Assembly: GCF_005771435.1 (NCBI RefSeq)
Contig: NZ_VANI01000015.1
Coordinates: forward strand, 1-64,000
DNA: 64,000 bases
Direction of reading: 5' to 3'
Origin: Microbulbifer harenosus
Lineage (GTDB): Bacteria; Pseudomonadota; Gammaproteobacteria; Pseudomonadales; Cellvibrionaceae
This document shows positions 1-64,000 of the stretch, piece after piece. Within the stretch, counting starts at the first letter, position 1. Every line of letters starts with the position of its first letter. Made by a program: the position numbers and the translations under genes. The notes beneath the pieces were generated by a model that made no database searches, was not told the origin of the DNA, and saw nothing but the letters and a program-made list of their open reading frames with translations.

Positions 1-26
1 GCTTCTGCAAAGGTCAATTGAGACAT
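1..26 (-). CDS. Transposase N-terminus, partial (IS5-like)
   Basis: The minus-strand ATG at 26 starts a reading frame beginning MSQLTFAEA that continues off the window. IS5-group transposases commonly begin with a very similar string (for example MSHQLTFADS in IS5). Only nine residues are visible, so this is a family-level guess. The DDE catalytic domain would lie outside the window. Confidence 0.35.
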
Positions 27-92
27 TGGATTAGGCACGAAGTTGGGTTTAGGCTATTTTACCGGAATTCGGGGGCTTAATCAGAGGTTCCC
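1..92 (-). mobile_element. Possible left end of an IS5-family insertion sequence (truncated by window edge)
   Basis: On the minus strand an end-like sequence (GGGAACCTCTGATTAAGC, positions 92 to 75) lies about 50 bases before an ATG that opens a transposase-like N-terminus. This spacing fits the short leader of IS5-group elements. The element runs off the window, so neither the second inverted repeat nor a target duplication can be checked. It sits directly beside the end of an attC-like site at 101. The family assignment rests on nine residues and the end-like sequence, so it is tentative. Confidence 0.4.
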
Positions 93-100
93 TTGGTCAT

Positions 101-190
101 CTAACGCCTGTACTTTGGGGTGGCGAAGCGACAGCGTAGTTGTCCTAGACGTATGTATTTTATGCGGCGAACAATATGCGCTTGTTAGTG
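101..190 (-). repeat. attC-like recombination site (site A)
   Basis: Read on the minus strand, the site opens with CTAACAAGCG just after the GFA gene stop and closes with GGCGTTAGAT, matching the integron attC pattern in which a TAAC-type R'' box precedes the hairpin and a GTTRRRY-type R' box (here GTTAGAT) ends it. The interior is imperfectly palindromic. Its first part (AACAAGCGCATATTGTTCGCC allowing two changes) recurs in the site at 1678-1764, which supports a shared origin. Confidence 0.65.
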
Positions 191-199
191 ATGGCTGAG

Positions 200-607
200 T
201 TAGGGCTGCTTTTCATATACCGCTACGCCTTCTGGTAAGGAATACCAGTCTTGCTTCTCGCTTATCCAAACATGAGCGGTCGGTTTAATAATGCTGGTAT
301 CTGATAAATTTGAGGGTTTTAACTTGATTTTTCCCGGTTCCTTTGGGTCGAAGTGGTATATTCGATTTCCACACGTTGGACAAAATTTTGCCCCATTTAT
401 ATTGCCGCTATCTGCGACTCTACTCCATTCAGTCATATCGCCCTGAAATTCGACCGTGTCAGTGTCTACAATCGCAGTTATGCTAAACGCGCTTGTTGAT
501 AGTTTTTGACATTCTTTGCAGTGGCACGCTACAACCATCAGAGGATCAGAGAGTAACTGATACGTTACACTTCCGCATTGACACGATCCTTTTATCGGAT
601 ACTTCAT
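200..607 (-). CDS. GFA/CENP-V family zinc-binding protein
   Basis: This 135-residue protein belongs to the GFA (glutathione-dependent formaldehyde-activating enzyme-like) fold. Zinc ligands are visible as C9-x-C11, C28-x-C30-x2-C33 and C76-x2-C79, the arrangement that defines the family. The length is normal for a single-domain member. The substrate is unknown; many GFA proteins are no longer thought to act on formaldehyde. The gene lies alone between two attC-like sites (101-190 and 632-668) and is oriented so that its stop meets the attC, as in an integron cassette. It has no recognisable promoter of its own, which is usual for cassette genes. Confidence 0.85.
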   Translation of the reverse strand: MKYPIKGSCQCGSVTYQLLSDPLMVVACHCKECQKLSTSAFSITAIVDTDTVEFQGDMTEWSRVADSGNINGAKFCPTCGNRIYHFDPKEPGKIKLKPSNLSDTSIIKPTAHVWISEKQDWYSLPEGVAVYEKQP

Positions 608-631
608 TTATATCTCCGAATTTCTGTCTAT

Positions 632-668
632 CGCTAACGCGGCAATCAACCGCGGCTTGACTTGTATG
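632..668 (-). repeat. Short degenerate attC-like site (site B)
   Basis: On the minus strand, ACAAGTCAAGCCGCGG is followed by TTGATTGCCGCGTTAG, forming a small stem (CCGCGG against CCGCG) that ends in GCGTTAG. The R'' box is not well conserved. The site sits between the stop of the reductase gene (679) and the start of the GFA gene (607), exactly where a cassette junction is expected. It is the weakest of the five sites. Confidence 0.4.
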
Positions 669-678
669 GCCACTCTCT

Positions 679-1236
679 CTAATCACTTTTATGCACTACA
701 TAACGTAACTCAGCCATGCCTACCCCCATCTGGCGAACGGAAATGAGCTGTAGTGTTGGGCCCAGAACACGACGGGGAAAAAGTGGTTTCCCTTTACCAA
801 GAGTGGCAGAGCCAATCTGGACAATAACTTCATCCAGCAAGCCAGCGTCATAGAACTGACCAGCCAGATCGCCACCGCCCACAATCCAAATGTTCTTATC
901 CTTAGCGGCGATTCTCATTTCTCTATGAACTTGATGGACATCTCCATTTGCAAAATGGGTATCTGCGCCATCAATCACAGGCAGCTTACGACTAGAGAAT
1001 ATCCATGCAGGTTGGCTGTATGGCCACGGTGAGCCTGTCTCTCTAGCGACCTGATCGGCATTACGTACCATCCATTCATAGGTTGCTGACCCCATAGCCA
1101 AGGCACCTACTTCGGATATGAATTCTGGATAGCTAGAATTGTCAAGATCTCCAAGAGGGAAAAGCCAATCAAGTGAGTCATCTTCCGTCGCGAGAAATCC
1201 GTCAAGACTTGTGGCTGTGTAATATTGAGTTTTCAT
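679..1236 (-). CDS. Dihydrofolate reductase-like / RibD C-terminal family protein
   Basis: This 185-residue protein belongs to the RibD-C/DHFR superfamily, NADPH-dependent reductases. Visible signatures are the opening beta-strand with TATSLDGFLA, the MGSATYEWM segment, and the nucleotide-binding IWIVGGGDLAGQFYDAGLLDE segment split by the GGG turn. An upstream in-frame ATG at 1272 would add 12 residues, but that start lies inside the attC-like site at 1264-1339, and the ATG at 1236 directly precedes the conserved MKTQYYTATSLDG start of the fold. DHFR-like genes occur often in integrons, but this one is not dfrA or dfrB, and trimethoprim resistance cannot be inferred. Confidence 0.8.
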   Translation of the reverse strand: MKTQYYTATSLDGFLATEDDSLDWLFPLGDLDNSSYPEFISEVGALAMGSATYEWMVRNADQVARETGSPWPYSQPAWIFSSRKLPVIDGADTHFANGDVHQVHREMRIAAKDKNIWIVGGGDLAGQFYDAGLLDEVIVQIGSATLGKGKPLFPRRVLGPTLQLISVRQMGVGMAELRYVVHKSD

Positions 1237-1263
1237 TGTGTGCTTCATCTGCTGATTATATTT

Positions 1264-1339
1264 GCCTAACATTTGGTGAAGGGGTGGGCTTTAGCCCGTC
1301 CCAGTGAGCGAGGCGAACGGTTTGAACATTTTGTCGGGC
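1264..1339 (-). repeat. attC site (site C)
   Basis: On the minus strand the site starts GCCCGACAAAATGTTC and ends CACCAAATGTTAGGC. The terminal GTTAGGC (1270 to 1264) matches the integron R' consensus GTTRRRY exactly. GCCCGAC (1339 to 1333) is the partner R'' box, with five of seven positions complementary. The centre holds a GGGCTAAAGCCC hairpin and a CTGGGAC segment also present in site D. At 76 bp it falls within the usual attC size range. Confidence 0.7.
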
Positions 1340-1356
1340 TTTCTGAGAGAGATAAG

Positions 1357-1668
1357 CTATCGGCTCGGATTTTCTGTTTCGATTCCAGCTCTATTTTTAT
1401 TTCCACATTTCTTACATGTGTAGACGACTTCGAAGTCATTGCTCGATTGTGATGGTTCAGTGCCATATGTCATCAAGGTATCGCACTTAGCGCACCACCT
1501 GGCATTGTTTTTTTTCAGGTAGAAATATGCTGCGCCTACACCGAACAATAAGACGAATACTATGCCAAATGGCTCTTGAAGGTGCCATGCAAAATACGCG
1601 GAATAAATGCAGGCTGCCGCAGCACACACCTCCAAGATATCTTCTTTAAGTACAAAGGTGAACTTCAT
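1357..1668 (-). CDS. Small membrane protein with C-terminal zinc ribbon
   Basis: I do not recognise this 103-residue protein. Residues about 11-30 and 33-51 form two hydrophobic segments, so it is probably an inner-membrane hairpin. The soluble C-terminus carries C59-x2-C62 and C85-x2-C88, a zinc-ribbon-like four-cysteine set. It lies between two attC-like sites in cassette orientation. No enzymatic motif is visible; a membrane-anchored binding or regulatory role is only a guess. Confidence 0.6.
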   Translation of the reverse strand: MKFTFVLKEDILEVCAAAACIYSAYFAWHLQEPFGIVFVLLFGVGAAYFYLKKNNARWCAKCDTLMTYGTEPSQSSNDFEVVYTCKKCGNKNRAGIETENPSR

Positions 1669-1677
1669 AACTTTATT

Positions 1678-1764
1678 AGCCTAAGGCCCTCATTTCGGGG
1701 GCGTAGTGAAGCGCAGTGGACGAGAGGTCCCAGCCCGAAGGGGCGAACAACATGCGTTTGTTAC
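1678..1764 (-). repeat. attC site (site D)
   Basis: On the minus strand it starts GGTAACAAACGCATG directly after the lipoprotein stop and ends GAGGGCCTTAGGC. The R' box is CTTAGGC, one base off the GTTRRRY consensus. The left part is nearly identical to site A, and the CTGGGAC element matches site C. A small CCCCTTCGGG hairpin lies inside. Confidence 0.6.
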
Positions 1765-1765
1765 C

Positions 1766-2266
1766 TCATTCACAAGCATCGGCTATGTCTCCAATTTTCA
1801 GCGCCGCATTTACCCAAGGTGAAACAAAAATGCTATTCGCGTCACCTTCAAAGATAATAGAGCCACTGATTTTGGGGGAGTAATACTCTAATCGGTAGCT
1901 TGGGCCATCCATTATGATGATATCTGAAACAGATGTCTTTTTAATGCCCGCAGCTATCTCAGATGTTTCAAATATAGCCCGCTCTACCTCTTTAATACCT
2001 TCTTCAATTTCTCGACAATCTGATATTTTTACAATGTGCTTATCATGACCATCTTCCGTTGCGTGAGCTATATAGAGCACTCCATCATTTATGTGATAGC
2101 CATACTCAGAACCTTGGGCATACCATGGGCCGGTTAAAAATGTGATACCACCGAAGAAATCTATTTCATTGCCGTATGCGGTCTGTAACACGTCCTTTCT
2201 CATCTCTTGAGAAACACAAGAAGACAATATTGTTGTCAGTAGTAATGTAGATACTCGAATATTCAT
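1766..2266 (-). CDS. Putative lipoprotein of unknown function
   Basis: The 166-residue product begins MNIRVSTLLLTTILSSC, a type II signal peptide with lipobox L-S-S-C17, so the mature protein should be lipid-anchored in the envelope. No known domain is recognised in the remaining 150 residues, which are mixed alpha/beta and rich in charged and aromatic residues. It is flanked by attC-like sites at 1678-1764 and 2273-2379, and its stop directly abuts the first, as for a single-gene cassette. Confidence 0.65.
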   Translation of the reverse strand: MNIRVSTLLLTTILSSCVSQEMRKDVLQTAYGNEIDFFGGITFLTGPWYAQGSEYGYHINDGVLYIAHATEDGHDKHIVKISDCREIEEGIKEVERAIFETSEIAAGIKKTSVSDIIIMDGPSYRLEYYSPKISGSIIFEGDANSIFVSPWVNAALKIGDIADACE

Positions 2267-2272
2267 GAAGGA

Positions 2273-2379
2273 CTAACGCCGCCAGCAGGGCAGCTTACCT
2301 TGTGCTCGATAATGGGGTCGCAGCGAAGCGCGCAAAACGTGCACGAGATAAGCTGTCCTTGGAAGGAGGCCCTGCTAAT
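2273..2379 (-). repeat. attC site, long palindromic form (site E)
   Basis: On the minus strand, AGCAGGGC and ACAGCTTATCTCGTGCACG pair with CGAGCACAAGGTAAGCTG and CCCTGCT further along, giving a long imperfect stem typical of extended attC sites. The site ends GGCGGCGTTAGTC, a good R' box. The R'' end (CATTAGC) is degenerate. It follows the response-regulator stop and precedes the lipoprotein start. Confidence 0.6.
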
Positions 2380-2390
2380 GTAAGATGATT

Positions 2391-3131
2391 CTATTCTTCA
2401 TTCGTCGATTTCAGTGATAGCGCGGGATATGCACTCAACTCGCGATCTTCAGCTTCCAGCATATTATTAAAATCATCTTCGGTAAGTAGAGTCTGTGGCA
2501 ACAGATTGCTACTCTCTTTGAAAAGATGGCATAACGTTGGTTTGTCTTCGTCTCGGTTAAGAAACGTAGTAAGCAGCTGGCCCTTTACGTTAAAATCATG
2601 GGAAATTTTATTTATAGTATTTTTGTGCACAATCAATGCTCGATTGGGGTTTTCGAACAAAACCATTTTGCACAAGTTTTTTCTTGCAAGCTCTCTTAGT
2701 TCTTCAGCTTGTTGCTTGTCCACTGGCATCACCTCTTTCACACCGAAACTGCTTGACTTGGTTATGAGTCTATATGACTTTACTGACAACTTCTTGATTC
2801 TATCGAACAATTCATTTAACGAACACGGTTTTTTAGCGAAATCATCCACTCCTGCTGCAAAGCATGCTTCTCTGTGGGATTCATTGGCTGTTAACGCCAG
2901 TATAGGAAAGTAGCTGCTGATTTTTCTTATTACTCTCGTGGCTTCAATACCGCTCATCTCTGGCATATTGACATCCATAAGGCAGCAATCGTATTTACCT
3001 TGATTTTTCCTGGCAAAATCTACGGCCTGCTTTCCATTTGATGCCATATCAAATTTGAATCCAAAGCTTTTCATGGCCATTCGATGAGCCACTTGGATCA
3101 TCTGATCGTCTTCTGCAATTAGAATATTCAC
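2391..3131 (-). CDS. Response regulator with unrecognised C-terminal domain
   Basis: The product has 246 residues. Residues 1-120 form a CheY-like receiver with acidic residues E7, D8 and D9, phospho-acceptor D53 (LMDVNMPEMSG), T81 and K101 (KKP). The C-terminal half, from about residue 130, matches no output domain I know and is lysine- and asparagine-rich, with no HTH or GGDEF/EAL motif. No histidine kinase is nearby. The gene is followed by attC site E, so it may be a cassette gene, which would be unusual for a signalling protein. It is AT-rich relative to the core genes. Confidence 0.8.
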   Translation of the reverse strand: MNILIAEDDQMIQVAHRMAMKSFGFKFDMASNGKQAVDFARKNQGKYDCCLMDVNMPEMSGIEATRVIRKISSYFPILALTANESHREACFAAGVDDFAKKPCSLNELFDRIKKLSVKSYRLITKSSSFGVKEVMPVDKQQAEELRELARKNLCKMVLFENPNRALIVHKNTINKISHDFNVKGQLLTTFLNRDEDKPTLCHLFKESSNLLPQTLLTEDDFNNMLEAEDRELSAYPALSLKSTNEE

Positions 3132-3395
3132 TCCTTGCTCCTTTTCTCCGTCAGATAATGGTCAGCTGGAAGTGATCAAGAATGCATCGTTCACAGTGCT
3201 TCCCAAAATATGTGATATTCATTTGTTGGCGAAGAGAAACCCTAAGATGACATTTACACTACCCGCTGTAATGAAAAGTTGAACTTCTGGACGATCTAGA
3301 CCAGGTCCTTCCGTGGTTCCAAGATATTTTAATGCTTTAAATTGCCCGGGTTTCTCGTTTGGTTGGGCGTGAATAATCCATGTTGGCTGATAGAT

Positions 3396-3788
3396 TTATT
3401 TCACGCGATAGATTGCGCAGAGCTTGTTTCCATCAGGATCGCGAACGTAGGCAAGATACATTGCACCCAAGCTGCTCTCGCGCAGGCCTGGCGGTTCTTC
3501 AACCGTCTGCCCGCCATGTGCAACCGCTGTATCATGAAATTCTTGAACTTGTTCGGGTGAGTTACATTTGAAGGCAATAGTACCTCCATTTGCGGGAGCT
3601 GCCTCTTTGCCATCTATTGGCTCTGTGACACAGAAGGTGTTGCCATCGTGGCGATAGAAGAGCCGGATATGGCCTGAGCCTGCTTTGTTGCGCAGTGGTT
3701 CACCTACTCCGAGTGTGCCAAGTACGGCATCGTAGAAATTCTTCGAACGTTCAATATCGTTCGAACCTACCATGATGTGATTAAACAT
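3396..3788 (-). CDS. VOC family (glyoxalase/bleomycin-resistance-like) protein
   Basis: The 130-residue product has the vicinal-oxygen-chelate fold: N-terminal FNHIMVGSNDIERSKNFYDA, which supplies the first metal ligand H4, and C-terminal YVRDPDGNKLCAIYR. The length is standard for a single-subunit VOC protein. The substrate is not predictable; lactoylglutathione-lyase-like and antibiotic-binding relatives look alike at this level. Downstream, GCCCAAC at 3368-3362 on the minus strand matches an attC R'' box, but its partner is unclear, so membership in the cassette array is uncertain. Confidence 0.8.
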   Translation of the reverse strand: MFNHIMVGSNDIERSKNFYDAVLGTLGVGEPLRNKAGSGHIRLFYRHDGNTFCVTEPIDGKEAAPANGGTIAFKCNSPEQVQEFHDTAVAHGGQTVEEPPGLRESSLGAMYLAYVRDPDGNKLCAIYRVK

Positions 3789-3839
3789 AGCTTGTATCCT
3801 GTATCAGTTGAATTTTCTTTCGCTATTATATGGCATCGC

Positions 3840-4090
3840 AAGAATCACAGTCCGAGGATATAAAACGTATCATGTCCATATCCTTGGTGTACATTACATC
3901 CATCGCATCGTCACAGTGCAATGTTGGACTTGCTCAGGTCATATTGCTGCACTGGCTCGATCCCACGTTTGTACAGTAGCTCTTTCCTGCTCCCAGTGTG
4001 GATGATTTCCAATTATCATAGGGCTTGCGGACGGATACTTCGTAACTCCGCTCAGGACATCTTCGATCTTGCCTGCAGGGGGCGTTTCAC
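3840..4090 (-). pseudogene. Decayed partial duplicate of the adjacent NYN-domain gene
   Basis: This stretch is a diverged copy of about 4577-4850, the first half of the intact NYN gene at 4174-4890. Blocks such as TCACAGTCCGAGGA, TTGGTGTACAT, CATCCATCGCATCG and CGCTCAGGACATC are shared in the same order. Relative to the intact copy there is a net loss of about 30 bases around 3920-3940, plus many substitutions and frame breaks. The OST-HTH half is absent. A surviving minus-strand frame across part of it encodes PAGKIEDVLSGVTKYP, matching PAGKFEDVLSEVAKYG of the intact protein. Confidence 0.75.
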
Positions 4091-4173
4091 TTGAAGCATT
4101 GTTGGATACCTCCGCCACGCTCATAGCTGAAAAGGACTCCGTCTCAACCCTCAATACGCTCGCCGCGAATCGA

Positions 4174-4890
4174 TCAGCTCTTTTTGCTTTTTCTTGCATC
4201 CCTGACCAGGTAGGATTTGCCCGGGCCCCACTTCAGTTCGAAAAGGTCGATGGCGCGGAACAGGCTGCTCAGGTTCTTGAAGCCGTAATTGCGGCAGTCG
4301 AAAGAGGTACGGTTGGAGATGTTGGAACCGACGGCGCCGAGTACCGCCCAGCCATCATCGTCTTCGGTGGCCTCAATGGCCTGGCGCAGCAGGGTAATCA
4401 GTTTGGTATCCGATTTGATGTTCTTGGGCTTTTCACCGTTGTCTTCCTTGACCACGTCTGATTTGTCGAGGAACAGGAACTTGGAGCAGGCATTCACGAA
4501 CGGCGGCGGTGTCTTGCGCTCGCCAAACCCGAGCACCACCTTGCCCTCCGCCAGGGCCCTGGTCACCATCGGGGTAAAGTCACAGTCCGAGGAGATAAAG
4601 CACATCACGTCGATGTCTTTGGTGTACATCACATCCATCGCATCGATCACCAGCGCGATATCGGAGGCGTTCTTGCCCTTGGTCAGGTCATACTGCTGCA
4701 CCGGCTGGATAGCGTGTTCGTGCAGCAGTTCTTCCCAGCCCCTGAGTGTGGGTGATTTCCAGTTGCCGTAGGCCTTGCGAATGGTGACCACCCCGTATTT
4801 CGCGACCTCGCTCAGGACATCCTCGAACTTGCCTGCGGGGGCATTGTCCGCGTCGATGAAAAGGGCAATCTTCTGCTTGATTTCGTCCAT
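4174..4890 (-). CDS. NYN (PIN-like) nuclease-fold protein with C-terminal OST-HTH/LOTUS domain
   Basis: The product has 238 residues. The N-terminal NYN domain shows the PIN-like acidic set: FIDADN (D13, D15), the ASDIALVIDAMD segment, and ISSDCDFTPMV. These domains typically cleave RNA. From about residue 160 the protein has an OST-HTH-like RNA-binding domain (LITLLRQAIEATEDDDGWA, then LGAVGSNI and LSSLFRAIDLFEL). An ATG at 4935 would add 15 residues; the ATG at 4890 immediately precedes the conserved KIALFIDADN and is preferred. The TIR-STAND gene ends 68 bases upstream on the same strand, so co-transcription is possible. A decayed copy lies downstream. NYN/OST-HTH proteins are common chromosomal genes, so a defence role is not established. 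Confidence 0.85.
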   Translation of the reverse strand: MDEIKQKIALFIDADNAPAGKFEDVLSEVAKYGVVTIRKAYGNWKSPTLRGWEELLHEHAIQPVQQYDLTKGKNASDIALVIDAMDVMYTKDIDVMCFISSDCDFTPMVTRALAEGKVVLGFGERKTPPPFVNACSKFLFLDKSDVVKEDNGEKPKNIKSDTKLITLLRQAIEATEDDDGWAVLGAVGSNISNRTSFDCRNYGFKNLSSLFRAIDLFELKWGPGKSYLVRDARKSKKS

Positions 4891-4958
4891 CTTAAATCCA
4901 AGGGTATATTGAATTGTGGGAGGTCGGTGCGTCAAATCTTTACTCTGATACCGATTTT

Positions 4959-7496
4959 CTAACCTTTTCCTCGCTTTCTTTGGTCCATGAGCCTTTGTCC
5001 TTGAACAGAAATCCCAAGCCTTTCGGATAATTGTTGCTTTGTTTTATAGTCTACGGGGAACATGTAGGTGTGCTGAATCACCATTTCCTTCAAGATGCGT
5101 TTACATACAGGGTTGTCCTTTAGCTTCTCCGCTGTGCTTTCGATACTTTCTGTTTTTAGGGTTTTATTAAACTGTAGTTCGATTGCCTGCCTTATTAAAT
5201 TGTATGCAGGGGTTTTGGTATCTGTTTCCAGTGCTGAATAGATTTCAAGCGCTTCCCGGGAACCAATTGATGCACCTATTTTTTTGATTACGCCATTTAT
5301 TACGCCATATGTTAGATGTAAATATGCGTGCTCTGCGTGCCTTTCGATTTCCTTGTCTGATAAGTCTGGCTTATCCGTTAGATAGTTAGCTATTATTTTC
5401 ACAACTTCTTTTTTTGATGATTCAGAAATTTTTATGAAATACTCTAAAAAACGTAGCCCAGTTGACGTTCCAGATTTAGCCAGATCATAAATCACGTTTC
5501 TCTTCAGTGAAGAGTGGCGATTCCGGATAATCTGGCCGGCTATTTCCATACCTTTAAAAGTTTTGTTTATGTTCGCTAAAATGTCGTCGGCTTCTGTTAT
5601 TTCGTCTTGGCTTTTTCTTTCTATTTCATCAAGTTTTCTGTTGTGTTCATCGCGTTCTTTTTGTATTTCTCGTTGTTCGATAATCAATTCTGGTATTTGC
5701 TTTATGAAATCATTCATAAAGCTCAATTGGTTTTTATCGAGAGTAGCCTTTTGGTTCTTTTCAAAAAGAGATTCCAAAACATTATTTATTTTGTTTAGAA
5801 CCCATGAGTCTTTAGTGTGATGGGTAATAAAGATAAGGATGTTCGCATAATCTTCCCTGTGTAGTGACTCAAGCAGGGTTTCTACAGCTTCTCTAGTTTT
5901 TTGGTTGTCAGCGTAAGATTCAGCTATTTTCTTTGCGACAAAAAAATAGTAAATATATGGATATTTAAATCCTATGGTTGCTCGTTTTTGGCAAAGAATT
6001 GAGTGGTCAGTAAGTTTTTTTGTTACTTCTCTCTGGTCTACAGGAAGGAATTCTTCACAATATCTTTCAAAAAAGGATTTCAATTCCGAATCATTCGGGT
6101 CTGAATCATTTGTAAAAATCAACCATGATAGCTCCGTTAAAACGTTTAAGTACTTATCGAAGTCTAACTTGTTGATTTTTGCTTTATCGAAAGATTGGTA
6201 GATTAATTGTTGATAGCAATGTCCATATGATGTCAATTCAAGATTGAGGCCGCTATTTGCTTCGAACATTTGTAGAAGCATTAGTACATAAATCGGCTTT
6301 GGGGGGACAATATTTCTTTTGATTACGGTGTCTAACCTGGACTTTAGCTCATCACAGTTTGAGTAGAGCTCAAATTCGTCGATGTTCTCCTCTTCTCCCA
6401 GGGAAATCCATTTTTGGACAATTTCTTCTCTTTTTATGTTTCCTAGCCCAAGTAATTCGCAGGTCATGTAGTTGTCGAACGCTGGAATGTCGTTGGCAAC
6501 ATATGAAAATGATGTATGACAAGTAAACAAAATAAAACCAAAGCTTTCGCTCAAGTTTTTTATAAAGATGTTTCTAAATTTTGCGTTTAAAGAGATATCA
6601 TCTATGTTGTCTATGAGGACCGCTGTATTTTTAGCTGACAAAAAAGTTTCGTAGTCTAGATTTTGATACTGCCGTTCAATCTCTGGGCGTAAGTTTTCGT
6701 CAATCTTTGAAGTCTTGATGTTATTGGCGTCAAGATATATTGGGATATAACTCTCTTTAAGTAGCTCTATGAAGAGGTGCTTTAATAGTGAGGTCTTTCC
6801 TTGCTGTTCTTCCCCGAATATGATTTTGTGACTTGGGGACTTTGCTAGCTCTGATGTACTTTTTATTTTTATTGGGTCATCGTCATTATCACTTTCTAGT
6901 TCCATGTCTGGAGCCACATAAATATCAGAAAGCGTGATTTTGTTTACTTTTCTATGTGTTAGCTTAATTTCTGTGTCGTTAGTCCACTCCAAAATGAATG
7001 GGGTGGGTGCTATTTTGTCGTTTGAAAGGGCTTTTGGTTGAATGCTTTTTTGTGATTTGAAATCGGATATATGTTGCTTTAACCCACTAATAGCATCTAC
7101 CCAAGCGGCATCTTCGTTTTCCCACTCTGTAATTGCTTTTGCGTCTTTTGGCACGGCTTGCAGTTTCGATAGTCCACTATCGTGCCAGTGGCATGGGCGT
7201 ACAATAATTGAAATAACAGTTGCTTCTTTGTTTTCGTACTTCTTTAGTGCGCGAGAAACCTCGATATCCTGACAGTAGGAGGACGCTAAAAAGCTAGAGC
7301 TGACTAGAAATATTATTATATCTGCGGCCTCAAGGTTGGAATCAATTGATCCCGCCCACTCCTCGCCGGGAGTGATTTTCCGGTCGTGCCAGACTGAGAT
7401 GTGACCATTTCGTTGGAGTAACGATAGATGTTCTTCAAGCGTTTCGCGATGATGTTCGTCTTTGTGGGAATAGCTTATGAATACTTTTTTTGACAT
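4959..7496 (-). CDS. TIR domain - STAND/NACHT-like NTPase, candidate anti-phage NLR-like protein
   Basis: The product has 845 residues. Residues 1-145 form a TIR domain (KKVFISYSHKDEHH, then SSFLASSYCQDIEVSRAL) whose E79 sits where bacterial NADase TIRs have the catalytic glutamate. A P-loop follows with Walker A G228-E-E-Q-Q-G-K-T235 and a Walker B-like segment at 292-300 (AVLIDNIDD). The remainder is helical, with a charged coiled-coil-like stretch around 595-635 and then a helical-repeat-like C-terminus that would act as sensor. Known TIR-STAND proteins sense infection and deplete NAD. Two sampled 60-base lines inside the gene are 37% GC against 68% for one in purF, pointing to horizontal acquisition. 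A defence role is inference. Confidence 0.8.
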   Translation of the reverse strand: MSKKVFISYSHKDEHHRETLEEHLSLLQRNGHISVWHDRKITPGEEWAGSIDSNLEAADIIIFLVSSSFLASSYCQDIEVSRALKKYENKEATVISIIVRPCHWHDSGLSKLQAVPKDAKAITEWENEDAAWVDAISGLKQHISDFKSQKSIQPKALSNDKIAPTPFILEWTNDTEIKLTHRKVNKITLSDIYVAPDMELESDNDDDPIKIKSTSELAKSPSHKIIFGEEQQGKTSLLKHLFIELLKESYIPIYLDANNIKTSKIDENLRPEIERQYQNLDYETFLSAKNTAVLIDNIDDISLNAKFRNIFIKNLSESFGFILFTCHTSFSYVANDIPAFDNYMTCELLGLGNIKREEIVQKWISLGEEENIDEFELYSNCDELKSRLDTVIKRNIVPPKPIYVLMLLQMFEANSGLNLELTSYGHCYQQLIYQSFDKAKINKLDFDKYLNVLTELSWLIFTNDSDPNDSELKSFFERYCEEFLPVDQREVTKKLTDHSILCQKRATIGFKYPYIYYFFVAKKIAESYADNQKTREAVETLLESLHREDYANILIFITHHTKDSWVLNKINNVLESLFEKNQKATLDKNQLSFMNDFIKQIPELIIEQREIQKERDEHNRKLDEIERKSQDEITEADDILANINKTFKGMEIAGQIIRNRHSSLKRNVIYDLAKSGTSTGLRFLEYFIKISESSKKEVVKIIANYLTDKPDLSDKEIERHAEHAYLHLTYGVINGVIKKIGASIGSREALEIYSALETDTKTPAYNLIRQAIELQFNKTLKTESIESTAEKLKDNPVCKRILKEMVIQHTYMFPVDYKTKQQLSERLGISVQGQRLMDQRKRGKG

Positions 7497-7578
7497 GTCT
7501 CTATTTTCTTCTTCTCTATAACTTCGAAACGATTAGGTAGAACTACTGCTGCTCAGAAATTTGCATCGTCAACTACAT

Positions 7579-7603
7579 AAAAAAAGCGGGCTTTCGCCCG
7601 CTT
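7579..7603 (-). terminator. Rho-independent terminator for nrdB
   Basis: On the minus strand the hairpin AAGCGGGC-GAAA-GCCCGCTT is followed by an uninterrupted T run (complement of 7579-7585). It lies about 70 bases past the nrdB stop and separates the core nrd operon from the AT-rich accessory block. Confidence 0.9.
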
Positions 7604-7674
7604 CAATACCTCTCTTCCTGTGAGCGACTCTTCGTTGTAGTAAATCCTTTTCTACAGTCGATGCATTTAGTGGT

Positions 7675-8976
7675 TTACCACTGCAGCGCACCGCCAGTCT
7701 GGTATTCGATTACCCGCGTTTCGAAGAAGTTCTTCTCCTTGCGCAGGTCCATGATTTCGGACATCCAGGGGAAGGGGTTCTGGGCGCCGGGGAACTGTTC
7801 TTTCAGGCCGAGCTGGCTCAAGCGACGGTTGGCGATGAAGTGGAGGTATTCCTCCATCATGGCTGCGTTCATGCCGAGTACGCCGCGGGGCATGGTGTCG
7901 CGGGCGTAGGCCACTTCGAGTTCCATACCTTCGAGGATCATCTGGGTCACTTCCTGCTTGAACGCTTCGGTCCACAGGTGCGGGTTTTCCAGTTTGATCT
8001 GGTTGATGACGTCGATGCCGAAGTTGAGGTGCATGGACTCGTCGCGCAGGATGTACTGGAACTGCTCGGCAACGCCGGTCATTTTGTTGCGGCGGCCCAT
8101 GGACAGGATCTGGGTGAAGCCGCAGTAGAAGAAGATACCTTCGGTAACGGCGTAGAACGCGATCAGGTTGCGCAGCAGTTCCTGGTCGGTTTCCGGTGTA
8201 CCGGTTTTAAAGGTGGGGTCGCCGATGGACTGGGTGTGCGACAGGCTCCACGCGGCTTTCTTGGCGACGCTCGGGACTTCGCGGTACATGTTGAAGACTT
8301 CGCCTTCGTCCATGCCCAGTGACTCTACACAGTACTGGTAGGCGTGGGTATGGATGGCTTCTTCAAACGACTGGCGCAGGATGTACTGGCGGCATTCCGG
8401 GTTGGTGATGTGGCGGTAGATGGCCAGCACCAGGTTGTTGGCTACCAGGGAGTCGGCGGTGGAGAAGTAACCCAGGGAGTATTCCACGATACGACGCTCG
8501 TCCTCGGTCAGACCGTTGGGGTCTTTCCACATGGACACGTCTTTGTTCATGTTTACTTCCTGCGGCATCCAGTGGTTGGCGCAGCCGTCGAGGTATTTCT
8601 GCCAGGCCCAGTCGTACTTGAACGGTACCAGCTGGTTGAGGTCGGCGCGGCAGTTGATGATGCGCTTTTCGTCGACCTGGATACGGGCAGCGCCCATTTC
8701 CAGTTCTTCGAGGCCCGGGGCCGGGTCCAGGTCGGCAACGGCGGCGCGCGCGGCTTCTACGGCGGAAGAGGGCGCTGCGGCAGTTGCTGAGGATCTGGAA
8801 TCTGCATTTTCCTGGCTCTGGGCCGCGGTCGGTGCCGGGGCACTGCTGGCGCTGCCTGATTGATAGGCTGCGCCGGGTTCGGTGACTGCCTGCTGCTCGG
8901 ATTGCAGTGCGCCCGGCACCGGTTGCGGTTCGGTGGTTTTGGCTTTTGGTGCTTCGAAATCGTCCCAGCTGAGCAT
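7675..8976 (-). CDS. nrdB: Ribonucleoside-diphosphate reductase class Ia, beta (radical) subunit
   Basis: NrdB houses the diferric-tyrosyl radical and pairs with NrdA to make dNTP precursors. The 433-residue product is longer than E. coli NrdB because of an alanine/proline/serine-rich N-terminal extension of about 80 residues. The radical-site residues can be placed: D175, E206-x2-H209-x3-Y213 (EAIHTHAY), and a second E-x2-H in RDESMHLNF. The spacing of 31 residues from D175 to E206 matches D84 to E115 in E. coli. The gene follows nrdA on the same strand after an unusually long 320-base spacer with hairpins. A strong terminator follows at 7579-7603. Confidence 0.97.
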
Positions 8977-9196
8977 GACTTCCCCTTATCTTTCCTGAGC
9001 AATTCCCGTGCCGTTTGTAGCGGCAGGGGATCTTCAATCTGTGTGTCGTGCGACCTGCGCCCGGACCGGGCCCGGACTCTTCTTTGAGTGTGTCGGGGCC
9101 GGTGCCGGGGCGGCGCTTATGGTCTTGGTGCGCGAGTGCTGTTTGTGAAAACAGGCTCGTGCGGTTGCTCTCCCCCGAGAGTCTTTTGGGTTCTTG

Positions 9197-9293
9197 CCGA
9201 GAGCCTTGGAGGCTCTCGGTTCGCCTGGCAGATTTTTTGCTCCTGCAAAATCTGCATTTCCGCCATCCATGGCGGTCACAGCAGGCTCCTACA
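9197..9293. repeat. Composite hairpin/REP-like element in the nrdA-nrdB spacer
   Basis: The 320-base nrdA-nrdB spacer contains three consecutive stems: CCGAGAGCC/GGCTCTCGG (9197-9205 with 9211-9219), GCAGATTTT/AAAATCTGC (9228-9236 with 9247-9255) and CCGCCAT/ATGGCGG (9260-9266 with 9269-9275). It ends at 9281-9293 with the complement of TGTAGGAGCCTGC, the same sequence that forms the ends of the perfect palindrome at 15851-15917. This makes it a REP-type intergenic element. It could modulate the nrdA:nrdB transcript ratio. I see no coding sequence in 8977-9296. Confidence 0.6.
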
Positions 9294-9296
9294 TTT

Positions 9297-12263
9297 TTAC
9301 TGGCAGGCTTCGCAGTCTGGGTCGTCCAGGGAGCAGGCCTGGGGCACTGCGGCCGGGACTGGCTCTTGTTGAACCGAGGCTTGCGGAGCGGCCGGGGCGG
9401 CGCTGGCGGCGGGGGCGCCACCGGCGCTGACGGCGTTCAGGGTGCCACTGGTCACGGTGGATTTTTCCGTGGTGGTGGCGGCCAGTGCGCGCAAGTAGTA
9501 GGTGGTTTTCAGGCCGCGGTACCACGCCATGCGGTAGGTCAGGTCCAGTTTCTTGCCGTTGGCGCCGGCGATGTAGAGGTTCAGGGACTGGGCCTGATCG
9601 ATCCACTTCTGGCGGCGGCTGGCGGCGTCGACGATCCAGCGCGGTTCCACTTCAAACGCGGTGGCGTACTTGGCTTTGAGATCTTCCGGGATGCGGTCGA
9701 TCTTCTGCACCGAGCCCTCGTAGTACTTGAGGTCGTTGACCATCACTTTGTCCCACAGGCCACGGGCTTTCAGGTCGTGTACCAGGTAGGGGTTCACCAC
9801 GGTGAATTCGCCAGACAGGTTCGATTTCACGTACAGGTTCTGGTACGTGGGCTCGATGGACTGGGACACACCGGTGATGTTGGCGATGGTCGCGGTCGGG
9901 GCGATGGCCATCACGTTGGAGTTGCGCATGCCCTGGCTGGCGACTTTCTCGCGCACTAGGCTCCAGTCGAGGGTGCTGCTGGTGTCCTGGTCGATAAACT
10001 GCTCGCCGCGGTTCTTGGCCAGAATTTCGATGGAGTCGATTGGCAGTATGCCCTGGCTCCACAGGGAGCCTTTGTAGCTGCTGTAAGCGCCGCGCTCGGC
10101 CGCCAGATCACTGGAGGTTGAGATGGCGTAGTAGCTGATCGCTTCCATGGTGGTGTCGGCGAACTGTACGGCTTCATCGCTGGAGTAGGAGATGCCGGCC
10201 TTGTACAGCGCGTCCTGGAAGCCCATCAGGCCCAGGCCCACGGGGCGGTGGCGCATGTTGGACTGGCGCGCGGTTTCCACCGAGTAGTAGTTGATGTCGA
10301 TGACGTTATCGAGCATGCGCACGGCGGTTTTCACGGTGCTTTCCAGCTTGCCCATGTCGAGCTTGCCGTCTTCACCAATGTGCTGGGACAGGTTCACGGA
10401 GCCCAGGTTGCACACGGCGATTTCGTCGTTGGCCTTGGTGTTCAGGGTGATTTCGGTGCACAGGTTGGAGCTGTGTACCACACCGGCGTGCTGCTGCGGG
10501 CTGCGCAGGTTGCAGGCGTCCTTGAAGGTGATCCAGGGGTGGCCGGTTTCAAACAGCATGCCCAGCATCTTGCGCCACAGGTCTACCGCGCGCACTTTTT
10601 TGTGCAGCTTCAGTTTGCCTTCGGCCACCAGTTGTTCGTAGTGGTTGTAACGCTCTTCGAATTTGTCGCCGAACAGGTCGTGCAGGTCCGGGGTATCGGC
10701 CGGAGAGAACAGGGTCCACTCCTTGTCTTCGAACACGCGCTTCATGAACAGGTCGGGCACCCAGTTGGCGGTGTTCATGTCGTGGGTGCGGCGGCGGTCG
10801 TCACCGGTGTTCTTGCGCAGCTCGAGGAATTCCTCGATGTCCAGGTGCCAGGTTTCCAGGTAGGCACACACGGCGCCTTTGCGCTTGCCGCCCTGGTTGA
10901 CCGCTACCGCGGTATCGTTGGCCACTTTCAGGAAGGGCACAACACCCTGGGATTTGCCGTTGGTGCCCTTGATGTAAGAACCCAGTGAGCGCACCGGCGT
11001 CCAGTCGTTGCCCAGGCCGCCGGCCCATTTGGACAGCATGGCGTTGTCCTGGATGGCACCGTAGATACCGTGCAGGTCGTCCGGCACGGTGGTCAGGTAG
11101 CAGGAGGACAGCTGCGGGCGCAGGGTACCGGCGTTGAACAGGGTCGGGGTGGAGCTCATGTAGTCGAAAGAGCTCAGCAGGTTGTAGAACTCAATCGCGC
11201 GCGCGTTCGGGTCTTGTTCGTTGATGGCGAGGCCCATGGCCACGCGCATGAAGAAAATCTGAGGCAGTTCGAAGCGCACTTCGTCGGAGTGCAGGAAGTA
11301 GCGGTCGTACAGGGTCTGCAGGCCGAGATAGGTGAACTGGTGATCGCACTCGGGTTTGATGGCGTCGCCCAGGCGCTCCAGATCGAAGCTGGCGAGGGCC
11401 GGGTCCAGCAGTTCCAGCGCGATACCTTTTTCCACATAGGCGGCCAGCGCCGGTTTGTAGAAGGTTTCCATTTCTTTCTGGGTGGCGGACTCGGCCACAC
11501 CGAGGAAGCGCAGGGCTTCGGCGCGCAGTTTGTCGAGCAGCAGGAAGGCGGTGGCGTAGGTGTAGTTGGGCTCCTGTTCCACCAGGGTGCGCGCGGTGAT
11601 CACCAGTGCGGTGTTGATGTCGGTTTCAGACACACCGTCGTACAGGTTTTTCAGGGCTTCGCGCAGGATCAGTTCGCCGTCGACGTCGGTCAGGCCTTCA
11701 CAGGCTTCGCGCACGATGGTGCGCAGGCGCTCCATGTCCAGCGCTACCAGGGAGCCGTCTTCCCGTTTTACCCGAATAGAGGGGACGCGAATGCTCGGAT
11801 GGGCATCGGCGGGTTCGGCGCCGGCGGTTTTCTGCTTTTCTTTCTCGGCGCGCAGGCGCGCGTGCTCTTCGCGGTAGAGCACGTAGTCGCGGGCAATCTT
11901 GTGCTCACCGGCGCGCATCAGTTCCAGCTCTACCTGGTCCTGGATTTCCTCGATGTGGATGGTGCCGCCGGACGGCATACGGCGCTTGAAGGTGGCGCTG
12001 ATCTGGGCAACCAGGTCGGCCACGCGCTCGCGGATGCGGCGGGAAGCAGCAGCGGTGCCGCCTTCAACGGCGAGGAAGGCTTTGGTAACGGCTACGGAGA
12101 TTTTGCTGTCGTCGTAGGGGACAACAGTGCCGTTGCGTTTGATCACGCGGATCTGACCGGGGGCAGTGGCAGCCAGGGTGGTGTTGCTGCTGGCCTGGTC
12201 TGTTACCGAATCCTTGGTAGTGCCATTTGGCACAGACTGGGGGCGCCCTGTCTCTGTGTGCAT
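9297..12263 (-). CDS. nrdA: Ribonucleoside-diphosphate reductase class Ia, alpha (catalytic) subunit
   Basis: NrdA reduces ribonucleoside diphosphates. The frame is open back to 12560, but the ATG at 12263 has GGAG eight bases upstream on the minus strand and gives a 988-residue protein; the extra 99 residues look non-native. Residues about 35-125 and 145-235 are two ATP-cone modules (IRVIKRNGTVVPYDDSKI and IRVKREDGSLVALDMERL), a duplicated allosteric arrangement. The catalytic barrel follows (TPTLFNAGT, SSCYLTT, NLGSVNLSQH, STSSDLAAERG), and the C-terminus ends CSLDDPDCEACQ, the redox-shuttle cysteine pair. nrdB follows downstream. Confidence 0.96.
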   Translation of the reverse strand: MHTETGRPQSVPNGTTKDSVTDQASSNTTLAATAPGQIRVIKRNGTVVPYDDSKISVAVTKAFLAVEGGTAAASRRIRERVADLVAQISATFKRRMPSGGTIHIEEIQDQVELELMRAGEHKIARDYVLYREEHARLRAEKEKQKTAGAEPADAHPSIRVPSIRVKREDGSLVALDMERLRTIVREACEGLTDVDGELILREALKNLYDGVSETDINTALVITARTLVEQEPNYTYATAFLLLDKLRAEALRFLGVAESATQKEMETFYKPALAAYVEKGIALELLDPALASFDLERLGDAIKPECDHQFTYLGLQTLYDRYFLHSDEVRFELPQIFFMRVAMGLAINEQDPNARAIEFYNLLSSFDYMSSTPTLFNAGTLRPQLSSCYLTTVPDDLHGIYGAIQDNAMLSKWAGGLGNDWTPVRSLGSYIKGTNGKSQGVVPFLKVANDTAVAVNQGGKRKGAVCAYLETWHLDIEEFLELRKNTGDDRRRTHDMNTANWVPDLFMKRVFEDKEWTLFSPADTPDLHDLFGDKFEERYNHYEQLVAEGKLKLHKKVRAVDLWRKMLGMLFETGHPWITFKDACNLRSPQQHAGVVHSSNLCTEITLNTKANDEIAVCNLGSVNLSQHIGEDGKLDMGKLESTVKTAVRMLDNVIDINYYSVETARQSNMRHRPVGLGLMGFQDALYKAGISYSSDEAVQFADTTMEAISYYAISTSSDLAAERGAYSSYKGSLWSQGILPIDSIEILAKNRGEQFIDQDTSSTLDWSLVREKVASQGMRNSNVMAIAPTATIANITGVSQSIEPTYQNLYVKSNLSGEFTVVNPYLVHDLKARGLWDKVMVNDLKYYEGSVQKIDRIPEDLKAKYATAFEVEPRWIVDAASRRQKWIDQAQSLNLYIAGANGKKLDLTYRMAWYRGLKTTYYLRALAATTTEKSTVTSGTLNAVSAGGAPAASAAPAAPQASVQQEPVPAAVPQACSLDDPDCEACQ

Positions 12264-12519
12264 GAATTTCTCCGTAGTTCTGTGTGCGCGTCGAGTGTGA
12301 CTTGCCTGGTTTTTGCGTTGGTCTTTTGGATGTGTCGGCTTGTGGCCGGAAAATATCTGCGCTCGCTTACCAGTGCCGGGCCTTCCTGCTTTCCCGGGGT
12401 TCTTCAGACAACAGACACAAGCAGCGGCGGCGGTGCCGGGGCGCCGCTCGGGTAACTCTTGTTGGGGTACTGCTTGATACTGCGTCTGAAACTCAGGGGC
12501 ACCCTGTTGCCGGATTGCC

Positions 12520-12561
12520 TGTGGATATGCCCGGCGCGCTGCCGGCAAGCACTTATCCACC
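12520..12561. promoter_or_regulatory. Two DnaA-box-like sites upstream of nrdA
   Basis: TGTGGATAT at 12520-12528 is the complement of ATATCCACA, one base from the DnaA consensus TTATCCACA. TTATCCACC at 12553-12561 also matches eight of nine positions. E. coli nrdAB is regulated by a pair of DnaA boxes upstream of its promoter. Confidence 0.5.
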
Positions 12562-12622
12562 GCTCCGGTGCCCTGACACGGGCTGTGTACAGGTCTGGCC
12601 TAGTTGGTGCGATAGCGGTCGG

Positions 12623-12639
12623 ACACAATATCTTGTGGT
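12623..12639. promoter_or_regulatory. Candidate NrdR box
   Basis: ACACAATATCTTGTGGT is a near-palindrome that resembles the NrdR consensus (ACACWATATATWGTGT). NrdR represses RNR genes when dATP is abundant, and usually binds paired boxes. The next candidate is 76 bases away centre to centre, which is not the classical 31-32 base spacing. Confidence 0.55.
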
Positions 12640-12698
12640 GGGTCCTGGGCGCCCTGCGCCGCTTTCCCTAGAAGATGTTGGGGGCTGATTCGCCCTCA

Positions 12699-12716
12699 AA
12701 CCCAATATATTGGGGT
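12699..12716. promoter_or_regulatory. Second candidate NrdR-like palindrome
   Basis: The sequence AACCCAATATATTGGGGT contains the perfect palindrome CCCAATATATTGGG. Its AATATATT core fits the NrdR box, but the flanking CCC/GGG differ from ACAC/GTGT, so another palindrome-binding regulator is possible. Confidence 0.45.
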
Positions 12717-12786
12717 CCGATCTCGAATGACCAACAAGATAATGCGATTGGGAGGCTAATTCAAGGCGGATAACTTCGGGGTTACT

Positions 12787-12795
12787 TGTGGATAA
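12787..12795 (-). promoter_or_regulatory. Perfect DnaA box
   Basis: TGTGGATAA is the exact complement of TTATCCACA. It lies about 520 bases upstream of the nrdA start, in the intergenic region shared with the 3' side of argF. Confidence 0.6.
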
Positions 12796-13022
12796 TTTGT
12801 GGGTAGGCGGTGCGGCGTGGTTTATTCCCGGTCTGCAGCGCCCGCCGTTACTGGGCGGGTATGAAAAGTGATCAGATTGGACGACCGCGCGGTTTTTCTA
12901 AGAATATTTTTTAATAGTAACGAGGTCCCAAATTAAGCGTGGCAATAATAATTTGGGCCTGGTTATTCCCTGTGCAAAGAGGTACCGACAGGTCGAAATT
13001 TGCGCGGCATTCGTGATCAAAA

Positions 13023-13052
13023 AAGAGGCGCCGGTAGATTCCGGCGCCTCTT
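13023..13052 (-). terminator. Rho-independent terminator for argF
   Basis: On the minus strand AAGAGGCGCCGG pairs perfectly with CCGGCGCCTCTT around a six-base loop, followed by a T run. It ends 22 bases after the argF stop. Confidence 0.92.
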
Positions 13053-13074
13053 CGCATTGGGCGGACAATAACGG

Positions 13075-13989
13075 TCAGTTACTGTTGTCCAGCAGGAACT
13101 CCATCAGGGCTTTCTGCGCGTGCAGGCGGTTTTCCGCTTCGTCCCAGACCACGGAGATGGATTCGTCTTCCAGCAGTTCACCGCTCACTTCCTCGCCGCG
13201 GTGAGCGGGCAGGCAGTGCATGAAAACCGCGTCGCGGTTGGCGTGGCTCATTAGCTCGTGGTTCACCAGGTAGCCCGCAAACGCCTTCATGCGAATCCGC
13301 TGTTCGTCCTCCTGGCCCATGGAGGCCCACACGTCGGTGGCAACCCAGTCGGCACCGCGCACCGCATCTTCTGGTCTGCGCACCACGGTAACGCGGTTGC
13401 CGGCGGCGGCGACGATGGCCGGGTCCGGATCGTAGCCCTCGGGGCAGGCGATGCGCAGTTCGAAATCAAACTGGCGCGCGGCGCTGATGTAGGAGTTGCA
13501 CATGTTATTGCCGTCACCCACCCAGGCCACCACCTTGCCCTCCGGGCTGCCGCGATGCTCGAAATACGTCTGCAGGTCCGCCAGCAGCTGGCAGGGGTGG
13601 TAGCTGTCGGACAGGGCGTTGATCACCGGCACCTTGCTGAACTCGGCGAAGCGCTCGAGGATCTCGTGGCCGAAGGTGCGGATCATGACCATGTCCACCA
13701 TGCGCGAGATGACGCGCGCGCTGTCTTCAACCGGCTCGCCGCGGCCCAATTGGGTGTCGCGCGGCGACAGGAACAGGGCGTGGCCGCCCATCTGTGCCAT
13801 GCCGGCCTCAAAAGACACCCGGGTGCGGGTGGAGGCTTTTTCGAAGATCATCCCCAGCACCTTGTTGCGGAAAGGCTCGCTGGTAACGCCCTGGTTGCGC
13901 AGGGCTTTAAGTTCGATGGCGCGCTCGATGACCGCGCGCAGCTCTTCCTTACTCAGATCAAGCAGGGTGAGAAAGTGTCTGACTGCCAT
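13075..13989 (-). CDS. argF: Ornithine carbamoyltransferase
   Basis: This enzyme joins carbamoyl phosphate and ornithine to citrulline in arginine biosynthesis, in the cytoplasm. The 304-residue product shows the carbamoyl-phosphate loop S53-T-R-T-R57 and the ornithine-binding [12 protein letters not shown] near the C-terminus. The ATG at 13989 has GGAGG 8-12 bases upstream; the longer frame to 14070 would run into argD. It follows argD by 17 bases on the same strand, so the two form an operon closed by the terminator at 13023-13052. Confidence 0.97.
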
Positions 13990-14006
13990 AGGGGTTCCTC
14001 CGTAAA

Positions 14007-15194
14007 TCAGGCGTCCTGTGGGGCAAAGTTGCGCACCAGTCTGGCGACGGTGGTGGCGATCTGGCGGCACTCGTCGTCCGTCAGGGTCAGCGGCGGCAGC
14101 AGACGCACTACATTGCCGGCGGTGACATTAATCAGCAGGCCCTCGGCGCGGGCCTGGTCCACCAGTTCCGCGCAGGGGCGATCCAGTTCGATACCCACCA
14201 GCAGGCCGAGGCCGCGCACGTCTTTTACCTGGGCGCAGCCCTCCAGCTCGCTTTTCAGCTGAGCCAGCAGGTCGCTGCCGAGCTTTTCCGCGCGCTCCAG
14301 CAGCCAGTGGCTCTCGAGGGTCTCCATTACGGCGAGGCCGGCGCTGCACGCCAGCGGATTGCCGCCGAAGGTGGAGCCGTGGCTGCCGGCGGTGAACAGT
14401 TCCGCCGCTTTGCCGCGAGCCAGGCAGGCGCCGATGGGCACGCCGTTGCCGAGGCCTTTAGCGGTGGTCACCACGTCCGGCAGCAGGTCGCCGAAGTGCT
14501 GGTAGGCGAACATTTTGCCGGTGCGGCCGTTGGCGGTCTGGATTTCGTCCAGCATCAGGAACCAGTCCTGCTGGTCGCACAGGGCGCGCAGGCGCGGCAG
14601 GTAATCGGCGTCGGGGATGCGGATACCGCCTTCGCCCTGCACCGGCTCCACCAGAATGGCGACGATATCGTTGTGCTCGGCGGCGAGTTTTTCGATGGCC
14701 GCCACGTCGTTATACGGCACCCGCAGGAAACCTTCGGTCAGGGGGGCAAAACCGATCTGCACCTTGGGGTTGCCAGTGGCGGTGAGGGTGGCGAGGGTAC
14801 GGCCGTGGAATGCCCCCTCGGTCACGACAATCTTCGGGACGGCGAAGCCGCGCTCGTTGCCCAGCCGGCGCGCCAGTTTAATGGCCGCCTCATTGGCTTC
14901 CGCGCCGGAATTGGAGAAGAACACGTTGTCCATGCCGGACAGCGCCACAAGCTTCTCCGCCAGCTTTTCCTGGGGCGGGAGGTTGTACAGATTGGAGGTG
15001 TGCAGCAGGGTGTTGGCCTGTTGCTCGATGGCCTCGGTGACCGCCGGGTGGCAGTGGCCGAGGCCGCACACGGCGACACCGGAGAGTGCGTCGAGATAAC
15101 GTCGGCCCGCATCGTCCCACACGTAATTGCCTTCACCTCTGACCAGGGTCAGGGTTCTGTTACCGTAGTTCTGCATAAGTGCGGGAGTGGCCAC
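14007..15194 (-). CDS. argD: Acetylornithine (N-succinyldiaminopimelate) aminotransferase
   Basis: A class III PLP-dependent aminotransferase that makes N-acetylornithine in arginine synthesis and can often serve in lysine synthesis. The product is 395 residues, with [14 protein letters not shown], the PLP-contact [12 protein letters not shown], and [14 protein letters not shown] containing the Schiff-base lysine. The start chosen is GTG at 15194, preceded by GGAG at the right distance and giving the family's usual length; a longer frame upstream has no support. It is the first gene of the argD-argF unit. The grxD gene lies divergently about 240 bases away. Confidence 0.95.
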
Positions 15195-15437
15195 TGCGAT
15201 ATCTCCTCTGTCGGTGGGCCAAAGTAAGGGAAACCGCAGAAAATGCGTCGAAGACACACTCTGGCAGCAATTTCCCCGGAAAGCCGGCAATACTAGCACA
15301 GCCGCGCTACGGCACCACCAGTGCATTTGCGGGACGTGCGCGAAAAGGGGAATCGGGTACAATGCGCGCATTCAAGACGGCATGACGCCGGCTGAGGCCC
15401 GCGTCGGACATTTCCCAACCCGAGGTTAGCTTCCACT

Positions 15438-15770
15438 ATGGATACTCTGGAAAACATCAAACAGCAGATCGCGGACAACGACATTCTGCTTTATATGAAA
15501 GGCAGCCCCAACGCGCCCCAGTGTGGCTTCTCCATGCGCGCCTCCCAGGCGATCATGGCCTGCGGCCAGCGCTTTGCCTACGTGGACATTCTGGCTAACC
15601 CGGACATCCGTCAGGAGCTGCCGAAGTACGCCAACTGGCCGACCTTCCCGCAGCTGTGGGTGAAGGGCGAGCTGATCGGCGGCTGCGACATCATCATGGA
15701 AATGTATGAGAACGGCGAGCTGAAGACCCTGATCGAAGAAGCGGCCAAAGGCGCGGAGCAGGGCGAGTAA
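15438..15770 (+). CDS. grxD: Monothiol glutaredoxin (Grx4 type)
   Basis: Monothiol glutaredoxins bind and transfer a [2Fe-2S] cluster with glutathione and often a BolA partner. The 110-residue protein has the diagnostic CGFS active site (APQCGFSMRASQ), the WPTFPQLWVKGELIGGCDI glutathione-binding segment, and the usual family length. A TACAAT hexamer at 15358-15363 may be its -10. A bidirectional terminator follows at 15806-15835. Its placement beside the bacterioferritin gene fits iron homeostasis, although the two are convergent and not co-transcribed. Confidence 0.96.
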   Translation: MDTLENIKQQIADNDILLYMKGSPNAPQCGFSMRASQAIMACGQRFAYVDILANPDIRQELPKYANWPTFPQLWVKGELIGGCDIIMEMYENGELKTLIEEAAKGAEQGE

Positions 15771-15805
15771 TCGTTGCTGTTACCCGGGGCTCGTTTCCCG
15801 GGCAC

Positions 15806-15835
15806 AAAAAAACCGCGAGTTTTCGCGGTTTTTTT
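15806..15835. terminator. Bidirectional rho-independent terminator
   Basis: The symmetric hairpin AAAAAAACCGCGA/TCGCGGTTTTTTT with a GTTT loop lies between convergent grxD and bfr. It has a T run on either strand, and the palindrome extends further through GGGCAC/GTGCCC. Confidence 0.92.
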
Positions 15836-15850
15836 GTGCCCGGATTTTTC

Positions 15851-15917
15851 TGTAGGAGCCTGCTTGCAGGCGAACCGGATTCTGCACCATTGGTTCGCCT
15901 GCAAGCAGGCTCCTACA
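15851..15917. repeat. REP-type inverted pair (perfect 26-base arms)
   Basis: TGTAGGAGCCTGCTTGCAGG and the next six bases (15851-15876) are repeated exactly in inverse orientation at 15892-15917, around a 15-base centre. Each arm is itself partly palindromic (GCCTGCTTGCAGGC). The GTAGGAGC start is typical of Pseudomonas-group REP elements mobilised by RAYT transposases. A partial copy lies at 9281-9293. No RAYT gene is in the window. Confidence 0.8.
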
Positions 15918-15926
15918 AAATAAGGG

Positions 15927-16409
15927 TTATTCCTCGGAGGCTTTTTCCATCTGTGACTGCAGATAGTTCTGGATGCCCACCTTGTCGATCAGGCCCAGCT
16001 GGGTTTCCAGCCAGTCCACATGTTCCTCTTCGGAATCGAGAATGCGCTGCAGCAGTTCGCGGCTGCCGTAGTCGCGCACGGATTCGCAGTAGGCGATACC
16101 GTCGCGCAGTTCCGGAATGGCCTTCTGTTCCAGCTTGAGATCGCACTTGAGCATTTCCTCGGTGTTTTCTCCGATCAGCAATTTGCCCAGGTGTTGCAGG
16201 TTGGGGATGCCCTCGAGAAACAGAATCCGCTCGATCAGCCAGTCGGCATGCTTCATCTCGTCGATGGACTCGTGGTATTCCTTGTCGGCCAGCTCTTTCA
16301 GGCCCCAGTCCTTGAACATGCGCGAGTGCAGGAAGTACTGGTTGATGGCAATTAGTTCATTGCCCAGTGCTTTGTTCAAGTGCTCGATGACTTTGGGATC
16401 GCCTTTCAT
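15927..16409 (-). CDS. bfr: Bacterioferritin
   Basis: This 24-mer iron-storage protein oxidises Fe(II) and stores the ferric mineral, with haem between subunits. The 160-residue product carries the complete ferroxidase set E18, E51, H54, E94-region (LEQKAIPEL), and SEEEH near residues 126-130, together with haem-ligand M52. Length and start match E. coli Bfr. A Fur-box-like sequence lies upstream at 16673-16691. The partner ferredoxin gene bfd lies two genes away at 18328-18540 on the same strand rather than adjacent. Confidence 0.97.
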
Positions 16410-16672
16410 TGTTTTCTCCTTTCACCCCGGGGACGCCCTGGGAACATTGTCTGAAACGGTCTGAGTACCGGTTGCGATTTGCGAAAATGCGAGTTGCGTG
16501 CCGGGCGTCTCAAACGATTCTCGACGTCCCTGTCTGCCCACAATTGTAGGGCCACAAATGGCTGGCGAGGTGAGTTTGCGTTGCGCTCTGTGGCAAGTCA
16601 AGGTTGCCGTGCCACTTATTTTGCAGGCAAAAAAGCACGAAAATTAACGGGAAAAAGGCCGAAAACTACAAC

Positions 16673-16691
16673 GAGAATGATTGCCATTTGA
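16673..16691. promoter_or_regulatory. Fur-box-like site upstream of bfr
   Basis: GAGAATGATTGCCATTTGA keeps the AATGAT...CATT core of the Fur consensus (12 of 19 positions of GATAATGATAATCATTATC). It lies about 265 bases upstream of the bfr start. The surrounding 16410-16806 stretch has no convincing gene; a 70-codon plus-strand frame at 16479-16691 lacks support. Confidence 0.5.
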
Positions 16692-16806
16692 TTTGTTTGC
16701 GCGGTCGCAGACTGTAAGCAAAAAATGAAATTCTTTTGCCGCAACGAATTCATAAGGTGGGGAGAGCTGCTAAGAGGTGTGTATAAAGAACGGCGACAAA
16801 ATCCAT

Positions 16807-18123
16807 TTACTCCAGTGCCCGGCGCATGACTGACAGCTGTTTTTGGATTGTGGCGATATCAAATCTGTCGTCGATGCAATTTTCGCAGTCTTCCGCCAGT
16901 CGCTTGACCAAAGCGCTCAATGCCCTGCAGTCTTCCCGGCGGGAGCAGATTTCCGCCAGCTCAATGAGCGCGCCGATCAGGTGGCGCATAACGACGCCAC
17001 TGGAGCGTCCGTACTCGCGGATTTCATCCAGTGCGGCCGCCAGCACGTCGGTGAAGTCCAGTTCATTGACCACTAGCCGCAATTGTTCCTGGTCATCGTG
17101 AAAACAGTTGGGAAGCTGTGGCCGCTGCAGCACAACGCCCATACCGTCCACCAGTCTGTCGATACAGGCGTAGGCGGTAAACGGATCGTTGATGCCGGGA
17201 GACAGCGCGCGCACCGCGATCTGCGCAAGCTGGCGAACAGAAAAAATGATGTCCTGCTCCGCGGTTGCCTGGGGGCCCAGAGTGATCGTGCTGAGAATTG
17301 CCCTGGCGATGTCCTGGCTGTCGAGGTTGCGGGGTGGATCGTAAACCCGGGCGACAATACTCCAGTGGAAGGCAAAAATTCCCGGATGGCACAACAGCTG
17401 AATACGGCACTCGTGCTTGGTTGCCCAGTCGATCAGTGCCTGGCGGTCGATGATCTGCACATAGCCTTCTTTCTGTGTGCGCACACTGAGGCTGTCGTCG
17501 CCGAGTTGCAGTGTGCGCAGGTCGCAGCGGCTGTTGCGGCGATTTCTCGCTTCTTCGCGGGGGTAAATAGACTCAAGCGCAGAGCGGAACTCGCGGTTGA
17601 TGTGATAGGTGATGTTGTCCACCTGGATGGATTGGGCAACGTTGTGGATGAAATAAATCAGAAAGGCGATACATCCGAGCGCCAGCAGCAGGGCAACCGT
17701 TACGGTCAAGGTGTGGCGATGTTCCGTGGTGTCTGACCCGATGCCGCGCATGCTCATCAGCGCATACACAAAGGTGCTGAGAAAAATGCCAAGGGAGGCC
17801 TGAGTGCCGCGGTCGCGGATGAAGTTGCGCACCAGGCGCGGGCCAAACTGGTTGGAGGCCAGGGTGAGGGCGACGGTGGTGATGGAAAACACCGTGCCGG
17901 CCACGGTGATGGTGGAGCTGGCAATGGCGCCCAGCAGGGCGCGCGCACTATCCGGGTCGCGCAGTCTGAGCCAGCCAAAGCCGGGCAGGTGGTCGATCTC
18001 CCATATGCGGTCGGCGGCGAGCAGACCCTGCGCCAGTAGCAGGGCGACAATCATCATCAGCGCCGGGACCACCCAGAAGCTGGCGCGGAGGCGTTCAGAC
18101 AAATGCAGCAGCTGGTGTTTCAT
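16807..18123 (-). CDS. DUF2254 family membrane protein
   Basis: The product has 438 residues, starting at the ATG at 18123 (MKHQLLHLSERLRAS); an upstream TTG is in frame but has no RBS. Hydrophobic segments lie at about residues 15-38, 65-90, 105-125 and 135-160, followed by a long cytoplasmic C-terminus. The pattern AIASSTITVAGTVFSITTVALTLASNQFGPRLVRNF is diagnostic of DUF2254 (split here only for description). Function is unknown. It sits between bfr and bfd without an evident link to iron. Confidence 0.85.
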   Translation of the reverse strand: MKHQLLHLSERLRASFWVVPALMMIVALLLAQGLLAADRIWEIDHLPGFGWLRLRDPDSARALLGAIASSTITVAGTVFSITTVALTLASNQFGPRLVRNFIRDRGTQASLGIFLSTFVYALMSMRGIGSDTTEHRHTLTVTVALLLALGCIAFLIYFIHNVAQSIQVDNITYHINREFRSALESIYPREEARNRRNSRCDLRTLQLGDDSLSVRTQKEGYVQIIDRQALIDWATKHECRIQLLCHPGIFAFHWSIVARVYDPPRNLDSQDIARAILSTITLGPQATAEQDIIFSVRQLAQIAVRALSPGINDPFTAYACIDRLVDGMGVVLQRPQLPNCFHDDQEQLRLVVNELDFTDVLAAALDEIREYGRSSGVVMRHLIGALIELAEICSRREDCRALSALVKRLAEDCENCIDDRFDIATIQKQLSVMRRALE

Positions 18124-18327
18124 GGTCGGGATGTCAGGCTCGCGCAATCAGGGCCAATAAAAGCCTAGTCGGTCACGCGGAGAATGATCTGCAATCGGAG
18201 GAAAAGTTTATACGTCGGCGGACGGCGGTCCGGAAGAGTGGGGTGTCAGGGAGGGGGGCTACGTTGCGGGAGGGCTCGCTGTTGGCAGGTATCGAAGGCT
18301 AGCCGCCATAGCCCCTTGAAGCTGGAA

Positions 18328-18540
18328 TCAGCCGGCGGAATAAAAGAGCGCGCTGTTGGCTGTGGCCATTACGCCGCCTGCCATGGTCTCGTCGATGATT
18401 TCCTGGGTCAGTTCTGCACAGCGACCGCACTGTGAGGATACGCCCAGATGACGGCGCAGGGCTTTGACCGAGGTGGAGCCGTCGTACACGGCCTCTTTGA
18501 TCTGGCTGTCAGTGATGCCTTTACAGATACATACGTACAT
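18328..18540 (-). CDS. bfd: Bacterioferritin-associated ferredoxin
   Basis: Bfd docks on bacterioferritin and supplies electrons to release stored iron. The 70-residue product has [2Fe-2S] ligands C4, C6, C38 and C41 (MYVCICKG and SSQCGRC), which is the BFD-like fold. The open frame extends 32 codons further, but the ATG at 18540 directly precedes the conserved start and gives the normal length of the family. A Fur-like site lies upstream at 18600-18614, so induction under iron limitation is likely. Confidence 0.95.
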   Translation of the reverse strand: MYVCICKGITDSQIKEAVYDGSTSVKALRRHLGVSSQCGRCAELTQEIIDETMAGGVMATANSALFYSAG

Positions 18541-18599
18541 CGCGGTGACCCTGGCGCAAAAACAATCAACTCTTGAACGGATGTGGATCTTATTGGTAA

Positions 18600-18614
18600 T
18601 GAGAATGTGTGTCA
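18600..18614. promoter_or_regulatory. Fur-like site upstream of bfd
   Basis: TGAGAATGTGTGTCA matches the Fur 7-1-7 pattern (TGATAAT-N-ATTATCA) at 10 of 14 positions. It lies 60-75 bases upstream of the bfd start. The whole 18541-18907 gap carries only this site and the leader of the divergent peroxiredoxin gene; no further gene is visible in it. Confidence 0.4.
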
Positions 18615-18907
18615 ATAAGATTATGCGATCGCTCAAAATTTATTCTAGCCGGCGGTGCACAGTCTGGTAGGGGGGATTGGGGCTTTCGGCTGACTGAAGA
18701 GTCGGCACCGCTTTGGCTGGGCGGGAGAGAAACGCGCCGCAGGTGGTGAGGAGCGCCAGCTATTGGATTTATATAAAAATTTAATGGGACTGGCATAAAG
18801 CCCTGTGTAAGATAGCGGCCCACTATCAATCTTTAATCAATTTATAGCCATTGGTTATAAATTGACCATTTCCATAACGTTATACCCATCTCACTGAGGA
18901 GGTTCTC

Positions 18908-19510
18908 ATGGCTGTATTAGTAGGCAAGCCCGCTCCGGATTTCACTGCGGCCGCGGTACTGGGCAACGGCGAGATCGTTGACACCTTCAACCTGGCCGAG
19001 GCAATCAAAGGCAAGAAGGCTGTGGTCTTCTTTTACCCGCTGGACTTCACCTTTGTATGTCCTTCTGAGTTGATCGCATTCGACCACCGCTTTGAAGAGT
19101 TCAAAAAGCGCGGTGTTGAGGTGATCGGTGTTTCCATCGACTCCCAGTTCTCCCACAACGCCTGGCGCAACACCCCGGTAAACGACGGTGGTATCGGCCC
19201 GGTTAAGTACACTCTGGTTGCCGACGTAAAACACGAAATCTGCCAGGCCTACGACGTTGAGTCCGAAGGCGGTGTCGCTTTCCGCGGTTCCTTCCTGATC
19301 GACGAAGAAGGTGTTGTGCGTCACCAGGTGGTCAACGATCTGCCGCTGGGCCGCAACGTTGACGAGATGCTGCGCATGGTTGACGCGCTGGCGTTCCACC
19401 AGGAGCACGGCGAAGTCTGCCCGGCTGGCTGGCAGGAAGGTGACAAGGGCATGAACGCCTCTCCGGCGGGTGTGGCTGCGTACCTGAGCGAGAATGCCGA
19501 CAAGCTGTAA
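18908..19510 (+). CDS. Typical 2-Cys peroxiredoxin (AhpC/Prx1 type)
   Basis: This thiol peroxidase reduces hydrogen peroxide and organic peroxides. In the 200-residue product the peroxidatic C51 lies in FTFVCPSEL and the resolving C171 in GEVCPAGW, the pattern of the Prx1/AhpC class. GAGGAGG lies seven bases before the ATG, a strong RBS that suggests high expression. No ahpF is adjacent, so the reductant is probably thioredoxin or a distant AhpF. It is divergent from bfd and closed by the terminator at 19567-19591. Confidence 0.95.
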   Translation: MAVLVGKPAPDFTAAAVLGNGEIVDTFNLAEAIKGKKAVVFFYPLDFTFVCPSELIAFDHRFEEFKKRGVEVIGVSIDSQFSHNAWRNTPVNDGGIGPVKYTLVADVKHEICQAYDVESEGGVAFRGSFLIDEEGVVRHQVVNDLPLGRNVDEMLRMVDALAFHQEHGEVCPAGWQEGDKGMNASPAGVAAYLSENADKL

Positions 19511-19566
19511 GTCTTGTTGCGTGCGCTACGCTGACCGGGAAGCCATGCGGCTTCCTCGGTCAAAGA

Positions 19567-19591
19567 AAACCGCCTTACGGCGGTTTTTTTT
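19567..19591 (+). terminator. Rho-independent terminator after the peroxiredoxin gene
   Basis: AAACCGCC-TTAC-GGCGGTTT is followed by a T run. The next 320 bases, up to 19914, hold no recognisable gene; a TACAAT hexamer at 19686-19691 is the only promoter-like sequence seen there. Confidence 0.9.
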
Positions 19592-19914
19592 CGCCCGCGA
19601 ATCGCCGCGTTCCGGAATCAGCCCGGGCAAACCCGGTGATACCGGTTGAAAAATCGGCTAATGTGCGCGTTTGTTCCAGTTTTATTACAATCCCGGCCAA
19701 GTCGGTGCGGTGGTCGTTTGATCCGTCCGATCAACCGGTGACGTTGTGAGAGGATTGAGGCGATGGCAAGTAAGGGTGCCGCCCGAGAATTTTTGTGCGG
19801 GCTGCTAGTCTTACATACAGGTTTTCCCACAACATCCGATAGCGTTTTTCACGGGGCTCCGGTCTGACCCGGGTTCGGGGAGCGTCGTTGTCGCGGTGGT
19901 CTGCAGTACGGCAT

Positions 19915-21192
19915 ATGGTGTATTTCAAGGTGATTCAGGGCGTATCCAACCGTATTCGGGACATGTTCCAGCCTGTTGCTGGCGGACTGCTGCCGCCACT
20001 GGTGTTGCTGGTGCTGCTCTCCGTCGCGCATACCGTGACCGCTGCGGACGCGACGGCAGGGGATAAGTCCGCGCGTGAGGGCGGCAAGTCCGTCAGCCGG
20101 AGCGTTGAGTCCAGTGCCCGCGAGTTTGATCGTTACTTCCGCCAGATATTGAAACAACACGGCATTCCCGGCGCCGCCTATGTGATCGTGGACCGCGACC
20201 AGGTGGTGGCGATGGATACCTTCGGTGTCCGCGTGAAGGGCAAGCAAGAAGCGGTCACCAACCATACCGTGTTCCGGCTGGCGTCGGTGTCCAAAACCTT
20301 TGCCGCCAGTATGGCCGCGGTGCTTGAGCACGAGCACAAGTTCAGCTGGGGCGACAAGGTCGTACGCTATGTGCCGGAACTCAGCTTCAAGACCCCGGCG
20401 CTGTCGATGAAGTTGCAGGTGCAGCACCTGCTGAGTCACTCGTCGGGGCTGACGCCCAACGCCTACGACAACTACCTGGAAGACAACCGGCCTCTGTCCA
20501 AGATCCTGCCGATGTTTTCCACCATCGACCCCAACTGCGAACCGGGCCAGTGCTACGGCTACCAGAATGTATTGTTCAGCCTGATTGAAGAGGTCATCCA
20601 GAAGGCCACCGGCGTGCCTTACAGCCGGCAGCTGAAAGACCGCTTTTTTGTCCCCTTGCAGATGGAGGACGCCTCCCTCGGCTGGGAAGCGTTTATGGCG
20701 GCGAGCAATCGCGCCGCGCCCCATGTACAGACCGGCAACGGCTGGCGCCCGGTAAAAGTGGAGAAAGAATACTATCTGGCGGCACCCGCGGCCGGAGTGA
20801 ATGCCAGTATCAGCGATATGGCCCAGTGGCTGAAGGCGCAGATGGGATACTACCCCGAGGTGCTGTCGCGGGAGGTGATCAGCGATCTCACCACCGAGCG
20901 GGTGGAGACCCGCCGCCATATGCGGCACCGTATCTGGCGTGACTATATTGACCACGCCGGTTATGGACTCGGCTGGCGGCTCTACACCGTGGGTGACGAT
21001 CGCATCGTGTTTCACGGCGGCTGGGTGGCGGGCTTCCGCGCGGCCGTCGCCTACTCAGAAAAACGCAAGGTGGGCATCGCGATCCTGATGAATGCGGAGT
21101 CTCGCGTTATCTCGGATCTCACCGGCAATTTCATCGCCGATATCACCGGCCGGGGCAAGCTGGTACACGCCATCACCGCGGCGAAAAAGTAA
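19915..21192 (+). CDS. Secreted serine hydrolase of the beta-lactamase/PBP-like family
   Basis: The product is about 425 residues from the ATG at 19915. An in-frame ATG at 19963 would start exactly at the signal-peptide-like MFQPVAGGLLPPLVLLVLLS and is an equally good start. The SxxK motif S124-V-S-K127 (RLASVSKTFAAS), a YxN-like CYGYQN, and a C-terminal FHGGWVAG (HxG) mark the class C beta-lactamase/esterase superfamily. The protein is probably periplasmic. Members include esterases, D-aminopeptidases and true beta-lactamases; the motifs cannot separate these. There is no neighbouring ampR. Confidence 0.85.
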   Translation: MVYFKVIQGVSNRIRDMFQPVAGGLLPPLVLLVLLSVAHTVTAADATAGDKSAREGGKSVSRSVESSAREFDRYFRQILKQHGIPGAAYVIVDRDQVVAMDTFGVRVKGKQEAVTNHTVFRLASVSKTFAASMAAVLEHEHKFSWGDKVVRYVPELSFKTPALSMKLQVQHLLSHSSGLTPNAYDNYLEDNRPLSKILPMFSTIDPNCEPGQCYGYQNVLFSLIEEVIQKATGVPYSRQLKDRFFVPLQMEDASLGWEAFMAASNRAAPHVQTGNGWRPVKVEKEYYLAAPAAGVNASISDMAQWLKAQMGYYPEVLSREVISDLTTERVETRRHMRHRIWRDYIDHAGYGLGWRLYTVGDDRIVFHGGWVAGFRAAVAYSEKRKVGIAILMNAESRVISDLTGNFIADITGRGKLVHAITAAKK

Positions 21193-21242
21193 TCCCACCG
21201 TTTCTTCCCCCAAATCCGTGTGCAGTCAATCACCGGCCGGCG

Positions 21243-21270
21243 CTTGAAAAGGTGCCGGCCGGCCCAATAT
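21243..21270 (+). promoter_or_regulatory. Sigma-32 (RpoH)-type promoter for htpG
   Basis: CTTGAAA at 21243-21249, a 13-base spacer, and CCCAATAT at 21263-21270 match the heat-shock consensus CTTGAAA-N(11-16)-CCCCATNT at all but one position. It lies just upstream of htpG, which is a classic RpoH target. Confidence 0.75.
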
Positions 21271-21312
21271 CCCCAGTCTTGACGTTGATCTGATTTAGGG
21301 GAGAACTGACCC

Positions 21313-23229
<1,917 letters not shown>

Positions 23230-23242
23230 GTTTCCCGCTTTC

Positions 23243-23273
23243 GCACCGGCCGGGCACAGCGCCCGGCCGGTGC
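23243..23273 (+). terminator. GC-rich hairpin after htpG (possible terminator)
   Basis: GCACCGGCCGGGC pairs perfectly with GCCCGGCCGGTGC around ACAGC. No T run follows, so it may stabilise the mRNA end or assist factor-dependent termination rather than act alone. Confidence 0.45.
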
Positions 23274-23438
23274 TGCCCTCCTGATTGTCTTTCCCATCCC
23301 TCCTGCGCGGCAGACCCAACGCACTGCGCTATATTTGCTAATTGATTATCTGCTAACCACTTTTTTGCACGAAATGACGCTGAAACGGTGACAAATCACG
23401 GTGAACTTGGCAAAAACGATCAAATTTCTCCTCGGTCG

Positions 23439-23467
23439 TTGGGTGCCGGCATCCGCCTCCGTATAAT
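23439..23467 (+). promoter_or_regulatory. Sigma-70-type promoter for gpsA
   Basis: TTGGGT at 23439-23444, a 17-base spacer, and a perfect TATAAT at 23462-23467. Transcription would start about 26 bases before the gpsA ATG. Confidence 0.55.
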
Positions 23468-23499
23468 CCCCCGCTGCAAAGCAAGAATCACAGAGCGTT

Positions 23500-24549
23500 A
23501 TGACCCAGAAAGAAGTAACTTCAAGCGCCCCTGAATCCCGCTACACCGTTGCGGTACTTGGCGGCGGCAGCTTCGGTACGGCGATTGCCAATATCGTCGC
23601 TGGTAACGGCCACGATACCCGGCAGTGGATGCGCGACGCGGAACGCGCCGAAGCCTGTATGGCCAATCGGGAAAACCAGTGCTACTTGCCGGGCGTTGCC
23701 CTCGATCCCGGGCTCAGGGTCACCAGTGACCTGGAGGCGGCCGTGTGCGGTTGCCAGATCGTGTTTGTCGCCATTCCCAGCGGGTCCTTCCGCGAGGTAA
23801 TGCACCGTGCGGCACCCGTACTGGCACCCGGAACCATGCTGATTTCCCTGACCAAGGGCGTAGAGCACGACCGCTTTCATCTGATGAGCGATATCCTGCG
23901 GGAGGAAACCGAGGGCATGCGCGTGGGGGTGCTGAGCGGCCCCAATTTTGCCAAGGAGATCGTCGCCGGCCACTACACCGCCACCGTGATTGCGAGCGAA
24001 GACGAGTCTCTCTGTACCACCATCCAGAAAGTACTGCACTCGGAGACCTTTCGCGTCTATTCCAGCAACGATGTGTTCGGCGTGGAGCTGGCGGGGGCGT
24101 TGAAAAACATTTACGCGATTGTCACCGGTATGGCGGTCGCACTGGGGCGTGGCCAGAATACAATCAGCCTTCTGATCACCCGCGCACTTGCGGAAATGAT
24201 GCGTTTTGCCGAAGCAGTGGGCGCAGATCCCATGACCTTTATCGGTCTTGCCGGCGTTGGCGACCTGATCCTCACTTGCTCGTCGGACCTGAGCCGCAAC
24301 TACCGGGTGGGTTACCTGGTGGGCAAGGGCAAAAAACTGGATGACGCGGTGGCGGAGATCGGCCAGGTGGCCGAGGGCGTAAACACCGTTCGTCTGATTA
24401 AGGCGAAAGCGGACGAACTGGGCGTTTACATGCCCTTGGTTTCCGCAATTCACGCCATATTATTTGAAGGTACCCCGATCCCCACGGTCATTCGTGAACT
24501 GATGTCCGGGGCGCAGACCTTTGATGTGGCTTATTCGGCCAAACCCTGA
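23500..24549 (+). CDS. gpsA: Glycerol-3-phosphate dehydrogenase [NAD(P)+]
   Basis: The enzyme reduces dihydroxyacetone phosphate to sn-glycerol-3-phosphate for phospholipid synthesis. The 349-residue product shows the N-terminal dinucleotide-binding loop [23 protein letters not shown], the catalytic-lysine region [12 protein letters not shown], and the C-terminal [13 protein letters not shown] short, low-complexity N-terminus precedes the Rossmann fold. It is probably the first gene of a unit continuing into the DUF4389 genes and sixA. Confidence 0.97.
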
Positions 24550-24589
24550 GTGGATTTCCCGAGCGGAACCCCTGAATACGGAACTACCG

Positions 24590-24868
24590 ATGGATAACGA
24601 ACAAATAAAGCGCAACCTGACGTCGACCGATCACTGGCTGCGGCTGGTGTTCATGGTGATGTTTGTCATACTGCTGGAAGTGGCCGGGGTCGTAATGCTG
24701 GCGACCATCGTCCTGCAATTTCTTTTCGCGATTGTATCTGGCGGGCCGAACGACAACCTTCGCCAGCTCGGCAATCAGATTGCATCCTATATTTACCAGA
24801 CCCTGCAGTTCCTGATTTACAACACGGAAGAAAAGCCTTTCCCGTTTTCGGAGTGGCCGCAGGACTGA
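24590..24868 (+). CDS. DUF4389 family small membrane protein (copy 1)
   Basis: The product has 92 residues from the ATG at 24590. One or two hydrophobic stretches lie at residues 18-50 (LRLVFMVMFVILLEVAG onward), followed by a conserved tail YIYQTLQFLIYNTEEKPFPF. This matches DUF4389-type inner-membrane proteins of unknown function. It is a paralogue of the next gene: nearly the whole protein aligns with residues 1-95 there. It begins 40 bases after gpsA. Confidence 0.85.
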   Translation: MDNEQIKRNLTSTDHWLRLVFMVMFVILLEVAGVVMLATIVLQFLFAIVSGGPNDNLRQLGNQIASYIYQTLQFLIYNTEEKPFPFSEWPQD

Positions 24869-24977
24869 AACGATACCGGACTACGGTGCTTCCTGATTGC
24901 CGGCCCGAGTGGCCGGCTGTCTTTGGTGTTGTATTTAACGTCGACTTTAACAATGGTGCCCAACAACGGACTGGTGA

Positions 24978-25541
24978 ATGCCCATGAGCAATGAAGAACT
25001 GAAACGAAACCTGACCTCTACCAACCAATGGCTGCGCCTGGTTTATATGGTGCTGTTTGCGGTGCTGCTGGAAGTTGCCGGCTTTGTCATGCTGGCTGTG
25101 ATTATTGCCCAATTCCTGTTCGCCATTTTCAGCGGGGGGGCCAACGACAATCTGCGCCGTCTCGGCGACCAGATTTCCACTTTTATCTACCAGAGCCTGC
25201 AGTTTCTTATCTACAACACCGAGGAGAAGCCTTTTCCCTTCTCTGAGTGGCCGGAGTCTGAGGAGGAAGATCTCTCCTCTTATGAAAGCGCGGAGGAAAT
25301 CGATGGCGAGGTGATCGGCAGTGACGATGATGTAGAGGTTACTGCGGAGTTTGAGGAAGTGGACGAAGCGCCGTCTGCCAGAGCTGAGCAGAAACCGCAG
25401 GAAAAGGCGGAAGAAAAGCCAGCGGAGAAAAGAAAGCCCAAGGCGGCGAAGTCCGGGGATGAAAGTGCGGAAGATGAAACCGTCATTGAACTCGGCAGTG
25501 ACACCTCCGCAGATGTCGAAAAAAACACCGGCGACAAATAA
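24978..25541 (+). CDS. DUF4389 family membrane protein with acidic tail (copy 2)
   Basis: The product has 187 residues. The first 95 duplicate the preceding gene (NLTSTNQWLRLVYMVLF, then TEEKPFPFSEWP). The remaining 90 residues are a low-complexity tail, first acidic (EEEDLSSYESAEE) and then alternating acidic and lysine-rich, likely disordered and cytoplasmic. An ATG two codons downstream (24984) is an alternative start. The tandem arrangement suggests duplication and tail gain; function is unknown. Confidence 0.82.
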   Translation: MPMSNEELKRNLTSTNQWLRLVYMVLFAVLLEVAGFVMLAVIIAQFLFAIFSGGANDNLRRLGDQISTFIYQSLQFLIYNTEEKPFPFSEWPESEEEDLSSYESAEEIDGEVIGSDDDVEVTAEFEEVDEAPSARAEQKPQEKAEEKPAEKRKPKAAKSGDESAEDETVIELGSDTSADVEKNTGDK

Positions 25542-25593
25542 TCCCGGAGCGTGTCCACGAAGTCTGGCAGTCAGGATTTGACGGGAGAAAGTA

Positions 25594-26052
25594 GTGCTGT
25601 TGCTTGTCATGCGTCACGGCCACGCCGAGCCGTTCAGTAAGAGTGATGAAACCCGCGCACTCACGGAAGAAGGGCGCAAAGAAGTGGCCGCGGTGTGCGA
25701 GCAGCGCGCCTCGGAGCTGGCACAGGTGAAAACAATCTGGGCCAGCCCCTTCGTGCGCACCCGCCAGACGGCGAAGATCGTGGCGGAAACCTTCGAGCGC
25801 GAGGTGGAGATTCAGGAGGTATTGACCGGTGATACCCCGCTGGATGAACTGCTGGATGCACTGGCGGACGCGGATGAAGACCTCTTTCCGCTGCTGCTGG
25901 TCAGCCATCAGCCGCTGGTGGGCAGCCTCGTCAACGGCTTGTGTGGCACCGGCGATGAGCATCCCATGGGTACCTCGAGTATCGCCTGTCTCAGTGCCGA
26001 TGTGTGGGCCCGCGATTGTGCCGAGCTCGAATGGTTGCAACATAAGCCATAG
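25594..26052 (+). CDS. sixA: Phosphohistidine phosphatase SixA
   Basis: SixA dephosphorylates histidine-phosphotransfer proteins, in E. coli acting on the nitrogen PTS. The 152-residue product has the phosphoglycerate-mutase-like catalytic motif R7-H8-G9 (LLVMRHGHAEP) and the SHQPLVGSL motif with the second catalytic histidine. The start is GTG at 25594, preceded by GGGAGAAA. It follows the DUF4389 pair by about 50 bases. Confidence 0.93.
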   Translation: MLLLVMRHGHAEPFSKSDETRALTEEGRKEVAAVCEQRASELAQVKTIWASPFVRTRQTAKIVAETFEREVEIQEVLTGDTPLDELLDALADADEDLFPLLLVSHQPLVGSLVNGLCGTGDEHPMGTSSIACLSADVWARDCAELEWLQHKP

Positions 26053-26174
26053 TCGGGCGTGAAGTGCGTTGTATTGGCCGTGGAAAAACGGCCATTGAGT
26101 CTGGCGCCTGCCGCCATTGAGCCGCGGTTTCCGGGCTGTCAGCATGAAGGGCCGATTTAGCGGAAGCTGCTGTC

Positions 26175-27050
26175 ATGAGCCCATCCCCCCGAGAAATCAT
26201 CCTGGATATTCAGGGCAACACCATCGCTGCGCGCCAGTGGGGCAATCCCAGCGGCGTGCCAGTCCTGGCGTTACATGGATGGCTGGACAACTGCGCCAGC
26301 TTCGATGCCATGGCGCCCCATCTGCTAAGTCACAATCAGAGCCTCAATCTGGTGGCGGTGGATATGGCCGGGCACGGCCAGAGCTATCACCGTCACCGGG
26401 ATGCCAACTACACCGTATGGACGGAAATTGAGGATGTGCTGGGCATGGCGGATGCCCTCGGTTGGCAGCGCTTTTCCGTACTGGCGCACTCCCGTGGTGC
26501 GGTAATCGGTACCATTGCCGCCGCCACTTTTCCCGAGCGTATAAACCGCCTCGCCCTGATTGACGGTCTTGTGCCGCCACCTACCTCAGATTCCGAAGCC
26601 CCGGAAACCCTGCGCAAAGGCATTGAGCAGCGCGCGCGCTACCGTGACCGCCGCACCAAGGTATTTGCATCGCTGGATGTGGCCACGGCGGCGCGCAAGA
26701 ACGGCCTGTTCAAATTGAGCGACAGCGCGGCTCGCGCGCTGGTGGAGCGGGGCGTACGCCCGTGTGAAGGCGGGTATACCTGGAGTAATGACCCGCAACT
26801 GCTGGCGAGCTCGCTGGCGAAACTGAATGAGGCGCAGGTGATGGCGTTTCTGTCCCGCGCCACCATGCCCATTCGTCTCGCATTGGGCAAAGAAGGTATT
26901 CAGGGCATGATCGAGCGCATCCGTCCCATTGCCGAACGCATACCGAATATAGAAATCCATGAATTTCCCGGTGGGCACCATCTGCACATGGAGGAGAGTG
27001 CGGAGACCATTGCCCGGTGGTTTCTGCCGTTTCTTGAAGCGAAAATCTAA
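26175..27050 (+). CDS. Alpha/beta-fold hydrolase
   Basis: The 291-residue cytoplasmic hydrolase has the oxyanion motif LHGWLDN (HG at 34-35), DMAGHGQS, the nucleophile elbow A-H-S106-R-G and a C-terminal catalytic-histidine segment FPGGHHLHMEE. The nucleophile motif S-R-G departs from the common S-M-G/S-L-G pattern but keeps the required glycine. The substrate is unknown; esterases and epoxide hydrolases share the fold. Confidence 0.9.
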   Translation: MSPSPREIILDIQGNTIAARQWGNPSGVPVLALHGWLDNCASFDAMAPHLLSHNQSLNLVAVDMAGHGQSYHRHRDANYTVWTEIEDVLGMADALGWQRFSVLAHSRGAVIGTIAAATFPERINRLALIDGLVPPPTSDSEAPETLRKGIEQRARYRDRRTKVFASLDVATAARKNGLFKLSDSAARALVERGVRPCEGGYTWSNDPQLLASSLAKLNEAQVMAFLSRATMPIRLALGKEGIQGMIERIRPIAERIPNIEIHEFPGGHHLHMEESAETIARWFLPFLEAKI

Positions 27051-27319
27051 CCGGACTATCGTCGGCCGAAAAGCCAGGGGGGGGAGGGCGTAACACTCTC
27101 GTCTCGTTGGCCGGCCGATTGACGCTGTGTGTTTTTTTCAATATTAAGGCGTGGCGAAATCGTTCAGCCTGGCAATGTTGACCGGCGTAATGGAGGCCCG
27201 GGAGCATCCCTTGCGTGGCGCTGCACCTCGATGCACCGGCATTTCGCGGATAGCATCGAACTGGATCGAGACGATCTGGTTTGATTCAGCTCTATAACAT
27301 CTCCCGGTACGGCGACCCC

Positions 27320-29203
27320 ATGCAAAACCCCATCTACATCGGCAACTGGCTGCTCGACGTTCACGAGGGAACGCTGGTGGACGGCGACGTCGCACGACGG
27401 CTGGATCACACGCCGCTGCAGCTGCTGTTGTGCCTGATTCGCCACGCCGGAGAGGATGTCTCCAAGCAGCAGTTGCTCGACGAAGTGTGGCCCCGCAAGG
27501 TAGTGACGGAAGATGCGATTTCCGTGGCGATCAGCCAGGTCCGCAGGGCGCTGGGAGACAATGCGCGGCGCCCCGCATATATCAAGACTTTGCCTGGGTA
27601 TGGCTATCGCCTGATTGCGGCCGTTGCCGAAGCCTCCTCACCACGCCAGCCCCGCACCGGTTGGCACTGGCGTGTGCCGGTGTTGCTGTCGCTGTCGCTG
27701 TTGCTGGGCGTCACTCTGGCTGCTTCCTGGTGGCTGATATCCGGCAAGGTGACGTCAACCCCCGTGCCGGTGGAGACTGCTGGAAGCTCGGCGCCGCCGG
27801 TGATCGCCGTGCTGCCCATCGGCAATCCGGGCGGAGATGCCGACAGCGCGGCGCTGGCCGAGGGGTTCGCCGAATACCTGGTCGCCGGGTTGGCGCGTCA
27901 CACCGGTATCCGGGTCATTTCCCACACGTCTTCTATGGTCTACCGCGACACCGGCAAGAAGCTGCCGGAAATCGCCGAGGAACTTCATGCCAGTGCGCTG
28001 GTGGAAGGCAGCGTAGTGCGACGTGGGGAGCAGATCGAGTTCTCGCTCAGGCTGATCGATTCGGCCAGCGATCATCTGCGGTGGTCGAAGGTTTTGTTAA
28101 TGGACAAAGCCGGGCGCAATGCCCTGGCGAACACTGCAGAGGAGGTCGCCACGCAGCTGGCGGCTGCCGTTGCTGGAGAGAAGGCATCGCTACAGGAGGC
28201 TGGGAGGGCGCCATACCTGCCGCCGGAAAAGGCCCTGGCGCACTATCAGCTTGGGCGCTACCTGCTGTTGCAGGCGGAGCCCGAGCATGGGCGACGGGCC
28301 GTCACTGCCTTCGAGCAGGCCCTGGTCGCGGCGCCGGACTTCGCTCCGGCCTATGTGGGGCTGGCCCAGGCGCGGATACGCAGCCTGGGCGATGATAGCG
28401 AAGTGCGGCGTGCTCTGCCGGAGCTGCGGCAGCTGCTGGAAAAGGCTTTGCAACTGAACCCGGTACTTGCTGATGCGCATCTGGAGCTCGCTAACCTGGT
28501 GTTCCTCTACGAGTGGGATTTCCCCAGCGCTGAACGTCATTTCAAGAGTGCCCTGGCGAGCAATCCCAGCCACGGTCTGGCCCACTTCCACTACTCGCAG
28601 TTCTTGTTGGCCATGGGGCGTTTTGACGAGGCGATGCACGAGGTGCGCGCCTACCGGACTCTGGACCCTTTTTCCTACTCGGTGCCCTCAGTGGCCTGGA
28701 TCTACAACATGATGGGCGCTTATCCGCAGGCACTGGCCGAACTGGACAAGCGGATGCCGTTGCAGCAACCCTCTCTGGTGCACCTGTGGTCGCGGCAGGC
28801 GATTCTGGAGAATATGGGCCGGGAGGAAGAGTCCTTCCGGGCGTATCTGCAGGTGTTGGCAGAAATGGACTACGGCGAGCGGGAACTGGCCGCCGCCGAG
28901 CGGGCCTTCGCGGAGAGCGGTCTCCGTGGCTTCTACCGCTGGCTGGCGTTTGAGAAACGGGAGCTGCGCAATATCGGCCAGTATCAGGCACCCCTTTCCC
29001 TTGCCCGTTACGCGGTGGCAGCCGGCGAGCAGGAGCGCGCCCTGGAGTGGCTGCAACAGGCGCTGCAGGCCCGGCAGCTGGAGCTGCTGTGGGTTGCGGT
29101 CGATCCCAAATACGCACCACTGCGGGGCCGGCCGGAATTCACCGCGCTGCTGCGCCAAATAGGGCTGCCCCAGGGCGGCTCTTACCCCTCGAACCACCCC
29201 TGA
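27320..29203 (+). CDS. CadC-like winged-helix regulator with TolB-like and TPR domains
   Basis: The product has 627 residues. Residues 1-100 form an OmpR/CadC-type DNA-binding winged helix (LLCLIRHAGEDVSKQQLLDEVW, recognition helix AISQVRRALGD). A single transmembrane segment spans about 118-140, so DNA binding is coupled to periplasmic sensing. The periplasmic part begins with a TolB-like module (IAVLPIGNPGGD, then LVAGLARHTGIRVISHTS) followed by TPR repeats. An upstream TTG at 27281 adds 13 residues without support. It lies 219 bases ahead of the beta-propeller/TonB-receptor group and is the likely local regulator, by position only. Confidence 0.88.
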   Translation: MQNPIYIGNWLLDVHEGTLVDGDVARRLDHTPLQLLLCLIRHAGEDVSKQQLLDEVWPRKVVTEDAISVAISQVRRALGDNARRPAYIKTLPGYGYRLIAAVAEASSPRQPRTGWHWRVPVLLSLSLLLGVTLAASWWLISGKVTSTPVPVETAGSSAPPVIAVLPIGNPGGDADSAALAEGFAEYLVAGLARHTGIRVISHTSSMVYRDTGKKLPEIAEELHASALVEGSVVRRGEQIEFSLRLIDSASDHLRWSKVLLMDKAGRNALANTAEEVATQLAAAVAGEKASLQEAGRAPYLPPEKALAHYQLGRYLLLQAEPEHGRRAVTAFEQALVAAPDFAPAYVGLAQARIRSLGDDSEVRRALPELRQLLEKALQLNPVLADAHLELANLVFLYEWDFPSAERHFKSALASNPSHGLAHFHYSQFLLAMGRFDEAMHEVRAYRTLDPFSYSVPSVAWIYNMMGAYPQALAELDKRMPLQQPSLVHLWSRQAILENMGREEESFRAYLQVLAEMDYGERELAAAERAFAESGLRGFYRWLAFEKRELRNIGQYQAPLSLARYAVAAGEQERALEWLQQALQARQLELLWVAVDPKYAPLRGRPEFTALLRQIGLPQGGSYPSNHP

Positions 29204-29421
29204 AACCACCCCGGGTGCCGCGCCCTCCCGTCCCCGCGGCACCTGCAAACACTGCTTCTAACTTATTGATTCCATTGACATTTGGAACTCCTTGGAACGC
29301 CTTGGGCCGATTTCAGGACGCCCACGGTACCTATCCCTAGTCTCTGCTCCCGATTGCAACTGAACCCGGTGCCAGCCTTGCCCCAGCGGGCCTGGTCCGG
29401 GTTTCCAAACGGGAACGACTG

Positions 29422-30657
29422 ATGCTCAAAAACATTCTGATGGCACTCGCCCTGGCAGCCAGCGGGCTGCTGCAGGCGGAGACCGACAGTGCCCTGGCCT
29501 GGCAGTTCGAGGCGCCGGATATGGTGATCGGCAAGCCGGTGCTGGACGGGGACACCATTTACACCTCCGCCGGTAAACACCTCTTCGCGCTGGACAAGTC
29601 CGGACACAAACGCTGGCAGTACGATGCGGGTGCGGCAATCGCCGCGGCAGTGGCCCTCGCCGGCGAGCGAATACTGCTGCATGCAGACAACGGTGTGCAC
29701 GCCCTGGACCGGCACGGCCGCCGGCTGTGGTTCTTTGCCGCGCAAGACGCCGAAGCCACCACCGACGGAACCAGTTGGGGCTGGGGCGAGGGCCGGTTCT
29801 CCCGCACCTGGGCCTGGTACCGCTCGGCACCGCTGGTGGTGGGGGAGCGGATTTTTGTCGGCATCGGTGGCGGCGTGCAGGCGCTGTCTCTCAGCGACGG
29901 TAAACCGCTGTGGCGCCAGGAAACCGGGGTAGTGCATACGGACCCGGTGCACCACGAGGGAATTGTCATCGTCGGCAGTTGGGACAACCACCTCTACGGA
30001 CTGGATGCGCAGAGCGGCGACATTGCGTGGCAGTTTGTCGGCAGGCTGCCCCAGGGCGCCATGGCCGGCTGGGACGGCTGGCCGGGCTTCAACCTGACAC
30101 CGCAGCTGCACGGGGGGCGCGTCTATGTGGGCAGCCGCGGTGCTTATTTTTATTCCATTGATGCCCGCACCGGCGTCGAGCAGTGGAGCAGCAAGTACGC
30201 CAACTCCTGGATCGGTTCCCCCGCCACGATCAGCGGCGGCACCGTGTATTTCGGCCTGTCCGACGGCCTCGGTGTGATGGGCCAGGATCTCAACAATGGG
30301 CATCTGAAATTCTTTGCCCCCACCAACCACCTTGTATTCGCGCAGCCGGCCATTGCCGGCCGGGAACTGGTTGTCGGCACTCTGGCCGGTGAACTGTTCG
30401 CCGTCGACCTCGAGACTGGCGCGCGCCGCGCCCTGTTCCAGTCCACTCGCAGCCGGGCCAATCAGGCGATCTACGTGCGCCCTGAAGGGGGTATTCGCAT
30501 GGACGAAGAGGCGGAGAAAGACGGCAGTCATGCCGGCAGCGTTGCCTACATGCGGCGCATGCTCTCGGGTCTGGACGCCATCCTCAATCTCACTACCGAT
30601 GGTTCATACGTTTATGCAGGTACCGCCGGAGGCAAGCTGTACGCGGTTCGCCTGTAA
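29422..30657 (+). CDS. Periplasmic PQQ-type beta-propeller repeat protein
   Basis: The product has 411 residues with signal peptide MLKNILMALALAASGLLQA and a predicted cleavage after LQA. The rest consists of repeats typical of PQQ_2/quinoprotein-like propellers (SALAWQFEAPDMVIGKPVL, then GKHLFALDKSGHKRWQ, GVHALDRHGRRLWFF, HLYGLDAQSGDIAWQF and GKLYAVRL). Such proteins are often scaffolds (BamB-like) rather than PQQ enzymes, and no catalytic set is apparent. The gene starts a plus-strand group with the TonB-dependent receptor 74 bases downstream. Confidence 0.85.
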   Translation: MLKNILMALALAASGLLQAETDSALAWQFEAPDMVIGKPVLDGDTIYTSAGKHLFALDKSGHKRWQYDAGAAIAAAVALAGERILLHADNGVHALDRHGRRLWFFAAQDAEATTDGTSWGWGEGRFSRTWAWYRSAPLVVGERIFVGIGGGVQALSLSDGKPLWRQETGVVHTDPVHHEGIVIVGSWDNHLYGLDAQSGDIAWQFVGRLPQGAMAGWDGWPGFNLTPQLHGGRVYVGSRGAYFYSIDARTGVEQWSSKYANSWIGSPATISGGTVYFGLSDGLGVMGQDLNNGHLKFFAPTNHLVFAQPAIAGRELVVGTLAGELFAVDLETGARRALFQSTRSRANQAIYVRPEGGIRMDEEAEKDGSHAGSVAYMRRMLSGLDAILNLTTDGSYVYAGTAGGKLYAVRL

Positions 30658-30731
30658 CACGACGAAGCCTCCTTCTTCACTCAGCAGATAAAAGCAAAAC
30701 AACCAAAAAAGCACCATAAGGAGCTCATGCG

Positions 30732-33494
30732 ATGTATGACAATAAAAAAAGACTGTTGCCGGCAGCGATCAGCTGTGCTGTCGCGGTTTCTGTAACGGCC
30801 TCTTACGGCGTCCAGGCGCAAGAGGAGAGCTACGATGCGTCACTCGAAGAAATAACGGTCGTCGGCTTCCGCAAAAGTGTGATGGACTCCATCAGCACCA
30901 AGCGCGATGCCAAGTCCGTAGTAGAGGTCATCTCTGCTGAGGATATCGGCAAACTGCCGGATTCCTCCATCGCCGAAGCCATCTCGCGCTTGCCGGGCCT
31001 GGCCACCCAGCGCCTGGATGGCCGGGCCAGCCGTGTGACTATCCGCGGCTTCGGTGAGAACGAGAGCGCCACTACCTTCAACGGTCGCGAACAGGTATCC
31101 ATCGGCGACAACCGCGGTGTGGAGTTCGACCTCTATCCCTCCGAGATCATGAGCGGCGTTACCGTGCACAAAACCCCAATGGCCAACATCGAGGCCGAAG
31201 GGATCGCCGGTGTGATCGATATGCAGACCGTCAAGCCACTCGAGCGCGGCGAGCGCGTGGTCAAGTTCAACGGCCAGCTGGAGCAGACCGGCTTCGACAA
31301 GCTGAATCCCGATGGTGAAGATCAGGGGCACCGCGCCACCATTTCCTATATCGACCAGTTTGCCGACGACACCATCGGTGTGGCCTTCGCTTACAACACC
31401 ATGAGTTCTCCGAACCAGGAAGAGCGCTGGCACGCCTGGGGCTACCAGAATGTCGATGCCGACGGCCAGTCCTATTCCGTCATGACGGGCGCCAAGCCCC
31501 TGGTCCGCTCCTCGGTGCTGGAGCGCGACAGCGCGATGCTGGTAGTGGAATTGCGACCGAATGAAAAGCTGCAGACTACCTTTGATGCCCTGTACGTGGA
31601 CTTCTCCGATCAGAAAATCCTGCGCGGTTTCGATATTCCCGTTTACATCGCAACCGAGGGAATCGCCAACGAAATCGACCCAGAGAGTGGCTTTATCACT
31701 TCTGGAACCTTCGTGGATATGAAACCGCTGGTTCGTAACGAAGACGAACACCGTGAAGCTGAACTGAACTCCTTCGGCTTCAACCTCAAGTACGATGTCA
31801 GCGAAGAGCTACAGCTCGAGTTCGATGCCAGTCAGTCCAACGTCAAGCGCGAAATCTGGAGCTTCGAAAGCTATGCCGGCACCGGTCGCGGAGACAGCCA
31901 GGGATTGCGCGATACCGTGACCTACAATATGGGCGCCGGAAATTCGGGTGCCATTTTTGAGCATGAGCTCGACTATGGCGATTATGACTTGATCCAATTG
32001 GGCGGCCCACTGAGCTGGGGTGGGGCGCTGAACGACAGGTATGACCTTGTCGGTACTGAGTGGGAAAACACCGCGCAAGACGGCTTTATCAATGCGCCGG
32101 AAGTCGACGACGAGTTGACCTCGCTGAAACTGGCCGCCTCTCAGCTTATGGATGTCGGAATCGTAAACGAAATCAGCTATGGCGTTTCCTACCGTGAGCG
32201 GGAAAAAAACAGACGCACCAAAGGCTACTATGTGACCCTGGATGCGTTCCCGGGCCGGCTGGTCGTTCCGGAAGAATACCGCCTGGGCACTGCCTCCCTG
32301 GACTTTATCGGCATGGGAGACGTTATTGCCTATGACGCTGCCGCTCTGCTGGCGGATGGTTACTACGACCTCACCACTGAATCGGATATCAACCTCAACC
32401 ATGTAACCGACTCCTACTCCGTTAACGAAACGGTTACTGCCGCGTTTGCGCAGGCAGAATTTGAAACAGAGGTTGGCGGTCTGTCGCTGGCCGGTAATGC
32501 CGGCCTGCGCTATGTCTATACCGAACAGCGCTCCAAGGGCTTTGCCGGTCAGGTAATCGACGGACGTGTCGTCGCCGAACCCACGGACATCAGCCACGAC
32601 TACAGCCACCTCCTGCCGAGCCTGAATCTGTCGTTGGCTCTCGATGAGCAGCAGACCGTGCGCTTCGGGGCCGCCAAAACCATTTCCCGTCCGCGCATGG
32701 ATCAAATGAACGCGTCGCTCAGCGTTGGCTACAGAGATGTACCGGATGCCAATGGTAACTACTGGGGCATCAGTGGAGGCAACCCGTTGCTGGAACCTAA
32801 GGAGGCTGTGGGGGTAGACCTTTCCTACGAAAACTACTTCAGTGACGAGGGTTACTTCTCCGTGGCCCTGTTCTGGAAGGACCTGGACCAGTGGGTCTTC
32901 AACGGCACCTATGAAGTGGACCTGGTCGGCGTCGCCGATCCTCTCACCGGTATGGTTCCGGAGAATTCCAGGGCTAGCGGCAGTGGTAGCGTAAATGGTG
33001 GCGGCGGCACCCTGCAGGGCTATGAGGTTTCCCTGACCCTGCCGTTCAATATCTTCAGCGAGAGCCTGGATGGTTTCGGCCTGCTGGCCAGCCACACCGG
33101 TGTCAGCTCCGATATCAAAGATCAGAATGGCAACGACTTTCAGCTGCCGGGACTGTCCGACAGTATCCAAAACCTGACGCTGTACTACGAAAACTACGGT
33201 TTTTCGGCACGTACCAGCCTGCGCAAACGCTCCGACTTCAACGGTGAGGTCTACGGTATTGGCTTTGAATCCACCCAGGTCGACGTGCTGGGTGAAACCA
33301 TCGTCGACGCGCAGATCGGCTATGACTTTGCCGACGCTGGCATCGGTGGTCTGGAGGGTTTGTCCGTATTCCTGCAGGGCGTAAACCTGACCGAGGAACC
33401 GTTCACCACACTGAGCGGCGACAATGAACTGCAGGTTCGCGACTACCAGAGCTACGGCCGCACCTATCTGTTGGGCGTCAGTTACGAGTTCTGA
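30732..33494 (+). CDS. TonB-dependent outer-membrane receptor
   Basis: The product has 920 residues: signal peptide to about residue 30 (VSVTASYGVQA), TonB-box-like EEITVVGFRKS, plug domain (VVEVISAEDIGKLPDSSIAE, then RVTIRGFGENES) and a 22-strand beta-barrel ending in YLLGVSYEF with the terminal aromatic. It resembles the Caulobacter-type (TIGR01782) carbohydrate receptors by its plug. AAGGAG precedes the start. With the flanking propeller, GH13-like and EreA-like genes it may import an oligosaccharide, but the substrate is not visible in the sequence. Confidence 0.95.
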   Translation: MYDNKKRLLPAAISCAVAVSVTASYGVQAQEESYDASLEEITVVGFRKSVMDSISTKRDAKSVVEVISAEDIGKLPDSSIAEAISRLPGLATQRLDGRASRVTIRGFGENESATTFNGREQVSIGDNRGVEFDLYPSEIMSGVTVHKTPMANIEAEGIAGVIDMQTVKPLERGERVVKFNGQLEQTGFDKLNPDGEDQGHRATISYIDQFADDTIGVAFAYNTMSSPNQEERWHAWGYQNVDADGQSYSVMTGAKPLVRSSVLERDSAMLVVELRPNEKLQTTFDALYVDFSDQKILRGFDIPVYIATEGIANEIDPESGFITSGTFVDMKPLVRNEDEHREAELNSFGFNLKYDVSEELQLEFDASQSNVKREIWSFESYAGTGRGDSQGLRDTVTYNMGAGNSGAIFEHELDYGDYDLIQLGGPLSWGGALNDRYDLVGTEWENTAQDGFINAPEVDDELTSLKLAASQLMDVGIVNEISYGVSYREREKNRRTKGYYVTLDAFPGRLVVPEEYRLGTASLDFIGMGDVIAYDAAALLADGYYDLTTESDINLNHVTDSYSVNETVTAAFAQAEFETEVGGLSLAGNAGLRYVYTEQRSKGFAGQVIDGRVVAEPTDISHDYSHLLPSLNLSLALDEQQTVRFGAAKTISRPRMDQMNASLSVGYRDVPDANGNYWGISGGNPLLEPKEAVGVDLSYENYFSDEGYFSVALFWKDLDQWVFNGTYEVDLVGVADPLTGMVPENSRASGSGSVNGGGGTLQGYEVSLTLPFNIFSESLDGFGLLASHTGVSSDIKDQNGNDFQLPGLSDSIQNLTLYYENYGFSARTSLRKRSDFNGEVYGIGFESTQVDVLGETIVDAQIGYDFADAGIGGLEGLSVFLQGVNLTEEPFTTLSGDNELQVRDYQSYGRTYLLGVSYEF

Positions 33495-33510
33495 CGAGCA
33501 GCGAGGTAGC

Positions 33511-33560
33511 GGATGTGCCCCGCTGGATCGGCGGGGCACATCCCTTTCAACAGAAAGGGA
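33511..33560 (+). promoter_or_regulatory. Two overlapping hairpins between the receptor gene and the small coupled ORFs
   Basis: A 13-bp stem (GGATGTGCCCCGC at 33511-33523 with GCGGGGCACATCC at 33531-33543) is followed by an 8-bp stem (TCCCTTTC at 33541-33548 with GAAAGGGA at 33553-33560). They share three bases, so the two compete at the junction. The second stem covers the purine-rich stretch that could serve as RBS for the ATG at 33570. There is no T run. Confidence 0.5.
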
Positions 33561-33569
33561 AAAACAGCA

Positions 33570-33632
33570 ATGCTTTATTTTCTAAAGATCGCTCTCCTGC
33601 TGCCGGCGGTCGGCAGAGGAATAACTACATGA
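33570..33632 (+). CDS. Possible 20-residue leader peptide
   Basis: ATG at 33570 encodes a short hydrophobic peptide (MLYFLKIALLLPAVGRGITT) with purine-rich AGAAAGGG upstream. Its TGA overlaps the next ATG (ATGA at 33629-33632), a translational-coupling pattern. It could be a leader or chance; only RBS and overlap support it. Confidence 0.3.
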   Translation: MLYFLKIALLLPAVGRGITT

Positions 33633-33724
33633 TCAGGTTGGACGCCGGCCGCCAGATCCTGTGCCGGGCGGATTTCCCGACGCTGTTGTCGGGATTGACC
33701 GCCAGAGAACAGACCGGCCATTGA
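33629..33724 (+). CDS. Possible 31-residue small protein
   Basis: ATG at 33629 (MIRLDAGRQILCRADF...) has AGAGGA nine bases upstream, overlaps the preceding stop, and ends 12 bases before the start of the HTH gene. No homology is recognised. If real, the three frames are translated in series. Confidence 0.35.
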   Translation: MIRLDAGRQILCRADFPTLLSGLTAREQTGH

Positions 33725-33736
33725 AAGGATGTAGTT

Positions 33737-34072
33737 GTGAAGACTCATGCTCCGCTGAGAGCGTTGGCAATGTTCGAGCAGCTGCTCGCCGGCGATTCTT
33801 TCAGGTCCATAGGCGCCAAGTACGGCTTGTGCCCCGAACGCGTGCGTCAGATCGTCAACCAGGTGCGCTGGCAACTGGTGCACCGGGAGTGGCCCTGCGG
33901 GGAAAACGGAGGTGACGCCTGCTGGAAGATACCAAGTATGCGCAAGCAAAAGCACTACTGGATTGCCAGGGCAAAAGAACTGCGATTGGAATACGCGAAC
34001 GAGGTGAGGCAAAAGGATGCCTATGAAATACAGGTAGATGCGCCCGTTTTTCGTGAGGGAAAAACCTACTAA
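33737..34072 (+). CDS. Small HTH protein resembling sigma-70 region 4
   Basis: The product has 111 residues from GTG at 33737, with AAGGA ten bases upstream. Residues 10-42 (LAMFEQLLAGDSFRSIGAKY, then GLCPERVRQIVNQV) read like the region 4.2 helix-turn-helix of sigma factors, where a similar string ending in RERIRQIE occurs. There is no region 2, so it is not a complete sigma factor. The rest is basic. The position between receptor and GH13 genes suggests a local regulator, but it could also be an unrelated DNA-binding protein. Confidence 0.55.
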   Translation: MKTHAPLRALAMFEQLLAGDSFRSIGAKYGLCPERVRQIVNQVRWQLVHREWPCGENGGDACWKIPSMRKQKHYWIARAKELRLEYANEVRQKDAYEIQVDAPVFREGKTY

Positions 34073-34153
34073 TAAGCTCTTCTTCGCATGAAAAATATGA
34101 GTTCACCGCGCAATGCGAATGGCTGTATTCCAAAATGATAATAAGGACTGATC

Positions 34154-35965
34154 ATGAATTTGAGTAACACCGCAACCATGTTGCGGCTCTCCGTTGCCCT
34201 CGTCCTGCTGCTCGGTTGCGGACAATTGGCGACGCAGGCGATGGCGCAGACTGCGGCGAAAGCGCCGTTGGAATTTTCCTGGGACAATGCCAGCGTCTAC
34301 TTCCTGTTCGTAGACCGTTTTCGCAATGGCGACCCAGGCAACGACCAGAACTACAACCGCAAGACCGACTACGGTTCGGCGCTCAAGAACGCTGCCACAT
34401 TTCACGGCGGTGACATCGCCGGGGTGATCGAAAAACTTGAGGACGGTTATTTCCAGCGTCTGGGTGTCAGTGCCATTTGGGTCACCGGCGTCTACGAGCA
34501 GATGCATGGCTGGGTCGGCGGTGGCAGTCGCAACGATTTTCCTCACTACGGCTACCACGGCTACTACCCCATGGACTTCACCTCCATGGACCGAAACTTC
34601 GGCACTGTCGAGGAGTTTCGTCGCTTCGTGGATCTGGCTCACGGGCAGGGCATCCGCGTCATTATGGATGCCGGTCTCAACCACCCCGGCTACAACACCC
34701 TGCTAGACGCTGTGCAGTTGGGGTTTGGTGATGTGGGGCTCGACGAGGCCAGCGCCCGCGAACATCGCGAGGGCTTCGATTATCTGGAACTGTTCCAGCT
34801 GTCAGAAAAACACCAGCGCGACCGCTGGTGGGGTGACGACTGGACACGCGCGCCGGACGAGGTAGACAAGGACTTGCTGACCGAAAGCATCTACGGCCTG
34901 CCGGACTTTCGCACTGAAAGCACGCAACCGGTGGCCATCCCCGACTTCCTGCGCCGCAAGTGGCAGCAAGAGGGTGACGCTACGCCCTGGGTCAACCCAA
35001 GCGCTGTGCCCTACCGCCGCGATCAGCCACTGGCGCCAGCCGACTATGTCATCCAGTGGCTCGCCGCCTGGGTGCGGGAGTTTGGCATCGACGGCTTCCG
35101 CTGCGATGTGATCGACAATGTAGACGCGCAGCGCTGGCAACAGTTGCATCAGGCCGCGAACGCCGCGTTGAGTCAGTGGCGGCGCGCGCACCCCGAATCG
35201 CTCGCGTCACAATGGCGCGACGACTTCTGGATGACGGGCGATGTCTGGGACTCGGATATCCGCTTCTATCCCCAATATGCCGAGTTGGGTTTCGATTCCA
35301 TCGTCAATTTCACCTTTCCCAAGAGTGGCGACCTGAGCCGTATCGGTGACATCTGGCAGCAGTACGCAGATCAGCTCAACAGCCGTGCCGACTGGTCGAC
35401 ATTGAGCTTTCTGAATAACACCTACAAGCGCGACACCAACCCGGCTGACAGTATCGACCTGGGAACCAGCCTGTTGCTGGCACCCGGCGCGGTACAGATT
35501 TTTTACGGCGATGAAGTGGCGCGCAAAGCCGACGACCTGGGCGATATTTCCGATCCCATTCAAAACTACCGTTCCGATTACAACTGGGACAACCAGGACC
35601 TGGCAGTGCTGGCGCACTGGCAGAAACTGGGCCAGTTCCGTCGCCGGCACCTGGCGGTAGGTGCCGGCGCGCAGGTCCGTATTGCGGAACAGACCTTCGC
35701 GCGGGTGCACGCGGCCAGTGGCGACAAGGTGATCATCAAGCTTAGCGACCGGGCGCGCGACAGGGTCGCCGTCGGCGACACCTTCGCCGACGGCACGCGC
35801 CTGCGCAATGCTTACACAGGAGAAGTGCAGCCAGTGCGCGATGGTTACGCCAAATTCCGTGTATTGAACCGCGTGCTGCTGCTGGAAGCGCTCCCGAGTA
35901 ACACTCTGGGAATCGAAGAAAATACATTGAACATCGGACATGTTCTGGAAAAAGAGAATCAATAG
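34154..35965 (+). CDS. Secreted GH13 (alpha-amylase family, MalS-like) protein with altered catalytic residues
   Basis: The product has 603 residues with an N-terminal signal (RLSVALVLLLGCGQLATQAMAQ). The GH13 barrel is present: region I MDAGLNH (D172, N176, H177), region II GFRCDVIDN (nucleophile D318), and LLLAPGAVQIFYGDE near the barrel end, as in periplasmic amylase MalS. However, the general-acid Glu position reads GDVW with D363, and region IV reads FLNNTYKR, so the NHD triad is replaced by N422-T423-Y424. Region II also lacks the usual KH. Activity is therefore doubtful; it may be a glucan-binding or altered enzyme. The next gene abuts it. Confidence 0.85.
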   Translation: MNLSNTATMLRLSVALVLLLGCGQLATQAMAQTAAKAPLEFSWDNASVYFLFVDRFRNGDPGNDQNYNRKTDYGSALKNAATFHGGDIAGVIEKLEDGYFQRLGVSAIWVTGVYEQMHGWVGGGSRNDFPHYGYHGYYPMDFTSMDRNFGTVEEFRRFVDLAHGQGIRVIMDAGLNHPGYNTLLDAVQLGFGDVGLDEASAREHREGFDYLELFQLSEKHQRDRWWGDDWTRAPDEVDKDLLTESIYGLPDFRTESTQPVAIPDFLRRKWQQEGDATPWVNPSAVPYRRDQPLAPADYVIQWLAAWVREFGIDGFRCDVIDNVDAQRWQQLHQAANAALSQWRRAHPESLASQWRDDFWMTGDVWDSDIRFYPQYAELGFDSIVNFTFPKSGDLSRIGDIWQQYADQLNSRADWSTLSFLNNTYKRDTNPADSIDLGTSLLLAPGAVQIFYGDEVARKADDLGDISDPIQNYRSDYNWDNQDLAVLAHWQKLGQFRRRHLAVGAGAQVRIAEQTFARVHAASGDKVIIKLSDRARDRVAVGDTFADGTRLRNAYTGEVQPVRDGYAKFRVLNRVLLLEALPSNTLGIEENTLNIGHVLEKENQ

Positions 35966-37120
35966 ATGCACTGTGAAATGACGAAAATTTGGCTGCTTGC
36001 GCTTTTGTTTGCGATTGTTAATGTGCCCAGAGTTTACGCCGAGGATGCACTGACATATCTCAACCGCAATGGAGTGGACCCGGAAAGTTACATCATCCAG
36101 AAATTTGATCGCAGCGATGTTGTCCTGCTGGCGGAAGATCACGCGGTGCAGAACAATCTGCTGTTCGTGCAAGGGCTGATTCCCAAGCTCTATGATGCCG
36201 GCGTTCGCAATCTCGGCATGGAGTTTGGGGCCTGGGAGGATCAGGAAACGCTCGATGCTCTGCTCTCTGCGCCGGCCTACGACCCGCAGGCGGCCCGTGA
36301 TTTGATGTACTCATACAATGTCGCCTGGCCTTATCGGGAATATCAGGATATGTACCGGGCCGCGTGGGCATTCAACAGAGGGCTACCGGAAGGCGCAGAA
36401 CCATTCAGGATCCTGAATCTCAGTTACCGGTATGACTGGCGCCACTTCGGTGTTGGTGACGCGAGAACCCCGGAGAATATGAATGCAGTCTTCGCGAAGG
36501 GGACGCCCGATATGTATAGGGCGGAGGTAATTGAAAGAGAAGTGCTTGAAAAGAACCAGAAAATACTCGTTCTTACCGGCACCGTTCACGCGTTCAGCAG
36601 ATTCGAGATGCCGGTGTTTAACTCCTGGAGTGACCATTTTTGTGATGTCGTAACGTGGACACTCGGCAATCGTTTGTTTCAAAAGTATCCGGATAGGGTG
36701 CTTTCTATCGCACTTCACCAGCCATTTCCCGCCAGGGCAAATAGCGGCAGGCGCCTGGTATCTCCAGCCAATGGAAAAATCGAACGGCTGATGCACGCGT
36801 TGGGAGGTGGCCCAATGGGCTTCGACCTGGACTCTCCGGTGGGTGCACTGACCGATAGCAGCAGTTATTCGATATGTGATGCGGGGTTTACCCTCAGGAA
36901 GCTGTTCGACGGCTATATCTATCTTGCGCCGCTTGCTGATCTTGAGGGGGCAACCGTAGACCCGGAATTCTTCACCGGACGAGATTGGAAGGATATCCGG
37001 CAACAGCTTCCCGATCCCGACTTCCGCGGGGAAACCGGATCACTCGATGCACTGAAAAAACATATCCACGATTATGTGAATCTGAAATGGAGATATGCTG
37101 ACGTGTTGTCGGAGCACTGA
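35966..37120 (+). CDS. Secreted EreA/ChaN-like protein
   Basis: The product has 384 residues with signal peptide KIWLLALLFAIVNVPRVYA. Motifs VVLLAEDHAVQNN (E57, D58, H59), LGMEFGAWED (E86) and LVLTGTVHAF match the erythromycin-esterase/ChaN haem-binding superfamily core. The start ATG follows the GH13 stop with no gap (TAGATG), so the two are almost certainly co-translated. The superfamily includes esterases, haem-binding proteins and peptidases; no function can be named. An ATG four codons in is an alternative start. Confidence 0.7.
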   Translation: MHCEMTKIWLLALLFAIVNVPRVYAEDALTYLNRNGVDPESYIIQKFDRSDVVLLAEDHAVQNNLLFVQGLIPKLYDAGVRNLGMEFGAWEDQETLDALLSAPAYDPQAARDLMYSYNVAWPYREYQDMYRAAWAFNRGLPEGAEPFRILNLSYRYDWRHFGVGDARTPENMNAVFAKGTPDMYRAEVIEREVLEKNQKILVLTGTVHAFSRFEMPVFNSWSDHFCDVVTWTLGNRLFQKYPDRVLSIALHQPFPARANSGRRLVSPANGKIERLMHALGGGPMGFDLDSPVGALTDSSSYSICDAGFTLRKLFDGYIYLAPLADLEGATVDPEFFTGRDWKDIRQQLPDPDFRGETGSLDALKKHIHDYVNLKWRYADVLSEH

Positions 37121-37207
37121 ACCGATAGCGCCAGCTTCAGAGACGAATTAAGCGCGCGGGATGCTGCTTTGGCGCGAGGGAGCCACGATTGATCACGGCG
37201 ATCGGGT

Positions 37208-37561
37208 TCAGAACGGTACCCGCTTCGAGTAGCTCGCTTTCTGCATGTCCCGCACTTCCACGGAAATTTCCGGCACTTCCGGTGCGGATTTGCACAGGCT
37301 GTTGAAAATGGCCGCGCTCAGCGCCTCTTTCTGCTCGGTGGTGCGGCCTTCCAGTATTCGCACTTCTGCATGGATAAACGAATTTCCACCACCTTCATCA
37401 TTGCCGAGCGCGAAATCCCGATAGGGTACGGCGCGCGTTTTTATCGCGCTGGCGTTGAAGAGCCCGGTGTCGCTCATGGCCCGCTGGCCATTTCTCACCA
37501 GGGTTGCGATGGAAATGGCCTCTTCCAGTTGCTGGGAGTATTCGATTACCAGATGGGGCAT
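37208..37561 (-). CDS. CHMI-family isomerase (5-carboxymethyl-2-hydroxymuconate isomerase-like)
   Basis: The 117-residue product begins MPHLVIEYS, with the N-terminal proline P2 that is the catalytic base of this tautomerase family, and has the VRILEGRTTEQKEAL segment. Classical CHMI acts in homoprotocatechuate degradation, but no other hpa gene is present. It follows folE by 22 bases on the same strand, so it is likely co-transcribed with GTP cyclohydrolase I, and its role may differ from the named one. Confidence 0.8.
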   Translation of the reverse strand: MPHLVIEYSQQLEEAISIATLVRNGQRAMSDTGLFNASAIKTRAVPYRDFALGNDEGGGNSFIHAEVRILEGRTTEQKEALSAAIFNSLCKSAPEVPEISVEVRDMQKASYSKRVPF

Positions 37562-37583
37562 CGCCGTGCTCTCCTCGCTGCGG

Positions 37584-38123
37584 TTATCGGATCAGGGACA
37601 AAAACTCGGTTCTGGTGGCCTGCTGGCTGCGGAAGGAGCCGAGCATGGCGGAGGTCTTCATCACCGAGTTCTGTTTTTCCACCCCGCGCATCATCATGCA
37701 CATGTGCTTCGCTTCAATGATCACACCAACACCGGCAGCGCCGGTGACACGCTGGATGGTTTCGGCAATTTCTACCGTTAGCTGTTCCTGGATCTGCAAG
37801 CGGCGGGCAAACATGTCTACAATGCGCGCCACCTTTGACAGGCCCAGCACCTTGCCGTCGGGAATGTAGGCGACATGCGCCTTGCCGATAAATGGCAGCA
37901 GGTGGTGCTCGCACAGGGAATAGAGTTCGATATCCTTGACCAGCACCATTTCGCTGCAGTCAGACGGGAAGAGCGCGTCATTGACGATTTCTTCCACCGT
38001 TTGCTGGTAGCCGCGGGTGAGGTACTGCATGGCCTTGGCGGCGCGCAGGGGGGTATCTTTCAGCCCCGGGCGCTCCGGGTTTTCGCCAATGGCTTCAATG
38101 ATGTGTGCGTAGTGTTCTTTCAT
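37584..38123 (-). CDS. folE: GTP cyclohydrolase I
   Basis: FolE converts GTP to 7,8-dihydroneopterin triphosphate, the first step of folate synthesis. The 179-residue product has the zinc ligands C71, H74 ([11 protein letters not shown]) and C142 (KHMCMMMRG), so it is the zinc-type FolE, not FolE2. Length is normal for the bacterial enzyme. It is followed by the CHMI-family gene in an apparent two-gene unit, and is divergent from prmB. Confidence 0.96.
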
Positions 38124-38279
38124 CAGTATGCTTCCAACGTCTCGCCCACAGAGGTGCCGCGCCGTGTGGCTGCGGAGGGCCGATGTTCAGGGGCTCCAGA
38201 GGGTGCGCTACCCTAAGCCTTTGTGCTGCGGTAGTAAAGCGGCAAAAAACCAGGTGCCGGTAATTAAGGAATTTCGCCA

Positions 38280-39209
38280 ATGATAGAGAAACGTGAGTCC
38301 ACTTTGCAGGATTTGCACACAGTGCTGGACTACATCCGCTGGGGCACCAGCCGTTTTAATGAATCAAACCTTTGGTTCGGTCATGGAACCGACAATGCCT
38401 GGGACGAAGCTGTCTTGCTGGTCACTCACGCGCTGTACCTGCCGGTAGACAGCAAGCCGGACATTCTCGCCGCGCGCCTGACCATGGATGAGCGCAACCG
38501 GGTGATGGATATGCTGGAAAAACGCATCAACCAGCGCCTGCCGGCCCCCTATATCACCAATGAGGCATGGTTCTGTGACATGCCGTTTTATGTGGATGAG
38601 CGGGTGCTGGTGCCGCGTTCCCCCATCGGCGAGCTGATCCGCCAGCGCTTTGAGCCGTGGCTTGTCGAGGAGCCGCTGGCGATTCTGGATCTGTGCTGTG
38701 GCAGCGGCTGTATCGGTATCGCCTGTGCAGAGACTTTTCCGGATGCGCGGGTGGATGTCAGCGATATTTCCGCGGATGCCATTGAGGTGGCGCAAATCAA
38801 TATCAACCGTCACGATCTGAACGAGCAGGTGCGGGCGGTGCAGTCAGACCTGTTTGCCGGGCTCGCGGGCTGCAGCTACGACCTGATTGTCAGCAACCCA
38901 CCCTATGTGGATGCGCGGGATCTGGCGGAGATGCCTGCGGAATATCACGCCGAACCGGGGCTGGCACTGGGGTCCGGTGACGATGGCCTCGATTTCACCC
39001 GCCGCCTGCTGTTGGAAGCGCCGGATTATCTGCAGCCCGAGGGAATTCTGATTTGCGAGGTGGGAAACAGCTGGCTGGCGCTGGAGGAAGCGTATCCGCA
39101 GGTGCCGTTTGTGTGGCCCGAACTCGAGGATGGCGGTCATGGGGTCTTTATGCTGACCCGTGAAGACCTGCTGGCCTGTCGTCCGTTTTTTGAAAAGGGT
39201 GCCGGTTGA
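38280..39209 (+). CDS. prmB: 50S ribosomal protein L3 N5-glutamine methyltransferase
   Basis: PrmB methylates a glutamine of ribosomal protein L3. The 309-residue product has the SAM-binding ILDLCCGSGCIGIACA and the catalytic NPPY motif (IVSNPPYVDARD). The N-terminal region and length fit PrmB better than PrmC or HemK. It lies upstream of aroC, an arrangement seen in other gammaproteobacteria. Confidence 0.93.
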   Translation: MIEKRESTLQDLHTVLDYIRWGTSRFNESNLWFGHGTDNAWDEAVLLVTHALYLPVDSKPDILAARLTMDERNRVMDMLEKRINQRLPAPYITNEAWFCDMPFYVDERVLVPRSPIGELIRQRFEPWLVEEPLAILDLCCGSGCIGIACAETFPDARVDVSDISADAIEVAQININRHDLNEQVRAVQSDLFAGLAGCSYDLIVSNPPYVDARDLAEMPAEYHAEPGLALGSGDDGLDFTRRLLLEAPDYLQPEGILICEVGNSWLALEEAYPQVPFVWPELEDGGHGVFMLTREDLLACRPFFEKGAG

Positions 39210-39340
39210 TCGTTCAACCGGACTGCCGCGCCCGGAATCCTGCGAGCCTGCTGCGGCATATTCCTCTATAATGCGCGGCTTTCATCGACAAATATCGCTG
39301 AAAGAAATCGAATAATTCACTGGGGTAGGGAATTCCGGAT

Positions 39341-40441
39341 ATGTCGGGCAACACATTTGGCAAGCTGTTCTGTGTCACCACTTTTGGCGAGAGCCACGGC
39401 CCGGCGCTGGGCTGCATCGTCGACGGTTGCCCGCCCGGGCTGGAAATCTCCGCGGAGGAAATCCAGCTGGAGCTGGACCGCCGCAAGCCGGGTACTTCCC
39501 GCTACACCACCCAGCGTCGCGAGGCGGATGAAGTCAAAATCCTTTCCGGTGTGTTTGAGGGCAAGACCACCGGTACGCCCATCGGTCTGCTGATCGAGAA
39601 CACCGACCAGCGCTCCAAGGATTACGCGAATATCGCCGAGCAGATCCGCCCGGCCCATGCCGATTACACCTACTGGGCCAAGTACGGCCTGCGGGATTAT
39701 CGCGGCGGTGGCCGCTCGTCGGCGCGCGAGACGGCCATGCGCGTTGCGGCCGGCGCTATTGCCAAAAAGTGGCTGAAGCAGCAGTTCGGGATCGAGGTTC
39801 GCGGCTATCTGTCGCAGCTCGGTCCGATCAAGGTGGAGACGCTCGACTGGTCCCAGGTCGATCAGAACCCCTTCTTCTGCCCGGATGAAAGCAAGGTGCC
39901 GGAGATGGAGGCGTATATGCAGGCCCTGATCAAGGAGGGCAACTCCATCGGTGCGCGTATCTCCGTACACGCCAGTGGTGTCCCCGCTGGTCTCGGCGAG
40001 CCGATTTTCGACCGCCTGGATGCGGATCTTGCCCATGCGCTGATGAGCATTAACGCGGTAAAAGGCGTGGAGATCGGTGCGGGCTTCGCGTCGGTGGAGC
40101 AGAAGGGCACCGAACACCGGGATGAGATTACCGCAGATGGCTTCCAGTCCAACAATGCCGGTGGAATTTTGGGTGGTATCTCCAGCGGCCAGGAGATCAT
40201 TGCGCATATCGCGCTGAAGCCCACGTCCAGCCTGCGTATTCCCGGTAAAAGCCTGGATATCAACGGCAACCCGATTGAAGTGGTCACCACCGGCCGCCAC
40301 GATCCCTGTGTCGGCATCCGCGCAACGCCGATTGCCGAGGCGATGATGGCGATCGTGCTGATGGATCATGTGCTGCGCCAGCGGGGGCAGAATGGGGATG
40401 TGGAATTTGGTCTGAAGATTCCGGCGGGTGAGCCAGCCTGA
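39341..40441 (+). CDS. aroC: Chorismate synthase
   Basis: AroC makes chorismate from 5-enolpyruvylshikimate-3-phosphate using reduced FMN. The 366-residue product has the signatures [28 protein letters not shown] and [22 protein letters not shown] hexamer at 39267-39272 is a likely -10. It is closed by the symmetric terminator at 40465-40500, shared with the convergent outer-membrane protein gene. Confidence 0.98.
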
Positions 40442-40464
40442 TTTCCGGCCAGGCCGGTAGATAC

Positions 40465-40500
40465 AAAAAAGGCGGAGCGTTTGCGCGCTCCGCCTTTTTT
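40465..40500. terminator. Bidirectional terminator between aroC and the outer-membrane protein gene
   Basis: GGCGGAGCG-TTTGCG-CGCTCCGCC is flanked by A6 on the left and T6 on the right, serving both convergent genes. Confidence 0.93.
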
Positions 40501-40519
40501 ATTGACTGCCGCCTGAGAA

Positions 40520-41305
40520 TCAGAGGTGCAGGTTCAGGCCCAGGTAGGGGCCCTTGATTTCCAGATCGCTCTGCAATGCATCCAGTTCTTTCACATCCAG
40601 GGTCATGGAGCGGTAACCGGCCTCAATGGCAAAGTCCAGCGCGGGTACGAAGTCCCAGCGGATTTTGGCGGTGAGGTCGGTGTGACGGTCACCTTTGTAG
40701 CTGGTGCCATTGCCCTGAGCGATGATGGACCAGCCGGTGAAGGGCAGATCGAAGCGGGCTACGCCGTAGACCATGGGCAGAACGCCGGAGAGTTCGATGG
40801 TTTCAGATTGCGTATCGCCGCAGGGGGTTGAGGGAACAGTGGGAATGCATACGATCCCGCCCTGACCGGTCGCGTTAAATTCACCATCATACATGCGGGC
40901 GGTTAAGCCCAAATCCAAATTCACCCAGTTGTCGAGAATCTCATAGTACAGGGTGGCGTCGGTGTGAGTCAGGCTCATGTTCGCACTCACGGTGGAATAC
41001 GCTCGGAACGTCTCATCGTCGAAGGTAACTTCGTCAGTGATCTCTGTAGAGCCATTGGTTTCAATCTTGCTGTGTGCCAACAGGATGTTCGGGATCAGCG
41101 GGATCGGGTGTTCCAGTGCAGCCTGAATAAAGGTGACGTTATCTTCGGCGAGGGCAAACTCGTCCACATTGAAATTGTCGACACCGATCTTGCCGCTGTA
41201 GGCGGGTTTCCACGCGCCCAGAGTCGCATCAAAACCGAGAATGGTGTCGGCGCTGGCACCGGCGGAGGCCAGGGCGGCGCAGAAGGCCAGGGTTATTTTT
41301 TTCAT
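40520..41305 (-). CDS. Outer-membrane beta-barrel protein (TIGR04219-like)
   Basis: The product has 261 residues with signal peptide MKKITLAFCAALASAGASA. The mature protein begins DTILGFDATLGAWKP and consists of alternating beta-strands ending in the aromatic-rich LGLNLHL, typical of a small outer-membrane barrel. It resembles TIGR04219-type proteins of marine gammaproteobacteria. The start at 41305 has GGAG upstream; a start five codons earlier is possible. Function is unknown; porin-like or lipid-transport roles are guesses. Confidence 0.8.
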   Translation of the reverse strand: MKKITLAFCAALASAGASADTILGFDATLGAWKPAYSGKIGVDNFNVDEFALAEDNVTFIQAALEHPIPLIPNILLAHSKIETNGSTEITDEVTFDDETFRAYSTVSANMSLTHTDATLYYEILDNWVNLDLGLTARMYDGEFNATGQGGIVCIPTVPSTPCGDTQSETIELSGVLPMVYGVARFDLPFTGWSIIAQGNGTSYKGDRHTDLTAKIRWDFVPALDFAIEAGYRSMTLDVKELDALQSDLEIKGPYLGLNLHL

Positions 41306-41423
41306 TGGAGTCTCTCCCATTGGATTTTGCGACGCATTCTACCGGGTTTACATGAAGTTTCCCTGACCAGTTGGCGATTTTGAGATTTTTTTACTCTGCA
41401 TCTGACTGGTCCTTACACCTCGG

Positions 41424-42302
41424 TCAGAGCCCCCGCGCCTCCTTGAACAGCAGCTGCTGCAGCGCGTTGGCGGCGTTGCTGAGGGTGCGGTTGCGGTGGT
41501 AGATGATGCCGAGGTTGCGCACGATGCTCAGTTGCGGCATGGGCAGCTCGGCGAGGGTCTCGTCCACCAGGGTTTTCGGCAGTACGCTCCAGCCGAGGCC
41601 GACGCCCGCCATCATCTTGATGGTCTCGAGGAAGTTGGTGGCGAGTTTGGCGGTGAGCTTGAGGCCGTGGGCGTCGAACTCGCGCTTGATCAGTCGCCCG
41701 GTATAGGTGTTCATGTCCGGCAGGATGGCCGGGTACTGGGCGAGAGCCGGCAGGTCGAGTTCGGGCATCTGCGCCAGCGGATGATCCGGGGCGGCCACCA
41801 CGACACAGGGGTCGGGCCATATGATCTGGGCGTTGAGGCTGGGGTAGTCCTTTAGTGCAAGGGTGACCACGGCCAGTTCGTATTCGCCAGCCATCAGGGC
41901 CTCGTAGGCCTGCTCGGAGTCGAGGAAGTCGATATCCAGGGCGACGTCCGGGTAGCGGGTGCTGAAATCCTTCAATACCGGCGGCAGATGGTGCAGACCC
42001 ACGTGGTGACTGGTGGCAATGCGCAGGCTGCCGCCGATGGTTTCGCCGAGGCTCCTGAGTTCCCGCTCCGCGTCGCTCACTTCGTTGAGAATATGGCGGG
42101 CGCGCGGCAGCAGGGCGCGGCCGGCGTTGGTGAGCTGGAGTTTGCGGCCGATGCGGTCGAACAGGGGGGCGCCCAGTTGCTGCTCAAGGGAGGCGAGGCG
42201 CTTGCTCACCGCGGGCTGGGTGAGGTGCAGCTGCTCCGCGGCTTCCGACACGGAGCCCTGTTCGGCGATGGCGAGGAAGGCTCTAAGCCACTGAATTTCC
42301 AT
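41424..42302 (-). CDS. LysR-type transcriptional regulator divergent from leuCDB
   Basis: The product has 292 residues. The N-terminal winged helix ([20 protein letters not shown], then [17 protein letters not shown]) is followed by the LysR effector domain. It is transcribed away from leuC with 120 bases between the two starts, the classical LysR arrangement, so it probably controls leuCDB, perhaps with a leucine-pathway intermediate as effector. That regulation is inferred from position. Confidence 0.92.
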
Positions 42303-42422
42303 GGTATTTGCCTACCTTGTTGGCGTATTCCAAAAACGAATGCGCCATATAATAAATATAAATTGATGTTATTCAATGCCCCCCCTAGACTCCCGCATGT
42401 TATCCATAGAGGAGATGGGGCT
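42303..42422 (+). promoter_or_regulatory. Divergent LysR-leuC control region
   Basis: This is the only strongly AT-rich gap nearby. TATAAT at 42348-42353 could be a -10 for leuC, and ATAATAAATATAAATTGATG around 42350 to 42369 contains imperfect dyad symmetry with an A/T-rich centre, as in LysR binding regions. No clean -35 was found. Confidence 0.4.
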
Positions 42423-43868
42423 ATGGGCCACCCTGAAAATAAGAAGCAGACGCTCTACGACAAGCTCTGGCAAGACCACCTTGTCAAAAGCCGCGACGAC
42501 GGCACCGCACTGATTTACATCGACCGTCACCTGATTCACGAGGTGACCTCACCACAGGCATTCGAAGGCCTGCGCCTGGCGGGCCGCAAGCCCTGGCGCA
42601 CGGATTCCGTGGTGGCCACCCCGGACCACAACGTGCCGTCCGACGCTGCAGAGCGCGCCGGAGGTATCGAAGGTATCCAGGACGAAGTGTCCCGTATCCA
42701 GGTCAAGACCCTGGACGAGAACTGCAAGGATTTCGGCATCGTCGAGTTCGGTATCAACGATCCCGGTCAGGGCATTGTGCACGTGATCGGCCCTGAGACC
42801 GGCGTGACCCTGCCGGGTATGACCGTGGTGTGTGGCGATTCCCATACCTCTACCCACGGCGCGCTGGGCGCACTGGCCCACGGTATCGGCACCTCCGAGG
42901 TGGAGCACGTGATGGCCACCCAGTGCCTGATCCAGAAAAAGATGAAGAACATGCTGGTGCGTGTGGACGGTGAACTCGGTCCGGGCGTGACCGCGAAAGA
43001 CGTGGTACTGGCAATCATCGGCAAGATCGGCACCGCCGGCGGCACCGGTTATGCCATCGAGTTCGGTGGTTCCGCGATCCGCTCTATGTCCATGGAAGGT
43101 CGCATGACCATCTGCAACATGGCCATCGAGGGCGGTGCCCGTGCCGGCATGGTGGCGGTGGACCAGATCACCCTGGACTACGTGAAAGGCAAACCCTACG
43201 CGCCCAAGGGCGAGCAGTGGGATCGCGCGGTGGAAAACTGGAGCCGGTTGCATTCGGACGACGGCGCACACTTCGATGCGATCGTCGAGCTGAAAGCCGA
43301 AGAGATTGAGCCGCAGGTGAGCTGGGGTACGTCACCAGAGATGGTGGTGCCGGTAAACGCTGTAGTGCCCAATCCTGCGGACGAGAGCGATGCCACCAAA
43401 AAAGCCGGTATCGAGCGCGCGCTGGAATACATGGGACTGAGCGCTGGCCAGAAGATTACCGACATCAATCTGGACCGCGTATTTATCGGCTCCTGCACCA
43501 ACTCCCGTATCGAGGACCTGCGCGCGGCGGCGGAAGTGGCCAAGGGTCACAAGAAAGCCGACAGCGTGAAGCAGGTACTGGTGGTGCCCGGTTCCCAGTC
43601 TGTGAAAGCGCAGGCAGAGAAAGAAGGGCTCGACAAGGTATTTATCGAGGCGGGCTTCGAGTGGCGCGAGCCCTCCTGCTCCATGTGTCTGGCGATGAAT
43701 GCGGACAAACTCGGCGCCGGTGAGCACTGTGCCTCCACGTCCAACCGCAACTTTGAAGGCCGTCAGGGTTACGGCGGCCGCACCCATCTGGTGAGCCCGA
43801 GTATGGCGGCGGCGGCGGCGATTGCCGGTCATTTTGTGGATGTGCGTGAATTTGGGGGGGTGAAATGA
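42423..43868 (+). CDS. leuC: 3-isopropylmalate dehydratase large subunit
   Basis: LeuC with LeuD isomerises isopropylmalate in leucine biosynthesis and carries a [4Fe-4S] cluster. The product has 481 residues from the ATG at 42423, with AGGAG upstream; the open frame reaches 41988, but that part overlaps the LysR gene. Cluster cysteines occur in [17 protein letters not shown] and SCSMCLAMN. It overlaps leuD by four bases (ATGA). Confidence 0.97.
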
Positions 43869-44512
43869 AAGCGTTTACTCAGGTAACCGGCGTTGTCGCG
43901 CCGATGGACCGCGCCAATGTGGACACGGATCTGATCATTCCCAAGCAGTTCCTGAAATCCATCAAGCGCACCGGCTTCGGCCCGAACCTGTTCGACGAGC
44001 TGCGCTACCTTGATGAGGGGCAGCCCGGTCAGGATTGCAGTCAGCGTCCGCTGAACCCGGATTTTCCGCTGAATTTTCCGCGCTACAAAGGTGCCTCCAT
44101 TCTGCTGGCGCGCAAGAATTTCGGCTGCGGTTCCAGCCGTGAGCACGCGCCCTGGGCGCTGGACGATTACGGCTTCCGCGCGGTGATTGCGCCGAGTTTT
44201 GCGGATATTTTCTTCAACAACTGTTTCAAGAACGGCCTGTTGCCGATCGTTGTTGACGAAGACACCGTCGAGCAATTGTTCCAGGAGATGTACGCGGACG
44301 AGGGCTACCAGCTGACCATCGATCTGGAGAAACAGCAGATTATCAAACCTGACGGTGAAACCATTGCGTTTGAGGTGGACGAGTTCCGCAAACACTGCCT
44401 GCTGAACGGCCTTGATGATATCGGTCTCACTCTCGAGGATGCGGACGATATTCGCGCGTACGAAGCCAAACGCCGCGAACAGGCGCCCTGGTTGTTTGAC
44501 GCGGTGAAGTGA
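43865..44512 (+). CDS. leuD: 3-isopropylmalate dehydratase small subunit
   Basis: The product has 215 residues, with the small-subunit signatures [17 protein letters not shown] and [14 protein letters not shown]. It overlaps leuC and precedes leuB by 36 bases, so the three are one operon. Confidence 0.97.
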
Positions 44513-44548
44513 TCGCGCAAAGGAATAAAAGGAATACAGGAAACGCTG

Positions 44549-45622
44549 ATGAGCAAGAAAATCATGATCCTTCCGGGCGACGGTATCGGCCCGGAAATTG
44601 TCGAGCAGGCAGTTGCGGTGCTGAAAACCGCCGATGAAAAGTTTGGCCTGGGCCTCGAATTTAGCGAAGGCCTGATCGGCGGTGCGTCTATCGACGCCCA
44701 CGGTGAACCGCTGACCGATGCCGAGCTGAAAAAGGCCGGCGAGTGCGATGCAGTGCTGCTGGGTGCGGTGGGTGGTCCCAAGTGGGACAAGCTCGACCGC
44801 GCCATCCGCCCGGAAAAAGGCCTGCTGAAAATCCGCAGCGGGCTCGGCCTCTACGCCAACCTGCGCCCGGCCATTCTGTATCCGCAGCTGGCCGATGCTT
44901 CCTCGCTGAAACCGGAAGTGGTTTCCGGTCTCGACATCCTGATCGTGCGCGAACTTACCGGCGGTATTTATTTCGGTGAGCCGCGTGGTATTCGCACGCT
45001 GGAAAACGGCGAAAAGCAGGGCTTCAATACTTACGTATATAAAGAGTCCGAAATTGAGCGCATCGCCCGCACCGCGTTTGAAGCCGCGCAGAAGCGCGGC
45101 GGCAAGCTGTGTTCCGTGGACAAGGCCAACGTGCTGGAAGTCACCGTGCTGTGGCGCGAGGTACTGGATCGCCTGGCACCGGAATATCCGGATGTGGAGC
45201 TTTCGCATATGTACGTGGACAACGCGGCGATGCAGCTGGTGCGCGCGCCCAAACAGTTCGACGTGATGGTGACCGGCAATATGTTCGGCGACATCCTGTC
45301 CGACGCCGCCGCCATGCTCACCGGCTCTATCGGCATGTTGCCTTCCGCGTCGCTGAACGAAAGCGGCTTCGGTCTGTACGAACCCTGCCACGGCAGTGCG
45401 CCGGACATCGCCGGGCAGGGTATTGCCAACCCGCTCGCTACCATTCTTTCTGCGGCAATGATGCTGCGTTACTCGCTGGATATGGGCGACGTTGCAGATG
45501 CGATCGAGGCGGCGGTGAGCAAGGTGCTGGATCAGGGGCTGCGCACCGCCGACATCTACACCGAAGGCTGCAAAAAAGTCTCCACCGCCGAAATGGGTGC
45601 CGCCGTCGTCGCCGCTCTCTGA
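44549..45622 (+). CDS. leuB: 3-isopropylmalate dehydrogenase
   Basis: LeuB oxidises and decarboxylates isopropylmalate with NAD. The 357-residue product has the [15 protein letters not shown] start, the substrate-binding arginines in the [16 protein letters not shown] loop, and [17 protein letters not shown]. It ends the leuCDB unit; asd follows after 94 bases. Confidence 0.97.
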
Positions 45623-45716
45623 CAGGCCTCATTAATTACGTCATCCCGGTCTCTTTATTCATGCGGCGCGGCCGCTCCGGGATCCAGTAAACAAACAGAT
45701 TCAACAGGGTAAAGAA

Positions 45717-46832
45717 ATGAACAAAGTAGGATTCGTAGGCTGGCGCGGTATGGTCGGCTCCGTTTTGATGGGCCGCATGCTGGAAGAAAACGACTTCGCG
45801 CACATCGCCGAGCCGGTATTTTTCTCCACCTCCAATGCCGGCGGCGCTGCGCCGGATATCGGCAAGGAAGTTGCGCCGTTAAAAGACGCCTACGATCTGG
45901 AAGCGCTGGCGGAGCTGGATGCGATCATCAGCTGCCAGGGCGGTGACTACACCAAGGAAGTCTTCGGTAAATTGCGTGAAAGTGGCTGGAACGGTTACTG
46001 GATCGACGCCGCCTCCAGTCTGCGCATGGCGGACGACGCCATCATTGTACTGGACCCGGTGAACCGCGATGTCATCGACCGCGGCATCGAGTCCGGCGTG
46101 AAAAACTACGTCGGTGGCAACTGCACCGTCAGCCTGATGCTGATGGGCCTGGGCGGCCTGTTCAAGGCGGGCCTGGTGGAGTGGGTCAGCTCCATGACGT
46201 ATCAGGCGGCCAGCGGCGCCGGCGCCAAGAACATGCGCGAGCTGATTTCCCAGATGGGTGCGATCCGCGACGGCGTGGCCGCGGAACTGGCGGACCCCGC
46301 CAGCGCGATTCTGGATATCGACCGCAAGGTGGTGGAAACCATGCGCGGCGGTGACTTCCCCACCGCGGAGTTCGGTGCACCGCTCGCCGGCAGTCTGCTG
46401 CCGTGGATCGACACCCAGCTGGAAAATGGCCAGAGCCGCGAGGAATGGAAGGCGCAGGTGGAGGCCAACAAGATTCTCGGCACCAGCGCTACTGTGCCGG
46501 TGGACGGTACCTGTGTACGCATTGGCGCCATGCGCTGCCACAGCCAGGCGTTTACCGTGAAGCTGAAAAAAGATGTGCCGCTGGCAGAAATCGAACAGTT
46601 GATCGCCTCTGCCAACGACTGGGTCAAAGTCGTGCCGAACGACCGCGCCATCACCGTGAAAGAGCTGACTCCCACCGCGGTAACCGGCAAGCTGGATATT
46701 CCGGTGGGCCGCCTGCGCAAGCTGAGCATGGGGGGGGAGTACCTGAACGCATTCACCGTAGGTGATCAGCTGCTGTGGGGCGCCGCCGAACCGCTGCGTC
46801 GTGTACTGCTGATCCTGCTCGGCAAGCTGTAA
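45717..46832 (+). CDS. asd: Aspartate-semialdehyde dehydrogenase
   Basis: Asd makes aspartate semialdehyde for lysine, threonine, methionine and diaminopimelate. The 371-residue product has the NADP-binding [16 protein letters not shown] and catalytic C136 ([10 protein letters not shown]), close to E. coli C135. It lies between leuB and the Asd-like usg gene, as in pseudomonads. Confidence 0.97.
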
Positions 46833-47108
46833 GTCACCTTAAAAATCTACTGCGCGTGCGTCTGGCGGCACCCGGCGGTGCTCAGAATGCTCATGTATTA
46901 CTCATACATTCCGCTTCTTGCGCTCCGGCGGGTACCACCAGACACCCGCTCGCGACGATTTTAAAGGCGCCTTGAGACTTTATAGCGCGCAATTCGCTGC
47001 CCCTGGCTGGGGGCGGCTTCCCTCCGTCCGCGTCACGCGTATAATCCCCGCATTTTTCACGCTGCTGAATTTATCGCCGAACTGGCGTAAAAGCAGACGA
47101 ACCACCCA

Positions 47109-48116
47109 ATGAGTACAGATATGACTGAATCCAACCGGGAACTGGTGATCCTTGGCGTCGGCAGTGCGCCGTTTGATGCATTGCTGGAAATCCTCGAGGA
47201 GCGCAATACCGTTACGCCCGCGCAGCTGAAGCTGGTCGTGGGCGATGAAGCGGAGGCCGACCCGCAGGTTTTTGCCAATCGCAGTATTCCGGTCGTGCCG
47301 CTGAAGGACTTTGTATTCACTCCGGAGCAGGTAGTGCTGCTGCTGACCGGCGGTGATGCGGCGATGGCTGCAATGGCCAAGGCGGAAGAGGCCGGCGCCT
47401 GGGTGGTGGATGCCGCCGGTATCAGTCGCGGCGATGAATCCGTTGCGCTGATTCATCCGCTGCTGAATGCGGAGGCGCTTCAAGCGGTGGAGCGCAGGGT
47501 GGTTGCGGTGCCGGGTGCCGCTGCGGCGATGGTTGCTGAGGCGTTGTTTCCGCTGAGGTCACAGCTGAAGTCTGTTGAAGTGGTGCTGAATCAGCCGGTA
47601 TCGGCCCTCGGAAAATCCTGTGTGGACGCCACCGCGGCGCAGACCGCGCGCCTGTTCAATGGCCAGGAGCCGGATGTGGATGAAACTACCGGGCAGCGAC
47701 TTGCGTTCAATCACCTGAGTTCTGCAGAAGCTCTGCTGGAAAGTGGTCACAGTGTCAGCGAGCTGGCGCTGGTGTTGGAACTGCGCCGCCTGCTTGGCGA
47801 CTCCATAGCGTTCGACACCACCATCAATACGGCGTCGGTATTTCACGGCCAGTTGGCGAACCTGAGTGTGCAACTGGAAGCGCCGGTGGAACTCGCCACG
47901 GTGCGCGGCCTGCTGGCCAATGGTGCACGCCTTGAAATGCGCGAGCGCCCTTCGGCGCAGGATGCCGTGGGCAGCGAGAACACCCTGGTAGGGCGCCTGC
48001 GCAGCGGACTGCTCGGGCCGGCGTGGATCAATTTCTGTGCAGCATCCGACAATTTGCGGAAAGACATCGCAATAAACTGTGTACAGTTTGTCCACTTGTT
48101 GCTAAAAACCCATTGA
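47109..48116 (+). CDS. usg: USG-1-like protein (Asd paralogue without catalytic cysteine)
   Basis: The product has 335 residues with the Asd fold: N-terminal GVGSAPFDALLEIL, C-terminal TTINTASVFHGQLANLSVQL. At the active-site position the sequence reads AVPGAAAAMVAEAL, so the nucleophilic cysteine is missing and it cannot work as a dehydrogenase. The gene occupies the same slot (between asd and fimV) as the USG-1 gene of Pseudomonas. Function is unknown. The start could be four codons downstream (47121). TATAAT at 47040-47045 may be its -10. Confidence 0.85.
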   Translation: MSTDMTESNRELVILGVGSAPFDALLEILEERNTVTPAQLKLVVGDEAEADPQVFANRSIPVVPLKDFVFTPEQVVLLLTGGDAAMAAMAKAEEAGAWVVDAAGISRGDESVALIHPLLNAEALQAVERRVVAVPGAAAAMVAEALFPLRSQLKSVEVVLNQPVSALGKSCVDATAAQTARLFNGQEPDVDETTGQRLAFNHLSSAEALLESGHSVSELALVLELRRLLGDSIAFDTTINTASVFHGQLANLSVQLEAPVELATVRGLLANGARLEMRERPSAQDAVGSENTLVGRLRSGLLGPAWINFCAASDNLRKDIAINCVQFVHLLLKTH

Positions 48117-48426
48117 TATTTAATACTTAGCGACCTTTCTGAAGGTTTCTTCTTAACATTGCTCAATGGGTTACCCCGGATAGGGCGCGGCACTGCCTGG
48201 GGGGTATTGCCGGAAAAATGTTTGAGGAAACCCGAGGGGCTGAGTCTTTATCGGGGGGCGGACTTTCGCTGGAGAGCTTCGCCGGAGAGTAGAGCCTGGT
48301 GTATGAACACTGGTTCTTTTGTTTAAAAAACGCGCGGTTTTTCGCGCGATCCGGCTTCTGTTTTTGGCGCTTTGGGTGGTGAACAGACAGATGCCGGAGT
48401 GATTCTAAAAATAAAGGGAATCGGTT
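48117..48426 (+). other. Intergenic region before fimV
   Basis: About 310 bases contain no gene. A hairpin CGCGCG-GTTTTT-CGCGCG at 48331-48348 has an A run on its left side, so it looks like a terminator for the minus strand, yet no minus-strand gene ends here. It may be structural in the fimV leader. Confidence 0.5.
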
Positions 48427-51400
48427 ATGCGTGTGCAAAAGCTGGCACTAGCAGTTGGTCTGGTCAGCGCACTGGGGGGTAATGGGGCTCTGGCGCTTGG
48501 TCTGGGTGAGATAAAACTGAACTCAACTCTGAACCAACCTCTCAATGCGGAAATCAAACTGCTGCAGACACGCGGCCTTGACGACAATGAAATCAAGGTG
48601 CGCCTGGCCAGTTCCGAGGACTTTGAGCGCGCTGGCGTCGATCGTACCTACCTGCTCAATGAACTGCAGTTCAGCGTCGATTACTCTGGCGGTGAGCCGG
48701 TGGTGCGTATCTCCAGCCGCGCGCCGATCCGCGAACCCTTCCTGAATTTCCTGGTGGAAACCCGTTGGCCCAGCGGCCGTCTGCTGCGGGAGTACACCCT
48801 GCTGATGGACCTCCCGGCCTTCTCCACCAATACCGCTGCCCAGCCGGTTCAAGCTGCCGAGCGCGAGCGTCAGCAGGTGCGCCGAGATGCGCCAGTACAG
48901 AAGCCGCTGCAACCCACCGTGCAGAAGCGCCAGCCGGAGCCTGTACAGGCGCCGGTGCAGCAGCCCGAATCGGAATATCAGCCTCCCCAGGAGGCCGCAC
49001 CCGCTGAACCGGCACCGCAAGTCTTTGATGAGCCCGCTGATCTGCAGCCTGCGCCGCAGAGTGGAAGCGCCGCGGATTCCGGCAGCCGCGTATACGGCCC
49101 GGTGGAAGCCAACAAAACCCTGTGGGAGATTGCGCGCGACAGCCGCGAAACCCGTGAGGTGTCTGTGCAGCAGACCATGCTGGCAATCCAGCGCCTCAAT
49201 CCAGAGGCGTTCATCAACAACAATATCAACCTGCTCAAGAAAGGTGCGGTGCTGCGCCTGCCCACCACCGATGAAGTGCGCAGCCTGACGCGCACTGAAG
49301 CGGTTGCCCAGGTGGCGACCCAGAATGATTCCTGGCGCGAGCGGGTGGGCGATGCCGATGTTACCGGCGCGCCACTGGACGGGCGCGCGGCAACGGAAGA
49401 AACCGTTGTAAGCGATACGCTGGAGGGCCGCGTGTCCCTCGCGGCACCCGGCGACAACGAATCCGTGCTGTCCGGCTCCGGCAGCGGCACCGGTGAAAGC
49501 GAGGCCCTTGAGGGCGAGCTGGCGGTGAGCGAGGAAGAGCTGGATAAATCCCGCCTGGAGAATGCCGAACTGCAGGAGCGCATCGGCGAACTCAACGAAC
49601 AGATCGACACCATGGAGCGCATGGTGGAAGTCTCTAACGACGAACTGCAGGCGGTGCAGACCGCAGCGGAGCAGTCGCTCGAGAGCAGCGAGTCCGATGC
49701 CGTTGATGCTGGCATCGAGGATATCGCCGCGGAAGACACCGCGGACGTCGCTACAGACAACGACAGCGTGGATGCCGTCCAGGAACCGGCCGCGATCAGT
49801 GAGCCGGAGACAGTTGAGGCAGCACCGGTAGAAGACGAAACGCGCAACCGCGTGGTGGTGCAGACCCGCCCCGAACCGACCCTGGTTGAGCGCGTAATGG
49901 ATAATATTGTGCCCATCGGTGCCGGTGCCGGCGCTCTGGTAGTGGCGCTGTTCGGCTTCCTCGCCTGGCGTCGCCGCAAGGAAGAGGAGGAGGCCATCCG
50001 TCAGGTCGAGGCGGAAATGGCCGCGGAGCGCGCTCAGACGGAGTCTGTCGATTTTGCCGAAGAAGACGACAACCTGGCTGCCGTGGAAGAGCTGGAAGCC
50101 AGCGAAAGTTTCGATCTGGACCAGTTGGGCGAAGTGGAAACCGACGATCCGATCGGCGAGGCGGAAATCCACCTGTCCCTGGCGCAGTACCAGGAGGCCG
50201 AGGCCAAGTTGCTGACCGGTCTCAAGGCGGCACCCGCCAATGTGGATGCACGCCTGATGTTGCTGGAGGTGTACGCCCAGCAGAAGAATGCCGAGCAATT
50301 TGACGATCATTACCGCCAGCTGCTGAGTTACAGCGATGGCCCTGCGGCAGATCGCGCCGCACGCCTGCGCGAAACCATTCCCGGCATAGCGCCCTTCGTG
50401 GCTCCGGAAATGGACTTCTCCAGCGAATCCCTGGAAGCCGCGCAGCTCGACGACATGAGCGACGATTTCGACGGTGCCGGCTTCGACCTCGAAGCGAGCT
50501 TCGACGACCTCGACGAATTCTCCGGCAGCAAGCATGCTTCATCTGCCGCTGCGGAAACGGCGAACGACGATAAAGACTTTGCGCTGGACGACCTGGGCGA
50601 TCTGGACGATTTGTCATTGGATCTCGACGACGATACCGTCGAGACCGCGTCCCCATCCGTCAAAGCCGACGATGACTTCTCCCTGGACCTGGATCTGGGC
50701 GATGATCTGGAAAGTGATTTCGGCAGTGCGCTGGAAGATTCTTCTCTGGATAGCGGAGAAGACACCGCGTTCGATTTCGATCTGAGCACCAGTGCCGAGC
50801 CCGAGACCAGGTCCGAGGCGGAAGGCGGCGGGGAGCTTGAGGATCTGATTGCGGATGGCGAGCTGGATCTCGACAGTCTGGACGGTCTTGAGGGGCTGGA
50901 CAGCCTCGATCTGGATTCCGACTTTGCGCTTGAAACGGAGCAGTCGGTTTCTGGTGCAGATTCTGCGGCGGAAGGAAGTGGTCTCGATTTCGAGCTGGAC
51001 CTGACCCCGATGGGCGAAGACAGCGAGCTGACATTGGACGGTGACGATGCCTCCAGCAATACAACCGCATCCGTGAGCGACAGCATCGAGGTCTCCGGTG
51101 ATGATGGCAGTCTGGATAATCTGGATTTCGATTCCATCGACCTTGATGCCATTGACCTCGGTGATCTGGATGATCTGGGCGATATAGAGCTGGACGCTGG
51201 AAGCACTGACACCAGCCTGGATCTGGAAGAGGACCTGGATGTTGCGGTGGCCGAGGAATCCGCAAGCCAGAAAACGCCTGTTCCTGCCCCCGCCACTGAT
51301 GACGAAGCTCTGAGTGATCTGGGCTTTAATCTGGAAAACGATCTCGATTCCGAGCTGAACCTGCTGGAAGGCAGTGATGAAGTCAGCACCAAGCTGGAGC

Positions 51401-51525
51401 TGGCCCAGGCCTACCTGGATATGGGCGACAAAGACGGCGCCCGCGAGATTCTGGGAGAGGTGGTGGAAGAGGCCGCCGGTGAACATCAGCAGCGCGCCAA
51501 AGACATGCTCGCGCGCATGGGCTGA
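48427..51525 (+). CDS. fimV: Polar hub protein FimV
   Basis: FimV is an inner-membrane peptidoglycan-binding hub for type IV pili, flagella and polar organisation. The product has 1032 residues: signal peptide (LALAVGLVSALGGNGALALG), an N-terminal domain (GEIKLNSTLNQPLNAEIKLL), a LysM-like module around 222-285 (NKTLWEIARDSRE), a coiled coil near 365-405, a transmembrane segment near 497-518 ending in WRRRKEEEE, a very acidic D/E/L-rich cytoplasmic repeat region, and the C-terminal FimV TPR domain (LELAQAYLDMGDKDGAREIL). The acidic region is long but typical. Confidence 0.95.
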   Translation: MRVQKLALAVGLVSALGGNGALALGLGEIKLNSTLNQPLNAEIKLLQTRGLDDNEIKVRLASSEDFERAGVDRTYLLNELQFSVDYSGGEPVVRISSRAPIREPFLNFLVETRWPSGRLLREYTLLMDLPAFSTNTAAQPVQAAERERQQVRRDAPVQKPLQPTVQKRQPEPVQAPVQQPESEYQPPQEAAPAEPAPQVFDEPADLQPAPQSGSAADSGSRVYGPVEANKTLWEIARDSRETREVSVQQTMLAIQRLNPEAFINNNINLLKKGAVLRLPTTDEVRSLTRTEAVAQVATQNDSWRERVGDADVTGAPLDGRAATEETVVSDTLEGRVSLAAPGDNESVLSGSGSGTGESEALEGELAVSEEELDKSRLENAELQERIGELNEQIDTMERMVEVSNDELQAVQTAAEQSLESSESDAVDAGIEDIAAEDTADVATDNDSVDAVQEPAAISEPETVEAAPVEDETRNRVVVQTRPEPTLVERVMDNIVPIGAGAGALVVALFGFLAWRRRKEEEEAIRQVEAEMAAERAQTESVDFAEEDDNLAAVEELEASESFDLDQLGEVETDDPIGEAEIHLSLAQYQEAEAKLLTGLKAAPANVDARLMLLEVYAQQKNAEQFDDHYRQLLSYSDGPAADRAARLRETIPGIAPFVAPEMDFSSESLEAAQLDDMSDDFDGAGFDLEASFDDLDEFSGSKHASSAAAETANDDKDFALDDLGDLDDLSLDLDDDTVETASPSVKADDDFSLDLDLGDDLESDFGSALEDSSLDSGEDTAFDFDLSTSAEPETRSEAEGGGELEDLIADGELDLDSLDGLEGLDSLDLDSDFALETEQSVSGADSAAEGSGLDFELDLTPMGEDSELTLDGDDASSNTTASVSDSIEVSGDDGSLDNLDFDSIDLDAIDLGDLDDLGDIELDAGSTDTSLDLEEDLDVAVAEESASQKTPVPAPATDDEALSDLGFNLENDLDSELNLLEGSDEVSTKLELAQAYLDMGDKDGAREILGEVVEEAAGEHQQRAKDMLARMG

Positions 51526-51569
51526 TTCTCAGTACGATTTATTCACGCTATCTACAGCGACAACACTTT

Positions 51570-51597
51570 GACCCCGCTTTACGCGGGGTCTTTCTTT
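51570..51597 (+). terminator. Rho-independent terminator after fimV
   Basis: GACCCCGC-TTTAC-GCGGGGTC is followed by TTTCTTTTT. Confidence 0.9.
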
Positions 51598-51622
51598 TTC
51601 GCTGAGGTGTAAACTCCGCTGC

Positions 51623-52513
51623 ATGATGAACAAAATCTACGAATACAAAGCGAATGGTGAAGTGCCCGAGGGTGAATCCCTGCCGCCGGGATTGCGCCGT
51701 ATTGCGCTCGGCGTGGAGTACTGCGGCTCGCGGCTGCGGGGGTTCCAGAAGCAGAGTCACGATCCGCTGACGGTGCAGGAAACCCTGGAAAAGGCGTTGT
51801 CTAAAGTGGCGGCGGAACCGGTCACTCTGGTGTGTGCCGGGCGCACCGATGCCGGCGTACACGCTACCGGGCAGGTAATCCACTTCGATACCAGTGCGGT
51901 GCGGCCAACCAAGGCCTGGATTCAGGGCGTGAACACCCAGATGCCGTTTGACGTGCGGGTGCACTGGGCGCAGGAGATGCCGGCGCAGTTTCACGCGCGT
52001 TTTTCTGCGCGCAACCGTACCTATCGCTACCTGATTCACAGTGCGCCGACACGCTCCGCGCAGGCGGCCACGGAAGTGACCTGGAGTGAGCGCACCCTGG
52101 ATCTTGATCTGATGCGGGAGGGGGCTCAGCACTTGATCGGCGAACACGATTTCAGCAGTTTCCGCGCCGCCCAGTGCCAGGCCCGCTCCCCGGTGCGCCG
52201 GCTTACCAAGCTGGATATCGGCCGCGTCGGCCAGCTCATTGTGCTCGAGGTCAGCGCCACCGCGTTTCTGCACCATATGGTGCGCAATATTGCCGGCGTA
52301 CTGATGGCCGTGGGGCGCGGCGACCGCGCACCGGAATGGGTGGCGGAAGTGCTGGGCGCACGGGATCGCGCCGCAGCGGGCGTCACCGCACCTCCCCACG
52401 GGCTGTATCTGGTCAATGTGCAGTACCCGGAAGTGTTCACCCTGCCGGAATGGCCGCCGGGGCCTTTGCTGGTGCCTCTGCCGCTAAATGCCATTGCCGG
52501 CACAGGTCGGTAA
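51623..52513 (+). CDS. truA: tRNA pseudouridine(38-40) synthase
   Basis: TruA modifies the anticodon arm of tRNAs. The 296-residue product has catalytic D76 in CAGRTDAGVHA and the FLHHMVRNIAGVL motif. It follows fimV after a terminator, as in Pseudomonas, and precedes trpF. Confidence 0.96.
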   Translation: MMNKIYEYKANGEVPEGESLPPGLRRIALGVEYCGSRLRGFQKQSHDPLTVQETLEKALSKVAAEPVTLVCAGRTDAGVHATGQVIHFDTSAVRPTKAWIQGVNTQMPFDVRVHWAQEMPAQFHARFSARNRTYRYLIHSAPTRSAQAATEVTWSERTLDLDLMREGAQHLIGEHDFSSFRAAQCQARSPVRRLTKLDIGRVGQLIVLEVSATAFLHHMVRNIAGVLMAVGRGDRAPEWVAEVLGARDRAAAGVTAPPHGLYLVNVQYPEVFTLPEWPPGPLLVPLPLNAIAGTGR

Positions 52514-52643
52514 CACCGCGTTTCGCCGGCCCCCCCGATCTGCTAGTATCCCGTGCTCTCCGATTTTCTCTGCTGCCAGCGCACGGGATTCGTGGCGGTT
52601 CCTGTAGCGGACGCCAGCTGGCCGCGTCAGCGGTGTATGGAAT

Positions 52644-53288
52644 ATGCGCGTAAAGATCTGCGGAATCACTAGTGTCGACGACGCCTTGCTCGCGGTGGAT
52701 GCCGGTGCGGATGCGTTGGGCCTGGTGTTTTATCCCCCGAGCCCCCGCAATGTGACCCCGGAACAGGCGGCGGAAATTGCCCGCGCGGTGTCGCCGTTTG
52801 TGGTGCTCACCGGGCTGTTTGTAAACGCGCACCCGGAACAGGTGGAGGCGGTGCTGCAGCAGGTGCCGCTGAATCTTCTGCAATTTCACGGCGATGAAAA
52901 CGCGCCCTACTGCCGCCAGTTTCGTCGCCCCTATATCAAGGCCCTGCGCATGAGGCCGGAGCTGGATCCGGTCGAAGTTATGGCGGGTTTTCCCGATGCC
53001 CGCGGTATTTTGCTCGACGCCTATCGCAAGGGCGTTCCCGGCGGTACCGGAGATACCTTCGACTGGCAGCGGGTGCCCCGGGACAGCGGCCGCCAGATTA
53101 TTCTTGCCGGCGGTCTCACGCCGGAAAATGTGGCCTCAGCGGTTGCCGCCGCGCATCCGCAGGCGGTGGATGTGAGTGGTGGAGTTGAGGCGTCTCCCGG
53201 GCGCAAAGATGCCGCCAAAGTAACCGCATTTATTCGCGCCGCCCGCGCTGCCTGTGCAGGCCAGACAGAATTGACACAAGGAGTTTGA
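52644..53288 (+). CDS. trpF: Phosphoribosylanthranilate isomerase
   Basis: TrpF catalyses the third step from anthranilate to tryptophan. The 214-residue product has the general base C6 (MRVKICGIT) and general acid D125 (GILLDAYRKG). It is a separate gene rather than a TrpC fusion. trpB starts three bases after its stop. Confidence 0.96.
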   Translation: MRVKICGITSVDDALLAVDAGADALGLVFYPPSPRNVTPEQAAEIARAVSPFVVLTGLFVNAHPEQVEAVLQQVPLNLLQFHGDENAPYCRQFRRPYIKALRMRPELDPVEVMAGFPDARGILLDAYRKGVPGGTGDTFDWQRVPRDSGRQIILAGGLTPENVASAVAAAHPQAVDVSGGVEASPGRKDAAKVTAFIRAARAACAGQTELTQGV

Positions 53289-53291
53289 GTA

Positions 53292-54512
53292 GTGACTAAA
53301 ACCACTTCCCCCGTCGATTACGGGGCCTATCCGGATGCTCGCGGGCACTTCGGGGAATTCGGCGGACGCTTTGTGTCCGAGACCCTGATCAGCGCCCTGG
53401 ATGAGCTGCAGGAAATGTACCAGCGTCTCAAGAACGATCCGGAATTCCAGGCCGCATTCGATTACGACCTGGCCCATTATGTGGGCCGTCCTTCGCCGCT
53501 GTATCTGGCTGAGCGGCTGACTGCCGACGCCGGCGGCGCGCGTATCTGGCTGAAGCGCGAAGACCTGAACCACACCGGCGCGCACAAGGTGAACAACACC
53601 GTTGGCCAGGCACTGCTGGCCAAGCACAGCGGCAAGTCCCGCGTGATCGCGGAGACCGGCGCCGGCCAGCACGGTGTGGCCACCGCCACCGTGGCGGCGC
53701 GCCTTGGGCTCAAGTGCGCGGTGTACATGGGCGCGGAAGACGTGAAACGCCAGTCGCCGAATGTCTATCGCATGAAGCTGCTTGGTGCCGAAGTGATCCC
53801 GGTGGAGTCCGGTTCCAAGACCCTGAAAGATGCCATGAATGAAGCCATGCGCGACTGGGTCACCAATGTGGACGACACCTTCTACATCATCGGCACCGTG
53901 GCTGGCCCGCACCCCTATCCGCAGCTGGTGCGGGATTTCAATTCCGTTATCGGTCGCGAGGCGCGCCGCCAGAGTCTGGAGCAGTTCGGGCAGCTGCCGG
54001 ATGCGCTGGTGGCCTGCGTGGGCGGCGGCTCTAATGCCATCGGCCTGTTTCACCCGTTCCTCGCCGACGAGTCCGTAAAAATGTACGGGGTAGAGGCGGG
54101 GGGTGATGGCATCGAAACCGGTCGCCACGCCGCGCCGCTGAACAAGGGCATACCCGGTATCCTGCACGGCAACCGCACCTATCTGATGGAAGATGAGGAC
54201 GGTCAGATTATCGAGACGCATTCGGTATCCGCTGGTCTCGATTATCCCGGTGTTGGCCCCGAGCACTCCTGGCTGAAGGATATCGGCCGGGTAGACTATG
54301 TGGCGATCAACGACGACGAAGCCCTCGCGGCTTTTCGCAAGCTGACCCGCACGGAGGGCATTATTCCCGCGCTGGAGTCCAGCCACGCGGTGGCCTACGG
54401 TCTGAAGCTCGCCGCTTCCATGCGGCCGGACCAGAACATCGTGGTGAACCTGTCTGGTCGCGGCGATAAGGATATCTTCACCGTCGCTGCCATCGACGGC
54501 ATCAAGGTTTAA
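53292..54512 (+). CDS. trpB: Tryptophan synthase beta chain
   Basis: TrpB condenses indole and serine with PLP. The 406-residue product has the Schiff-base K99 (HTGAHKVNN), the [10 protein letters not shown] region, and the phosphate-binding GGGSNA loop. The start is GTG at 53292 preceded by an AAGGAG-type RBS inside the end of trpF. trpA follows after eight bases. Confidence 0.97.
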
Positions 54513-54520
54513 GGAGTGGC

Positions 54521-55333
54521 ATGGTGACTGAAGCAAACAGAATTGATCGGCGCTTTGCCAGGCTGCGCAGCGAGGGCCGCAAGGGGCTGGTGACCTACAT
54601 CGTCGCCGGTGACGGCGGTCTGGAAAATACCGTAGGCCTGATGCACCAACTGGTGGCCAGCGGCTCCGACCTGATTGAGCTCGGGGTGCCATTTTCCGAC
54701 CCGATGGCAGAAGGCCCAGTGATTCAGAAAGGTCATGAGCGCGCGCTCGAGCAGAAGGTATCCCTGCGCAAATGCCTGGCACTGGTGAAGGAGTTCCGCG
54801 AAAAGGACGCCGAGACGCCAGTGATTTTAATGGGCTATGCCAACCCGATCGTGAGAATGGGCACCGAGGCCTTCGCCGATGGGCTGAAAGAGGCTGGCGC
54901 TGATGGTGCCTTGACGGTGGATCTGCCGGCAGAGGAGGCGGGCCCGCTGAACGATCTGTTGAAGGCGCGCGATCTGCGTAATATTTTCCTGCTGACACCG
55001 ACCACCAGCGATGCGCGTATCGCTGAGATCACGCGTCTCGCCAGCGGGTTTGTCTACTATGTTTCCCTGAAAGGCGTCACCGGCGCCGGGCACCTGGATC
55101 TGGCGTCGGTGCACGAAAACCTTGCGCGCATCCGCCGTCACACGGATCTTCCCCTGTGTGTCGGCTTCGGTATCAAGGATGGTGCTTCTGCGAAAGCCGT
55201 GAGCGCTGATGGCGACGGTGCGGTGGTAGGCAGTGTGTTGGTATCCGCTGTGGGTGAATCCGCGGATGCGGCGGCGGCCAAGGATCGCATCGGTGCGTTG
55301 GTCGCTGAAATGCGCACGGCGCTGGATACTTGA
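54521..55333 (+). CDS. trpA: Tryptophan synthase alpha chain
   Basis: TrpA cleaves indole-3-glycerol phosphate and channels indole to TrpB. The 270-residue product has the catalytic glutamate E53 (DLIELGVPFSD). The position equal to Salmonella D60 is E64 (PMAEGPVIQ), a conservative Asp-to-Glu change at a catalytic residue. AAGGAG precedes the ATG. It is the last trp gene before accD. Confidence 0.96.
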   Translation: MVTEANRIDRRFARLRSEGRKGLVTYIVAGDGGLENTVGLMHQLVASGSDLIELGVPFSDPMAEGPVIQKGHERALEQKVSLRKCLALVKEFREKDAETPVILMGYANPIVRMGTEAFADGLKEAGADGALTVDLPAEEAGPLNDLLKARDLRNIFLLTPTTSDARIAEITRLASGFVYYVSLKGVTGAGHLDLASVHENLARIRRHTDLPLCVGFGIKDGASAKAVSADGDGAVVGSVLVSAVGESADAAAAKDRIGALVAEMRTALDT

Positions 55334-55525
55334 GGCATCGGCGAAGTCCTGAACTGTTGGCCAGAAAGCCGGAGTGTGCGGCTTATCTGGCCAAGTGCAA
55401 TTTTTTTTAAAGTGGTTTAATTCGCGGTTTTGGCGCTGCCGGTCATTTATCTTTGTCCCTCTAGTGAAGGGGTGGCCGTCCCCGGCAGTGAGAGAATTCA
55501 GCAAGCATCGGATTTTGGAAGCAAA

Positions 55526-56380
55526 ATGAGCTGGTTAGAAAAAATTGTCCCCTCGGTGATCCGTACCGAGCGCCGTACCGGAGCCAGCAAGGTGCCGGAA
55601 GGGGTATGGAAGAAGTGCGTGAAATGCGATTCCACCCTGTACTTGCCGGAACTGGAGCGCAATCTCGACGTGTGTCCGAAGTGCGACCATCACTTCCGCA
55701 TCGGCGCGCGCCGGCGTTTGGATATGTTCCTGGATAAAGAGCATCGCGAGGAGCTGGCCACCGACGTTGAACCGGTGGATCGCCTTAAGTTCAAGGATGT
55801 GAAGAAATACAAGGACCGCCTGACCCAGGCGCAGAAGGCGACTGGCGAGAAGGATGCGCTGATTGCAATGCAGGGCCTGCTGGAAGGCAAGCCGCTGGTG
55901 GCGGTGGCGTTCGAGTTTAATTTCCATGGTGGTTCGATGGGTTATGTGGTGGGTGAGAAGTTCACCCGCGCGGCTCAGCGTGCGTTGGAGGAGCGGATTC
56001 CGCTGGTGTGTTTTTCGGCGACCGGTGGTGCGCGTATGCAGGAGGCGTTGATTTCGCTGATGCAGATGGCGAAGACGTCGGCGGTGTTGGAGAAGCTGCG
56101 GATGGCGGGTGTGCCTTATATCTCCATCATGACGGATCCGGTGTACGGTGGGGTTTCTGCGTCGCTGGCGCTGCTGGGTGATATCAATGCGGCGGAGCCG
56201 GGTGCCCGCGCGGGTTTTGCCGGTCCGAACATCATTGAGCAGACCATTCGCCAGAAGCTGCCGAAGGGTTTCCAGCGCGCGGAGTTCCTGCTGGAGCACG
56301 GCGCCATCGATATGATCATTCCGCGTCACGATATGCGGAATACGGTTGGTCGCCTGCTGGGCAAACTCTCCAATAATTGA
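55526..56380 (+). CDS. accD: Acetyl-CoA carboxylase carboxyltransferase beta subunit
   Basis: AccD with AccA transfers the carboxyl group from biotin to acetyl-CoA. The 284-residue product has the zinc ribbon C31, C34, C50 and C53 (CVKC, CPKC), then the crotonase-like carboxyltransferase with GGARMQEA and [12 protein letters not shown] longer frame starts at 55430, but the ATG at 55526 fits MSWLEKI of the family. The repeat element at 56417-56514 follows. Confidence 0.96.
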
Positions 56381-56416
56381 CATTGTTTCCTTGGTCTCGC
56401 TTGGTGGCGGGACCGC

Positions 56417-56514
56417 TGCCGGGGGCAGCCTTGCAAGACACGCCGTAAACCCATCCATGGGGGCTCTTCCGCGAGGTCCCTCTCGCGGAAGGTCTTGCAA
56501 GGCTGCCCCCGGCA
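56417..56514 (+). repeat. Cruciform-like repeat element, copy 1
   Basis: The arms TGCCGGGGGCAGCCTTGCAA plus GA (56417-56438) and their exact complement (56493-56514) form a perfect 22-bp outer stem. Inside lie a core (56439-56465, starting CACGCCGTAAACCCATCCAT) and a perfect 10-bp hairpin (56466-56475 with 56482-56491) with loop GTCCCT. The core recurs, inverted and with one change in 27 bases, in copy 2 at 60881-60976, while arms and hairpin differ. It lies between accD and folC. Confidence 0.8.
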
Positions 56515-56611
56515 TCGCTCCCTTCGCATTGAATTGTTCACTTCGATTCAGCGCCGAAAATCCTTTGCATCCTACTAAAATCCCTTCACCTGATAAGTTA
56601 CCGGTGATCCT

Positions 56612-57856
56612 ATGCGCGACCTCCAATCCTGGCTTTCCCGTCTGGAAAAACTGCATCCCACGGAAATCGAACTCGGCCTTGAGCGAGTCTCCTCCGTTGC
56701 CCGCACGCTTGATGTGGAAACACCGGCGCGTCGGGTGATTACGGTGGGTGGCACCAATGGCAAAGGCAGTTGCGTGCGCACAATGGAGGCGCTGCTGCTT
56801 GCGGGGAATCACTCTGTGGGTGCCTACAGTTCGCCACATCTGCTGCGCTTCAATGAGCGGGTGCGGATTGGCGGTGCGGAGGTTTCCGATGCGGCGCTGA
56901 TTGAGGCGTTTGAGGCGGTGGAGCAGGCCCGGGGGGAGATGAGCCTGACCTATTTCGAGTTCACTACGCTGGCGGCGTTTTGGCTGTTCAAGCGGGCGGG
57001 TGTGGAGTTTGCGCTGCTGGAAGTGGGGCTGGGTGGGCGTCTGGATGCGGTGAATCTGGTGGATGCGGATGTCGCGATCATTACCAGTGTGGCGGTGGAT
57101 CACGAGGCGTGGCTGGGCCGTGACCGGGAGGTGATCGGGCGCGAGAAGGCGGGCATTCTGCGGGCGGGTAAGACGTTTGTGTGCGCGGACCCGAAGCCGC
57201 CGGCATCGGTGGTGGATGCGGCGCGGGATCTCGGTTGCGAGAGTTTCTTTATCGGTCACGAGTTCTCGCTGCAGGACAACCACTATCAGTTGTATGCGGA
57301 GCCGGAGCTGAAGATTGGCGTGCCGGTGTTGCAGTTGCCACCTGCCAGTGTGGCGGCGGCGATTACCGCGCTGGCCATTGCCGGCGAGCTGCCGGGGGCG
57401 GATCGGGTGTGCGAGGTGCTGGAGCACCTGCGCATGCCGGGGCGTTGCCAGTCGCTGACTTGGCAGGGGCGTCGGCTGGTACTGGATGTGGGCCATAACC
57501 CTGCGGCGGCGGAGTACCTGGCGGACTGGCTGGACCGCCATCCGGTGTCGGGGCGCACCCTGGCGCTGGTGGCGGTGATGGCGGACAAGGATATTGCCGG
57601 TCTGGTGCAGCCTCTCGCCGGGCGGATCGATCACTGGTATCCGGCGCTGCTGCCGGACAATTCCCGTGCTGCGGGCGCGGAGCAGCTGTTGGCGGGGCTC
57701 GCCGCCGGCGGTGTCGATGCGGGGCGTATTGAGGGGGGCTGCGAACCGGTCGCGGGGCAGCTGGCGCGGGCCGCGACGGATCTGGGCAGAGATGACAGGT
57801 TGCTTGTCTTCGGTTCTTTCTTTACCGTTGCGGAAGCCTTGAGCGTTATCGAGTAA
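56612..57856 (+). CDS. folC: Bifunctional dihydrofolate/folylpolyglutamate synthase
   Basis: FolC adds glutamate to dihydropteroate and folates with ATP. The 414-residue product has the P-loop-like VGGTNGKGSCVRTME, YSSPHLLRFNERVRI, and LEVGLGGRLDAVNLVDADV. The accD-folC-dedD-cvpA-purF order is conserved in gammaproteobacteria. Confidence 0.96.
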   Translation: MRDLQSWLSRLEKLHPTEIELGLERVSSVARTLDVETPARRVITVGGTNGKGSCVRTMEALLLAGNHSVGAYSSPHLLRFNERVRIGGAEVSDAALIEAFEAVEQARGEMSLTYFEFTTLAAFWLFKRAGVEFALLEVGLGGRLDAVNLVDADVAIITSVAVDHEAWLGRDREVIGREKAGILRAGKTFVCADPKPPASVVDAARDLGCESFFIGHEFSLQDNHYQLYAEPELKIGVPVLQLPPASVAAAITALAIAGELPGADRVCEVLEHLRMPGRCQSLTWQGRRLVLDVGHNPAAAEYLADWLDRHPVSGRTLALVAVMADKDIAGLVQPLAGRIDHWYPALLPDNSRAAGAEQLLAGLAAGGVDAGRIEGGCEPVAGQLARAATDLGRDDRLLVFGSFFTVAEALSVIE

Positions 57857-57885
57857 TTGCGCAAATACACTGAGAGAACACCAGC

Positions 57886-58557
57886 ATGGCCAGTCGGGAC
57901 AATGACTCCTACTCCGCTTCCCCCCGCCGCCTGAACGACGGGGTCAAGCAGCGTATTGTGGGCGCGCTGGTACTGGCCGCGCTGGCGGTGATCTTCCTGC
58001 CCAGCTTGTTTGACCGCGAGGGCGCGCGCTTCGTGGATGTGACCAGTCAGATTCCCCCGGCACCGGATATCAAGCCTATTTCCATTGCGGAGCCTGAACC
58101 GGTGGCGGACATTGAGCCGGCGCCTCCGGTCAACGACGTCTTCCAGCCGGAATTTGTCGAACAGAAATCGCCAGCGCCGGACCCGGAAGTGGTGACTCCG
58201 CAGCCGGAACCCAAGGCGGAACCTGAACCTGCGTCCGCGGTTGCGGAAACTAAGCCTGTTGCCGAGAAGCAGCCGCAGCTGCCGGCAGAGAAAACCCAGC
58301 TGGATGACAAGGGTTTGCCGGAGGGCTGGGTGATTCAGGTGGCGGCTTACAAGGATGCCGCCAGCGCCGAGCGCATGCGCGGCAAACTGCTGGATGCCGG
58401 CTTCCGCGCCTATACCCGGGCGGTCGATACCGGGAAGGGTCGTTTTGTGCGGGTCTTTGTGGGCCCCAAACTCAGCCGGGTGGATGCCCAGTCGGACAAG
58501 CAGAAGCTGGATAAACTGCTGAAGGCAGATACCCTGATCCTGCGCTACAAGGCCTGA
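57886..58557 (+). CDS. dedD: SPOR-domain cell-division protein DedD
   Basis: The product has 223 residues. One transmembrane segment lies at about residues 24-43 (RIVGALVLAALAVIFLPSLF), followed by a proline/glutamate-rich periplasmic linker and a C-terminal SPOR domain (GWVIQVAAYKDAASAERM, then GRFVRVFVGP), which binds denuded septal peptidoglycan. The position after folC matches dedD. Confidence 0.92.
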   Translation: MASRDNDSYSASPRRLNDGVKQRIVGALVLAALAVIFLPSLFDREGARFVDVTSQIPPAPDIKPISIAEPEPVADIEPAPPVNDVFQPEFVEQKSPAPDPEVVTPQPEPKAEPEPASAVAETKPVAEKQPQLPAEKTQLDDKGLPEGWVIQVAAYKDAASAERMRGKLLDAGFRAYTRAVDTGKGRFVRVFVGPKLSRVDAQSDKQKLDKLLKADTLILRYKA

Positions 58558-58675
58558 TACGGCGATTCCCCGCGGGACCTTATCATTCCTCCTCTTGTGC
58601 ACTCCGGACCGGCGGTCGTCCCGACCGCCAGGTTCGCAATGTTCCACCCAATTTCACGGGATTTAGTGAACTGCT

Positions 58676-58703
58676 TCACTGGCCCCGGTCGGTACGTTAG
58701 AAT
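58676..58703 (+). promoter_or_regulatory. Sigma-70-type promoter for cvpA-purF
   Basis: TTCACT at 58676-58681, a 16-base spacer, and TAGAAT at 58698-58703, about 40 bases before the cvpA start. Confidence 0.5.
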
Positions 58704-58745
58704 GCGCGCTCTTCGCGGCGGCCGCCGCGTAGCAGGTAGGGTTGA

Positions 58746-59243
58746 ATGAACTGGGCTGACTGGACCATTCTGGCAATTGTCGCCATTTCCACGCTGATCG
58801 GCTTGGGCCGAGGCTTCGTGCGCGAAGTCCTGTCGCTGCTCACCTGGGTGGCCGCATTCGTGGTGGCGATGATGTTCCGCGACGAGTTAGCACCACTCCT
58901 TTCCAACCTCGTCGATACGCCTTCACTGCAGGCCATAGCGGCCTTCGCCATTCTCTTTATTGCTACCCTGCTGGCAGGAGCCGGCTTGAATATGACCCTG
59001 TCCGCGTTCGTGGAGGCCACCGGCCTTTCCGGAACCGACCGGGTACTGGGAATGGTGTTTGGACTGTTCCGCGGTGCCATCATCGTGATGGCACTATTGA
59101 TCTTTGCCCCGGCGCTGGCGCCGGTGAATGAAGACAAGTGGTGGCAGGAATCGACGCTGATACCTCGCTTTCTAGAATTTGAGGACCGCGCGCGCGAAGC
59201 GGCTGGCGCGGTCAAGGATTTCTTCGCAGGGCAATTTGATTGA
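58746..59243 (+). CDS. cvpA: CvpA family membrane protein
   Basis: The 165-residue product has four hydrophobic segments (about 4-24, 30-50, 63-85, 102-123) and the conserved start NWADWTILAIVAISTLIGLGRG. CvpA is needed for colicin V production in E. coli and is generally envelope-related. It is upstream of purF, as in E. coli, with 68 bases between them. Confidence 0.94.
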   Translation: MNWADWTILAIVAISTLIGLGRGFVREVLSLLTWVAAFVVAMMFRDELAPLLSNLVDTPSLQAIAAFAILFIATLLAGAGLNMTLSAFVEATGLSGTDRVLGMVFGLFRGAIIVMALLIFAPALAPVNEDKWWQESTLIPRFLEFEDRAREAAGAVKDFFAGQFD

Positions 59244-59311
59244 TCGCAGATCTGCAGGAGGCAGTACCCGATCACCTTGACCATTTCGAAACGACTGGGG
59301 TTATCTGAAGT

Positions 59312-60799
59312 ATGTGTGGCATCGTTGGAATCGTTGGCAAGAGTGACGTCAATCTGCAGTTGTATGACGCGCTCACCATGTTGCAGCACCGGGGCCAGGA
59401 TGCCGCGGGTATCGTCACCTGTGACGGTGACCGCCTGAACCAGCAGAAGGCGAACGGCCTGGTACGGGATGTATTCCGCGCGCGCCATATGCAGCGCCTC
59501 ACCGGCAACTTCGGTATCGGCCATGTGCGCTACCCCACCGCCGGCAGCTCTGGCCCCGCGCTGGCCCAGCCGTTTTACGTCAACTCCCCCTACGGCATCG
59601 CCATGGCCCACAATGGCAACCTCACCAATGTAAAAGAGGTGAGCGAGGAAATCTTCCAGCAGGACCTGCGCCACATCAACACCGACTCCGATTCCGAAGT
59701 CCTGCTGAACGTTTTTGCCCACGAGCTGCACAAGCAGCACAAACTCCAGCCCAAAGCCGAAGACATCTTCACCGCAATGCGCGCGGTGCACAAACGTGTG
59801 CGCGGCGGTTACGCCTGTGTGGCCATGATCGTCGGTTACGGCGTGGTGGCCTTCCGCGACCCCAACGGTATCCGCCCGCTGGTGTACGGCAAGCGCGATA
59901 CTGACCAGGGCACCGAATATATGGTGGCCTCTGAGTCTGTGGCGCTGGACGTGCTCGGTTACACCCTGGTGCGCGACGTGGCGCCGGGTGAGTGTCTGTA
60001 CATCGAGCTGGATGGCACCCTGCACTCCGAGCAGTGTGCGGAGAATCCGCAGTTGCGCCCGTGCATTTTCGAGCATGTGTACTTTGCCCGTCCGGACTCC
60101 ATCATGGACGGTGTTTCCGTGCACAAGGCGCGCCTGCGCCAGGGCGAGCATCTCGCCGAAAAAATCCTGCGCGAGCGCCCGGATCACGACATCGATGTGG
60201 TTATCCCGATCCCGGATTCCTCCCGCTCCGCGGGCCAGATGGTGGCACATCGTCTGGGCGTGAAGTTCCGTGAAGGTCTGGTAAAGAACCGCTATATCGG
60301 CCGCACCTTCATCATGCCGGGCCAGAAGCAACGCAAGAAGTCTGTGCGCCAGAAGCTGAACCCGATTGAGCTGGAATTCCGCGGCAAGAATGTGCTGCTG
60401 GTGGACGATTCGATTGTGCGTGGTACTACTTGTAAGCAGATCATTCAGATGGCCCGCGATGCCGGTGCCAACAAGGTGTACTTCGCTTCTGCCGCTCCTG
60501 CGGTGAAGTTCCCGAATGTGTACGGTATCGATATGCCGTCTGCCACTGAGCTGGTGGCCCACGGTCGCACCACGGAAGAAGTACGTGAGGAGATCGGTGC
60601 GGACTGGCTGATTTACCAGGAGCTGGAAGACCTGATCGTGTCCTCTGGTGAGGGCAACACCGAGATCAAGCAGTTTGAGAATTCGGTGTTCGACGGTGAG
60701 TACATCACTGGCGATGTTACCGAGGAATACCTCAACAGCCTGCATGCCGCGCGCAATGACAATGCCAAGGAAACCAAGGGCAAACAGAGCTCAATGTAA
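59312..60799 (+). CDS. purF: Amidophosphoribosyltransferase
   Basis: PurF makes phosphoribosylamine from PRPP and glutamine, the first committed step of purine synthesis. The 495-residue product has the N-terminal glutaminase nucleophile C2 (MCGIVGIVG), exposed after Met removal, and the PRPP loop [13 protein letters not shown]. There is no propeptide or Fe-S cysteine set, so it is E. coli-type. A hairpin terminator follows at 60827-60859. Confidence 0.97.
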
Positions 60800-60826
60800 T
60801 TTGTAACTCCGTTTATCCCCCAAGCT

Positions 60827-60859
60827 TTCGGCCCACCAATCAGTGGGCCGAAGTGTTTT
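60827..60859 (+). terminator. Terminator after purF
   Basis: TTCGGCCCAC-CAATCA-GTGGGCCGAA is followed by GTGTTTT. Confidence 0.75.
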
Positions 60860-60880
60860 AGGGCAAAGTGAAAGCGTCGA

Positions 60881-60976
60881 TACCGATAGTTGCTTGCGAG
60901 ACCTTCTAAAACAGGGATGTTTTAGAAGAGCCCCCAGGGATGGGTTTACGGCGTGTCTCGCAAGCAACTATCGGTA
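60881..60976 (-). repeat. Cruciform-like repeat element, copy 2 (inverted)
   Basis: Perfect 21-bp arms (60881-60901 with 60956-60976) enclose a perfect 11-bp hairpin (60903-60913 with 60918-60928, loop GGGA, TCCC on the minus strand) and a core at 60929-60955. On the minus strand that core reads CACGCCGTAAACCCATCCCT and on, 26 of 27 bases identical to copy 1. Arms and hairpin stem are unrelated in sequence to copy 1. Confidence 0.8.
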
Positions 60977-60996
60977 GCGGCGCTGCCTCCGGGCGG

Positions 60997-61034
60997 GCTA
61001 CGGAGTTTTTCCCACCTTCCAGTTACTCCGTAGC
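60997..61034. repeat. Inverted repeat between the two cruciform elements
   Basis: GCTACGGAGT (60997-61006) and ACTCCGTAGC (61025-61034) form a 10-bp stem around an 18-base loop. The whole 60800-61268 gap holds this stem, the purF terminator and the two larger elements, and no gene. Confidence 0.6.
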
Positions 61035-61058
61035 TCCCCGTAGTGGCGTCAGAGCAAC

Positions 61059-61148
61059 GGGTATTCGTTTTCAAAACCGCTGTGAATACGTCCCTGTACG
61101 CTGCGTCGCAAACATCCCTGTTTGCGACGCTTTTGAAAACGAATCCCC
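61059..61148 (+). repeat. Cruciform-like repeat element, copy 3 (variant core)
   Basis: Arms of 14 perfect pairs (61063-61076 with 61131-61144, ATTCGTTTTCAAAA), extendable with one mismatch, enclose a different core (61077-61102, CCGCTGTGAATACGTCCCTG and on) and a perfect 12-bp hairpin (61103-61114 with 61119-61130) whose loop is TCCC. The layout is as in copies 1 and 2. Confidence 0.75.
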
Positions 61149-61268
61149 GTCACTCTGCCTTCGATTTTTGGTTTTTTACTTCGTAGCTTTTGTGCCTTCG
61201 ATTCAGCGTTGCGCTGTTTCTGGGTTAAGATTACCGGCTCAATCACACCAACCCGGGACGGTTAATCC

Positions 61269-62453
61269 ATGTTTGAAGACGACGGCTACGCACTGGAAAC
61301 GCTGGCGGTACGTGCAGGCCAGAGCCGGTCGGCGGAAGGCGAGCACTCAGAGCCGATCTACACCACCTCCAGTTACGTCTTTCCCTCCGCGGCAGAAGCC
61401 GCCGCGCGTTTCTCCGGGGAATCCCCCGGCAACGTCTACTCGCGCTACACCAACCCCACCGTGCGCATGTTCGAACAGCGCATCGCCGCGATGGAAGGCG
61501 GGGAGGCCGCAGTAGCCACGTCCAGCGGCATGGCCGCCATCCTGAGCCTGTGCATGGCGCTGCTGAAAAGCGGTGACAAAGTCATCTGTTCCCGCAGTGT
61601 GTTCGGCACCACCACAGCGCTGTTTACCCGCTATATGGTCAAGTTTGGCGTCAAGGTCAGCTTCGTCGACCTCACCGACCTGCAGGCGTGGAAGGATGCG
61701 TTGGATGGCGACACCAAGCTGCTGTTTATGGAGACACCGTCCAACCCTCTGTGCGAAGTCGCCGATATCCGCGCCATGGCGGATCTCGCCCACAGCGCCG
61801 GCGCGCAGCTGGTGGTGGACAACTGTTTCTGTACCCCCGCGCTGCAACGCCCGCTGGAACTCGGTGCTGACATCGTCGTGCATTCCGCCACAAAATTCCT
61901 CGATGGCCAGGGCCGCTGTGTGGGCGGTGTGGTGGTGGGCAGGAAAGAGGTGATGGATGAAGTCGTCATCTTCCTGCGCACCTGCGGGCCGAGCATGAGT
62001 CCGTTCAATGCCTGGGTTTTCCTCAAAGGCCTCGAAACCCTCAACCTGCGCATGCGTGCCCACTGCAACAGTGCGCTGGATATTGCCTGGTGGTTGAAGG
62101 AGCAGCCGCAAGTGGAAAAGGTCAATTACGCGGGTCTTCCCAGCCATCCCAATCACCAGCTCGCCGCTGCCCAGCAGAGTGGTTTCGGCGCGGTGTTCAG
62201 CTTTACCGTCAAAGGTGGGCGCGAGGCGGCGTGGAAGGTGATCGACGCGTGCAAAATCTTTTCCGTTACCGCCAACCTCGGTGACGCGAAGAGCACCATC
62301 GTGCACCCGGCCACCACCACCCACGGTCGTCTGAGCGAAGAGGAAAAGGCGAAGGCGGGCATCACCGAAAACCTGATTCGCATCTCTGTCGGTCTGGAAA
62401 ATGTCGAGGACCTGAAAGGGGATCTGACGCGAGGCTTGTCGTCACTCGCATAA
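61269..62453 (+). CDS. metZ: O-succinylhomoserine sulfhydrylase
   Basis: MetZ makes homocysteine from O-succinylhomoserine and sulfide, in the direct-sulfuration route to methionine. The 394-residue PLP enzyme has SVFGTTTALFTRY, LVVDNCFCTPALQRPLELG and VVHSATKFLDGQGRCVGG with the Schiff-base lysine. Its place after purF matches pseudomonads. Related gamma-synthases (MetB, MetY) share the fold, so the name relies on context and length. Confidence 0.93.
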   Translation: MFEDDGYALETLAVRAGQSRSAEGEHSEPIYTTSSYVFPSAAEAAARFSGESPGNVYSRYTNPTVRMFEQRIAAMEGGEAAVATSSGMAAILSLCMALLKSGDKVICSRSVFGTTTALFTRYMVKFGVKVSFVDLTDLQAWKDALDGDTKLLFMETPSNPLCEVADIRAMADLAHSAGAQLVVDNCFCTPALQRPLELGADIVVHSATKFLDGQGRCVGGVVVGRKEVMDEVVIFLRTCGPSMSPFNAWVFLKGLETLNLRMRAHCNSALDIAWWLKEQPQVEKVNYAGLPSHPNHQLAAAQQSGFGAVFSFTVKGGREAAWKVIDACKIFSVTANLGDAKSTIVHPATTTHGRLSEEEKAKAGITENLIRISVGLENVEDLKGDLTRGLSSLA

Positions 62454-62518
62454 AGCGGTCACAATGGCGCGAAATGTGACTTGCTGGATAGTGCCTGCTC
62501 ACTGCGGGCCTATCATTA

Positions 62519-63469
62519 GTGGCTAGTGAAGAAAAACCGAGCAGTAATGGATTTGCCGTGCAAAAAATCATCTCCGCCATTGTCGCCGATATCGGCAAAG
62601 TCCTGCTGGGCAAGGAACATCAGGTAAAACTCGCGCTGGCCTGTCTACTGGCGCGCGGGCATCTGCTGATTGAAGACCTGCCGGGTATGGGCAAGACAAC
62701 CCTCGCCCACGCACTCGCGCAGGTTCTCGGCCTTTCCTACAAACGGGTGCAGTTTACCAGCGACATGCTCCCCGCCGACATCCTCGGCGTCAGCATCTTC
62801 GAGCGCGAATCCGGGCAGTTCCGTTTCCACGAAGGCCCCGTGTTTAGCCAGCTGTTGCTCGCCGATGAAATCAACCGCAGTTCTCCCAAAACCCAAAGTG
62901 CCCTGTTGGAGGCTATGGAAGAGCGCCAGGTCAGTATCGACGGCGAGACCCGACCGCTGCCGGAACCCTTCTTCGTCATCGCCACCCAGAACCCGCTGCA
63001 GCAGTCCGGCACCTTCGTGCTGCCGGAATCCCAGCTCGACCGCTTTCTCATGCGCATCAGCCTCGGTTACCCCACCCGCGAAGCCGAGCGGGCACTGTTT
63101 CAGGGTGTAGACCCGCGCGCTCAGTTGGCCCAACTCAAACCGCGCATCAACAGCGAAGGTCTGAAAAAACTGCAGTCGCTGGTGGGGCAGGTAAAGGCCT
63201 CGGATTCACTGCTCGATTATCTCGAGCGACTGGTGCAACACAGCCGCCACAGCCCGGAGTGCGCCGTCGGCCTGTCACCGCGCGGTGCACTGGCGCTGCT
63301 GCATGCCGCCCGCGCCTGGGCGCTGATCCACAACCGCGGCCACCTGTTGCCGGAAGATTTGCAGGCCGTGTTGCCGGCGGTCGCCGGCCACCGCCTGCAG
63401 ACCGATGGCGGTGACGGTGCGCAGTTGGTGGAGCGCATGATGCACCAGGTGGACATCATCGCCGCCTGA
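62519..63469 (+). CDS. MoxR-family AAA ATPase
   Basis: The product has 316 residues from GTG at 62519; an in-frame GTG at 62558 is another possible start. It has Walker A PGMGKTT (K59, T60), Walker B LLADEINRSSPKTQSALLEAM, and the sensor VIATQNPLQQSGTFVLPESQ. MoxR ATPases act as chaperones with DUF58 and VWA proteins. The next gene is a DUF58 protein, the usual partner. Confidence 0.94.
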   Translation: MASEEKPSSNGFAVQKIISAIVADIGKVLLGKEHQVKLALACLLARGHLLIEDLPGMGKTTLAHALAQVLGLSYKRVQFTSDMLPADILGVSIFERESGQFRFHEGPVFSQLLLADEINRSSPKTQSALLEAMEERQVSIDGETRPLPEPFFVIATQNPLQQSGTFVLPESQLDRFLMRISLGYPTREAERALFQGVDPRAQLAQLKPRINSEGLKKLQSLVGQVKASDSLLDYLERLVQHSRHSPECAVGLSPRGALALLHAARAWALIHNRGHLLPEDLQAVLPAVAGHRLQTDGGDGAQLVERMMHQVDIIAA

Positions 63470-63502
63470 CCCCGGCGGAGATGAACTTAGGGCGAACGCA
63501 GC

Positions 63503-64000
63503 GTGCTCGGGAAATTATCGGCCAATCGCGAAACCTCAAACAGCGGCGACCAGCCCCGGCGCCTGTTCCATAAGCACTGGCAGCGCTGGCTGGGTCGCCG
63601 CGCGCCAGCCGCCAACAGTGTCACCCTCAATCACCGCAAATTGTTCGTGATTCCCAGCCTCGCGGGTATGGGCTTCGTGCTGGTGATCGCGTTGCTGTGG
63701 CTGCTCGGCACCAACTACGAAAACAATCTGGTGTTTGCGCTCACCTTCCTGCTGGTGGGTTTGTTTGTGGTGTTGCCGGTGCACACCTTTGCCAATCTCT
63801 CCGGGCTGAAACTGCAGTTGGTGGAAGCCGAACCCACCTTCGCCGGTGACTACGGCCAGGCGCGGATTCGGCTCCATAAAAGCGGCAAGCGTTTCCACGA
63901 ACGGGTGCGGCTCGCATGGCCTCCGGAAGAGGGCCAGCTCGTCGATGTCACCGAGGGGCGCGATGGCCGCGAGATTCGCTTGGACCTGCCACTGGTGCAA
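63503..64000 (+). CDS. DUF58 domain protein, N-terminal part (runs off window)
   Basis: A frame from GTG at 63503 (MLGKLSANRETSNSGDQPRR) stays open to the window end. Two hydrophobic segments (LAGMGFVLVIALLWLLG and LVFALTFLLVGLFVVLP) are separated by the short loop TNYENN, as in DUF58 proteins, and followed by a beta-rich part (LQLVEAEPTFAGDYGQARI). The DUF58 core itself lies outside. It follows moxR by 33 bases and is probably co-transcribed. Confidence 0.85.
   Translation, partial: MLGKLSANRETSNSGDQPRRLFHKHWQRWLGRRAPAANSVTLNHRKLFVIPSLAGMGFVLVIALLWLLGTNYENNLVFALTFLLVGLFVVLPVHTFANLSGLKLQLVEAEPTFAGDYGQARIRLHKSGKRFHERVRLAWPPEEGQLVDVTEGRDGREIRLDLPLVQ

Follow-up and report, generated by a model that had tools for sequence, protein, structure and literature searches.

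A decayed gene cassette array without integrase or recognisable head in Microbulbifer, a genus with a putative distributed integron

We analysed a 64-kb stretch of a Microbulbifer genome (the window), which is contig C6 of the assembly (G000) from its base 1; thus, the gene cassette array at its left edge is cut off on that side. The array and its flank comprise the following features.

1..98, no strand assigned: left end of the contig, where a minus-strand GCGTTAGATGACC junction points to the start of another, truncated cassette past site A
99..190, minus: attC A, both core boxes intact (8.7 bits, E 0.39 with filters off over 4.2 kb; arm score 19.4)
200..607, minus: cassette gene of the GFA family (glutathione-dependent formaldehyde-activating enzyme-like; PF04828, E 3.6e-27)
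632..670, minus: attC B, a short site of 39 nt with an altered core; weak and mainly positional (7.2 bits, E 1.1)
679..1236, minus: RibD C-terminal/dihydrofolate-reductase-like cassette gene (PF01872, E 7.5e-14)
1264..1339, minus: attC C, strongly decayed, placed by position and a GTTAGGC junction (3.9 bits, E 9.5)
1357..1668, minus: cassette ORF of 103 aa, no Pfam family
1679..1766, minus: attC D, crossover core CTTAGG in place of GTTAGG (7.1 bits, E 1.1; arm score 19.2)
1766..2266, minus: cassette ORF of 166 aa, no Pfam family
2271..2380, minus: attC E, a clear site (51.7 bits, E 2.2e-12 over 64 kb)
2391..3131, minus: response-regulator receiver protein, 246 aa (PF00072, E 2.5e-23), probably the first remaining cassette gene, with attC E on its 3′ side
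3396..3788, minus: glyoxalase-like gene (PF00903, E 4e-11), possibly of a cassette
3845..4081, minus: degenerate partial copy of the adjoining NYN gene, from its resemblance to the NYN gene in relatives' loci
4174..4935, minus: NYN and OST-HTH gene (PF01936 and PF12872), flanking the array

The attC sites were scored with a covariance model, R1, trained on 25 attC from other contigs with the window left out. The MAFFT alignment behind R1 splits the outer arms, which left its structure without the outer stem; since R1 finds E and crisp sites and underrates short ones, a separate outer-arm score was made. With filters off over 4.2 kb, A, B and D ranked next after E and its opposite-strand shadow, and C came 15th of 15. 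The outer-arm score placed both A and D above the best value (18.3) in the other 59.8 kb on both strands, and B, C and E were absent among the matches listed by it. When the recombining strand was folded, E alone was more stable than its shuffles (z -2.45, equalled by 3 of 200), while A, B, C and D folded no better than theirs (z 0.30, -0.78, 0.62 and -1.05, respectively). The array has one strong (E) and two moderate (A and D) attC on the same strand; B and C are not independently significant and rest on their position. Rfam gave three matches in the first 5 kb (E 1.2, 3.4 and 6.7), which we read as chance.

The initial annotation had described five small genes alternating with five attC-like palindromes, and five minus-strand ORFs do alternate with the elements at the positions it gave. 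As attC, these elements fared unequally: E is clear, A and D narrowly exceed the null, and B and C are not callable on sequence alone. The proposed minimum of three attC is reached only by adding the modest A and D to E. The GTTAG-type cores that it listed are present as an intact GTTA crossover in A, B, C and E; D has C in place of G at the crossover base. By direct reading, B, C and E are altered in the core other than the crossover, and a damaged core was seen in four of the five sites. The sharing of about 20 bases between A and D was recovered as an 18-nt pattern, YAACAARCGCATRTTGTT, matched by both with zero mismatches and extending to ~22 nt by eye, and the CTGGGAC shared by C and D appears as GTCCCAG in both.

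Each attC is accompanied by one ORF, the polarity is uniform, and the ORFs begin shortly past the crossover. In tblastn against other loci, the array cargo had weak homologues only, including GFA-family genes at 27–30% identity, two of which sit on array contigs of the same genome (C26 and C64). The G+C content is 0.433 in 2391-3800 against 0.597 in 7.5-64 kb. No credible attC was found beside the glyoxalase-like gene by the covariance model with filters off over 4.2 kb. The chromosomal flank (the NYN gene, a TIR gene and nrdB) forms the proximal side of the array.

With this polarity, attI and intI had been expected to the right of the array, and none was found there. No intI lies in the 64-kb window; the genome-wide search that had been advised found two integrases, both on other contigs (C17 and C21), and tblastn of these two IntI proteins against the window gave a best E of 0.38. 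Neither the core patterns described below nor an nhmmer head profile detected an attI-like head or core in the window. The profile, built from 69 heads, finds C3, C21 and C16 right in the same genome at E <= 0.043 and misses C5, C14 and C17, and its silence in the window is therefore weak evidence. We also considered whether a head directly follows nrdB, which is the arrangement in G016 (L172), and rejected this: the same terminator here precedes the TIR gene.

The window array has neither intI and attI at its proximal end, as a complete integron has, nor an attI-like core before its first cassette and away from any intI, referred to here as an orphan head. CALINs are defined, in the relevant passages of PMC12444791, by at least two attC, and they lack a proximal integrase; the window holds at least two attC and no proximal intI (to 64 kb on the right side; the left side lies beyond the contig end). 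The best reading is a left-truncated, decayed CALIN. It agrees with the one originally put forward and is supported by the strong E, the moderate A and D, the stop-to-start placement of the sites between ORFs and the lack of intI in 64 kb. One correction concerns the left limit, which is the end of the contig (C6 base 1) and not of the array. With no recognisable head, the array is probably unable to take new cassettes at its front; it may once have had a head, the decay following its loss.

The integrases on C17 and C21 are each accompanied by an attI-like site, as in sedentary chromosomal integrons, and the genome gave 131 attC rows at E <= 1, opposite-strand shadows counted, from 150 of 1868 candidates scored. 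Four of its five intI-less arrays have a head by a looser core (C16 right, C5, C3 and C14), and the window is the exception. The first core pattern, taken exactly, is absent in 8 of 24 Microbulbifer genomes, this one included, whose heads are core variants recognised by the looser core and by eye.

Heads without intI stand at most of the other intI-less arrays that were read. Among the 150 rows listed, all 13 intI-less arrays read in three complete genomes (G007, G016 and G032) start at an intI-less attI-like head, L172 being judged by eye. The head cores are near TGAATAAA(N)CTGTTA or CGATATAA(A/C)TGTTA with direct or hairpin repeats before them, and a promoter-like element, TTGACG-N17-CATTCT, was seen in the few heads inspected. 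Across 16 complete genomes, the two core patterns had 61 matches (50 and 11) and their reversed forms a single one (1 and 0); matches were present in 12 of these genomes, and no exact match was found in G028, G029, G034 and G045. Of the matches, 44 are at sites that were not used in deriving the cores: 39 have a same-strand attC within 3 kb downstream (5 do not), and 33 have attC and no intI. At the 3′ end of purL, an intI-less head was identified in 3 of 30 species read and none was seen in 27; loose core matches there (L235, L242, L248 and L256) were judged by eye to be chance.

Integrase genes are few (1 to 3 at E <= 1e-60 in 43 of 48 genomes, none in 5), and 50 orphan sites lie at least 24 kb from any intI found, with a median of 1.0 Mb. 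When orphan sites were compared with intI-linked attI, 18 of 49, ties counted, had their best match in the same genome and 31 did not, with a mean of 4.0 and a maximum of 14 in 5000 permutations; shared ancestry alone could account for part of this signal. Over ~260 bp, four of the orphan heads can be aligned with the attI region next to a G016 integrase, several others resemble intI-linked attI over the last 60 nt, and hairpin-type heads match them poorly.

An intI-linked attI and an orphan head can be followed by near-identical cassettes. In the genome of the window, the attI on C17 and the orphan head on C16 front the same cassette (97.2% over 605 nt, from the core to the GTTA of the cassette's attC), and in G007 the intI array and an orphan array have in common a 363-nt stretch, 100% identical, with GTTA at both bounds. 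The heads L180 and L182 of G001 share their first cassette (99.8% over 421 nt), as does L184 by eye, with the stretch common to L180 and L182 ending at CTTTA, not GTTA. In the test for a shared first cassette, only two locus pairs were positive.

Heads were also found in another genus of the family. Genome G124 carries 12 dispersed heads, 11 of them near-identical: L286 and ten others, which are 94-97% identical to it over 133-312 bp. This likeness looks like copying. Some head units contain, or are preceded by, a gene for a small protein of ~133 aa, which we call Hap. Searches of IMG/VR contigs, PLSDB plasmids and PHROGs found no relative of Hap, the best PDB match had E 0.61, and the four proteins examined gave no Pfam match above the cut-off; structure prediction from one sequence gave a mean pLDDT of 47.5 and no usable model.

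We read the window as a decayed headless CALIN, a worn exception within a proposed distributed integron of this genus in which few IntI serve many dispersed attI-like heads in trans (probability about 0.65). In such a system, as the sequences suggest, a few IntI proteins would act on several heads, cassettes would integrate at the G|TTA of each head, and each integrase-less head would build its own array, while some heads might be copied round the chromosome as a unit containing, or preceded by, Hap. The wider proposition, that a distributed integron operates in Microbulbifer and in one or more genomes from another genus of the family, that some heads are copied with Hap, and that CALINs like that of the window are platforms minus the head rather than integrons minus the integrase, we hold with slightly more belief than doubt.

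For the window only, the array could instead be a rearranged piece of a headed or intI-bearing array, displaced by recombination between attC repeats, with its head elsewhere in the genome. The contig end cuts the array, many contig ends of this assembly carry attC, and distal ends (C2 and C16 left, for example) likewise have attC that are decayed or score weakly, all of which would fit such a displacement; however, the NYN/TIR/nrdB flank is on the proximal side here, whereas distal fragments have their flank on the opposite side. We regard this origin as unlikely, though worth keeping in mind.

It is doubtful that the dispersed arrays are plain relics, each once a complete integron that lost its intI locus by locus, the heads being fossils with no use in trans. 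A few loci do look like relics: the head at L304 adjoins an N-terminal intI remnant, the head of G007 in L163 and the intI locus C21 of the window's genome have a flanking gene in common (79% over 329 nt), and G024 and G042 keep headed arrays with no intI match at E <= 1e-60. On the other hand, for 37 of the 44 new-site core matches the 1.5 kb upstream lacks any IntI match (6 have an intact one, and L218 a weak same-strand one), the 12 dispersed heads of G124, 11 of them alike, suggest copying, and intI-linked and orphan arrays have cassettes in common at 97-100% identity. Off-target insertion of the attG type, described in parts of PMC12444791 and PMC12901181 as placing cassettes at widespread genomic loci, would make the heads merely sequences that IntI accepts, and would suit the missing head of the window; yet it is very improbable as the source of the dispersed arrays, that of the window included, given the 61 core matches against 1 reversed, the 39 of 44 new sites that head arrays, and the likeness of orphan heads to intI-linked attI, which in the four heads aligning over ~260 bp is at odds with attG sites as PMC12901181 describes them, unlike attI and attC in both sequence and structure.

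An integron is usually drawn with a single integrase, a single attI and a single array. Like a sedentary chromosomal integron, the loci studied here hold mostly unknown genes with similar attC, and intI with an attI-like site (C17 and C21); Microbulbifer chromosomes differ in having several separate arrays and few intI. If a few integrases do load many docking sites, a chromosome would hold, at any one time, several potentially expressed positions at the front of an array, and the origin and fate of CALINs would take concrete form: headed and still loadable, or headless and decaying, like the one in the window. The origin of integrase-less cassette clusters, a standing question, then becomes directly testable in marine bacteria that are not pathogens, for which the core pattern and a candidate accessory gene (hap) are supplied here.

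According to the sections of PMC12444791 and PMC11389934 on these clusters, a functional IntI can mobilise CALIN cassettes in trans. The window resembles CALINs in its one-strand attC cassettes with no intI nearby and differs in that its attC are mostly decayed; the other intI-less arrays of the genus have attI-like heads, which those sections do not describe for CALINs. In Xanthomonas, intI is at one locus and CALINs at other recurring, conserved non-ilvD loci, a similar arrangement for which the corresponding part of PMC12444791 mentions no attI-like heads. Among titles and abstract openings of the open-licence PMC literature, we found no description of attI sites lacking intI. A similar layout is that of Saccharophagus degradans 2-40, a marine bacterium for which the 2008 report (PMC2386152), grouping it with Microbulbifer, gives a core integron and five satellite sites, the dispersed arrays being on the same strand with a repeat in common. 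The minimal delta-attI2 core of class 2 integrons, AATAAAATGTTRRRY in the excerpted text of PMC12901181, resembles the Microbulbifer head cores, although these have upstream repeats of their own.

At the proximal flank, the degenerate copy at 3845..4081 was compared with 14 loci of relatives; in 8 of them it aligned to the NYN gene at 65-70% identity, apart from the alignment made by the full copy. In M. marinus, the NYN and OST-HTH gene is present directly after an attC (L060:9862-9977) and is probably a cassette there.

The window begins at base 1 of contig C6 in a 4.67 Mb assembly of 67 contigs. The alternation of genes and palindromes claimed in the initial annotation was confirmed by direct reading, as five minus-strand ORFs are interleaved with all five attC-like elements, here called sites A to E.

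99-190, minus strand, site A
632-670, minus strand, site B
1264-1339, minus strand, site C
1679-1766, minus strand, site D
2271-2380, minus strand, site E
Five ORFs, in order, minus strand, Pfam: GFA, RibD_C, none, none, Response_reg

A covariance model (R1), trained on 25 attC sites from contigs C3, C14, C17 and C19 with the window sequence left out, recognised site E in the 64 kb with 51.7 bits (E 2.2e-12). In an unfiltered R1 search of 4.2 kb, sites A, B and D ranked next below E and its opposite-strand shadow (E 0.39 to 1.1), and site C was at the bottom of the 15 matches (E 9.5). When the two outer arms were scored separately from R1, A (19.4) and D (19.2) exceeded the maximum of 18.3 in the remaining 59.8 kb. 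The attC identity suggested for all five sites is thus strong for E and backed by the arms for A and D, and for B (E 1.1) and C it is supported mainly by their position. E folded better than shuffled DNA, and A, B, C and D folded no better. Core boxes are intact in A, with one altered in each of B, C, D and E, and G+C is 0.454 at 1-2390 vs 0.597 at 7.5-64 kb. From the strand, scores, core changes, Pfam families and G+C we therefore conclude that this is a decayed cassette array, cut on its left side by the assembly and, as had been proposed, with no intI found in the window: an ordinary, worn CALIN (attC cluster lacking integrase).

The window was searched for a head (an attI-like site, core plus upstream repeats, before the first cassette), a core, intI and Hap (our name for a small protein that precedes hairpin-type heads, those behind hairpin repeats), and none was found in it. 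In the Microbulbifer genome G016, a headed array begins directly past the nrdB terminator (L172); the window array is found on that side of nrdB too, but is separated from it by a TIR-STAND gene, an NYN gene, a damaged copy of NYN, a glyoxalase and the response regulator. The closest named relatives of this NYN gene are in Microbulbifer species (92-95% protein identity), and in M. marinus it stands directly after an attC (L060) and is probably one of the late cassettes in an array with Hap at its head. The window array is therefore read as one that is decaying and that either never had a head or, as we infer, lost it. In L063, from a Porticoccaceae MAG, the NYN gene again comes after an attC, a weaker one at 25.8 bits. 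In the window, a degenerate partial NYN/OST-HTH copy (3845-4081) adjoins the full gene (4174-4935), and the 845-aa TIR and STAND-NTPase gene between nrdB and NYN (4959-7496, low G+C of 0.378) has the look of a defence gene. The M. marinus array has a first cassette (L060:5264-5635) whose protein seems, by eye, to be a near copy of a cassette protein encoded on C19 (L033:4818-5189).

Elsewhere in the genome, a family search for intI identified two integron integrases, on C17 (407.9 bits; by eye, next to a gene resembling GroEL) and C21 (364.3 bits), at a cut-off of 265. Genome-wide, R1 gave at least 131 rows at E <= 1 with 150 of 1868 candidates scored, opposite-strand shadows included. They were mainly close to contig ends or on short contigs, the pattern that would arise if the assembly breaks at attC repeats. 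The strand of the hits marks seven contig ends as proximal starts, with several short contigs unplaced.

Array ends in the M. harenosus assembly
Proximal starts with intI: C17, C21
Proximal starts without intI: C16 right, C5 left, C3 left, C14 left; also C6 left (the window)
Distal ends: C2, C67, C16 left, C12, C64, C66 (C12 and C64 by hit strand only)

The starts at C16 right, C5, C3 and C14 all have an attI-like core immediately before the first cassette (4/4, by a loose pattern and by eye), and the C16 right head lies behind purL and has a layout in common with the C21 site. Beside cassettes or attC, what looks by eye like the end of a group II intron reverse transcriptase was seen in C5 (L038:1-600), and what looks like an IS110-type transposase in C66 (L050:4800-5500).

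We propose, from sequence comparisons, that in much of Microbulbifer arrays without an integrase usually begin at orphan heads (heads without adjacent intI), which is new to us and testable. Arrays were mapped in three single-contig genomes of the genus (150 candidates scored per genome, best 150 rows overall), giving at least 6 arrays with 1 intI in G007, at least 8 with 2 in G016 and at least 4 with 2 in G032. Among the matches listed, all 13 arrays without intI start with a head (L172 by eye), and four of these heads align over ~260 bp to the attI region beside the second of the two integrases in G016. Two core patterns, TGAATAAA(N)CTGTTA (first) and CGATATAA(A/C)TGTTA (second), had 50 and 11 matches in 16 complete genomes, where their reversed forms, as control, had 1 and 0; 12 genomes had matches and four had none. 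In a test set of 44 matches at sites outside those defining the patterns, attC followed on the same strand within 3 kb in 39 and was absent in 5; intI lay within 1.5 kb upstream in 6, and 33 had attC without intI. Fifty orphan sites lie at least 24 kb from any intI found (median 1.0 Mb). Across 120 family genomes, the first pattern was matched in 16/24 Microbulbifer and 23/96 others; outside Microbulbifer and G124, pattern counts alone were 32 vs 8 reversed. The Microbulbifer genomes G024 and G042, in which no intI match reached E <= 1e-60, still have headed arrays, with attC downstream of 5/5 and 3/3 fetched core matches, respectively (G042 has 5 matches in total). L189, L207 and L208 have a full attI-like core context with no attC found within 3 kb, and are possibly empty or decayed heads.

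Among the papers listed in searches of the open-licence literature, none was seen to describe dispersed attI heads that lack an integrase. The S. degradans genome paper (PMC2386152) treats the integrons of Saccharophagus, a core integron with five satellite sites, and a study of Xanthomonas (PMC12444791) reports CALINs at recurring loci. The delta-attI2 minimal core, AATAAAATGTTRRRY (PMC12901181), is similar to the Microbulbifer head cores.

Both routes to such heads, intI loss and copying, appear to have left traces. As for loss, L304 retains an intI N-terminal remnant, and G007 array 3 and the C21 integrase locus have a common flanking gene (79% over 329 nt). As for copying, G124, of another genus in the family, has 12 dispersed core matches. 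Each is followed by attC, and in the 1.5 kb upstream of them no IntI match was found. Eleven of these heads resemble one another (94-97% identity to L286 over 133-312 bp), L295 being more divergent (81% over 69 bp), and look as if copied as a unit. Several of the twelve (L286-L297) have the identical left end AAAAATAATCGGACACCC. An attC (L292:238-354) ~1.1 kb upstream of the L292 head may place that head inside an older array.

Three sequence comparisons bear on whether the heads may work in trans. For 18 of 49 orphan sites, ties counted, the best match was an attI linked to intI in the same genome (permutation mean 4.0, maximum 14 in 5000, L187 excluded), a signal to which shared ancestry may contribute. 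Among the loci compared, only two pairs met the test for a shared first cassette. One is C17, with intI, and the orphan head of C16 (97.2% over 605 nt, from the core to the GTTA that closes the cassette's attC); the other is L180 and L182 in G001, 99.8% over 421 nt from the core but ending in CTTTA, and by eye L184 has the latter cassette too. The intI array of G007 and one of its orphan arrays share, at 100% identity, a 363-nt GTTA-bounded stretch that does not directly follow the head. A TTGACG-N17-CATTCT element, whose position makes it a likely cassette promoter, was seen by eye at a few intI-linked sites (C21, G007), at the C16 orphan head and at the orphan heads next to purL in G005 and G008; G007 array 3 has TTGACC instead. 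On the 3′ side of purL, a head without intI was read in 3/30 species and none was seen in 27/30.

The best explanation, to which we give about two chances in three, is that the window holds a decayed headless CALIN within a distributed integron, in which few IntI would serve many dispersed orphan heads in trans. Our confidence is lowered because four complete genomes lack an exact core match, M. harenosus has none for the first pattern (and so none at C16 right, C5, C3 and C14), and the cassette shared in G001 ends in CTTTA rather than GTTA. The same points favour an alternative that we regard as rather unlikely, namely that the dispersed arrays are relics of once complete integrons, with intI deleted locus by locus and the heads unused in trans.

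Longer Hap versions (12 sequences, 133 columns in alignment A2) directly precede hairpin-type heads in Microbulbifer, including C14 of M. harenosus. Pfam gave nothing above cut-off for Hap, and no relative turned up among PHROGs, viral contigs or plasmids, nor a significant one in PDB. In the head set it was found at 7/69 heads, all seven of the hairpin kind, the matched stretch ending 73-102 nt before the core.

Loci with Hap
L032:691-1092, L060:4746-5147, L166, L174, L176, L179, L197, L200, L298, L297: Hap, ~133 aa, no known family, encoded just ahead of hairpin-type heads in several Microbulbifer or, as remnants, at dispersed heads of another genus
L146, L160: Hap also seen

A recognisable C-terminal part of Hap is kept at 8 of the 12 G124 heads.
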